Of a DNA stretch of 40,019 nt, positions 1 through 40,019 are shown in pieces. Every line of letters begins with the position of its first letter. The stretch's first letter is position 1. The translations under genes and the position numbers were made by a program. The stretch is from NCBI GenBank assembly GCA_902530985.1, contig CACACI010000010.1:1-40019 (forward strand). The letters run 5' to 3'. This DNA comes from an uncultured Alphaproteobacteria bacterium. GTDB taxonomy: Bacteria; Pseudomonadota; Alphaproteobacteria; Methylaequorales; Methylaequoraceae. The notes under the pieces are model-generated. The model made no database searches. It had not been told where the DNA came from and saw only the letters and a program-made list of their open reading frames with translations.

Positions 1-1
1 A

Positions 2-3000
2 GCCAAATATGACGTCGATGAGTGTATTCAAAGGGGTGGTACATATGGTTCTCTTCTTAAAGTTACACTTAATTTGATTATCAGAGAGATTGATGAGGAA
101 ACTGGTGTTTCTTCCGTAAAAGATATTAAAGAACAAGAAGTTTATTTAGGTGATATGCCATTAATGACTTCAAGAGGAACATTTGTTTTTAACGGTACCA
201 CAAGAGTTGTTGTCTCTCAGATGCATCGTTCTCCTGGAGTATTTTTTGATCATGATAAAGGAAAAAGTCATTCTACAGGTAAGTTTCTTTTTGCCTCTAG
301 ACTTATTCCTTATAATGGTTCATGGATTGATTTTGAATTTGACCCAAAAGACCTAATGTACGTCAGGATTGATAAAAGACGTAAAATATTAGCTTCTTCT
401 TTGCTGTTAGCTCTTGATGATAAGAAGTCTTCCGAATATAGAGAAAATTGTAAAAAAAATGGGAAAGAAATTGATTATACAAAGATTAATGGGATGACAC
501 ATCAAACATTTTCTTATTTTTATGAAACGAAAACTTTAAATAGAAAAAACGATAATTGGGAAATCGACTATAATAAGGAAGACCTTACTGGTCAGAAACT
601 AGAGTTTGATATTATAAACTCTGCAAGTGGAAAAACTTATGCAAACGCTGGCGACAAGTTTAATGTTGTCATTCAGAAGAAAATAGAAGGTGATTCTGTT
701 AAAAAATTATTGATTGATAATGAAACTTTAAAAGGAAAATTTCTAGCTATTGATATTTTTGATACAAAAACTGGAATTATCTTTTTTGAAGCAGGTGATG
801 AGATCGATGAAAATGTTTTAAAATACCTTAAAGAAAAAAATATAAACTCTATTGATATTCTTCTTATAAATTCAAATCAACAAGGTTCTTACATAAGAGA
901 CACATTTTTTGCAGATAAAAATAAAAATAGGAATGATGCTATTACAGAAATATACAAGATTTTGAGACCAGGAGAACCACCAACTGTAGAAGCAGCTGAT
1001 AAGTTATTTAGAAGCCTTTTCTTTGACAGAGAGCGATATGATTTATCGCCAGTTGGACGATTAAAAATTAATACTAGGCTCAATCTTGAAACAGATTTAA
1101 ATTTAAGAGTTTTGCAAAATGATGATATTATACAGATAACTAAATACTTAGCTGGTTTAAAAGATGGAAACGGTCACATAGATGATATTGACCATTTAGG
1201 TAATAGAAGAGTGAGATCTGTTGGAGAACTTCTGGAAAACCAATACACTCTTGGTGTCATTAGAATGGAGAGAGCGATTAAAGAAAGAATGACTAATGCA
1301 CCAGATATTGAAACGGTAATGCCTAACGATTTAGTAAATCCAAAACCAGCATCAGCAGCAATCAGAGAATTTTTTGGTCAAAGCCAACTTTCACAATTTA
1401 TGGATCAAACAAATCCACTCTCAGAGATAACTCATAAAAGAAGATTATCTGCTTTAGGACCTGGAGGTTTGTCAAGAGAAAGAGCCGGTTTTGAGGTTAG
1501 AGATGTACATCCATCACATTACGGAAGAATATGCCCAATTGAAACACCAGAAGGTCCAAATATTGGACTAATCAACTCTTTGGCAACATATTCTAAGGTA
1601 AATAATTATGGTTTTATTGAAACTCCTTACAGAAAAGTTGAAAACTCTAAAGTAACATCTGAAATTGTTTATCTTTCAGCTATGGAAGAAGAGAAATATG
1701 CTATTGCTCAAGCTAATGAACCCCTGAAAAGTAATGGCTCATTTGAAAGTTCATTTATTTCTTGTAGAAAAAGTGGCGATTATTTAATGTTAGATCCACG
1801 AAATGTGGATTATATAGATGTATCTCCAAAACAGTTGGTTTCTGTTGCAGCAGCATTGATCCCCTTTCTTGAGAACGATGATGCCAATAGAGCTTTAATG
1901 GGTTCAAATATGATGAGGCAGGCTGTTCCACTGTTAAAAAGTCAGTCACCATATGTTGGAACAGGAATGGAATCTGTAGTTGCCAGAGATTCAGGTGTTG
2001 TAGTTGTCGCAAAAAGATCGGGTTATGTAAATCAAGTTGATTCGTCAAGAATTGTTGTAAGTGCAATTCAAAAAAGTGACAATGATACCGGTGTAGACAT
2101 TTATAGGTTGAGTAAGTTTCAAAGATCCAATCAAGATACTTGTATAAATCAGACTCCTTTAGTTAGAGAGGGAGATTATGTTGAAAAAGGAGATATAATT
2201 GCTGATGGACCAGCTTCAAAGATTGGTGAGTTGGCTTTAGGGAAAAATGTGACAGTTGCTTTTATGCCATGGAATGGATACAACTATGAAGATTCTATTC
2301 TCATCTCTGAGAAGCTAGTTGTAGATGATGTTTTTACCTCAATACACATCCAGGAATTCGAAGTATTAGCTAGAGATACAAAACTTGGACAGGAAGATAT
2401 AACAAGAGATATTCCAAATATTGGTGAGGAATCTTTAACTAATCTCGATGAGGCTGGTATAGTCCATATTGGTGCTAAGGTTAACCCAGGTGATATTCTA
2501 GTTGGAAAGGTTACTCCAAAAGGTGAATCTCCAATGACACCAGAAGAAAAACTTTTAAGAGCAATTTTTGGTGAGAAGGCGGCAGATGTAAAAGATACTT
2601 CTCTTAGACTTCCACCTGGTGTTTCTGGGACAGTGGTTGAAGTTAGAGTGTTCTCAAGAAGGGGGATAGATAAAGATGAAAGATCTTTATCTAATGAAAG
2701 GATGCAAATAGAACAATTACATATTGATATGGAAGATGAACGATTTATTCTTGAATCAAGTTTTGAAAATAATTTAAAAACATTACTAATAAACCAAGAC
2801 TATGATAGTGGTCTGGATAAAAAACCAAAAAATACAAAATTATCAAAAGAAGTCCTAGATGAGATTAAATTATCAAAGCTGAAAAATATTCATGTAAAAT
2901 CCGATACTGTTATGAAAAAAGTTGAATCATTGAATGATGCCTTTAATCATAGTCTTGAATTATTAAATAAAACATTTCAATCAAAAGTTGATAAAGTTCA

Positions 3001-3934
3001 ATCAGGCGATGAACTAATGCCAGGAGTAATGAAACTTGTAAAAGTTTTTGTTGCAGTTAAAAGACAACTTGCACCTGGTGATAAAATGGCTGGTAGGCAT
3101 GGGAATAAGGGAGTTATATCAAGAATAATTCCTGTTGAGGATATGCCCTATATGGAAGATGGAACACCTGTTGATATAGTTTTAAATCCACTTGGAGTCC
3201 CATCTAGAATGAACGTTGGACAAATTTTAGAAACCCATTTAGGAGCCGCATCCGTTGATTTAGGTAAAAGGTTTAATGAACTCGCAATTAACGCAAAAAG
3301 TGACAAATCAAATATTGATAAAATTAGAAAATTATTTAAGAGTGTTTATGGTGAAAAAATATATAAAGAAAGAATTTCAAATTTGAATGACGATGATATT
3401 TTAAAAAGAGCAAATAAATTAAAAGAAGGTGTTCCTTTTGCAACTCCTGTTTTTGATGGTGCTAAGGAAATAGATATAAATAATTTTTTTAAAATGGCTT
3501 TTAGTCATACTAGTGGCCAAAAAAAACTAGTTGATGGCAGAACTGGAACATATTTTGACAGATCAATAACAGTTGGACAAATCTACATGCTAAAATTAAA
3601 TCACCTCGTCGATGATAAAATTCATGCACGGTCCATAGGTCCATATAGCTTGGTAACTCAACAACCTTTGGGAGGTAAGGCTCAATTTGGTGGGCAGCGG
3701 TTTGGAGAGATGGAGGTCTGGGCATTAGAGGCTTATGGAGCATCATATACTTTACAAGAAATGCTAACAGTAAAGTCAGACGATGTTTCTGGAAGAACAA
3801 AAGCATATGAAACGATTGTAAGAGGTGACGATAATATTGAATCGGGCATTCCTGAATCATTTAATGTGTTGATCATGGAGTTGAAATCCCTGGGTCTGAA
3901 TGTTGAACTTTTAGAAAGAAATGTTAATAAATAG
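2..3934 (+). CDS. rpoB: RNA polymerase beta subunit, 5'-truncated by window edge
   Basis: Catalytic beta subunit of DNA-dependent RNA polymerase. The open frame runs from the first bases of the window, and the residues before the in-frame TTG at 74 ([20 protein letters not shown]) already align with E. coli RpoB from about residue 78. The gene therefore begins upstream and about 80 N-terminal residues are missing; 1310 residues are visible. The rifampicin region ([20 protein letters not shown], near bases 1381-1440) has the usual drug-sensitive residues, followed by the conserved [14 protein letters not shown] segment. The C-terminal [12 protein letters not shown] and [20 protein letters not shown] motifs that contact beta-prime and the active site are intact. 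rpoC follows after 8 bp, so the two are co-transcribed. Only the start is uncertain. Confidence 0.98.
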
Positions 3935-3942
3935 GGGAAATT

Positions 3943-6900
3943 ATGAATGAATTAGTAAAATTAATTGAAAAGCCAAGTATTGTTAATTTTGATCATTTAA
4001 GGATTTCTATAGCAAGTCCAGATGAAATTATTTCATGGTCTCATGGTGAGATTAAAAAACCTGAAACCATAAATTATAGAACTTTCAAACCTGAAAGAAG
4101 CGGACTTTTTTGTGCAAGAATCTTTGGTCCTATAAAAGATTATGAGTGTGTTTGTGGAAAATATAAAAGAATGAAGTTTAAGGGTATAATCTGTGAAAAA
4201 TGTGGAGTTGAAGTTACTCTTACAAAGGTTAGAAGAGAGAGAATGGGACATATTCCTCTTGCTGCACCTGTGGCTCACATTTGGTTTTTAAAATCCTTGC
4301 CAAGTAGAATAGGTTTGTTGCTAGACCTCGCACTCAAAGATTTAGAAAAAGTTCTTTATTTTGAAAGTTTTATTGTTACGGAACCGGGAATGGTAAAATC
4401 TTTAAAGAAATTCCAAATTTTAACTGATGAAGAGAATTCTAGTCTTAAAGAAGAGTTTGGAGATAGCTTTCAAAGCATGATAGGTGCAGAGGCAATACAA
4501 AAGCTTTTATCTGAAATTAACTTAGAAGAAGAACAAAAAATAGTAAGAGAGGAATTATCTTCTACATCTTCTGAAACTAAAAAAAAGAAGTTAGTGAAAA
4601 GGTTAAAATTAGTTGAAGCATTTTTAAGTTCCAAATTAAAACCTGAATGGATGATTCTGAACGTTGTGCCAGTTATTCCTCCAGAACTAAGACCTTTGGT
4701 TCCACTTGATGGTGGAAGATTTGCAACATCAGATTTAAATGACCTTTACAGAAGAGTAATTAATAGAAATAACAGACTTCAAAGACTCTTAACTCTAAAG
4801 GCTCCAGATATTATAGTTAGAAATGAAAAGAGAATGCTACAAGAGGCATGTGATGCACTATTTGATAATGGTAGAAGAGGTAGAGTAATAACCGGTACGA
4901 ATAAAAGACCTCTAAAATCTCTTTCTGATATGCTAAAAGGGAAACAAGGTAGATTCAGACAAAACCTTCTTGGTAAAAGAGTTGATTATTCTGGAAGGTC
5001 AGTCATAGTTGTAGGTCCAGAACTTAAACTTCATCAATGCGGTATTCCAAAAAAGATGGCAATTGAGCTTTTTAAACCATTCATTTATTCCAAGCTTGAA
5101 AAGTACAACTTAGCTACCACAGTAAAAGCAGCAAAAAAGATGGTTGAAAAAGAGAGACCAGAAGTTTGGGATATCTTGGCAGAAGTGATTAGGGAACACC
5201 CAGTTCTGTTGAATAGAGCTCCGACCCTTCATAGATTGGGTATTCAAGCTTTTGAACCGATACTTATTGAAGGAAAAGCTATTCAACTCCACCCCCTAGT
5301 TTGTACAGCATTTAATGCAGATTTTGATGGTGATCAAATGGCAGTCCATGTGCCATTATCACTAGAATCACAATTAGAAGCTAGAGTATTAATGATGTCT
5401 ACAAACAATATTTTATCTCCAGCCAATGGAAAACCTATAATTGTCCCCTCACAAGATATGATTCTTGGTCTTTATTATTTAAGTTTAATGAGTCCTGAGG
5501 GTTTAGGCGAAGGTATGATCTTTTCTTCGATAGAGGAATTGCTTGCAGCCATTGATCAAAAAAATGTTTCACTTCATTCAAAAATAAAGTGCAGATTTAA
5601 TACAGTTAATGATAACTTTGAGCCGATTACTCGAACAGTATCAACAACTCCTGGAAGAATGCTTCTAAGTGAAGTTCTTCCCAGACATCCTAAAGTTAGT
5701 TTTGAAATTATTAATAAAGTTCTAACTAAAAAAGAAATTAGTAATGCCATAGATCTTGTTTATCGACATTGTGGACAGAAAAAAACAGTTATATTTGCTG
5801 ATAAACTAATGGAAATAGGATTTAGAGAAGCATGTAAAGCAGGAATATCTTTTGGTAAAGATGATCTTTTAATACCATCAACGAAATCAAATCTATTAGA
5901 TGAAACAGAAAAGAAAGTTAAGTCTTATGAAAAACAGTATTCAGAAGGACTTATAACAAAAGGTGAAAAATATAATAAAGTTGTAGATGCTTGGGCAAAG
6001 TGTTCAGACTCTGTTGCAGATGAAATGATGAAGATTCTTGTTCCCAGTGAGGCAGATAAAGTAGAGAACTTTAATTCTGTTTACATGATGGCAGATTCAG
6101 GTGCAAGAGGGTCAGCAGCTCAGCTTAAGCAATTGTCAGGAATGCGAGGATTAATGGCAAAGCCCTCAGGTGAAATAATAGAAACTCCAATTGTTTCAAA
6201 CTTCAAAGAAGGGCTGACAGTTTTAGAATATTTTAACTCTAGTCATGGTGCAAGAAAAGGTCTTGCTGATACAGCCTTAAAAACTGCGAATTCAGGATAC
6301 TTGACAAGAAGGTTGGTTGATGTAGCCCAAGATTCTATTATTACAGTTGCTGATTGTTTTACATCGAAATTTATAACACTTAATGAATTAGTTGAGGGTG
6401 GTGAAATCGTTGAACCTCTATCTGAAAGGGTTTTAGGAAGAACTTTGGCAGAAGATTTAATTGATAAAAAAAATAATAAAATGATTGCAAAGTCTGGTGA
6501 TATGGTTTCAGAAGAACATCTTCCTCTAATTGATAGTGTTGGTTTTGAGCAAATCAAAGTTAGATCTGTTCTTAGTTGTGAAGCCGAGTTTGGAGTTTGT
6601 GGCAAATGCTATGGTAGAGACTTAGCCAGAGGAACTCCAGTCAATGTAGGAGAAGCTGTTGGAGTAATTGCTGCTCAATCAATAGGAGAACCTGGCACGC
6701 AGTTAACTATGAGAACTTTTCACATAGGTGGAGCTGCTCAAAAGGGGACAGAAATTTCAAATATTGAATCTAAGTTTAATGGAACAGTTAAATATCTTAA
6801 CTTAAAATCAGCTAATGATAGCTCAAATAATGTTATCAACATGTCCAGGAATGCAACAATTTTAGTGCTTGATGAAAATAAAAAGGAAAAGGCGAAACAC

Positions 6901-8094
6901 AGGTTGCCATTTGGTTGTAAAATTAATTTTAAGGATGGAACTTCTGTAAAAGCAAATGATATTATAGCAGAATGGGATCCATTTACCTTACCTATAATTG
7001 CACAAATTGATGGTGTTGTTAAATTTAAAGACTTAGAAGAGGGAATAACCACTCGTGAAATTGTTGATGAATCAACTGGATTGTCTAGCAACATTGTGAT
7101 TGATTGGAAACAACAAGCAAAAAATCAAGATCTTGTTCCAAGAATTGAAATTCACAATAAGAAAGCTAAAGGTGAAGTTTTAACTCTTGAAAATGGAAGT
7201 ATGGCCAACTATGAATTAACAGCTGATTCCATTATTAGCGCAACTAATGACCAAAATATAAAAAATGGTGATATAATTGCGCGCGTTCCAAAAGAATCGA
7301 GCAAGACAAAAGACATAACTGGTGGGTTGCCAAGGGTTGCAGAGTTATTTGAGGCACGAAAACCAAAGGATCATGCAATTATAGCTGAAGTATCTGGTAA
7401 AATAGAGTTTGGTAAAGATTATAAAATGAAAAGAAAAATCTCTATTGTTCCGGATAAGGCAGATTTATCTCCTGTAGAATATGTTATTTCTAAATCTAAA
7501 CATTTAACTGTTCAAGAAGGGGATTATGTTGAGGTAGGAGATATTCTGGTTGATGGTAATTCCGTTCCACACGATATTTTAAGAGTTAAAGGTGTGGAAG
7601 CCCTTGCAACTTATTTAACAAAAGAGGTCCAAGATGTTTATAGGCTTCAAGGAGTAAAAATAAATGACAAACATATTGAAGTCATAGTTAGACAGATGAT
7701 GCAAAAAGTTGAAGTGACAGACCCAGGTCAGACAACTCTTTTAGTTGGAGAGCAGGTTAGTAGAAAAGAGTTTAATGAACAAAATATTATAGCCGAAAAA
7801 GAAAATAGAAAACCAGCAAAAGGACATCAAGTTCTTCTTGGAATTACCAAAGCGTCACTTCAGACTGATAGTTTTGTTTCAGCTGCATCTTTTCAAGAAA
7901 CTACAAGAGTTCTTACTGAAGCTTCAGTGTCAGGAAAAGTTGATAGTTTAATGGGTCTTAAAGAGAATGTTATAGTAGGTAGGTTAGTCCCTTGCGGAAC
8001 TGGATCATTTATGTCTCAAGTTAAAATAGAAGCTAATAAAAAAGATAAAGAATTGTTAAGTAAAGCGACTGAAGAAACAAAGCAAACAGGGTAA
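3943..8094 (+). CDS. rpoC: RNA polymerase beta-prime subunit
   Basis: Beta-prime subunit of RNA polymerase, 1383 aa (E. coli 1407). The N-terminal zinc site is C69, C71, C84 and C87. The catalytic magnesium motif NADFDGD has its aspartates at 460, 462 and 464, the same numbering as E. coli. The second zinc site includes a Cys in the ITVADC segment plus C879, C886 and C889. The bridge-helix and trigger-loop region follows ([20 protein letters not shown]). The ATG sits after a GGGGAA ribosome site, 8 bp downstream of rpoB. A 115-bp spacer separates it from rpsL, the largest gap in the first 24 kb. Confidence 0.98.
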
Positions 8095-8116
8095 CAGTAC
8101 TTTTTTTTTTCAAATG

Positions 8117-8145
8117 TTGACAGCCAATCAAGATGTGTTAGTTTT
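8117..8145 (+). promoter_or_regulatory. possible sigma-70 promoter upstream of rpsL
   Basis: A perfect -35 hexamer TTGACA lies at 8117-8122 in the rpoC-rpsL spacer. At 16-17 bp spacing the best -10 is only TAGTTT (8139-8144), matching about half of TATAAT. A short dyad, TGGTTT-A-AAACCA, lies downstream at 8163-8175. The position would suit a str-operon promoter, but the poor -10 makes this a weak call. No other signal was seen in 8095-8209 apart from a run of ten T at 8101-8110. Confidence 0.3.
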
Positions 8146-8209
8146 CAACGAATAATTGGTAGTGGTTTAAAACCAAACACAATTTTATTTTAGATTTTGA
8201 GGAAAAGAA

Positions 8210-8581
8210 ATGCCTACGATTAATCAATTAATTAGATCACCTAGATCCAAACAGTTAAAAAGGAATAAGGTGCCAGCTTTAGAGAGATGTCCCCAAAAGA
8301 GAGGGGTTTGCACCCGAGTTTACACAACTACACCAAAAAAACCCAACTCAGCGCTTAGAAAAGTTGCAAGAGTTAAGTTAACCAATGGATTTGAAGTAAC
8401 TAGTTATATTCCTGGTGAAGGGCATAACTTGCAAGAGCATTCCGTTGTATTAATAAGGGGTGGGAGAGTTAAAGATTTGCCTGGCGTACGATACCATGTC
8501 TTAAGAGGTATTCTTGATACGGAAGGTGTGAAAAATAGGAAACAAAGAAGATCCAAATATGGAGCTAAAAGACCAAAGTAA
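8210..8581 (+). CDS. rpsL: 30S ribosomal protein S12
   Basis: S12 of the 30S decoding centre, 123 aa, the usual bacterial length. The [12 protein letters not shown] loop keeps the wild-type Lys and the [12 protein letters not shown] loop is intact, including the Asp that RimO methylthiolates in many bacteria, so the sequence looks streptomycin-sensitive. A GAGGAAAAG ribosome site precedes the ATG. It is the first gene of the str block (rpsL-rpsG-fusA-tuf), and a possible promoter lies upstream. Confidence 0.98.
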
Positions 8582-9061
<480 letters not shown>

Positions 9062-9065
9062 TTAA

Positions 9066-11147
9066 ATGACTAGAAAGACAGAATTAAATAATTATCGAAA
9101 TATTGGTATTATGGCTCACATTGATGCTGGTAAGACTACAACTACAGAGAGAATATTATATTATACTGGAGTTTCTCATAAAATTGGAGAAGTGCATGAT
9201 GGTGCAGCTACAATGGATTGGATGGAACAAGAACAAGAAAGAGGTATAACTATAACCTCTGCTGCTACAACATGTTTTTGGAATGATAAGAGAATTAATA
9301 TAATTGATACACCAGGCCATGTGGATTTTACTATTGAAGTTGAAAGATCCCTGAGAGTTCTTGATGGGAGTGTTTGTGTATTTGACTCAGTTGCAGGAGT
9401 TGAGCCACAGTCAGAGACAGTATGGAGACAAGCTGATAAATATGGAGTGCCTAGGATGTGTTTTGTAAATAAAATGGATAGGATTGGGGCAAACTTTTTC
9501 AGATGTGTAGATATGATTGTTGAAAGATTAGGTGCAAATCCTTTGGTTTTACAACTTCCCCTCGGCTCAGAAGCAGAATTTAAAGGTGTGATTGATTTAG
9601 TGCGGATGAAAGCAATAGTATGGCAAGAAGAAACTTTAGGAGCAAAGTTTGCTGATGAAGAAATTCCAAGTGATATGGTTGATGAGGCCAATAAATATAG
9701 AGAGAGACTTATAGAAACTGTTGTTGAAATGGATGACTCTATTATGGAAAAGTATCTTGATGGCACACTACCTTCTGAAGAACAATTAAAATCTTTAATT
9801 AGAAAAGGTACAATTGATAGTAAGTTTGTTCCTGTTTTGTGTGGAAGTGCTTTTAAAAATAAAGGTGTACAACCAATGCTTGATGCGGTGGTTGATTTTT
9901 TGCCATCACCTCTAGACGTTCCTGCAATTAAAGGAGTTAAATACCAGAAAGAAGATGAAGCAATCACTAGACAGAGTTCAGATTCAGAACCTTTTTCTGC
10001 TCTTGCTTTTAAAATAATGAATGATCCATTCGTAGGTTCCCTTACATTCATGAGAGTTTACTCTGGAAAGATAGAAGCAGGTAGTTCTGTTCTAAACTCA
10101 GTAAAAGATAAAAGAGAAAGGTTTGGAAGGATGCTACAGATGCACTCAAACTCTAGAGAGGACATTAAAACTGCTTATGCTGGAGATATTATAGCTGTTG
10201 CAGGATTAAAAGATACAACTACTGGGGATACATTATGTGAAGCTGAAAATGCAGTTATATTGGAAAGAATGGAATTTCCTGACCCAGTAATAGAAGTTGC
10301 TGTTGAGCCAAAGACAAAAGCTGATCAAGAGAAGATGGGTATAGCTCTCCAACGATTAGCAGCTGAAGACCCATCCTTCAAAGTAAGTATAGACCACGAA
10401 TCTGGTCAAACTGTAATGAAAGGTATGGGTGAGCTTCATTTAGAAATTTTAGTTGATAGAATGTTAAGGGAATTTAAAGTTGATGCAACTGTTGGTGCTC
10501 CTCAAGTTGCATACAGGGAAACAATTACTCAACCAACATCCATTGATTACACACATAAAAAACAATCTGGTGGTGCTGGACAGTTTGCAAAGGTAGTTAT
10601 GAATTTTGAACCGCTTGAAAAAGGAGGAGGGTTTATCTTTGAAAGTAAAATAGTAGGAGGTAGGGTGCCTAAGGAATATATACCAGGAGTTGAAAAGGGT
10701 TTGAAAGCTTCCACAGAAACTGGTTTCCTGGCTGGATTTCCAGTTATAGATTTTAAATGTACCTTGGTAGATGGTGCTTATCATGATGTTGATTCAAGTG
10801 TTATGGCCTTTGAAATTGCTGCAAGAGCTGCATTCAGAGAAGCAATGCCAAAAGCTAAAGCTGTTTTGTTAGAACCAATGATGAAAGTAGAAGTGGTTAC
10901 ACCTGAAGAATATATGGGTGATATTATTGGAGATTTGAATTCGAGAAGGGGGCAAGTTTCAGGTATGGAGCAAAGGGGAGTTAATCATGTTGTAAATGGC
11001 ATGGTACCTCTAGCTAATATGTTTGGATATGTTAACAATTTACGCTCTATGAGCCAGGGTAGGGCAAGTTATACAATGACTTTTGATCACTATGAAGAGG
11101 TACCTCATAATGTTGCAGAGGAAGTCAAAGAAAAAGTATCTGGTTAA
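9066..11147 (+). CDS. fusA: elongation factor G
   Basis: Translocation GTPase EF-G, 693 aa, five-domain family length. The GTP-binding motifs are AHIDAGKT (residues 17-24), DTPGHVDF (81-88) and NKMD (135-138). Domain IV, which enters the A site, and the C-terminal GDLNSRRG segment are present. It lies between rpsG (4 bp upstream) and tuf (23 bp downstream). A long reading frame antisense to its first kilobase is a coding shadow. Confidence 0.98.
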
Positions 11148-11170
11148 TTTACATAGAAGGAGTAATAAAA

Positions 11171-12361
11171 ATGGCTAAAGAAAAATTTGATAGAAGTAAA
11201 CCCCATTGTAACATTGGAACAATAGGACATGTGGATCATGGAAAGACAACATTAACTGCAGCTATAACAAAAGTTTTATCAGAAACAGGTGGAGCAACGG
11301 CTATGGATTATGCACAAATTGATAAGGCACCTGAAGAGAAAGAAAGAGGTATTACAATTTCAACTGCACATGTTGAATATGAAACTGATAAAAGACATTA
11401 TGCTCACGTTGATTGTCCTGGCCACGCTGATTATGTTAAAAACATGATTACAGGAGCAGCTCAGATGGATGGTGCAATTCTTGTTGTATCTGCAGCAGAT
11501 GGACCAATGCCTCAAACAAAAGAGCATATTCTTTTAGCAAGACAAGTGGGTGTGCCCTCTATTGTAGTTTTTATGAATAAAGTTGATCAAGTTGATGATG
11601 CAGAACTTCTTGACCTTGTGGAAATGGAAGTAAGGGAACTTTTGTCGAAATATGAATTCGACGGCGATAATATACCTATTGTAAAAGGATCAGCTTTAGC
11701 TGCAATTGAAGGGACTAACGAGGATACAGGCAAAAAAGCAATATTAGAGTTGATGCAAAAGGTAGACGAGCATATTCCTCAGCCTGCAAGACCTTTAGAT
11801 CAAGACTTTCTAATGCCAATTGAGGATGTTTTTTCAATTTCAGGTAGAGGAACTGTTGTGACTGGAAGAGTTGAAAGAGGAGTTGTGAATGTTAACGATG
11901 AAATAGAAATCACTGGTATTAAAGATACTCAAAAAACTGTATGTACAGGTGTAGAAATGTTCAGAAAGCTTCTAGACAGAGGTGAGGCAGGAGATAATGT
12001 TGGAGTTTTATTGAGAGGAACTAAAAGAGAAGAAGTCGAAAGAGGCCAAGTTCTTGCTAAACCAGGCTCTATTAAACCTCATAAAAAATTCAAAGCTGAA
12101 GCTTATGTTCTTAATAAAGATGAGGGTGGAAGGCATACCCCTTTCTTTAAAAATTATAGACCACAGTTTTACTTCAGAACAACTGATGTTACTGGAACGA
12201 TTGAACTTCCATCTGGTACAGAAATGGTAATGCCTGGAGACAATGTTTCAGTTACAGTTGAATTGCTTACACCTATTGCGATGGATAAGGGTTTGAAATT
12301 TGCAATTAGAGAGGGTGGAAGAACTGTTGGTGCTGGTGTTGTTGCCGAGATTATTGAATAA
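11171..12361 (+). CDS. tuf: elongation factor Tu
   Basis: EF-Tu, the GTPase that delivers aminoacyl-tRNA to the ribosome, 396 aa. The G1 motif GHVDHGKT is at 19-26, DCPGHADY at 81-88 and NKVD at 136-139. The three-domain layout is complete through the C-terminal [11 protein letters not shown] good AGAAGGAGT ribosome site precedes the ATG. It closes the str block and is followed 23 bp later by rpsJ, the junction typical of Alphaproteobacteria. No second tuf copy lies in the window. Confidence 0.98.
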
Positions 12362-12384
12362 TTTAATATAGGGTTTCTAAAAAA

Positions 12385-12693
12385 ATGGCTAACCAAAATA
12401 TTCGTATAAGACTTAAGGCTTTTGATCATAGAGTGTTAGATCAGACAACTCTAGAGATTGTGAATACAGCAAAAAGAACCGGTGCAAATGTGAAAGGTCC
12501 TATACCTCTTCCAACTAATATTGAGAAATTTACAATATTAAAATCCCCGCATGTAGATAAAAAATCTAGAGACCAGCTCGAACTAAGGACGCACAAAAGG
12601 ATGATGGACATTACTGAATGGACACCCCAAACTGTTGATGCTCTTCAAAAGTTAGAGCTTGCAGCTGGTGTTGATATAGAAATTAAATTATAA
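12385..12693 (+). CDS. rpsJ: 30S ribosomal protein S10
   Basis: S10 (NusE), 102 aa, a 30S head protein that also serves in transcription antitermination with NusB. It begins [20 protein letters not shown] and carries the conserved [14 protein letters not shown] segment and the C-terminal [10 protein letters not shown]. It opens the S10 block; rplC follows after 9 bp. The 23-bp tuf-rpsJ spacer is too short to hold an L4-type leader. Confidence 0.97.
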
Positions 12694-12702
12694 GGAAGAA
12701 CT

Positions 12703-13503
12703 GTGAGAGTTGGTTTATTAGCAGAAAAAATTGGTATGACTAGGTTTTATGATAAGTATAAAATCAATCACTCAGTTACAGTGCTTCAGGTTAAAGAATG
12801 CAAAGTAGCTTGTATTAAAAGTTCAGAAAAGCATGGTTATAATTCAGTTACTTTAACTCATGGTATTACAAACAAGTCTATAAGCAAACCATTTAAGGGT
12901 TTCTTAAAAATTAATAATTTAAAGGCTTTTTCTAAATGTAAAGAATTTAGGGTAAGTAATATAAATGACATGAAAGTTGGTGATAATATTGATGTCTCTA
13001 ACTTTAGTATTGGCCAATACATAGACGTTACTTCGAATTCTAAAGGCAAAGGATTTGCAGGTGGTATGAAAAGGCATAATTTTTCTGGTAATAGAGCAAC
13101 TCACGGTGTTTCTATTTCTCACAGGTCGCATGGTTCAACTGGACAATGTCAAGACCCAGGTAAGGTGTTCAAAGGCAAAAAAATGGCTGGAAGACTTGGT
13201 AATAAAAAAGTTACAATACAAAATCTTAAATTATTAAATATCGATATCGAAAATAATCTTTTGATTGTTAAGGGCGCAGTTCCAGGACATAAAGGATCAA
13301 TTATAACTGTTTTAGATTCTGTTAAGAATAAACAAGATAAAAAAAATAATAAAATCGAAGAAAAATCTGCAAAGATGGAAGAAAAAACTTCAAAGACTGA
13401 TGACAAAGTTAGCAAAGTCGAAGAATCTAAAAACAATCAAACAGATCAAGTTTCTTTAGCTCCTAAAAATGAAAATGAACAATCAGAACCTGAGAAAAAG
13501 TAA
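12703..13503 (+). CDS. rplC: 50S ribosomal protein L3 with long charged C-terminal tail
   Basis: L3, an early 23S rRNA-binding protein near the peptidyl-transferase centre. The start is GTG at 12703, preceded by AAGGAAGAA; the resulting MRVGLLAEKIGMTR matches the family N-terminus. The core (to about residue 206) contains GQCQDPGKVFKGKKMAGRLG; Gln150 corresponds to the position methylated by PrmB in E. coli. The protein is 266 aa against about 209 in E. coli. The excess is a C-terminal tail (207-266) made almost only of Lys, Glu, Asn, Ser, Asp and Gln, with repeats such as EEKSAKMEEKTSK, and predicted to be disordered. The reading frame is clean and rplD starts 5 bp later. Confidence 0.96.
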   Translation: MRVGLLAEKIGMTRFYDKYKINHSVTVLQVKECKVACIKSSEKHGYNSVTLTHGITNKSISKPFKGFLKINNLKAFSKCKEFRVSNINDMKVGDNIDVSNFSIGQYIDVTSNSKGKGFAGGMKRHNFSGNRATHGVSISHRSHGSTGQCQDPGKVFKGKKMAGRLGNKKVTIQNLKLLNIDIENNLLIVKGAVPGHKGSIITVLDSVKNKQDKKNNKIEEKSAKMEEKTSKTDDKVSKVEESKNNQTDQVSLAPKNENEQSEPEKK

Positions 13504-13508
13504 AAAAA

Positions 13509-14132
13509 ATGAAAGAAAAGATCAATAGTTTAGATAATAAAACAGTCAAAGAAATTGACCTTGATAAGAATATATTTGGAATAGATATAAAAGATGAAAT
13601 TATACATCGTATGGTAAGGTATCAGTTAGCAAAAAGAAGAAGTGGAAATCACAAAACAAAAGGTATATCAGAAATTTCTGGTACGACAAAAAAACCTTTT
13701 AAACAAAAGGGTACAGGTAGTGCACGTCAAGGAAGTAAGAGATCTCCTCAAATGAGAGGTGGGGCAGTAATTTTTGGTCCACAAGTTAGGTCACATTCTC
13801 ATAAGTTGCCAAAAAGAATCAAGAAATTAGCCTTAAAAATGGTTTTATCAAAAAAATTTAAAGATGGAAAATTAAAAATTCTCAGTGAATTAAAGATCTC
13901 AAAACCAAAGACAAGCCTTTTTAAAAATAAACTTAGTAATTTGAAAATTGATTCTGCTCTATTTATAGATCACACGGAACTAGATAAAAACTTTTTTATT
14001 GCTTCTAAAAACGTTCCAAAAATTGACGTGCTACCTCTAGTTGGGATAAATGTATATGATATTTTGAAAAGGGAATATCTAATCTTTTCTGAAAAAGCTG
14101 TAAGTGGTATCCATGAAAGGTTAGGAAAATGA
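13509..14132 (+). CDS. rplD: 50S ribosomal protein L4
   Basis: L4, which lines the peptide exit tunnel, 207 aa, normal length. The conserved tunnel-loop region KQKGTGSARQGSKRSPQMRGG is followed by GPQVRSHSHKLPKR. The stop TGA overlaps the rplW start in an ATGA junction, implying coupled translation. In E. coli L4 also regulates the S10 operon; nothing in this sequence shows such control. Confidence 0.96.
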   Translation: MKEKINSLDNKTVKEIDLDKNIFGIDIKDEIIHRMVRYQLAKRRSGNHKTKGISEISGTTKKPFKQKGTGSARQGSKRSPQMRGGAVIFGPQVRSHSHKLPKRIKKLALKMVLSKKFKDGKLKILSELKISKPKTSLFKNKLSNLKIDSALFIDHTELDKNFFIASKNVPKIDVLPLVGINVYDILKREYLIFSEKAVSGIHERLGK

Positions 14133-14434
14133 AAACATTATCAACACAAAAAATGTTTGAAATTATCAGAAACCCGCTTGTATCAGAAAAATCAACCTTT
14201 GTGTCTCAATTTAATTATTATGTTTTCAAGGTTTCACCAAAATCTAGTAAACCAGAAATCAAGCAAGCTGTAGAAAAACTATTTAATGTAAAAGTAATTT
14301 CAGTTAATACATTAAATCAAGATGGAAAAATAAAAAAATTTAGAAATATTAAAGGAAAAAGACCTGATTTTAAAAAAGCATTCGTAAAACTCGCAGAGGG
14401 GAATACAATTGATGCAAGTGTTGAGGTAAAATAA
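14129..14434 (+). CDS. rplW: 50S ribosomal protein L23
   Basis: L23, 101 aa, at the exit-tunnel rim where trigger factor and SRP dock. It contains the family opening [11 protein letters not shown] and the [18 protein letters not shown] stretch. The start overlaps rplD by 4 bp; rplB begins 4 bp after the stop. The length is usual. Confidence 0.95.
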
Positions 14435-14438
14435 AGAT

Positions 14439-15263
14439 ATGGCTTTAAAAAAATATAAACCAAATACTGCAGGCCAGAGGGGTCTTGTATTAACTGAAAG
14501 AAGTGAATTACATAAAGGAAGCCCTTTCAAAAAACTCACTAAAGGTTTAACAAAAAGTGGAGGAAGAAATAATTTTGGCCATCTTACCTCAAGACGTCAG
14601 GGTGGAGGCCATAAAAGGAAATATAGAATTATAGATTTTAAAAGAAATATTCTAGACAAAGAAGCTAAGGTTGAAAGAATTGAATATGATCCTAACAGAA
14701 CAGCTAATATAGCTCTTATAAAGTATGATAACGATGTTTATTCATATATTATTTCTCCACAAAATTTAAAGATTGGAGACAAGTTGATTTCATCTGAAAA
14801 AGCTGAAATAAAAACAGGCAATTGTATGCAGTTAAAAAATATTCCAACGGATACTCTCATACATAATATTGAAATGAAACCAGGTAAAGGTGGACAACTC
14901 AATAGGTCTGCTGGAACTTATAGTCAACTAATTGGTAAAGACGCTGAATATGCTCAAATAAAATTATCCTCTGGAGAAATAAGAATGATTCGAGTTGAAT
15001 GTAGAGCGACAATAGGAATGGTATCAAACCCAGATAACAAAAATATAAAACTTGGTAAAGCAGGAAGAAAAAGATGGATGGGTATAAGGCCAGTTGTTAG
15101 AGGTGTGGCAATGAATCCAGTAGATCATCCCCACGGTGGTGGTGAAGGTAGAACTTCTGGAGGAAGAAACCCTGTTTCTAGAAAAGGTTTTTCAGCAAAA
15201 GGTAAAAAAACAAGAAAAAATAAAAGAACAGATAAATATATTTTAAGAAGAGGTAAGAAATAA
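14439..15263 (+). CDS. rplB: 50S ribosomal protein L2
   Basis: L2, needed for subunit association and peptidyl transfer, 274 aa (E. coli 273). The conserved [17 protein letters not shown] segment and the C-terminal [20 protein letters not shown] loop, with its functionally important His, are intact. The stop and the rpsS start share a base (TAATG). Confidence 0.98.
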
Positions 15264-15535
15264 TGTCTAGATCAGTTTGGAAAGGTCCATTTGTAGATAT
15301 GTATTTGATCAAAAAAGCAGAGTCTGTTAAAAGTTCTGGTAGAAATGATGTTATAAAAACATGGTCTAGAAGGTCAACGATCCTTCCTGAATTTGTTGGC
15401 TTAACGTTCGGGGTTCATAATGGCAAAAAACATATTCCTGTAACTGTAAGTGAGAATATGGTTGGGCATAAATTTGGAGAATTCTCTCCAACTAGGACAT
15501 ATAAAGGGCATAATGCTGATAAAAAAACAACTTAA
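15263..15535 (+). CDS. rpsS: 30S ribosomal protein S19
   Basis: S19, a 30S head protein, 90 aa. It begins [20 protein letters not shown] and has the family segments [20 protein letters not shown] and [16 protein letters not shown]. It shares one base with rplB; 22 bp separate it from rplV. Confidence 0.97.
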
Positions 15536-15557
15536 TTAAGATAAATTGAATTGAAAT

Positions 15558-15986
15558 ATGACAGAAGAAACACAAAAAGTAGATAATTTGGTAGTCAAAG
15601 CAATAGGCAAGTCAATCAAATCTAGCCCAAGGAAGGCTAATTTAACTCTAGGTCTAATAAGAGGCTTAAAGGTTGAAAAAGCTATAAACAATCTTGAATT
15701 TTCACGAAAAAGAGTCTCATTGGAAATCCTAAAAATCTTAAAATCTGCAATATCTAATGCAGAAAATAATCATCAGTTAGATATTGATAAACTTTTTGTA
15801 AAGGAAGCTAGTGTTGGTAAATCAATGGTTCTCAAAAGATTCAGACCTAGAGCAAGAGGAAGATCTGGAAAAATACTCAAAACCTTTTCAAGGATTAAAA
15901 TTGAAGTTCAAGAAAAAGAAGTTGCTAAAGTAAAAAAGGAAGAAATTAAAGATACAAAGAAAGAAGAGAATGGGTCAAAAAACTAA
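15558..15986 (+). CDS. rplV: 50S ribosomal protein L22 with charged C-terminal tail
   Basis: L22, whose beta-hairpin lines the exit tunnel. The core is recognisable from [12 protein letters not shown] to the hairpin [16 protein letters not shown] (residues 93-108). The protein is 142 aa against about 110 in E. coli: a short N-terminal extension of about 10 residues and a Lys/Glu-rich tail (118-142). The last 17 bp overlap the start of rpsC in another frame, so the tail end and the S3 start share DNA. Confidence 0.95.
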
Positions 15987-16662
15987 TCCTATAGGCCTTA
16001 GGCTGGGCATAATTAGATCGTGGGAATCGCGATGGTTTTCTGAGAAGGGATACTCGCAATTATTGCAAGAAGATATAAGTTTAAGGAGATACTTAATCAA
16101 AAGGCTAAGTTCCGCTGGTATTTCCAAGATCGTTATCGAAAGGCCAGCAAAGCTTGCTAACATAATTTTATATACTTCAAGACCAGGAGTTATAATTGGA
16201 AAAAAAGGAGCTGACATTGAAAAGTTAAAAATGGAGGTAAACAAGATTGTAAGTGGTGAAGTTAATATCAATATTGTTGAGATTAAAAAACCAGAATTGG
16301 ATTCTCAACTAGTAGCAGATAATATAGCGCAACAATTAGAAAAAAGAGTTGCTTTTAGAAGAGCTATGAAAAGGGCTGTTCAATCAGCCATGCGACTAGG
16401 CGCTGAGGGAATAAGAGTTAATTGCAGTGGAAGGCTCGGTGGGGCTGAAATTGCGAGAACAGAGTGGTATAGAGAAGGAAGAGTGCCGTTGCATACTCTT
16501 AGAGCAGATGTTGATTATGGAGTTTCTCGAGCAAACACCACTTACGGAATCTGTGGTGTTAAAGTTTGGATATTTAAAGGTGAAAAATTTGATAAAAATA
16601 ACAACGAATCTGATGCAGAGCCTAAAATATCTAATGAAGAATTAAAGAAAGTTGATAATTAG
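15970..16662 (+). CDS. rpsC: 30S ribosomal protein S3
   Basis: S3, an mRNA-entry protein of the 30S head, 230 aa. The start at 15970 overlaps rplV by 17 bp but is fixed by the conserved N-terminus [20 protein letters not shown]. The KH domain motif [14 protein letters not shown] lies near residues 76-89, and the C-terminal domain has [20 protein letters not shown]. The last 20 residues are acidic and variable. rplP follows after 5 bp. Confidence 0.97.
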
Positions 16663-16667
16663 GAAAA

Positions 16668-17081
16668 ATGTTACAACCAAAAAAACCAAAATATAGAAAG
16701 CAGTTTAAAGGTAGGATGCACGGAGTCTCTAAAGGTGGAAATTTCTTAAACTTTGGATCTTTTGGTCTAAAAGCACTAACACCTGCAAGAATTACTTCAA
16801 GACAGATAGAATCAGCCAGAAGATGTATCTCAAGACATCTCAAAAGATCAGGAAGAGTTTGGATTAGAATATTTCCAGATGTCCCAGTTTCAAAAAAACC
16901 GGCTGAAGTAAGACAAGGTAAAGGAAAGGGTGCTGTAGAATTTTGGGCAGCCAAAGTTAAACCTGGAAAAATATTGTTTGAAATTGACGGTGTTCCAAAA
17001 AATTTAGCAGTAGAAGCTTTTGATTTAGCATCTGCCAAACTCCCTAATAAAACTAAATTTGTTACAAGGTTAGGTTCTTAA
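16668..17081 (+). CDS. rplP: 50S ribosomal protein L16
   Basis: L16, which helps place A-site tRNA, 137 aa, normal length. It begins [19 protein letters not shown] and carries [20 protein letters not shown] followed by [18 protein letters not shown]. The stop overlaps the rpmC start by one base (TAATG). Confidence 0.97.
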
Positions 17082-17284
17082 TGGATAAATATTCTGAATT
17101 AGTAAAATTAGATCCTAAAGAATTAAAAGAAAAAATAAATCTTTTAAGGAAAGAATCTTTAAACCTCAGGTTTCAGAGAAGTTCTGGTCAGTTAGAAAAA
17201 ACAGCCAGAATTCCAAATGTTAGAAAACAAATTGCAAGATTAAAGACAGCACTTAATTTTATTGATAAAAGGAAAAAGGTATAA
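17081..17284 (+). CDS. rpmC: 50S ribosomal protein L29
   Basis: L29, a small helical-hairpin protein at the exit-tunnel rim beside L23, 67 aa. The family pattern ELKEKINLLRKESLNLRFQR, then GQLEKTARIPNVRKQIARLK, is clear. It sits in the standard place between L16 and S17, sharing one base with rplP; rpsQ starts 3 bp after the stop. Confidence 0.95.
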   Translation: MDKYSELVKLDPKELKEKINLLRKESLNLRFQRSSGQLEKTARIPNVRKQIARLKTALNFIDKRKKV

Positions 17285-17287
17285 ATT

Positions 17288-17515
17288 ATGCCAAAAAGAG
17301 TTTTAAGAGGAATTGTAGTTGCCGACAAAGCAGATAAGACTATTACAGTTAAGGTTAGCAGAAAGGTTATGCATCCAGTTTATAAGAAATACATTAACAG
17401 ATCTAAAAAGTATTCGGTTCACGATGAATCTAATAAATTTAAGATAGGTCAGCTTGTTTCAATTCAAGAAAACAAACCTATATCAAAAACAAAAAAATGG
17501 ATCGTAATAAATTAG
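17288..17515 (+). CDS. rpsQ: 30S ribosomal protein S17
   Basis: S17, an early-binding OB-fold protein of the 30S body, 75 aa. It begins [20 protein letters not shown] and has the [21 protein letters not shown] and ISKTKKW family segments. It lies between rpmC and rplN with spacers of 3 and 8 bp. Confidence 0.95.
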
Positions 17516-17523
17516 GATAAAAA

Positions 17524-17892
17524 ATGATACAAATGCAATCAACATTATTAGTAGCTGATAACTCTGGAGCAAAAAAAATTCAATGTATTAAAGTTCTTGG
17601 TGGGTCAAAAAGAAGGTTTGCTTCTGTTGGAGATATTATTGTGATTACGGTTAAGGATGCGATACCTAGAGGTAAAGTAAAAAAAGGAGAGATTCATAAA
17701 GCAGTAATCGTTAGAACTGCAAAAGATGTGTATAGATCTGATGGATCATCAATAAGATTTGATAGAAATGCTGCAGTTTTAATAAATAATAATGGTGAAC
17801 CATTAGGAACCAGAATTTTTGGTCCAGTTACCAGAGAATTAAGAGCAAAGAAGTATATGAAAATTATTTCTTTAGCACCGGAGGTTTTATAA
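17524..17892 (+). CDS. rplN: 50S ribosomal protein L14
   Basis: L14, at the subunit interface and the binding partner of RsfS, 122 aa, the standard length. It begins [20 protein letters not shown] and contains [22 protein letters not shown] and [13 protein letters not shown]. It is directly followed by rplX with no spacer. Confidence 0.97.
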
Positions 17893-18216
17893 ATGGCTGC
17901 TAAAATAAAAAAAGGTGATAGTGTCTTTATATTATCAGGTAAAGATAAAGGAAAAACTGGAAAGGTTCTAAAAGTCTTAAAAAAAAATAATCTGCAAGAC
18001 AAAGCTATTGTTGAAGGTGCAAACATTGTTAAAAAACATACAAAACAAAGTGCAACTCAAAAAGGTGGTATAGAGAGTGTTGAGATGCCTATATATATAT
18101 GCAAGTTGTCTCTTCTTGACCCAAAGACCTCAAAACCATCAAGAGTTGGGTTTAAGTTTTTGAAAGATGGAAAAAAAGTACGATTTGCAAAAAAATCTGG
18201 GGAAACATTAAATTAA
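17893..18216 (+). CDS. rplX: 50S ribosomal protein L24
   Basis: L24, an assembly initiator of the 50S subunit, 107 aa. The KOW motif is visible as KKGDSVFILSGKDKGKTGKV (residues 5-24), followed by GANIVKKHTK. The ATG comes immediately after the rplN stop, in an AGGTTTTATAA context, so translation is probably coupled. rplE starts 6 bp after the stop. Confidence 0.95.
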   Translation: MAAKIKKGDSVFILSGKDKGKTGKVLKVLKKNNLQDKAIVEGANIVKKHTKQSATQKGGIESVEMPIYICKLSLLDPKTSKPSRVGFKFLKDGKKVRFAKKSGETLN

Positions 18217-18222
18217 ATTGAT

Positions 18223-18762
18223 ATGGCAAGATTAGGGGAAAAATATAATTCTCATATTAGAGAAGAACTTAAGGGTAAATTTAGTCTAAAAAATATCTTT
18301 GAAGTTCCAAAGTTGGAGAAGATTGTTGTAAATATAGGAGTTGGAGAATCGGTTTCTGATTCTAAAATTATAAATAATGCAATTGAAGATTTAAAATTAA
18401 TTACTGGTCAAAAACCGATAATAACCAAAGCAAAGAAATCAATAGCGGGATTTAAATTGAGAAAGGGGCTTAGTATTGGATGTAAAGTTACATTAAGAAA
18501 AAAAAGAATGTATGAATTTTTGGATAGATTGATTTTTATAGCATTGCCAAGAGTCAGAGATTTTAAAGGATTGTCAAAGAAATCTTTTGATGGATCTGGT
18601 AATTATTCTATAGGAATTAAAGAGCAGATCATTTTCCCTGAAATCAATTATGACAAAATTGATAAAGTAAGGGGAATGGATATAACAATAATAACTACAA
18701 CTAAAAATGAAGATCATGCTTATGAACTTCTCAAAAGCTTTAACCTACCATTTAGAGATTAA
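18223..18762 (+). CDS. rplE: 50S ribosomal protein L5
   Basis: L5, the 5S rRNA-binding protein of the central protuberance, 179 aa, identical in length to E. coli. Conserved blocks are [29 protein letters not shown] and [16 protein letters not shown], with GMDITIITT near the C-terminus. It lies 6 bp after rplX; a TTAAGGAG ribosome site follows for rpsN. Confidence 0.97.
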
Positions 18763-18771
18763 GGAGCATTT

Positions 18772-19077
18772 ATGTCAAAACTTAGTATTATTGAAAGAAA
18801 TAAAAAGAGAATTAAAATGTATAATAAATTCAAAGCTAGACACAACAAACTTTTAAAACTAGCAAATAACAAAAGATTAAGTCCTGATGAACAGTTTAAA
18901 GCTAGATTACAACTATCTAAAATTCCTCGAAATGCTTCAAAGGTAAGAATAAGAAATAGATGTGAGCTAACTGGAAGAGCAAGAGGAGTATATAGAAAAT
19001 TTAAATTATCAAGAATAGCTTTTCGAGAATTGGCCGCAATTGGTCAAATTCCGGGAATAACAAAATCAAGCTGGTAG
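18772..19077 (+). CDS. rpsN: 30S ribosomal protein S14, zinc-free long form
   Basis: S14, a 30S head protein, 101 aa. It is the long form that lacks the CXXC zinc ribbon; the C-terminal core reads [17 protein letters not shown] then GITKSSW. This is the version usual in Alphaproteobacteria. The start follows AAGGAG; rpsH begins 21 bp after the stop, behind GAAAGGATAAGG. Confidence 0.96.
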
Positions 19078-19098
19078 ATATAAGAAAGGATAAGGATT

Positions 19099-19497
19099 AT
19101 GAGTTTGTCAGACCCACTCGGTGATATGTTAACTAGGATAAGGAACGGTCAGCTTCGAAAAAAGGATTCAGTTCTCATGCCTGCATCAAGATTTAGAGGC
19201 AACGTATTAGATGTGCTGCACAGGGAAGGTTTTATTAGAGGTTTTAAGAAAATTGAAATAGAAAATCACAAAAATAATTTTCAAATTGAATTAAAGTATG
19301 TTGACGGTGAACCGGTAATAAAAGATATTTCAAGAGTATCTACGCCTGGAAGAAGAGTGTATTCAAAAATAGGAGATCTACAAAGAAATTTTGATGGTCT
19401 AGGAATTTCAATCTTATCCACTTCTAAAGGAGTTCTATCAGATAGCGAAGCTAGAGATGAGAATGTTGGTGGTGAAATCTTATGCAAAGTTTTTTAG
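19099..19497 (+). CDS. rpsH: 30S ribosomal protein S8
   Basis: S8, a primary 16S rRNA-binding protein and in E. coli the translational repressor of the spc operon, 132 aa. It begins MSLSDPLGDMLTRIRNGQ, has VSTPGRRVYSKI, and ends with the conserved GLGISILSTSKGVLSD and GGEILCKVF segments. It lies between rpsN and rplF in standard order. Confidence 0.96.
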   Translation: MSLSDPLGDMLTRIRNGQLRKKDSVLMPASRFRGNVLDVLHREGFIRGFKKIEIENHKNNFQIELKYVDGEPVIKDISRVSTPGRRVYSKIGDLQRNFDGLGISILSTSKGVLSDSEARDENVGGEILCKVF

Positions 19498-19507
19498 GAG
19501 ATAGATG

Positions 19508-20041
19508 ATGTCAAGAAGTGGAAGAATACCAATAAATATCCCAGATAATGCAGAAGTAAAAATAGAAGATAATATTATTTTTGTTAAAGGAAAACTAGGA
19601 GAGTTATCCTTTAACTTCAAATCTAATGCTAAAGTTGAGGTTAAAAACAATTCAATCCATGTTGAAAAGTCGGGAAACTCGATCTTTCATCAAAAAATGT
19701 GGGGAACGGTTAGGTCAAGAATTAGAAATATTGTTGAGGGAGTTTCTGAAGGTTTTATAAAAGAGTTAGAATTAAATGGTGTTGGTTATAAAGCAACTCA
19801 AAAAGGTAAAGTGCTAGAATTATTATTAGGATATTCTCACCCTATAAACTTTGACGTTCCGGATGATTTAAAAATAGAGGTTCCAAAACCAACTTCAATA
19901 AAAATAACAGGAATCGACAAACAAAAGGTTGGCCAAATAGCAGCAAATATAAGGTCATTTAGAAAGCCAGAACCATATAAAGGCAAGGGTATTAAATACA
20001 AAGATGAGATTATAAAAAGAAAAGAAGGAAAGAAAAAATGA
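19508..20041 (+). CDS. rplF: 50S ribosomal protein L6
   Basis: L6, near the factor-binding centre of the 50S subunit, 177 aa. Two ATG codons occur in tandem at 19505 and 19508. I chose 19508: it gives the family start MSRSGRIPI and a better 7-nt distance from the AGGAG at 19496-19500. The C-terminal KPEPYKGKGIKYKDE is diagnostic. The stop TGA overlaps rplR in an ATGA junction. Confidence 0.95.
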   Translation: MSRSGRIPINIPDNAEVKIEDNIIFVKGKLGELSFNFKSNAKVEVKNNSIHVEKSGNSIFHQKMWGTVRSRIRNIVEGVSEGFIKELELNGVGYKATQKGKVLELLLGYSHPINFDVPDDLKIEVPKPTSIKITGIDKQKVGQIAANIRSFRKPEPYKGKGIKYKDEIIKRKEGKKK

Positions 20042-20391
20042 TAACTAAACGTGATTCAAATAAAAAAAGGAGCTTTAGAGTTAGATCTAAAATCAAAATA
20101 AATTCTAATCTAAGATTGTCTGCATTTAGATCTTCAAAACATATATATGTTCAGGTAATTGATGATCAAAATGGTAAAACTTTGCTTTCTGCTTCATCTC
20201 ATGACAAAAAAATCCAAGATCAAAAAGCAAAACCTATGGATATTGCCTTTAAGGTAGGTGAAAAAATAGGAGAATTAATTAAAGAAAAAAAATTTAAGGA
20301 TGGCTTTACTTTTGACAGAGGAAGTTATTTGTATCACGGAAGAATCAAAGAATTAGCTAAAGGGATTAGATCGAAAGGTATCAAATTTTAG
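20038..20391 (+). CDS. rplR: 50S ribosomal protein L18
   Basis: L18, the 5S rRNA-binding partner of L5, 117 aa. Family features are [20 protein letters not shown], the middle SASSHDKK stretch, and the C-terminal [20 protein letters not shown]. It overlaps rplF by 4 bp; rpsE starts 8 bp after the stop. Confidence 0.95.
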
Positions 20392-20399
20392 GAAAAAAA

Positions 20400-21374
20400 A
20401 TGAGTGAAGAAAAAAAAACAAATAAAAATGAAGTTGAAAAAAAAATAACTTCTAAAGTAAAGAAAACAGATGATGATAAATCGCATACGGAAAATAAAAA
20501 TACAAATATTGTTAAAGAGAAAATAACAACAAAAAGTGATATGAATACACCCAACAATATTGAAAAAAAAGAACAATTGTCAAATGTAAAGACACAAGGT
20601 CCAGACAAACCTGAAACTAAAAATGATAATCTCGTTGAACAAACAAAACCATCCTCTGACATAAAAGTTAAGAACGATAAAAACCCTGATGCGCCTCAAG
20701 AAAATAGAATTCTGAAGGATGAAAAAAACACTAAAACACTAACCACTTCCAATAAAAATAATCTTAAACAAAAAAAAACTAATGAATCTGATAATAAGCA
20801 GAATGAATCAAAACAAACTCATTCTGAATCTTATTCTAGAAATCAAGAGCAAGGAGATTATATTGAGAAACTTGTAAGCATTAACAGAGTTGCTAAGGTT
20901 GTTAAAGGTGGTCGACGTTTTAGTTTTGCAGCATTAGTTGTTGTTGGTGATGGCAATGGAATGGCTGGGCATGGGAAAGGGAAAGCCAAAGAAGTTCCTG
21001 AGGCAATTAAAAAAGCTACCGATGAAGCAAAAAATAAAATGATTAGAGTTCCATTAAGACAAGGCCGAACACTTCATCACGATATTAAAGGAAGGTTTGA
21101 TTCCGGAAAAGTTTATTTAAGAAGTGCACCCTCTGGTACTGGTGTAATAGCAGGTGGACCAATGAGAGCAGTATTTGAAGCTCTCGGGATTCAAGACATA
21201 GTAGCTAAATCGGTAGGTACCTCAAACCCACATAATATGATAAGGGCAACTTTCGAAGCTTTAAAATCAGCTTCGTCACCAAAAATAATAGCTGTTAGAA
21301 GAGGTTTGAAGATAAATGATATCACAAAACGCAGAAAAATATCGCAAGGAAGTGGTGAAAATGTCAAAAATTAA
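20400..21374 (+). CDS. rpsE: 30S ribosomal protein S5 with about 150-residue N-terminal extension
   Basis: S5, which shapes the mRNA entry tunnel and decoding fidelity. The true S5 core starts near residue 152 ([20 protein letters not shown]) and includes [20 protein letters not shown] and the C-terminal domain [19 protein letters not shown]. The protein has 324 residues against 167 in E. coli. Residues 1-150 are almost purely Lys, Asn, Glu, Asp, Thr and Ser without hydrophobic segments, so probably disordered. The far start is supported by a TAGGAAAA site 8 bp after rplR and by the absence of any other sensible gene in that stretch. An internal start closer to the core cannot be excluded. 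The 3' end overlaps rpmD by 14 bp. Confidence 0.93.
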
Positions 21375-21543
21375 AATCACACAACTTAAAAGTGCAATTG
21401 GAAGAAAAAATAATCAAAGAGAAATATTAATAAGTCTTGGACTAAATAAAATTAATAGAGAAAGAATATTAGAGAATAATCCGTCAATTACAGGAATGAT
21501 TAAAAAAGTTAAGCATTTAATTAAAGTAGAACAGGTAAAATAA
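21361..21543 (+). CDS. rpmD: 50S ribosomal protein L30
   Basis: L30, a small 50S protein, 60 aa. The frame is open from 21316, but ATG 21361 is chosen because it gives the family start [20 protein letters not shown] and has AAGGAAG about 8 nt upstream. It overlaps rpsE by 14 bp in another frame. The rest (LGLNKINRE, then [13 protein letters not shown]) fits the family. rplO starts one base after the stop. Confidence 0.93.
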
Positions 21544-21544
21544 A

Positions 21545-22189
21545 ATGAAACTCAATGAAATTAAACTTGAAGTAAAGCCAAAGAGAAGAAAACGTGTTGC
21601 TAGAGGTATTGGATCTGGAAAAGGAAAGACTGGTGGAAGAGGTATGAAGGGCCAGAAATCAAGAAGTGGAGTTTCAATTAATGGTTTTGAAGGTGGACAA
21701 ATGCCATTACATATGAGAATGCCAAAGCACGGTTTTAAATCAAGAAAGAATACAAATAAAATTGTTCTAAAAACGGATTTAATTAACTTATTGATAGAGA
21801 AAAAAACAATTAAAGAAAACACTAAAGTTACAATCAAGGATCTTGTAGATTGCTCAAGTTTGAAGAAAAATGTTCATATTAAATTTCTTTTAGGTAATAA
21901 ATTAAACAAACCAGTGAATATTGAGGCTCATTCAGCATCAGAATCGGCAAAAAAAGAATTTAAACGTATTGGTGGATCTGTTGATATTGTTAAATTTGTA
22001 AAGGTAAAAAACAAATCTGAAAGAGGAGAAAAAAAATTAAAACATGTAAAAAATAAAAAACCAAAAATATCAAAAGTAGAAAAGACTGATATAAAACAGA
22101 AATCTAATTCTCAATCAAAAGTTAACAAAAATATTAAACTCAAAACTTCAACTACAAAAAAAAATACTAAGCCTACAACAAAAAAATAA
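21545..22189 (+). CDS. rplO: 50S ribosomal protein L15 with Lys-rich C-terminal tail
   Basis: L15, a late-assembly 50S protein. The core is clear: [20 protein letters not shown] and [18 protein letters not shown] at residues 17-65, then the C-terminal domain ending at [10 protein letters not shown] near 154. The total of 214 aa exceeds the E. coli 144; residues 155-214 are a Lys/Asn/Ser/Thr tail that looks disordered and strongly basic. secY starts 10 bp later. Confidence 0.95.
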
Positions 22190-22199
22190 AACTTAAATT

Positions 22200-23543
22200 A
22201 TGGCATCAACTTCAGAACAAATAGCATCTAGAATAAATTTTGGTTCAATCGCAAAGGCAGATGATCTAAAGAAAAGGATTTTATTCACTTTGTTAGCTTT
22301 AGTGGTATATCGGATTGGATCATATATTCCAATTCCAGGAATAGATCCAGTTGCATTGGAAAAAGTTTTTGAAAGAAATGTAGGAGGAATTTTAGGAATG
22401 TTTGACATGTTTGCTGGAGGTGCTTTAGGGAGGATGACAATTTTTGCACTAAACATCATGCCATACATTTCTGCTAGTATTATTATGCAACTCTTAACAG
22501 TTATATCTCCACAATTAGCACAATTGAAAAAAGAAGGAGAATTAGGAAGAAAAAAAATCAATCAATACGCAAGATATGGAACAGTATTCTTGGCTACTGT
22601 TCAAGGTTATGGTGTTGCTGTTGGTGTTGAAAATATGTCTAATAGTCAGGGCATGCAAGCTGTCATGGACCCAGGAATGTTTTTTAGATTTGTTACAGTC
22701 ATAACTCTAGTATCTGGAACACTTTTTCTAGTGTGGTTGGGAGAACAGATTACTCAACGTGGTATAGGGAATGGAATTTCTCTAATAATTTTTACAGGAA
22801 TTGTTGCACAATTACCTTTAGCTTTAAGTACTACTTTTGAACTTGGACGTACCGGTGCTCTATCAACTTTATTTATAGTCTTTTTATTAATTATGTCTGT
22901 AACTGTAATTGCATTTATGGTTTTTGTGGAAAGAGCTCAAAGACGAATTACTATCCAATATCCTAAGAGACAACCTGGAGCTGGAAATAAGGTTGCTGAA
23001 TCTTCTCATTTACCTCTTAAAATTAATACTGCGGGTGTTATACCACCAATTTTTGCAAGTTCACTTTTGCTATTACCAATTACTTTTGTAAGTTTTAATG
23101 CTGGTAGTGGCCCAGAATGGCTTAATACACTCAGTCTTTTTCTTAGTAGAGGGCACCCAGTGTATCTTACAGTCTACATATCTATGATTATTTTCTTTGC
23201 TTTCTTTTATACAGCCATAGTTTTTAACCCAAAAGACACTGCAGATAATTTAAAAAAATATGGAGGATTTGTTCCTGGTATAAGGCCAGGTGAAAATACA
23301 GCGAATTATTTGGATTATATATTAACTAGATTAACAGTTTTAGGTGCTATCTATCTCTCCCTAGTGTGTTTGCTCCCAGAATTATTAATAGCTAAATATA
23401 AAGTCCCATTTTATTTTGGAGGTACAAGCCTGTTAATTGTTGTAAGTGTAACCATGGATACAGTAAATCAGATTCAATCTTATTTATTAGCGCACCAATA
23501 TGAAGGGTTAATAAGAAAATCAAATCTTAGAAGAGGAAGATGA
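22200..23543 (+). CDS. secY: protein translocase subunit SecY
   Basis: Channel subunit of the SecYEG translocon in the inner membrane, 447 aa with about ten hydrophobic segments. Family signatures include YRIGSYIPIPGIDP near the N-terminus, the MFAGGALGRMTIFALNIMPY plug/TM2 region, WLGEQITQRGIGNGISLIIF, and the cytosolic loop FVPGIRPGENTANYLDYILT. The start ATGGCATC has no strong ribosome site. Its TGA stop overlaps the adk start (ATGA), the usual alphaproteobacterial secY-adk pairing. Confidence 0.97.
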   Translation: MASTSEQIASRINFGSIAKADDLKKRILFTLLALVVYRIGSYIPIPGIDPVALEKVFERNVGGILGMFDMFAGGALGRMTIFALNIMPYISASIIMQLLTVISPQLAQLKKEGELGRKKINQYARYGTVFLATVQGYGVAVGVENMSNSQGMQAVMDPGMFFRFVTVITLVSGTLFLVWLGEQITQRGIGNGISLIIFTGIVAQLPLALSTTFELGRTGALSTLFIVFLLIMSVTVIAFMVFVERAQRRITIQYPKRQPGAGNKVAESSHLPLKINTAGVIPPIFASSLLLLPITFVSFNAGSGPEWLNTLSLFLSRGHPVYLTVYISMIIFFAFFYTAIVFNPKDTADNLKKYGGFVPGIRPGENTANYLDYILTRLTVLGAIYLSLVCLLPELLIAKYKVPFYFGGTSLLIVVSVTMDTVNQIQSYLLAHQYEGLIRKSNLRRGR

Positions 23544-24115
23544 AAAGAATAGTTTTACTTGGCCCCCCTGGTTGCGGCAAGGGAACTCAATCAAAACTAT
23601 TAGTTGAAAGAAATAGTTTTGTTCAATTATCAACGGGTGACTTGCTTAGAGAAGAAACATTAAAGAGTAATTCTGACTTGGGAATAAAAATTAATAAGAT
23701 AATGGAATCTGGAGAACTTGTTCCAGACGAGATTGTCATAGATATAATTGTAAAAAAAGTCAAAGAATTTAGAGATAAAAGCATTATATTTGACGGTTTT
23801 CCAAGAAATATTAATCAAGCAAAAGTTTTGGATAATTCATTAAAAAGTGTTTCAATTGAATTAGATAATGTTATTTTTTTTGAAATAAATTTTGACATTT
23901 TAAAAGAAAGAATTGAAAACAGAATTAAAGAATCTCAAAATCAAGAACAAAGAAAAGATGACAATCTTGAAACATTATTGAATAGGATTGAAGTTTTTAA
24001 ATCCTCAACACTTCCAATTGTTGATTTTTATGAAAGTAAAGAGATATTGAACAAAATTGATGGAATGAAAAGTATTGATTCTGTTTACTCAGAAATATTA
24101 AAGATAATTAGTTAG
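23540..24115 (+). CDS. adk: adenylate kinase
   Basis: Cytosolic enzyme converting ATP plus AMP to two ADP, 191 aa. The P-loop GPPGCGKGT is at residues 8-16, the AMP-binding STGDLLREE near 32-40 and FDGFPRN near 76. It is the short form: the LID is a short loop with RKDDNLETLLNR, without zinc Cys, as in other Alphaproteobacteria. It overlaps secY by 4 bp. A 61-bp spacer with a promoter separates it from rpsM. Confidence 0.95.
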   Translation: MKRIVLLGPPGCGKGTQSKLLVERNSFVQLSTGDLLREETLKSNSDLGIKINKIMESGELVPDEIVIDIIVKKVKEFRDKSIIFDGFPRNINQAKVLDNSLKSVSIELDNVIFFEINFDILKERIENRIKESQNQEQRKDDNLETLLNRIEVFKSSTLPIVDFYESKEILNKIDGMKSIDSVYSEILKIIS

Positions 24116-24119
24116 CATG

Positions 24120-24147
24120 TTGACTTAAAATAAAAAAAAAATATAAT
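24120..24147 (+). promoter_or_regulatory. sigma-70 promoter for rpsM-rpsK-rpoA-rplQ
   Basis: TTGACT at 24120-24125 and a perfect TATAAT at 24142-24147, separated by 16 bp that are almost all A. This is the best promoter match in the ribosomal block. It lies in the largest spacer after rpsL, so transcription would start near 24154 and leave a short leader with GAGAGG before the GTG of rpsM. It implies that rpsM-rpsK-rpoA-rplQ can be expressed separately from the upstream genes. The hexamers are read directly; promoter activity is inferred. Confidence 0.7.
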
Positions 24148-24176
24148 CCAGATTTGGATTTATTGAGAGGAATAAA

Positions 24177-24551
24177 GTGGCAAGAATTGCAGGTGTGAAT
24201 GTCCCAAGTAATAAAAGAATAGAGATATCCTTGACATATATATATGGTATAGGTCCAAAATTTGCGAAAGATATATGTAAGTCAATAAAAATTGATTCCA
24301 ATAAAAGAGTTAATGACTTAAATGAAGATGAAGTAATTAAGATCAGAGAATTTATTGATAAAAACTTTTTAGTCGAGGGTGATTTGAGGAGAGAGGTTTC
24401 TGTTAGGATAAAAAGATTGACAGATCTTGGTTGCTACCGAGGTTTGAGACACAGAAAGAAACTCCCGGTCAGAGGACAAAGAACTCATACGAATGCAAGA
24501 ACTAGAAAGGGTAAAGCTATACCTATTGCAGGAAAGAAAAAGGCTGTCTAA
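24177..24551 (+). CDS. rpsM: 30S ribosomal protein S13
   Basis: S13, a 30S head protein contacting P-site tRNA and L5, 124 aa. The start is GTG at 24177 behind GAGAGG; it yields the family N-terminus [20 protein letters not shown]. The [11 protein letters not shown] helix-hairpin-helix and the basic tail [20 protein letters not shown] are intact. It heads the alpha block behind its own promoter; rpsK starts 5 bp after the stop. Confidence 0.97.
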
Positions 24552-24556
24552 TAAAA

Positions 24557-24946
24557 ATGGTAACTAAAAGCTCAAAAACAAAGAAAAAAGTTAAGAAAAA
24601 TATTCCTTCAGGTATCGCTCACATAAATTCGACATTTAATAATACTATCGTTACAATTACCGATGCAACTGGAAATACAATTTCATGGTCTTCTTCCGGG
24701 AACAAAGGTTTTAAGGGTTCAAGAAAATCTACTCCATTTGCTGCTCAACTAGCTGCTGAAGAGGCTGGTAAAAAGGCAATGGAACATGGAATGAAACATG
24801 TCGAAGTTGTTATTAAAGGACCAGGAAACGGAAGAGAATCTGCAATAAGAGCATTAGGGTCAACAGGTCTTAACATTACAATTATTAAGGATATAACTCC
24901 TATTCCTCATAACGGTTGTAGACCATCAAAAAGAAGAAGAGTCTAG
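24557..24946 (+). CDS. rpsK: 30S ribosomal protein S11
   Basis: S11 of the 30S platform, 129 aa, identical in length to E. coli. Diagnostic segments are [22 protein letters not shown] (about residues 19-39), [14 protein letters not shown] and the C-terminal [17 protein letters not shown]. It lies 5 bp after rpsM and 24 bp before rpoA. Confidence 0.97.
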
Positions 24947-24970
24947 AATTAATTTAACAAAGGATGTACA

Positions 24971-25984
24971 GTGATTAACAAAAATTGGAAAGAACTCATT
25001 AAGCCAAAAAGAATTGAGTTTACAAAAAACAAAGATAACGCTACGTCTGCCGAGTTGGTTGCTGAGCCACTTGAAAGTGGTTATGGTCAAACATTAGGAA
25101 ATATGTTGCGACGAGTAATGCTATCCTCAATAAGAGGAGCAGCAGTTACATCAATACATATAGAGGGTATAACTCACGAGTTTTCAGCTATTCCTGGAGT
25201 AATTGAAGATGTAACTGATATTATATTAAATATAAAACAACTTGCTTTAAAACTAAATGATGTAGAGTCCACTAAGATTTATATCAAAGCGAATGGTCCG
25301 AGGGAAATAAAAGGAGAAGATATAGAATGTGGTGCACATGTTGAAGTTTTAAATAGAGATCTTCATCTACTTACTCTTGATTCAAAGGCAAAAATTAATG
25401 TAACACTAACAGTGGAAGAGGGAAAAGGTTATGTTCCAGCTTTAAAGCAAAAAAACGATGCCCCTTTAGGGACTATATTTATCGACTCGTTTTTTTCACC
25501 AGTTAGAAGAGTGTCATTCAAAGTTGAAAACTCACGAGTTGGTCAAGTTACTGATTATGACAAACTTATAATGAATATCGAGACGAATGGATCAGTTGTG
25601 CCAGAGGATTCAGTTGCTTATGCTGCAAGAATTATTGATGAGCAGCTAAAAATGTTTATAAATTTTGATGAGCCTGATGAAGAAGTTGCGGCTCCAGCTG
25701 CTGAAGAACCTTCTTTAAATGTTAATTTGCTTAGGAAAGTTGAAGAACTCGAACTCTCAGTAAGGTCTGCAAATTGTCTTAAAAATGATGAAATCATATA
25801 TATTGGTGATTTAGTGCAGAAAACTGAATCAGAAATGTTAAGAACGCCAAATTTTGGAAGAAAATCATTAAATGAGATAAAAGAAATTCTATCTACTATG
25901 AATTTAGAGTTAGGTATGAAAATAGAAGGCTGGCCTCCAGAAAATATTGAAGAGATAAGAAGAAAGTTGGATGACCCCTACTAG
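24971..25984 (+). CDS. rpoA: RNA polymerase alpha subunit
   Basis: Alpha subunit of RNA polymerase, 337 aa. The start is GTG at 24971 after AAAGGATGT; the second codon onward gives [12 protein letters not shown], typical of alphaproteobacterial RpoA. The N-terminal dimerisation domain has [20 protein letters not shown]. The linker is acidic and Ala-rich near 225-235. The C-terminal domain contains [12 protein letters not shown], with the Arg that binds UP elements, and [18 protein letters not shown]. It is followed by rplQ after 12 bp. Confidence 0.97.
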
Positions 25985-25996
25985 AAGAGATTAGAA

Positions 25997-26575
25997 ATGA
26001 GACACAATTATTCAGGAAGAAAACTTAATAGAAAAACAAGTCATAGGATTGCTTTATTAAAAAATTTAAGTAAATCTCTTATTATTCATGAACAGATAGA
26101 AACGACACTTCCTAAAGCTAAAGATTTGAGACCTTTTGTCGAAAAAATTCTTACTATGGGTAAAACAAATAATTTGGCATCAAAAAGAAGGGTTTATTCT
26201 TATTTAGGTGATAAAAAAATTGTTGATAAGGTTTTTAATATACTCGCGAAAAGGTATCAAAAAAGAAATGGTGGATATATAAGAATTTTAAAATCTGGTT
26301 TTAGGTATGGAGATTCTGCTCCAAAAGCTATCATTGAATTGGTTGAAAGAGATCTTAATGCCAAAGGTTTAGATGACAAGAACAGACAAAAAGAAAAAGA
26401 TCTCAAAAAAGATATAGATGACAAAAACAGACAAAAAGAAAAAGATCTCAAAAAAGATATAGATGACAATAAGAGTAATCCAGAAGAAAATAAACCCAAA
26501 GAAAAAGTTAAGCAAAACCAATTGCGAAATAAAAGCACAGAAAAGAAAGATAATACTTCCGATAAAACAAAATAA
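25997..26575 (+). CDS. rplQ: 50S ribosomal protein L17 with repeat-containing C-terminal tail
   Basis: L17, at the exit-tunnel rim. The core (1-120) reads MRHNYSGRKLNRKTSHRIAL, then LRPFVEKILT and GGYIRILKSGFRYGDSAPKA. Family length is about 116-140 residues; here it is 192. The tail from about 121 is nearly all Lys, Asp, Asn, Glu and Gln and includes two 15-residue copies (126-140 and 141-155) encoded by a 45-bp tandem repeat. The tail has no hydrophobic segment and is presumably disordered. This is the last gene of the ribosomal block. Confidence 0.95.
   Translation: MRHNYSGRKLNRKTSHRIALLKNLSKSLIIHEQIETTLPKAKDLRPFVEKILTMGKTNNLASKRRVYSYLGDKKIVDKVFNILAKRYQKRNGGYIRILKSGFRYGDSAPKAIIELVERDLNAKGLDDKNRQKEKDLKKDIDDKNRQKEKDLKKDIDDNKSNPEENKPKEKVKQNQLRNKSTEKKDNTSDKTK
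26372..26461 (+). repeat. 45-bp tandem duplication inside rplQ
   Basis: Two head-to-tail 45-bp copies, 26372-26416 and 26417-26461, differ at one base only (G at 26380, A at the matching position of copy two). A partial third unit, GATGACAATAAG, begins at 26462. The length is a multiple of three, so the frame is kept and a 15-residue charged block starting DDKNRQKEKD is duplicated in the L17 tail. The near identity indicates a recent or homogenised duplication. Confidence 0.95.
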
Positions 26576-26607
26576 TAATTAATATCTTTTGATGATGTTG
26601 TATCTAA

Positions 26608-27570
26608 GTGATTTTAAAAATAAAAAATGAATGGGAAGTTACTGAAGACTTTGATAACCAGAGATTAGATTACTGGTTAAAAAAAAAAATATCATTTATA
26701 ACATATCCAGCCTTATGTAAGTTGATAAGAAAAGGTGTTGTTAGAGTTAATGGAAAAAGATCCAGAAATTCTTCAATACTAAATACTGGTGATGTAATTA
26801 AATTTTCACGAAATATTGAAGAAAATAAAAAACCTACTCGAATAGAAAACTATCATAAAAAATTTTCTGAATTTATTAAAAATTTAGTGATATTTAAGGA
26901 TAAATTTTCAATAGTATTAAATAAACCATCAGGTCTGGCAGTTCAAGGAGGGACTAAAATCAAACTTAACATAGATTTAATGCTAGATTGTTTAAAGTTT
27001 GATTATAATGAAAGGCCCAGACTTGTGCATAGAATAGATAAACAAACATCTGGAGTGTTATTAATTGCAAGAACACTTAAATCATCTAAATATTATGGTA
27101 ATTTATTTGAAAGTCGATTGATTGACAAGAAATACTTGGCTATTGTCCATGGAGTTCCAAGTCAAAAATATGGAAAAATTAGATTTCCGATTATTAGCGA
27201 AAAAAAAACATTTCAATCACTAACTTATTTTAAAACTCTAGATCATAATAATAAATTTGCTTTTTTACTTCTTAAACCAATTACTGGCAGGAAACATCAA
27301 ATTAGAACACATTTAAATTATATTGGTAATCCAATTTGTGGTGAAACAAAATTTCAAGATAAAATTCAAGAAGATAGTTTGAAAATTAATAACCTACATC
27401 TACACGCATTTATTTTATCCTTTAATGAGCAAGATGGAAAAAGAAAAGAATTTATTGCTCCTATTCCTGATTATTTTGATTCTACAATCAAAAAATTTAA
27501 TTGGACAAGTTCTTTAGTTAGAGATGACTTGACGTTTGATAGTCTGGAAAATTATAAGTTGATTGATTAA
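26608..27570 (+). CDS. rluC: RluC/RluD-family 23S rRNA pseudouridine synthase
   Basis: Probable RluA-superfamily pseudouridine synthase, converting specific uridines of 23S rRNA to pseudouridine, 320 aa. An N-terminal S4 RNA-binding domain spans about residues 17-70 (RLDYWLKKK, then LCKLIRKGVVRVNGKRS). The catalytic motif is LVHRIDKQTSGVLLIART with Asp144, followed by the ITGRKHQIRTHL segment near the C-terminal side. The start is GTG at 26608, chosen because the S4 domain begins soon after and no in-frame ATG precedes it. In many Alphaproteobacteria an rluC homologue neighbours the ATP12 gene, as here; the exact target uridines (RluC versus RluD) cannot be told by eye. Confidence 0.88.
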   Translation: MILKIKNEWEVTEDFDNQRLDYWLKKKISFITYPALCKLIRKGVVRVNGKRSRNSSILNTGDVIKFSRNIEENKKPTRIENYHKKFSEFIKNLVIFKDKFSIVLNKPSGLAVQGGTKIKLNIDLMLDCLKFDYNERPRLVHRIDKQTSGVLLIARTLKSSKYYGNLFESRLIDKKYLAIVHGVPSQKYGKIRFPIISEKKTFQSLTYFKTLDHNNKFAFLLLKPITGRKHQIRTHLNYIGNPICGETKFQDKIQEDSLKINNLHLHAFILSFNEQDGKRKEFIAPIPDYFDSTIKKFNWTSSLVRDDLTFDSLENYKLID

Positions 27571-28236
27571 ATGAATATTAAAATTAGTAAAATTAATAAT
27601 AAATATTTTTTTATTATAAAAAAAAAACAAATTACTACTAATAATGGAAATTTACTTGAAGTTAAAAATAAGATTCATGCAAACCTTTTAATTAATGACT
27701 TTCATGAAAAAAAAAAGCTTAAAGATCCTTACTCGCTTATAAATCTTACTTTTTTTTCATGTAATTTAAATACTAGTGAAAAAAATAAAATAAAGAATAA
27801 AATATTAGAATTACTTGATTTTGATGTGATTCTTTATAGATCTTTTGAAGATATTGAATTAATAAAACTTATGAACAATAAAACGAACTCTCTGATTGAT
27901 AAATTTTCTGAAATTTTTCAATCAAAAATAACATTACGTTCATCAATTTTAGATAGAAGTTCAATAAATAATATTAATTTTAAACATTTTCTAGATAAAA
28001 TTGATAATTTTCAGCTTACAGTGATTTATAAATTAGCAATATTGACAAAATCAGTTATTCTAACCTATTTTTTTTTTAAAAAAAAAATCAATGATAACAC
28101 TCTATATAAATTATCAAACATAGAGTATACTTATCAGCAAAAAAGATGGGGTGTGGTTGAAGAGCAGAAAGTTATTGATATTAATAATATAGAAACTCTA
28201 AAAAAAATTTCATTTTTTTTTAAAATTATTAATTAA
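27571..28236 (+). CDS. divergent ATP12-family F1-ATPase assembly chaperone
   Basis: Likely ATP12 homologue, a chaperone that protects the F1 alpha subunit during ATP synthase assembly in mitochondria and Alphaproteobacteria, 221 aa. Support is moderate. An N-terminal strand block KKKQITTNNGNLLEV fits the family pattern. LLDFDVILYRS (about residues 84-94) matches the conserved Asp/Tyr-Arg stretch. The C-terminal YTYQQKRWGVVEEQKV matches the family ending Q-x-x-RWG-x-x-E. The usual Gln/Trp-Asp-Pro motif in the middle is replaced by NNKTNSLIDKF. Composition is extreme (Lys, Asn, Ile, Phe) and the gene contains a T10A10 tract at 28068-28087. The ATG follows the rluC stop directly, which fits the known rluC-ATP12 neighbourhood. 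Confidence 0.6.
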   Translation: MNIKISKINNKYFFIIKKKQITTNNGNLLEVKNKIHANLLINDFHEKKKLKDPYSLINLTFFSCNLNTSEKNKIKNKILELLDFDVILYRSFEDIELIKLMNNKTNSLIDKFSEIFQSKITLRSSILDRSSINNINFKHFLDKIDNFQLTVIYKLAILTKSVILTYFFFKKKINDNTLYKLSNIEYTYQQKRWGVVEEQKVIDINNIETLKKISFFFKIIN

Positions 28237-28260
28237 TTGGTTTATAAATATCAATATAAT
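28233..28260 (+). promoter_or_regulatory. possible sigma-70 promoter for pccB-pccA
   Basis: A perfect TATAAT lies at 28255-28260 in the 38-bp spacer before pccB. At 16 bp upstream the -35 is only TTAATT (28233-28238). Transcription would start near 28267, leaving about 8 nt before the ATG at 28275 and no recognisable ribosome site. The -10 match could be chance in such AT-rich DNA. Confidence 0.4.
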
Positions 28261-28274
28261 TTAAAGAATATTTT

Positions 28275-29807
28275 ATGAGAGAAATTTTAAAAAAACTTGA
28301 TTCAAAACGAAACCAAGCAATTTTAGGTGGTGGTAAGAATAGACAGGAAAGTCAGCACAAAAAGGGTAAATTGACATCTAGAGAACGTATTGAAATTTTA
28401 TTGGATGAGGGAACTTTTGAAGAGTGGGATATGTTTGTTGAACACAGATGTTCTGAATTTGATATGGAAAAACAGAAAATACCTGGTGATGGTGTTGTTA
28501 CTGGTTATGGAACAATTAATGGTAGGTTAACATTTGTTTTTAGCCAAGACTTTACTGTATTTGGGGGTTCATTATCTGAGTCTCATGCTGAAAAAATTTC
28601 TAAAATAATGGATAAGGCATTGCAAGTTGGAGCACCAGTGATCGGACTTAACGATTCAGGTGGCGCCAGAATACAAGAAGGTGTTGCATCTTTAGCCGGA
28701 TATGCCGAAGTCTTTCAAAGAAATGTTTTATCATCTGGAGTAATACCTCAAATTTCAGTGATAATGGGACCTTGTGCCGGAGGAGCGGTATATAGTCCTG
28801 CCATGACAGATTTTATTTTTATGGTTAAAGATACATCATATATGTTTGTAACTGGTCCTGATGTATTGAAAACAGTAACACATGAAGAAGTAAGCCATGA
28901 AGAGTTAGGGGGTGCATCCACACATACCAAAAAATCAGGTGTAGCTGATTTGGCATTTGATAATGACGTTGAGGCTTTATTTCAGCTTAGAAGATTTATG
29001 GGGTTTTTACCCTCTTCGAATAAAGAAATGCCCCCTATAAGAAATTCTGATGATCCGGGTGATAGATTGGAGTTTTCTTTAGATACATTAATCCCTGAAA
29101 CTCCAAATAAGCCATATGACATGAAAGAGTTGATAACAAAAGTAGTTGATGATAGAGATTTTTTTGAAACTCAACCAGATTATGCTGCTAATATAATTAC
29201 AGGTTTTGCAAGAATGTCAGGATCTCCTGTGGGTATTGTTGCTAATCAACCAATGGTCCTTGCAGGATGCCTTGATAATAATTCATCAAGAAAGGCCGCC
29301 AGGTTTGTAAGGTTTTGCGATTGTTTTAATATACCATTAATTACTTTTGTAGATGTCCCTGGTTTTCTGCCCGGAACTTCTCAAGAATACAATGGAATTA
29401 TAAAGCATGGTGCAAAATTATTATTTGCCTTTGCTGAGGCTACAGTTCCTAAGATTACCATAATTACTAGGAAGGCTTATGGTGGAGCATATGATGTTAT
29501 GAGTTCAAAGCATCTTCGAGGAGATGTCAACTATGCATGGCCACAGGCTGAAATAGCTGTTATGGGTCCTAAAGGAGCTGTTGAAATAATTTTTAGAGGT
29601 GAAATAGGGAATAAAGAAAAAATTGATAAGAAAACTAATGAATATAGAGAAAAACTTGCTAATCCATTTATTGCTGGAAGTAGAGGTTTTATTGATGATG
29701 TTATAATGCCGAATACTACACGAAAAAGGATATGTCGATCACTTGAAATGCTTAAAAATAAGAAACTTAATAATCCGTGGAAGAAGCACGATAATATTCC
29801 ACTTTAA
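28275..29807 (+). CDS. pccB: propionyl-CoA carboxylase beta chain (carboxyltransferase)
   Basis: Carboxyltransferase subunit of a biotin-dependent acyl-CoA carboxylase, 510 aa, moving CO2 from carboxybiotin to propionyl-CoA to give methylmalonyl-CoA. It is collinear with alphaproteobacterial PccB from the N-terminal KRGKLT/RERIE-type segment, through [35 protein letters not shown] and [18 protein letters not shown] (oxyanion-hole region near residue 165), to the C-terminal [12 protein letters not shown]. No zinc finger is present, which separates it from AccD. pccA starts 3 bp later, so the two subunits are coupled. The methylmalonyl-CoA epimerase and mutase needed downstream are not in the window. 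Confidence 0.95.
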
Positions 29808-29810
29808 AAA

Positions 29811-31799
29811 ATGTTGAAAAAAATTCTAATTGCAAACAGAGGTGAAATAGCTTGTAGAATTATAAAAACTGCAAGAAAAATGGGTATAAAAACTGTATCT
29901 ATTTGTTCAAACCCTGATTTAAACTCTCCTCATGTAAATTTAGCTGATGAATATGTAAATATTGGTGGCAATACTTCAACTGAAAGTTATCTAATTATTG
30001 GCAAAATTATAAGTGCAATAAAAGAAACAGGAGCTGATGCTGTGCACCCAGGTTATGGTTTTTTGTCTGAAAATGTTAATTTTAGAAATGAGGTGCAAAA
30101 AATTGGAAAAATTTTTATTGGCCCTCCTAGTGAAGCCATATCCTCCATGGGAGATAAAATTCAATCAAAAAAAATTGCAAAGTCTGCTGGTGTATCTGTT
30201 GTTCCTGGAGGTCTTGAGGTTATCCCCGATATCAAAGAAGCATTGAAGCAAGCAAAAGAAATAGGTTATCCACTTATTGTAAAAGCTTCCGCAGGTGGCG
30301 GTGGAAAAGGAATGAGAGTTGTATTTAATGATGAGGAACTAAAAGGTAGCTTTAACTCAGCGGTTAATGAAGCCAAAGTAAGTTTTGGAGATGATAGAGT
30401 TTTTATTGAAAAGTTTATTGAATTTCCAAAACATATAGAGGTGCAAGTTCTAGGTGATCAATTTGGAAACTTTGTTCATTTAGGTGAAAGAGAATGCACA
30501 ATTCAAAGAAGACACCAAAAAGTTATCGAAGAAGCTCCAAGTATTTTTGTTGACAATATTCTTCGTAAAAAAATGGTTTCTCAAGCAATTCAATTGGCTA
30601 AAGCAGTTGGATATTATTCTGCTGGTACAGTTGAGTTTGTAGTGGATAAGGATAAGAATTTTTATTTTCTTGAAATGAATACAAGACTTCAAGTAGAACA
30701 TCCAGTTACAGAATTAATAACTAGAATTGATTTAGTGGAACAAATGATAAAAGTTGCTGCAGGAGAAAAACTTCCCTTTACTCAAGATGCAATCAAATTT
30801 AATGGAACAGCAATCGAATGTCGAATCTATGCAGAAGACTCAGCAAAAAACTTTTTACCCTCGATTGGAAGGCTTACTCGTTATATCGAGCCAAAAGGAA
30901 AGTTTATTAGAGTTGATTCTGGAGTTGTTGAAGGTTCAGAAATTAGTATGTTTTATGATCCAATGATTTCTAAATTATGTTCACATACTAAAAGTAGAAA
31001 AGAAACGATTTTAGAAATGATTAATGCTTTGGATAAATACCTTATTGAAGGAGTAAAAACTAATAGAGATTTCATCTCCAATATTTTGCAAAATCCGAAA
31101 TTTGAGGAAGGAAACTATTCCACTGCTTTTATTCAAGAAAATTATCCAAATGGATATAACTCTTATTCAACCGAAATTTCTAATAAAACTCAATTGTATG
31201 CTGTTACTACATTTGTAAATTATAAATATTTGCTAAGAGCAGCGTCGATATCAAATCAATTAAAAGGTTTTAATAAAACAGTAGAGAATAATTGGTGTGT
31301 AATCGACAAAAATGAAAATTTTGATGTTTCAATTTCCTTTAATAACTTTAATAAAAGTTATGATATTTATGTAGATAAAAAATATGTGAACTTAAAAAGT
31401 AACTGGAATATAGGTTATCCTTTGTTCTCAGCAATAATAGATAATAATCTATTATATTTTAGTATTAAGAGAAATGGTCCAAGATATGTAATCAATCATA
31501 AGGGAGCATTGCACAATATTTTAGTGCTTTCAAAAAGACATTCAGAATTAAATAAAATAATGATTCCCAGAAAAAAAGAAGATAAATCAAAATTTCTTAT
31601 GGCTCCAATGCCAGGTTTATTAGTTTCAATTCTGGTTAAAAAAAATCAAGTGATTGAAGAAAATCAACCACTAGCTGTTATTGAAGCAATGAAAATGGAA
31701 AATATTATTAAATCAGAAAAAAAGACAAAGATAAGAAAAATAAATTGTAAAGAAGGTGATAGTCTTGAAGTTGATCAAGTAATCCTTGAGTTTGAATAG
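29811..31799 (+). CDS. pccA: propionyl-CoA carboxylase alpha chain (biotin carboxylase plus biotin carrier)
   Basis: Alpha subunit that carboxylates biotin with ATP and bicarbonate, 662 aa. The biotin carboxylase half begins LKKILIANRGEIACRIIKTA, has the ATP-grasp Gly-rich loop ASAGGGGKGMR near 159-169, and FLEMNTRLQVEHPVTE near 289. A middle linking domain (about 450-590) is divergent and Asn/Lys-rich. The C-terminal biotinyl domain has EAMKMEN with the biotinylated Lys at 628. Together with pccB it forms the propionyl-CoA carboxylase used for propionate, odd-chain fatty acids and branched amino acids. The stop lies only 8 bp before tRNA-Leu. Confidence 0.94.
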   Translation: MLKKILIANRGEIACRIIKTARKMGIKTVSICSNPDLNSPHVNLADEYVNIGGNTSTESYLIIGKIISAIKETGADAVHPGYGFLSENVNFRNEVQKIGKIFIGPPSEAISSMGDKIQSKKIAKSAGVSVVPGGLEVIPDIKEALKQAKEIGYPLIVKASAGGGGKGMRVVFNDEELKGSFNSAVNEAKVSFGDDRVFIEKFIEFPKHIEVQVLGDQFGNFVHLGERECTIQRRHQKVIEEAPSIFVDNILRKKMVSQAIQLAKAVGYYSAGTVEFVVDKDKNFYFLEMNTRLQVEHPVTELITRIDLVEQMIKVAAGEKLPFTQDAIKFNGTAIECRIYAEDSAKNFLPSIGRLTRYIEPKGKFIRVDSGVVEGSEISMFYDPMISKLCSHTKSRKETILEMINALDKYLIEGVKTNRDFISNILQNPKFEEGNYSTAFIQENYPNGYNSYSTEISNKTQLYAVTTFVNYKYLLRAASISNQLKGFNKTVENNWCVIDKNENFDVSISFNNFNKSYDIYVDKKYVNLKSNWNIGYPLFSAIIDNNLLYFSIKRNGPRYVINHKGALHNILVLSKRHSELNKIMIPRKKEDKSKFLMAPMPGLLVSILVKKNQVIEENQPLAVIEAMKMENIIKSEKKTKIRKINCKEGDSLEVDQVILEFE

Positions 31800-31807
31800 A
31801 AATATAA

Positions 31808-31895
31808 GCGGTCGTGGCGGAACTGGTAGACGCGCAACGTTGAGGTCGTTGTAGGTGTAAAGCCTGTGGAAGTTCGAGTCTTCTCGACCGCACCA
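31808..31895 (+). tRNA. tRNA-Leu (anticodon GAG)
   Basis: A type II tRNA of 88 nt with encoded CCA. Acceptor arms GCGGTCG (31808-31814) and CGACCGC (31885-31891) pair perfectly, with discriminator A. The anticodon stem CAACG/CGTTG encloses loop TTGAGGT with anticodon GAG at 31842-31844. A long variable arm lies at 31852-31867, and the T arm is GGAAG-TTCGAGT-CTTCT. There is no room for a separate promoter in the 8 bp after pccA, so it is probably transcribed with pccA or from a promoter inside its 3' end. A recombinase-like gene starts 13 bp downstream. Confidence 0.97.
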
Positions 31896-31908
31896 ATTAT
31901 TTTTAATT

Positions 31909-33177
31909 ATGAAATATATATACAAGCATGGCAATCAATACTGGTACCAAAGAGCAGTTCCAGTTAATCTATATAGTATTTTAGGGAAGAAAACTTTAAA
32001 AATATCATTAAAAACTAATAAAATACCTATAGCTATTAAAAGAGCAAAATTACAAGCTTTAGAGCATAAAAAAATGTTTGGTGATCTAAGCAAAAAATCA
32101 AAAAAAATATTAAAAAAATTATTTGGAAAAAATAGTTTTGATTTAAAAAAATATACACTCGAGTTTATGGATGATTACGATGATTTAGTAAACAAACTAT
32201 TGTATAGTAAATCAGAATTAATAGATTTTTTTAGTAATGTAAGTAGGCAGGAGATTGAGAATAAGTCACTTGATAAAATACTTCTTGATAGTAGCAACAA
32301 CCAAAATTCATTATTACTAAGCAAGGTTTTTGGAGAATATTTGGAACTAAAAAAAATTGATAATAATATAATAAAATTATCGACAATTAAGAAATCTATT
32401 TCTTTGATGATAGAAATTTGCAGTGACAAACCTTTAATGGAATATTCTAGTTTCGATGCTAAGATATTTAGAAACCATTTTATAAAATTAAGAAAAATAT
32501 CAACAGGAAGAAGACATCAATCTAATATTCAAAATTTATTTTCAGTTCTTTTTAAAAAATATTCAATCGAGAAGAAAAACCCCTTTTCAGCACTTAAATG
32601 GCCAGAGTATAAAAAATCTAAATTGGTAGAAAGTTTTTCTATAGAAGAATTGAAGAAACTCAAGTCATTTTGTTTGGAGAATAATGAGCTTGTAAACCTA
32701 GTCTGTGGACTAATTTTTGATACAGGTTGTTCTTTTAATGAAATTTTAGGTTTAAATAATGAAGATATAGATTTAGATAAATATAATGCGTATATAGTCA
32801 TTCGTTCAAATTCGAACAGAAGTATTAATAATATTTATAAAAGAAGAACAATCCCTCTTGTAGGTGTTTCATTGGAAATAATGAAAAAAATTAAAAAAAA
32901 TAATGATAATGATTTGCTTTTAAAGAATTACTTCAAAAAAGAATTTTTGAAAGAAAAGTCATCCATAGAAAATCAACTTAACGTAAAAATTAAAAAATTA
33001 ACTAACGGAAAAACTTGTGTCTCTTTCAAATATTCAATTATTGAAAGACTTAAAGAAATAGGTTGCCCTGATGATATTATTTCTGAAATAATAGGAGTAG
33101 TTAAAAAACAATCATTTTACCACGATGAAATTTCTTTTGATAATAAATCTAGTTGGTTAAATCAAATTATGATTTAA
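31909..33177 (+). CDS. tyrosine-recombinase-like (integrase) protein with degenerate active site
   Basis: 422 aa, intact frame. The N-terminus (YIYKHGNQYWYQRAVPVNLY, then LGKKTLKISLKT) is typical of proteobacterial phage/island integrases, followed by a core-binding domain (about 135-225) and a C-terminal region with the catalytic-domain fold pattern (FDTGCSFNEILGLNNEDIDL, KRRTIPL, ERLKEIGCPDDIISEIIG). The catalytic set is largely lost: Ser275 stands where the first Arg should be, Val371 at the His and Lys374 at the Arg of HxxRH, and Val397 at the LLGH His. Lys311 and a candidate nucleophile Tyr404 remain. It starts 13 bp after tRNA-Leu, the classic attachment position, but no cargo genes or second att site are visible. 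It may be a decaying remnant or a re-used DNA-binding protein; recombinase activity is unlikely. Confidence 0.75.
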   Translation: MKYIYKHGNQYWYQRAVPVNLYSILGKKTLKISLKTNKIPIAIKRAKLQALEHKKMFGDLSKKSKKILKKLFGKNSFDLKKYTLEFMDDYDDLVNKLLYSKSELIDFFSNVSRQEIENKSLDKILLDSSNNQNSLLLSKVFGEYLELKKIDNNIIKLSTIKKSISLMIEICSDKPLMEYSSFDAKIFRNHFIKLRKISTGRRHQSNIQNLFSVLFKKYSIEKKNPFSALKWPEYKKSKLVESFSIEELKKLKSFCLENNELVNLVCGLIFDTGCSFNEILGLNNEDIDLDKYNAYIVIRSNSNRSINNIYKRRTIPLVGVSLEIMKKIKKNNDNDLLLKNYFKKEFLKEKSSIENQLNVKIKKLTNGKTCVSFKYSIIERLKEIGCPDDIISEIIGVVKKQSFYHDEISFDNKSSWLNQIMI

Positions 33178-33195
33178 TCAATTGGTTTTAGTATT

Positions 33196-33201
33196 TATAA
33201 T
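33196..33201 (+). promoter_or_regulatory. possible -10 element for mgtE
   Basis: TATAAT at 33196-33201 lies 27 bp before the mgtE ATG in the 51-bp spacer after the recombinase-like gene. No good -35 occurs at 16-18 bp. The first base of transcript would be near 33208. This is a weak call in AT-rich DNA. Confidence 0.33.
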
Positions 33202-33228
33202 GTACTCTGATTAATTTAAGAAATCCTT

Positions 33229-34596
33229 ATGTCAAAATTTCAATCTAACAATCAGGATTATTTTAAACCAGAGAATATAAATAGTTTTATTGAGTTAATT
33301 GAAAAAGAAGAGAGTAAAAAGCTCTTTAATATCGTCAAAGATTTTCATCCATCTGAAATAGCTTACTATATTCAAGCATTTAGTGAAAATCATAGAAAAA
33401 AATTCATAGCAACTTTAGCTAATGACTTCGATCCAAGTATTTTAGTTGAATTGGAGCCAAACTTTCTAGAAAAGATAATCGATGAATTTGACTTAATTGT
33501 TCTTTCAAGAGCTATAAATGAATTGAATTCAGACGATGCAGCTTCAATTATAAATTTGCTTGATTTAGGCAGGAAGAATAAAATCCTTTCCAAGATTTCT
33601 TCTAAAAATAGGATTTCAATTGAAGATAATTTAAGTTACAAGGAAAATTCAGCTGGAAGACTTATGCAATCTGAAATTGTTAAAATCCCAATAGATTTAA
33701 ATGTTGGGCATGTTATAGACTTTCTTAGAAAAAAAAAAAAAAATCTGCCAGAGGTATTTTATGATTTATTTGTTATTGATAGTGATGACATATTAGTTGG
33801 TACAGTTACCTTGAGTAAAGTCATTTGTTCTTCAAGGATTAAAAAAATATCACAAATTATGAAAAAAAACCATGAATCAATCCATGCATCAATTGATCAA
33901 GAAGAAGTAGCAGATATTTTTAGAAAAAGAAACCTAACATCATTAGCAGTTGTAAATGATAAAAAAAAACTTCTTGGTGTTATTAATGTTGATGATGTTG
34001 TAGATGTAATTGATACAGAGGCAGAAGAAGACTTATTGAAATTAGCTGGTGTTGGGGAACAAAGTTTTTACGGAGCTATTTTATCAATATCTAAAGCAAG
34101 ATTTACATGGCTATTTTTTAATCTTATTGCTGCTTTTGTAGCGGCTTATGTTATAAAAAACTTTGAAGAAACAATTCAGAAATTTGCATTGCTTGCCGCG
34201 CTTATGCCTGTTATTGCATCTATGGGAGGTTGTTCTGGAACACAATCGTTAACAACTGCAGTTAGAGCAATTGCAATGAAACAACTTACATGGTCAAATG
34301 CTTTTCGTTCAACTGGAAAGGAAGTATTAGTAGGTTTTCTAAATGGATTTATTTTTTCGTTAGGTTCGTTTATTATTACATTCTTTTGGTTTGATGACTT
34401 TAAATTAAGCTTTGTAATAGCAATCTCTTTATTATTAAATCTGATTTTTGGGTCATTTTTTGGGGCATTTATTCCTATTATGCTCTCTAGGTTTGGTATA
34501 GACCCAGCATTTGCTTCAGGAGCTTTTGTAATAACGCTGACCGATATTATAGGTTTTTTAATGTTTTTAACTTTGGCTTCGATATATCTTATTTAA
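33229..34596 (+). CDS. mgtE: MgtE-family magnesium transporter
   Basis: Inner-membrane Mg2+ channel, 455 aa, normal MgtE length. A cytosolic helical N domain (about 15-140) is followed by two CBS domains (about 145-260) that sense Mg2+, then about five membrane segments from residue 290 to the end. The pore signature appears as LMPVIASMGGCSGTQSLTTA; the usual Asn of GGNxGxQ is Cys335. The last helix keeps the Asp (D439) in the segment DPAFASGAFVITLTD that coordinates Mg2+ in characterised MgtE. A run of 15 A (33729-33743) encodes part of RKKKKN between the N and CBS parts. The gene converges with the lipoprotein gene, 6 bp away. Confidence 0.93.
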   Translation: MSKFQSNNQDYFKPENINSFIELIEKEESKKLFNIVKDFHPSEIAYYIQAFSENHRKKFIATLANDFDPSILVELEPNFLEKIIDEFDLIVLSRAINELNSDDAASIINLLDLGRKNKILSKISSKNRISIEDNLSYKENSAGRLMQSEIVKIPIDLNVGHVIDFLRKKKKNLPEVFYDLFVIDSDDILVGTVTLSKVICSSRIKKISQIMKKNHESIHASIDQEEVADIFRKRNLTSLAVVNDKKKLLGVINVDDVVDVIDTEAEEDLLKLAGVGEQSFYGAILSISKARFTWLFFNLIAAFVAAYVIKNFEETIQKFALLAALMPVIASMGGCSGTQSLTTAVRAIAMKQLTWSNAFRSTGKEVLVGFLNGFIFSLGSFIITFFWFDDFKLSFVIAISLLLNLIFGSFFGAFIPIMLSRFGIDPAFASGAFVITLTDIIGFLMFLTLASIYLI

Positions 34597-34602
34597 TTAT
34601 AA

Positions 34603-35025
34603 TTACTCTAATTCAGTGACAGTAATTTTTACTTTCGAACCAAAGAGTGTTTTTTCAAAAATTTGAATGGAAGCAAACCTTTTATCATTCTGATAGTTTA
34701 ACAAACTACTTTCCGAGCTTATTTCTGAAACTTTTTTCCATCCAAACTTAGGTAATTCATTTCTAAAAAAATCAAAAACCTCTATCTGGTTCTCACTGGT
34801 ATCAAATACAAGTCTACCTGACCATCCAACTTTTCTTGAAATTACAATTGATTCTTCTCTAATTAATTTAGAGTTAATAGGAATAGGTATGTCATCGAAT
34901 TGAGAGAAATTTAACTCGAGATTTGGATCACCTTCGGGACCCTTCACTGGAACCAAACTTTCTCCCATGCATGAAGTTAAAAATATAATAAGTAAAGTTT
35001 GAGAAATTAGATTTCTAAAAAACAT
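34603..35025 (-). CDS. small putative lipoprotein
   Basis: 140 aa with a short hydrophobic N-terminus and the lipobox LTSC (Cys19), so probably a lipid-anchored periplasmic protein. I chose ATG at 35025 over a TTG at 35058: it gives a compact signal peptide starting MFFRNLISQ, and the TTG lies inside a promoter-like -35. The mature part has FDDIPIPINSKLI, a W-x-G-x-L-V-F-type strand, IEVFDFFRNELPKFGW and a C-terminal strand ending KITVTELE. This is the layout of small one-domain lipoproteins of unknown function that I cannot name with certainty. It is divergent from gpx and convergent with mgtE. Confidence 0.7.
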   Translation of the reverse strand: MFFRNLISQTLLIIFLTSCMGESLVPVKGPEGDPNLELNFSQFDDIPIPINSKLIREESIVISRKVGWSGRLVFDTSENQIEVFDFFRNELPKFGWKKVSEISSESSLLNYQNDKRFASIQIFEKTLFGSKVKITVTELE

Positions 35026-35030
35026 AATAT

Positions 35031-35058
35031 ATTTTAGAAATATTCCTTTATTTTTCAA
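35031..35058 (-). promoter_or_regulatory. possible promoter for the lipoprotein gene
   Basis: On the minus strand TTGAAA (35058-35053) and TAAAAT (35036-35031) are separated by 16 bp. The -10 ends only 5 nt before the preferred ATG at 35025, so the transcript would be leaderless or nearly so. The spacing is good and each hexamer matches the consensus at 5 of 6 positions, but AT-richness raises the chance of a random match. Confidence 0.4.
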
Positions 35059-35080
35059 TATTTATTATTAAATTATCTTT

Positions 35081-35626
35081 ATGAGGTATATATTATTAAT
35101 TATTTTAGCAATGTTTTTTTCTAGTTCGTCAGAATCTTCTGACAAAATACTACATGATTTCTCCATAGAATCCATATCTGGTGACGCTATTAATTTAGCA
35201 AAATATAAAGATAAAGTTGTTCTTTTAGTAAATACGGCATCAAAATGTGGTTTTACACCTCAATATTCTGGTCTTCAAAAAATCTATGATAGATACAAAG
35301 ATGATGGTTTAATAGTCTTAGGTGTGCCTACAAATGATTTTAATCAAGAGTTGTCGAATGATAAAGATGTTAAACAGTTTTGTGAAATCAGATATGGTGT
35401 TAAATTTCCAATGGCCTCAATTCAAAAAATTAAAGGGGATAATGCTCACCCTATATATAAATGGATCCAATCAAACGTTTCTGTTATAGGCCAGCCAAGA
35501 TGGAACTTTCATAAATATTTGATTGGAAAGGATGGTAAAATAATTAATTGGTTTTCATCTATGACTAGCCCAACATCTGATGGTATGATAAATCAAATTG
35601 AAACTGCTTTGTACGATGAAGAGTAA
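35081..35626 (+). CDS. exported glutathione peroxidase family protein
   Basis: Thiol peroxidase of the glutathione peroxidase fold, 181 aa, reducing peroxides with thioredoxin- or glutathione-type donors. Residues 1-19 form a hydrophobic signal peptide (MRYILLIILAMFFSSSSESS), so the enzyme probably works in the periplasm. The peroxidatic Cys56 is in VNTASKCGFTPQYSGLQ, so it is a Cys enzyme and not a selenoprotein. Gln89 (in NDFNQE) and Trp141-Asn142 in PRWNFHKYLI complete the catalytic tetrad. The segment GVPTNDFNQELSND departs from the common GFPCNQF version. A hydrolase gene follows 2 bp after the stop, suggesting an operon. Confidence 0.9.
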   Translation: MRYILLIILAMFFSSSSESSDKILHDFSIESISGDAINLAKYKDKVVLLVNTASKCGFTPQYSGLQKIYDRYKDDGLIVLGVPTNDFNQELSNDKDVKQFCEIRYGVKFPMASIQKIKGDNAHPIYKWIQSNVSVIGQPRWNFHKYLIGKDGKIINWFSSMTSPTSDGMINQIETALYDEE

Positions 35627-35628
35627 CA

Positions 35629-36180
35629 ATGCTACTAGATCCTTCTAAATGCAGTCTGCTCATTGTTGATGTCCAAGAAAAACTCTTTAAAAAAATTTTT
35701 AACTATAAATCAATTGAAAGTTATATAGATAATGCAATTTACATTTTCTCTACTTTAAAGCTTCCTATAGTTTATAGTGAACAATATCCAAAGGGGCTGG
35801 GAACAACTGTTAAAAAAATTAAAGAAAGACTTAGCTCGACTCCATCGACAAAATTTGAAAAAACTGAATTCTCATGTTTTTCAGAAAAAAAAGAAGCCAA
35901 TAAAGCTAAAAAATTTATTAAAACAAAACAAGTTGTGGTTTGTGGAATAGAAACACATATTTGTGTATTACAAACGGTCCTTGATCTAAAAAAATTGGGG
36001 TACGAGGTGTTTGTAATTAATGAAGCTATTGGTTCAAGAAAAAAAGAAGATAAAGAACTCGCTATTAAAAGGCTCTACCAAACTGGGGTTTATGTAATTA
36101 ACTTCGAAATGCTTTTGTTTGAGTTAATCAGGGACTCTAAACACAAGAATTTCAAAGAACTTTCAAAGATTCTAAAGTAA
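35629..36180 (+). CDS. isochorismatase-fold cysteine hydrolase
   Basis: Cysteine hydrolase of the isochorismatase-like superfamily (YcaC/nicotinamidase-like), 183 aa. The catalytic triad is visible: Asp14 in LLIVDVQEKL, Lys78 in FEKTEFSCF, and Cys112 in VVVCGIETHICVLQT, which also has the usual cis-peptide region before it. The substrate cannot be told from sequence; isochorismate is unlikely because no siderophore genes are near. It starts 2 bp after gpx, so translation is probably coupled. It converges with glnA, with 18 bp between the stops and no hairpin terminator. Confidence 0.88.
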   Translation: MLLDPSKCSLLIVDVQEKLFKKIFNYKSIESYIDNAIYIFSTLKLPIVYSEQYPKGLGTTVKKIKERLSSTPSTKFEKTEFSCFSEKKEANKAKKFIKTKQVVVCGIETHICVLQTVLDLKKLGYEVFVINEAIGSRKKEDKELAIKRLYQTGVYVINFEMLLFELIRDSKHKNFKELSKILK

Positions 36181-36198
36181 TTTAATCTATAAAAGCTA

Positions 36199-37608
36199 TT
36201 AAACAGAGTAATACATTTTAAATTCTACTGGATGTGGCGTATGTTCAAGCTGAATTACTTCATCCATCTTTAATGAAATGTATGAATCAATTAAATTGTC
36301 GTTAAAAACGTTACCGGCTTTTAGAAAGTCTCTATCACTATCAAGAGAGTTTAATGCTTCTCTTAAACTTCCACAAACTGTTGGTACTCCCTTGAGTTCA
36401 TCTTCTGAGAGAGCATATAAATCCTTGTCCATTGCTTCACCAGGATGAATCTTATTTTTTATTCCATCTATTCCAGCCATAAGCATAGATGCAAACATAA
36501 AATAAGGGTTACCCGATGCATCGCCAAACCTTATTTCACATCTTGCAGCATTCGGGTTGCTAACATATGGTATTCTGCAAGCAGCCGATCTATTTCTGAA
36601 TGAATAAGCTAAAAGTACAGGCGCTTCAAAACCAGGAACTAATCTTTTATAACTATTGGTTGTTGCATTTGAAAAAGCATTAATGGCTTTTGCATGTTTA
36701 ATGATACCACCAATGTAATATAGACATTCATCTGATAGTCCATTATAACCATTTCCAGCAAAAACTGATTTGTTTGATTTCCAAACTGACTGATGAACGT
36801 GCATACCTGAACCATTGTCATTATAAACTGGTTTAGGCATAAATGTAGCTGTTTTGCCATAAGCTTGTGCAACCATATGAACACAATATTTATATATTTG
36901 TAGGTTGTCTGCACTGCTTATGAGTGATCCAAACTTCATTCCTAGTTCATGTTGTGAAGGTGCAACTTCATGATGATGCTTTTCCATATCCAGACCCATT
37001 TCTGACATAGTGGAAACCATTTCTGCCCTAATATCTGTAGATGAATCAACTGGAGGGACAGGAAAATATCCACCTTTATCTTTAGGTCTATGTCCCATAT
37101 TACCACCTTCCATTTCAACACCTGTATTATAAGCTCCTTCCTCCGAATCTATACTAAAGAAGGTATACTCTTGATTAGTTGCCCATTTGACATCGTCGAA
37201 TATAAAAAACTCTGCTTCTGGTCCAAAGAAACATTTATCACCTATGCCTGTTTCTTTCAAATAATCTTCTGCTTTTTTGCCAGTACTTCTTGGGTCAAGT
37301 TCGTAAGGTTTTCCATCATCTGGTTCTATTACGTCACAGAAGAGTATAAGTTGAGGTTGAGCTGTGAAAGGGTCCATAACGGCTGTTGATGGGTCAGGTT
37401 TAAGAATCATATCTGCTTCATTAATATCTTTCCATCCAGCTATAGAAGAACCGTCGAACATAATGCCTTCGTCAAAGGTTTTTTCGTCTATAGTTTCAAC
37501 AGTTTGAGCAGTATGTTGCCATTTACCCTTAGTATCAGTAAAGCGTAAATCAACAAATTTAACTTCCTTATCTTTAATTAATTTCATTACTTTTGCTATG
37601 TCACTCAT
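36199..37608 (-). CDS. glnA: glutamine synthetase type I
   Basis: ATP-dependent synthesis of glutamine from glutamate and ammonia, dodecameric GSI, 469 aa as in E. coli. Signatures are [14 protein letters not shown]-type substrate loop near the N-terminus, the metal-ligand segment [22 protein letters not shown] with the catalytic His, and the ATP site near [13 protein letters not shown] with downstream [10 protein letters not shown]. Tyr398 in [10 protein letters not shown] matches the adenylylation site of GlnE-controlled enzymes, so covalent control is likely. It follows glnB on the minus strand after 26 bp with a strong GGAGGG ribosome site, giving a glnB-glnA operon. Confidence 0.97.
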
Positions 37609-37634
37609 ATTCCCTCCATTTTTAGATTACTAAA

Positions 37635-38000
<366 letters not shown>

Positions 38001-38082
38001 AAGAAAAATTGAATGAAACTCTGCTTTTTTGGTGGAATAGAATAAGGTATTGCATAATTTTTAATCATTAAAAGCATAATTT

Positions 38083-39252
38083 CTATTCATTCATAAAGTC
38101 TTTTAAACATGAAATAAATCTTTCAAGATTTTCAATGTTGTTTGCATATGAAATTCTTATAAACCCTTCGCCATTTTCACCAAAGGATGAACCGGGAACC
38201 GTTGCTACAAACTTTTTTTCCAAAAGATAACTAGATATTTCATTTGAATTCATTTTATTTTTTTTAATCCTTGGAAAAACATAAAATGCTCCTCCAGGTT
38301 TCTTACATTCTACATTTTTAATTTTATTTAGTTCATTTACTAAAAAATCTCTTCTCGATTTAAACTTCTCTATCATGTTGTCAACATTATCTTGGGGACC
38401 TCTAAGTGCTTCTATTCCAGCAAACTGAGAGGCAGAATTAACACAGGAATGACAATTTATTGCAAGTTTTTCAGCATAATTAAAAATTTTTTTTGGATAT
38501 ATTCCAAACCCCAATCTCCAACCTGTCATAGAATAGGTTTTTGACCAACCATCTAACACAATGACTCTTTCTTTTATCTCAGGGTATTTTAATAATGTGT
38601 GATGTTTGTGTTTGTCGAATAATATTCTACTATAAATTTCATCAGATAAGATAAATACTTCGGGATGTTCTAAGAGACCATTTGCAAGTTTTTCTAGTTC
38701 TTTTTCTGGCACAACTCCTCCCGTTGGATTTGCTGGTGAATTCAGGATAATTAGTTTAGTTTTATTATTTATTAATGATAAAAGTTCTTCTGCATCAAAT
38801 GAAAAGTCATTTTCCATTCTATGAGGAAGTGAGATTGCTTTAGCTCCTGTATAATCAATCATTGATTTGTATGCAATAAATCCAGGATCTGGGGTTATAA
38901 TCTCGACCCCAGGTTGTCCAAACATAAGAAGAGTATAAAAGATTATTGATTTTCCTCCAGGTGTTATAAGTATATTATTTGAATCTATGGAGACTTTATT
39001 TCTCTTATAAAAATCTTCTTTTACAGATTCTCTTAATTCAGGAATGCCATTTGATGAAGTATACCCATGATGACCATCTTTGATTGCTTTTATCGCAGCC
39101 TCAACAACATTTGGAGGGGTGGGGAAATCTGGTTGACCTATACCTAAGTTAATTACATGGTTACCTTTTTTTGCTAATTCTTGACTTCTAGCCAAAATTG
39201 CAAAGGCACTATCACTGCCGATATCATACATTGATTTGTTAAGACCATTCAT
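38083..39252 (-). CDS. class I PLP-dependent aminotransferase
   Basis: Pyridoxal-phosphate aminotransferase of fold type I (aspartate aminotransferase superfamily), 389 aa. Conserved features are INLGIGQPDFPTPPNVVEAA at 34-53, GYTSSNGIPELRESV at 63-77, the NSPANPTGG loop at 171-179 with the PLP-ring Asn, SDEIYS at 203-208, and the Schiff-base Lys238 in DGWSKTYSMTGWRLGF. The C-terminal Arg that binds the substrate carboxylate lies in GEGFIRISYAN. Substrate cannot be assigned: aspartate, alanine or an aromatic amino acid are all possible. It lies upstream of glnB on the same strand with a 109-bp spacer, which fits an amino-nitrogen role. Confidence 0.92.
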   Translation of the reverse strand: MNGLNKSMYDIGSDSAFAILARSQELAKKGNHVINLGIGQPDFPTPPNVVEAAIKAIKDGHHGYTSSNGIPELRESVKEDFYKRNKVSIDSNNILITPGGKSIIFYTLLMFGQPGVEIITPDPGFIAYKSMIDYTGAKAISLPHRMENDFSFDAEELLSLINNKTKLIILNSPANPTGGVVPEKELEKLANGLLEHPEVFILSDEIYSRILFDKHKHHTLLKYPEIKERVIVLDGWSKTYSMTGWRLGFGIYPKKIFNYAEKLAINCHSCVNSASQFAGIEALRGPQDNVDNMIEKFKSRRDFLVNELNKIKNVECKKPGGAFYVFPRIKKNKMNSNEISSYLLEKKFVATVPGSSFGENGEGFIRISYANNIENLERFISCLKDFMNE

Positions 39253-39258
39253 AACCAG

Positions 39259-39287
39259 AATATATATAGATTGTTATGATTATGCAA
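39259..39287 (-). promoter_or_regulatory. possible promoter for the aminotransferase gene
   Basis: On the minus strand TTGCAT (39287-39282) and TATATT (39264-39259) are 17 bp apart, and the -10 ends 6 nt before the ATG at 39252. As with the lipoprotein gene, transcription would begin close to or at the start codon. Moderate matches in AT-rich DNA. Confidence 0.4.
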
Positions 39288-39330
39288 ATTACAATGATCA
39301 AACAACTTTTTACTAGTATGCTAATTATAT

Positions 39331-39360
39331 AAATAATTTGAAATAGTTTGAAATAGTTTG
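39331..39360. repeat. three 10-bp direct repeats in an intergenic region
   Basis: Three consecutive 10-bp units (AAATAATTTG, AAATAGTTTG, AAATAGTTTG) fill 39331-39360; the last two are identical and the first differs at one base. The spacing of one helical turn puts each unit on the same face of DNA. They lie between the divergent aminotransferase gene and the 121-aa protein gene and contain two TTGAAA steps, one of which may be a -35. They could be a protein-binding array or simple slippage. Nothing else was recognised in the 194-bp spacer 39253-39446 apart from the promoter-like signals listed. Confidence 0.8.
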
Positions 39361-39375
39361 TTAAAGAGGTACTAT
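39348..39375 (+). promoter_or_regulatory. possible promoter for the 121-aa protein gene
   Basis: TTGAAA at 39348-39353, within the 10-bp repeats, is followed after 16 bp by TACTAT at 39370-39375. Transcription from here would leave a leader of about 65 nt before the ATG at 39447. Weak but positioned sensibly. Confidence 0.3.
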
Positions 39376-39446
39376 AAAAATTTCACGTTGCTAAAAATTT
39401 TTGAAGATACAGATGGTGAAGAATTTTTTAAAACAAGTAATTAGTT

Positions 39447-39812
39447 ATGGCCGAAAGTATTAAACCTTTTGGTGAGGATTCCTCTACTTTGATGGAAGAT
39501 CTAGCTGATTTTGCTGGGGATGTAGCCAAGGAAATATACAAAACAGAATTAGAAAAAGGATCTCAGCCATCTCAGGCGGTTACCTCAGCAATAGAGGGAG
39601 CAACAGGCGTAATGATGGATTCTGGATGTCCTAGGGAAATATGTGACTCATTAGCCTTGGCAGCAATTAATGGTTTTACAGCTTATATGGAAAGTAATCC
39701 AAATTGCGATCCAATGGAAGCTTTTGAGGCAGCTGGAGAATGTGTTAATGAAGCATTAGAATCTGACTCAAGAAATACAAATAATGAATCAAGTAGCGCT
39801 ACAAAATCATAA
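39447..39812 (+). CDS. conserved-looking acidic protein of unknown function
   Basis: I do not recognise this 121-aa protein. It is acidic, predicted mostly helical and soluble, with no signal peptide or membrane segment. Four Cys (61, 66, 87, 99) include a C-P-R-E-I-C pair at 61-66. Two stretches, PSQAVTSAIEGATGVMMDS (41-59) and PMEAFEAAGECVNEALESD (89-107), look like diverged copies of one helical motif. The last 14 residues are a Ser/Asn/Thr tail. Codon content is less AT-rich than in the shadows around it, and the frame ends before tRNA-His, so it is very probably a real gene. No clear ribosome site precedes the ATG. It has no obvious functional partner nearby. Confidence 0.7.
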   Translation: MAESIKPFGEDSSTLMEDLADFAGDVAKEIYKTELEKGSQPSQAVTSAIEGATGVMMDSGCPREICDSLALAAINGFTAYMESNPNCDPMEAFEAAGECVNEALESDSRNTNNESSSATKS

Positions 39813-39870
39813 GCTTTAATATAAAAGTTGTAAAAATTTAAAAACATTATTAATTTATATTTTCTATTAA

Positions 39871-39948
39871 GGTGGTTGTAGCTCAGTTGGTTAGAGCGCT
39901 GGTTTGTGGTACCGGAGGCCGGGGGTTCAAATCCCCTCAGCCACCCCA
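39871..39948 (+). tRNA. tRNA-His (anticodon GTG)
   Basis: 78 nt including the extra 5' G (39871) and encoded CCA. Acceptor arms GTGGTTG and CAGCCAC pair with one G-T wobble; discriminator C73 faces G-1, the hallmark of tRNA-His. The anticodon stem CTGGT/ACCGG holds loop TTGTGGT with anticodon GTG at 39906-39908. The T arm is GGGGG-TTCAAAT-CCCCT. Upstream AT-rich DNA (39813-39870) contains TTGTAA at 39828-39833 but no clear -10. The final 71 bp of the window after the tRNA show no feature. Confidence 0.97.
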
Positions 39949-40019
39949 TTATTAAGTAAGGTTGATCTGAGCTTTAATTTTTTATAATTTTAGAATGTTA
40001 AATTTTTGAAACCCAAAAA

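Follow-up and report, generated by a model that had tools for sequence, protein, structure and literature searches.

The gene next to tRNA-Leu(GAG) in the DNA analysed here (the window, 40,019 nucleotides from an uncultured alphaproteobacterium) encodes a protein with the fold of a tyrosine recombinase, which lost its catalytic residues long ago and, judging from its sequence, is predicted to perform neither DNA cleavage nor strand exchange. We think it fairly likely that this protein descends from an integrase that was domesticated a single time to serve as a DNA-binding protein, sequence-specific and non-cutting, which would use its arm-binding domain at three to four sites.

Domains and catalytic positions of the protein

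The ORF starts with ATG 13 nt past the encoded CCA end of tRNA-Leu(GAG), and the features of the locus are as follows (window positions).

31808..31895, + strand: tRNA-Leu(GAG), the fixed upstream neighbour (ARAGORN), which adjoins the gene in 19/19 loci holding the gene start
31896..31908, + strand: 13-nt spacer from tRNA-Leu to the start codon, here without the TGTGGTA-N4-TRTRGTA repeat
31909..33177, + strand: protein of tyrosine-recombinase fold, 422 aa, predicted to be catalytically dead and probably domesticated
31909..32088, + strand: N-terminal DUF6538 or arm-binding-type domain, residues 1-60 (profile match, conservation, model)
32314..32628, + strand: core-binding-type helical domain, about residues 136-240 (conservation, model)
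32629..33174, + strand: degenerate catalytic-fold domain, about residues 241-422 (alignment, model)
32731..32733, + strand: Ser275 at the position of catalytic Arg I (alignment)
33019..33030, + strand: VSFK (371-374) at the HxxR position (alignment)
33097..33099, + strand: Val397 at the His/Trp position (alignment)
33118..33120, + strand: Tyr404, aligned with the nucleophilic Tyr and invariant (alignment)
33149..33185, + strand: terminator-like stem-loop with a T tail across the gene 3' end (from a consensus scan only, in which shuffled sequence gives 0.3 sites of this kind on average for the region)
33229..34596, + strand: mgtE, an incidental neighbour (5/32 genomes of the order have mgtE)

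The earlier note on this DNA had described an open 422-codon frame with an integrase pattern, and both the profiles and an AlphaFold2 model indicate that the frame is real and has a tyrosine-recombinase fold. In Pfam, DUF6538 matches residues 3-59 above its cut-off (E 1e-11), and a Phage_integrase match is sub-threshold (E 0.016), while the PHROG_1 integrase profile matches the 422-aa protein with E 4e-19. The model, which was built with 17 orthologues, has a mean pLDDT of 76.8 (about 85-90 in the core), and its residues from about 133 to 422 resemble XerA, Brujita Int, lambda Int, and Tn1549 Int with VIA-align Z values of 12-15. The structure prediction suggested in the note thus agrees with tyrosine recombinases, and a core-binding and a catalytic fold are both present in the model.

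The N-terminal domain is the most conserved part of the protein, with 72% mean pairwise identity and 23/60 invariant columns, compared with 38-48% identity elsewhere (41% in the core-binding-type domain and 48%, with 22 invariant columns, in the catalytic-fold domain). It has strands at 3-7, 10-16, and 29-33 and a helix, and the model reads strand-strand-helix-strand-helix. Because intact relatives can be aligned only from about residue 130, the arm-binding role assigned to this domain rests on DUF6538, the secondary structure, and the alignment with lambda Int. Researchers have found that arm-binding domains target accessory "arm" sites near the recombination sites (PMC8138268), and our literature search found no paper that names DUF6538 together with an integrase.

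As a reference for the catalytic positions we used 18 intact alphaproteobacterial integrases from genomes of the class and the order. Compared with these, Arg I is replaced by Ser275, the His of HxxR by Val371, Arg II by Lys374, and the His/Trp residue by Val397. The first three replacements had been read in the same way from the letters alone. The fourth had been read as the loss of the His of LLGH, but among the intact relatives that are closest (GGW class) this position mostly holds Trp and not His. Intact Arg, His, and Arg residues at the active site, which would have spoken against the loss of catalysis, are therefore absent from the alignment, and the statement that almost all catalytic residues are replaced holds for nearly the whole set, but Tyr404 is kept. 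Arg was found at the position of Arg I in 0/18 relatives (the family has S, T, K, M, or N), Arg II is retained only in L013-L015, and the K-beta position, which is Asn307 in this protein, varies across the family. Tyr404 and Glu278 are each invariant in 18/18.

The conserved Tyr404 might indicate an active recombinase whose active site was rebuilt from this residue and other conserved Arg or Lys residues, as Arg299, Arg304, Arg313, Lys368, and Arg380 are invariant as well. We consider this very improbable, because the positions of Arg304, Arg313, and Arg380 are largely common to intact integrases that have Arg I, and these residues are thus inherited and not new, whereas the true catalytic positions vary freely. 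Moreover, the prophage repressor MrpR also keeps the Tyr but has no recombination activity (PMC10516654).

Inheritance, selection, and chromosomal place of the gene

Orthologues were searched in 60 genomes, and single-copy orthologues were found in 20 of them, all inside the family of the window and none outside. The branch that carries the gene belongs to the HIMB59/AEGEAN-169 marine Alphaproteobacteria, and full-length orthologues come from seven of its genera. All 18 full-length copies are free of stops, and the other 17 are 36-58% identical to the window protein. Among the pairs listed whose dS is below 1, the dN/dS ratio (Nei-Gojobori) was 0.12-0.29 across the whole protein, and for residues 1-60 it was mostly 0.03-0.14. 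The sequences therefore show purifying selection on the dead integrase, which is strongest on the N-terminal arm-binding-type domain, and the dN/dS measurement proposed in the earlier note gave values far below 1.

These results bear on the simplest alternative, namely that a decaying integrase is seen before frameshifts have built up. The missing catalytic residues would agree with such decay, but intact frames in 18 full-length orthologues at this level of divergence, dN/dS far below 1, and a conserved N-terminal domain leave it with next to no credibility. The very recent inactivation that the earlier note had offered as one option is ruled out, because Arg I is missing in 18/18 stop-free orthologues from seven genera under purifying selection, and the relatives with many frameshifts that simple decay would produce at this locus were not found. 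The other option, re-use as a DNA-binding or architectural protein, has gained from the constraint by domain, the fixed locus, and a clade-specific repeat, although the role need not be limited to the tRNA-Leu locus.

The tRNA-Leu(GAG) gene lies 6-47 nt upstream in the 19 loci, and the conserved order is PccB-PccA-tRNA-Leu-gene-(mgtE)-lipoprotein-GPX-isochorismatase-GlnA, with mgtE optional. In seven sister genomes (genera g2, g4, g5, g6, and g9), the gene is missing from an otherwise identical order, and carriers and non-carriers are split at 100/100 in the rpoB tree. One rpoB frame, L106 (G013:C4:123247-127092), is read with one internal TGA, possibly an assembly error. The mgtE gene is patchy (5/32 genomes, always at the tRNA-Leu locus) and directly follows tRNA-Leu in G017. 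Thus, of the order tRNA-Leu, gene, mgtE that was to be checked across the clade, the adjacency to tRNA-Leu is conserved and that to mgtE is incidental, and the location of the gene between the two, which the earlier note had stressed, carries no weight.

The gene is present in every genome of the gene-bearing branch with an assembled locus, and the five genomes without a match also lack an assembled tRNA-Leu(GAG), so that no true loss of the gene was seen. One of these five, G010, has only another, intact integrase. The nearly identical, intact integrases L051 (G010:C9:24210-24755) and L052 (G006:C1:114003-114542) read TGAR...HSIRK...GH...Y at another locus, indicating that intact integrases also occur in the genus of these two genomes. 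In the protein tree, the 18 dead proteins form one group as opposed to the intact integrases, and the long branch that joins them makes any finer placement unsafe.

No attachment-site duplication of at least 11 nt was found around the gene in the window, and the only match given by the same search was one of 12 nt within the tRNA-Leu of L039. Neither a tRNA duplication nor cargo was found downstream of the gene, and no prophage was found around it; it sits among conserved host genes on both sides. The search of viral contigs and phage records likewise found no relatives of the protein. The contig of the window ends 71 nt past tRNA-His (window 39872-40019), and for several other single-cell contigs, too, the end comes no more than about 5 kb beyond the dead-integrase gene.

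An 11-bp direct repeat in the gene-bearing branch

We report here a repeat, TGTGGTA-N4-TRTRGTA, that is, by its distribution in the sequences, specific to the gene-bearing branch and located at three to four fixed chromosomal places per genome. Its two copies are in direct orientation with a period of 11 bp, which is about one helical turn. In genera g3, g7, g8, and g11, tRNA-Leu and the gene are separated by 42-47 nt, and this spacer carries TGTGGTAGAAATGTAGTATT or a close variant. The pattern TGTGGTANAAWTRTRGTA with at most one mismatch gave 36 sites, all in the gene-bearing branch (21/25 genomes), compared with 0 in the seven sister genomes and 0 for the reversed pattern in 32 genomes. A looser form with a free 4-nt centre gave 25 exact sites and 0 in non-carriers, compared with three matches of the reversed control; one of the 25, in G023, lies inside a coding sequence and is probably due to chance. 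G023 (83% complete) represents the basal gene-bearing genus g12, in which the gene is present and no clear site was found. The motif patterns were refined partly on genomes that were later counted, and the independent checks are the sister genomes, the reversed control, and the gap in the PWM scores. In 1.37 Mb of the nearly whole genome G019, the PWM scan gave four sites with 31.8, 29.2, 28.7, and 21.1 bits, whereas the next score was 14.2 bits and the maximum of the reversed control was 14.7. Since the column identity is 0.82-0.86 in the motif and 0.24-0.50 in the flanks, each site is a footprint in unconserved flanks. Site counts are limited by the incompleteness of the SAGs and MAGs. The window itself contains weak matches with two mismatches only. 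The motif also occurs in 23 stretches of viral contigs, some of which repeat a single sequence several times over; none lies near a recognisable integrase, and these matches were dismissed as chance or unrelated. The sites fall into four classes.

Site A: between tRNA-Leu and the dead-integrase gene; genera g3, g7, g8, and g11
Site B: shortly past tRNA-Ser(GCT), at a distance of up to about 10 nt in genera g3 and g8 and of about 65-70 nt in g1; a MAPEG-family gene runs convergent with it
Site C: 0-2 nt past the stop of a 210-aa secreted-type ORF (ORF210)
Site D: 9 nt past a TonB-dependent receptor gene; seen in G019

All four classes have one orientation relative to the upstream gene, and in G019 they lie 1-26 nt past gene 3' ends. 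Positions that follow a gene 3' end by 0-30 nt and are on the correct strand make up 1.4% of the strand-positions in G019, and because the sites are intergenic to begin with, this placement is suggestive and not decisive. The genome of the window has site B at G000:C7:8360, site C at G000:C11:20354, and no site A, and in genus g1 the spacer of the gene itself is without the site. The motif is not a by-product of the sequence that codes for the MAPEG C-terminus (NTTFLPQ) in g1, because the site lies outside that frame in G008 and g8. It does not depend on ORF210 either, as site C is kept in G018 between the same neighbours where ORF210 was not found. ORF210 (L213, about 8480-9103; L177, about 867-1490) is of secreted type without a Pfam match and occurs in g1, g3, g8, and g10; G018, G023, G025, and the seven non-carrier genomes gave no match to it. 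A general RNA hairpin at the sites was rejected, since strong folding is seen at site D alone, where the site (L232, reverse strand, G019:C6:73781) overlaps the strong hairpin TGGTAGTAAT...ATTACTACCA (z -4.9). A Fur-family-like gene lies not far from this hairpin.

The order tRNA, repeat, integrase gene at site A, the strongest constraint on the arm-type domain, and the branch-wide co-occurrence suggest that the repeat is a former arm-type site and is probably bound by the dead integrase. Because gene and motif arose on the same single branch, their correlation is one evolutionary event, unreplicated across lineages, and this co-occurrence would also suit a domesticated DNA-binding protein whose gene is controlled, in four genera, by another regulator of the same branch to which the repeat belongs, for instance a response regulator of the OmpR/PhoB type. 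Sites of this family are usually 11-bp direct repeats, and genus g12 has the gene without a clear site. We nevertheless regard this explanation as unlikely, because tRNA-Ser and ORF210 precede two of the four site classes, which in some genera fall between convergent genes and not at promoters, and because one site lies exactly in the spacer from the tRNA to the integrase gene, which is the classical position of an arm site.

We also doubt that the dead integrase guards attachment sites by sitting on tRNA-Leu(GAG), tRNA-Ser(GCT), and other gene 3' ends and blocking related mobile elements. The 3' ends of tRNA and other genes are common integrase targets, the placement and orientation of 4/4 sites in G019 would fit such a role, and no insertion at tRNA-Leu was seen in carriers. 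However, non-carriers are likewise free of insertions there, and no phage or viral-contig relative with the protein or an integrase-linked motif was found.

In the domestication that we favour, the ancestor of one HIMB59/AEGEAN-169 branch would have carried, next to tRNA-Leu(GAG), an inserted integrase with an arm-binding domain, and this integrase would have lost its mobile element and catalytic residues and then become a host DNA-binding protein in a single event. The N-terminal domain would bind TGTGGTA-N4-TRTRGTA as a former arm-type site, and the core-binding and catalytic folds may have stayed for oligomerisation or clamping without cleavage. The repeat at site A overlaps a promoter-like pair, TTGATA-N16-TAGTAT, a few nt before the start codon (9/12 matches, which alone is not above shuffles), so that binding would cover the likely promoter and autorepression is plausible. 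At sites B, C, and D, classical repression of initiation is disfavoured, because these sites lie past gene 3' ends and some lie between convergent genes, and a roadblock, an insulator, or an anchor that bridges sites would fit better. That a cleavage-dead host integrase on about four private repeats, each just beyond the 3' end of a tRNA gene (Leu or Ser) or of one of a few protein genes, acts as a roadblock, insulator, or bridging protein is a tentative proposal, for which no described counterpart was found.

Comparison with known systems

The order of arm-binding domain, core-binding domain, and catalytic fold is shared with lambda Int, Tn916/Tn1549 Int, and the alphaproteobacterial DUF6538 integrases. 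Like the arm-binding-domain integrases of phages and ICEs, the gene lies immediately past a tRNA gene, and the repeat between tRNA and gene resembles arm-type sites; unlike them, the protein has its catalytic Arg, His, Arg, and His/Trp replaced, and it is inherited vertically with neither an element nor an attachment duplication. Thus, genes annotated as integrases beside tRNAs need not signal mobile elements. Yeast Ndc10 and the Crypton-derived proteins are domesticated, recombinase-derived DNA-binding proteins of eukaryotes, and these are unrelated events. The plant ALOG proteins are similar in that a mobile-element recombinase was re-used for DNA binding, but they stem from a separate eukaryotic event and retain the DNA-binding domain only (PMC3537659). 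The full text of the AEGEAN-169 description (PMC10308909) mentions no integrase or recombinase. Because the set of candidate sites is small and concrete, a single purified protein and a handful of 40-bp DNAs make the role of the dead integrase for its host directly testable.

The closest analogy is MrpR (YopR), the master repressor of the Bacillus prophage SPbeta, which has a tyrosine-recombinase fold with V/S in place of Arg I and the Tyr kept, and which represses through a 15-bp motif (SPBRE) inside the prophage (PMC10516654). The SroF complex (repressor of phi3T, PDB 9rgl) is also among the structural matches of our model. The present protein is likewise a recombinase fold that lost Arg I and the HxxR residues and kept the Tyr, and the clade-specific repeat at three to four sites is a candidate for a short motif that it would bind. 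Unlike MrpR, which starts with the core-binding domain, it has an N-terminal arm-binding-type domain, its gene is a vertically inherited chromosomal one and not a prophage repressor of lytic genes, and the sites proposed for it lie at 3' ends of tRNA and other genes of the host and not within a prophage. We therefore liken it to MrpR by fold and residue loss, as a dead recombinase that was apparently re-used for DNA binding, and do not file it in the MrpR family. The authors of the MrpR study expected a wider occurrence of such recruitment (PMC10516654); loss of catalysis with re-use for DNA binding is documented there for a prophage repressor, and the case proposed here would concern a gene inherited vertically in seven genera of abundant, streamlined marine bacteria.
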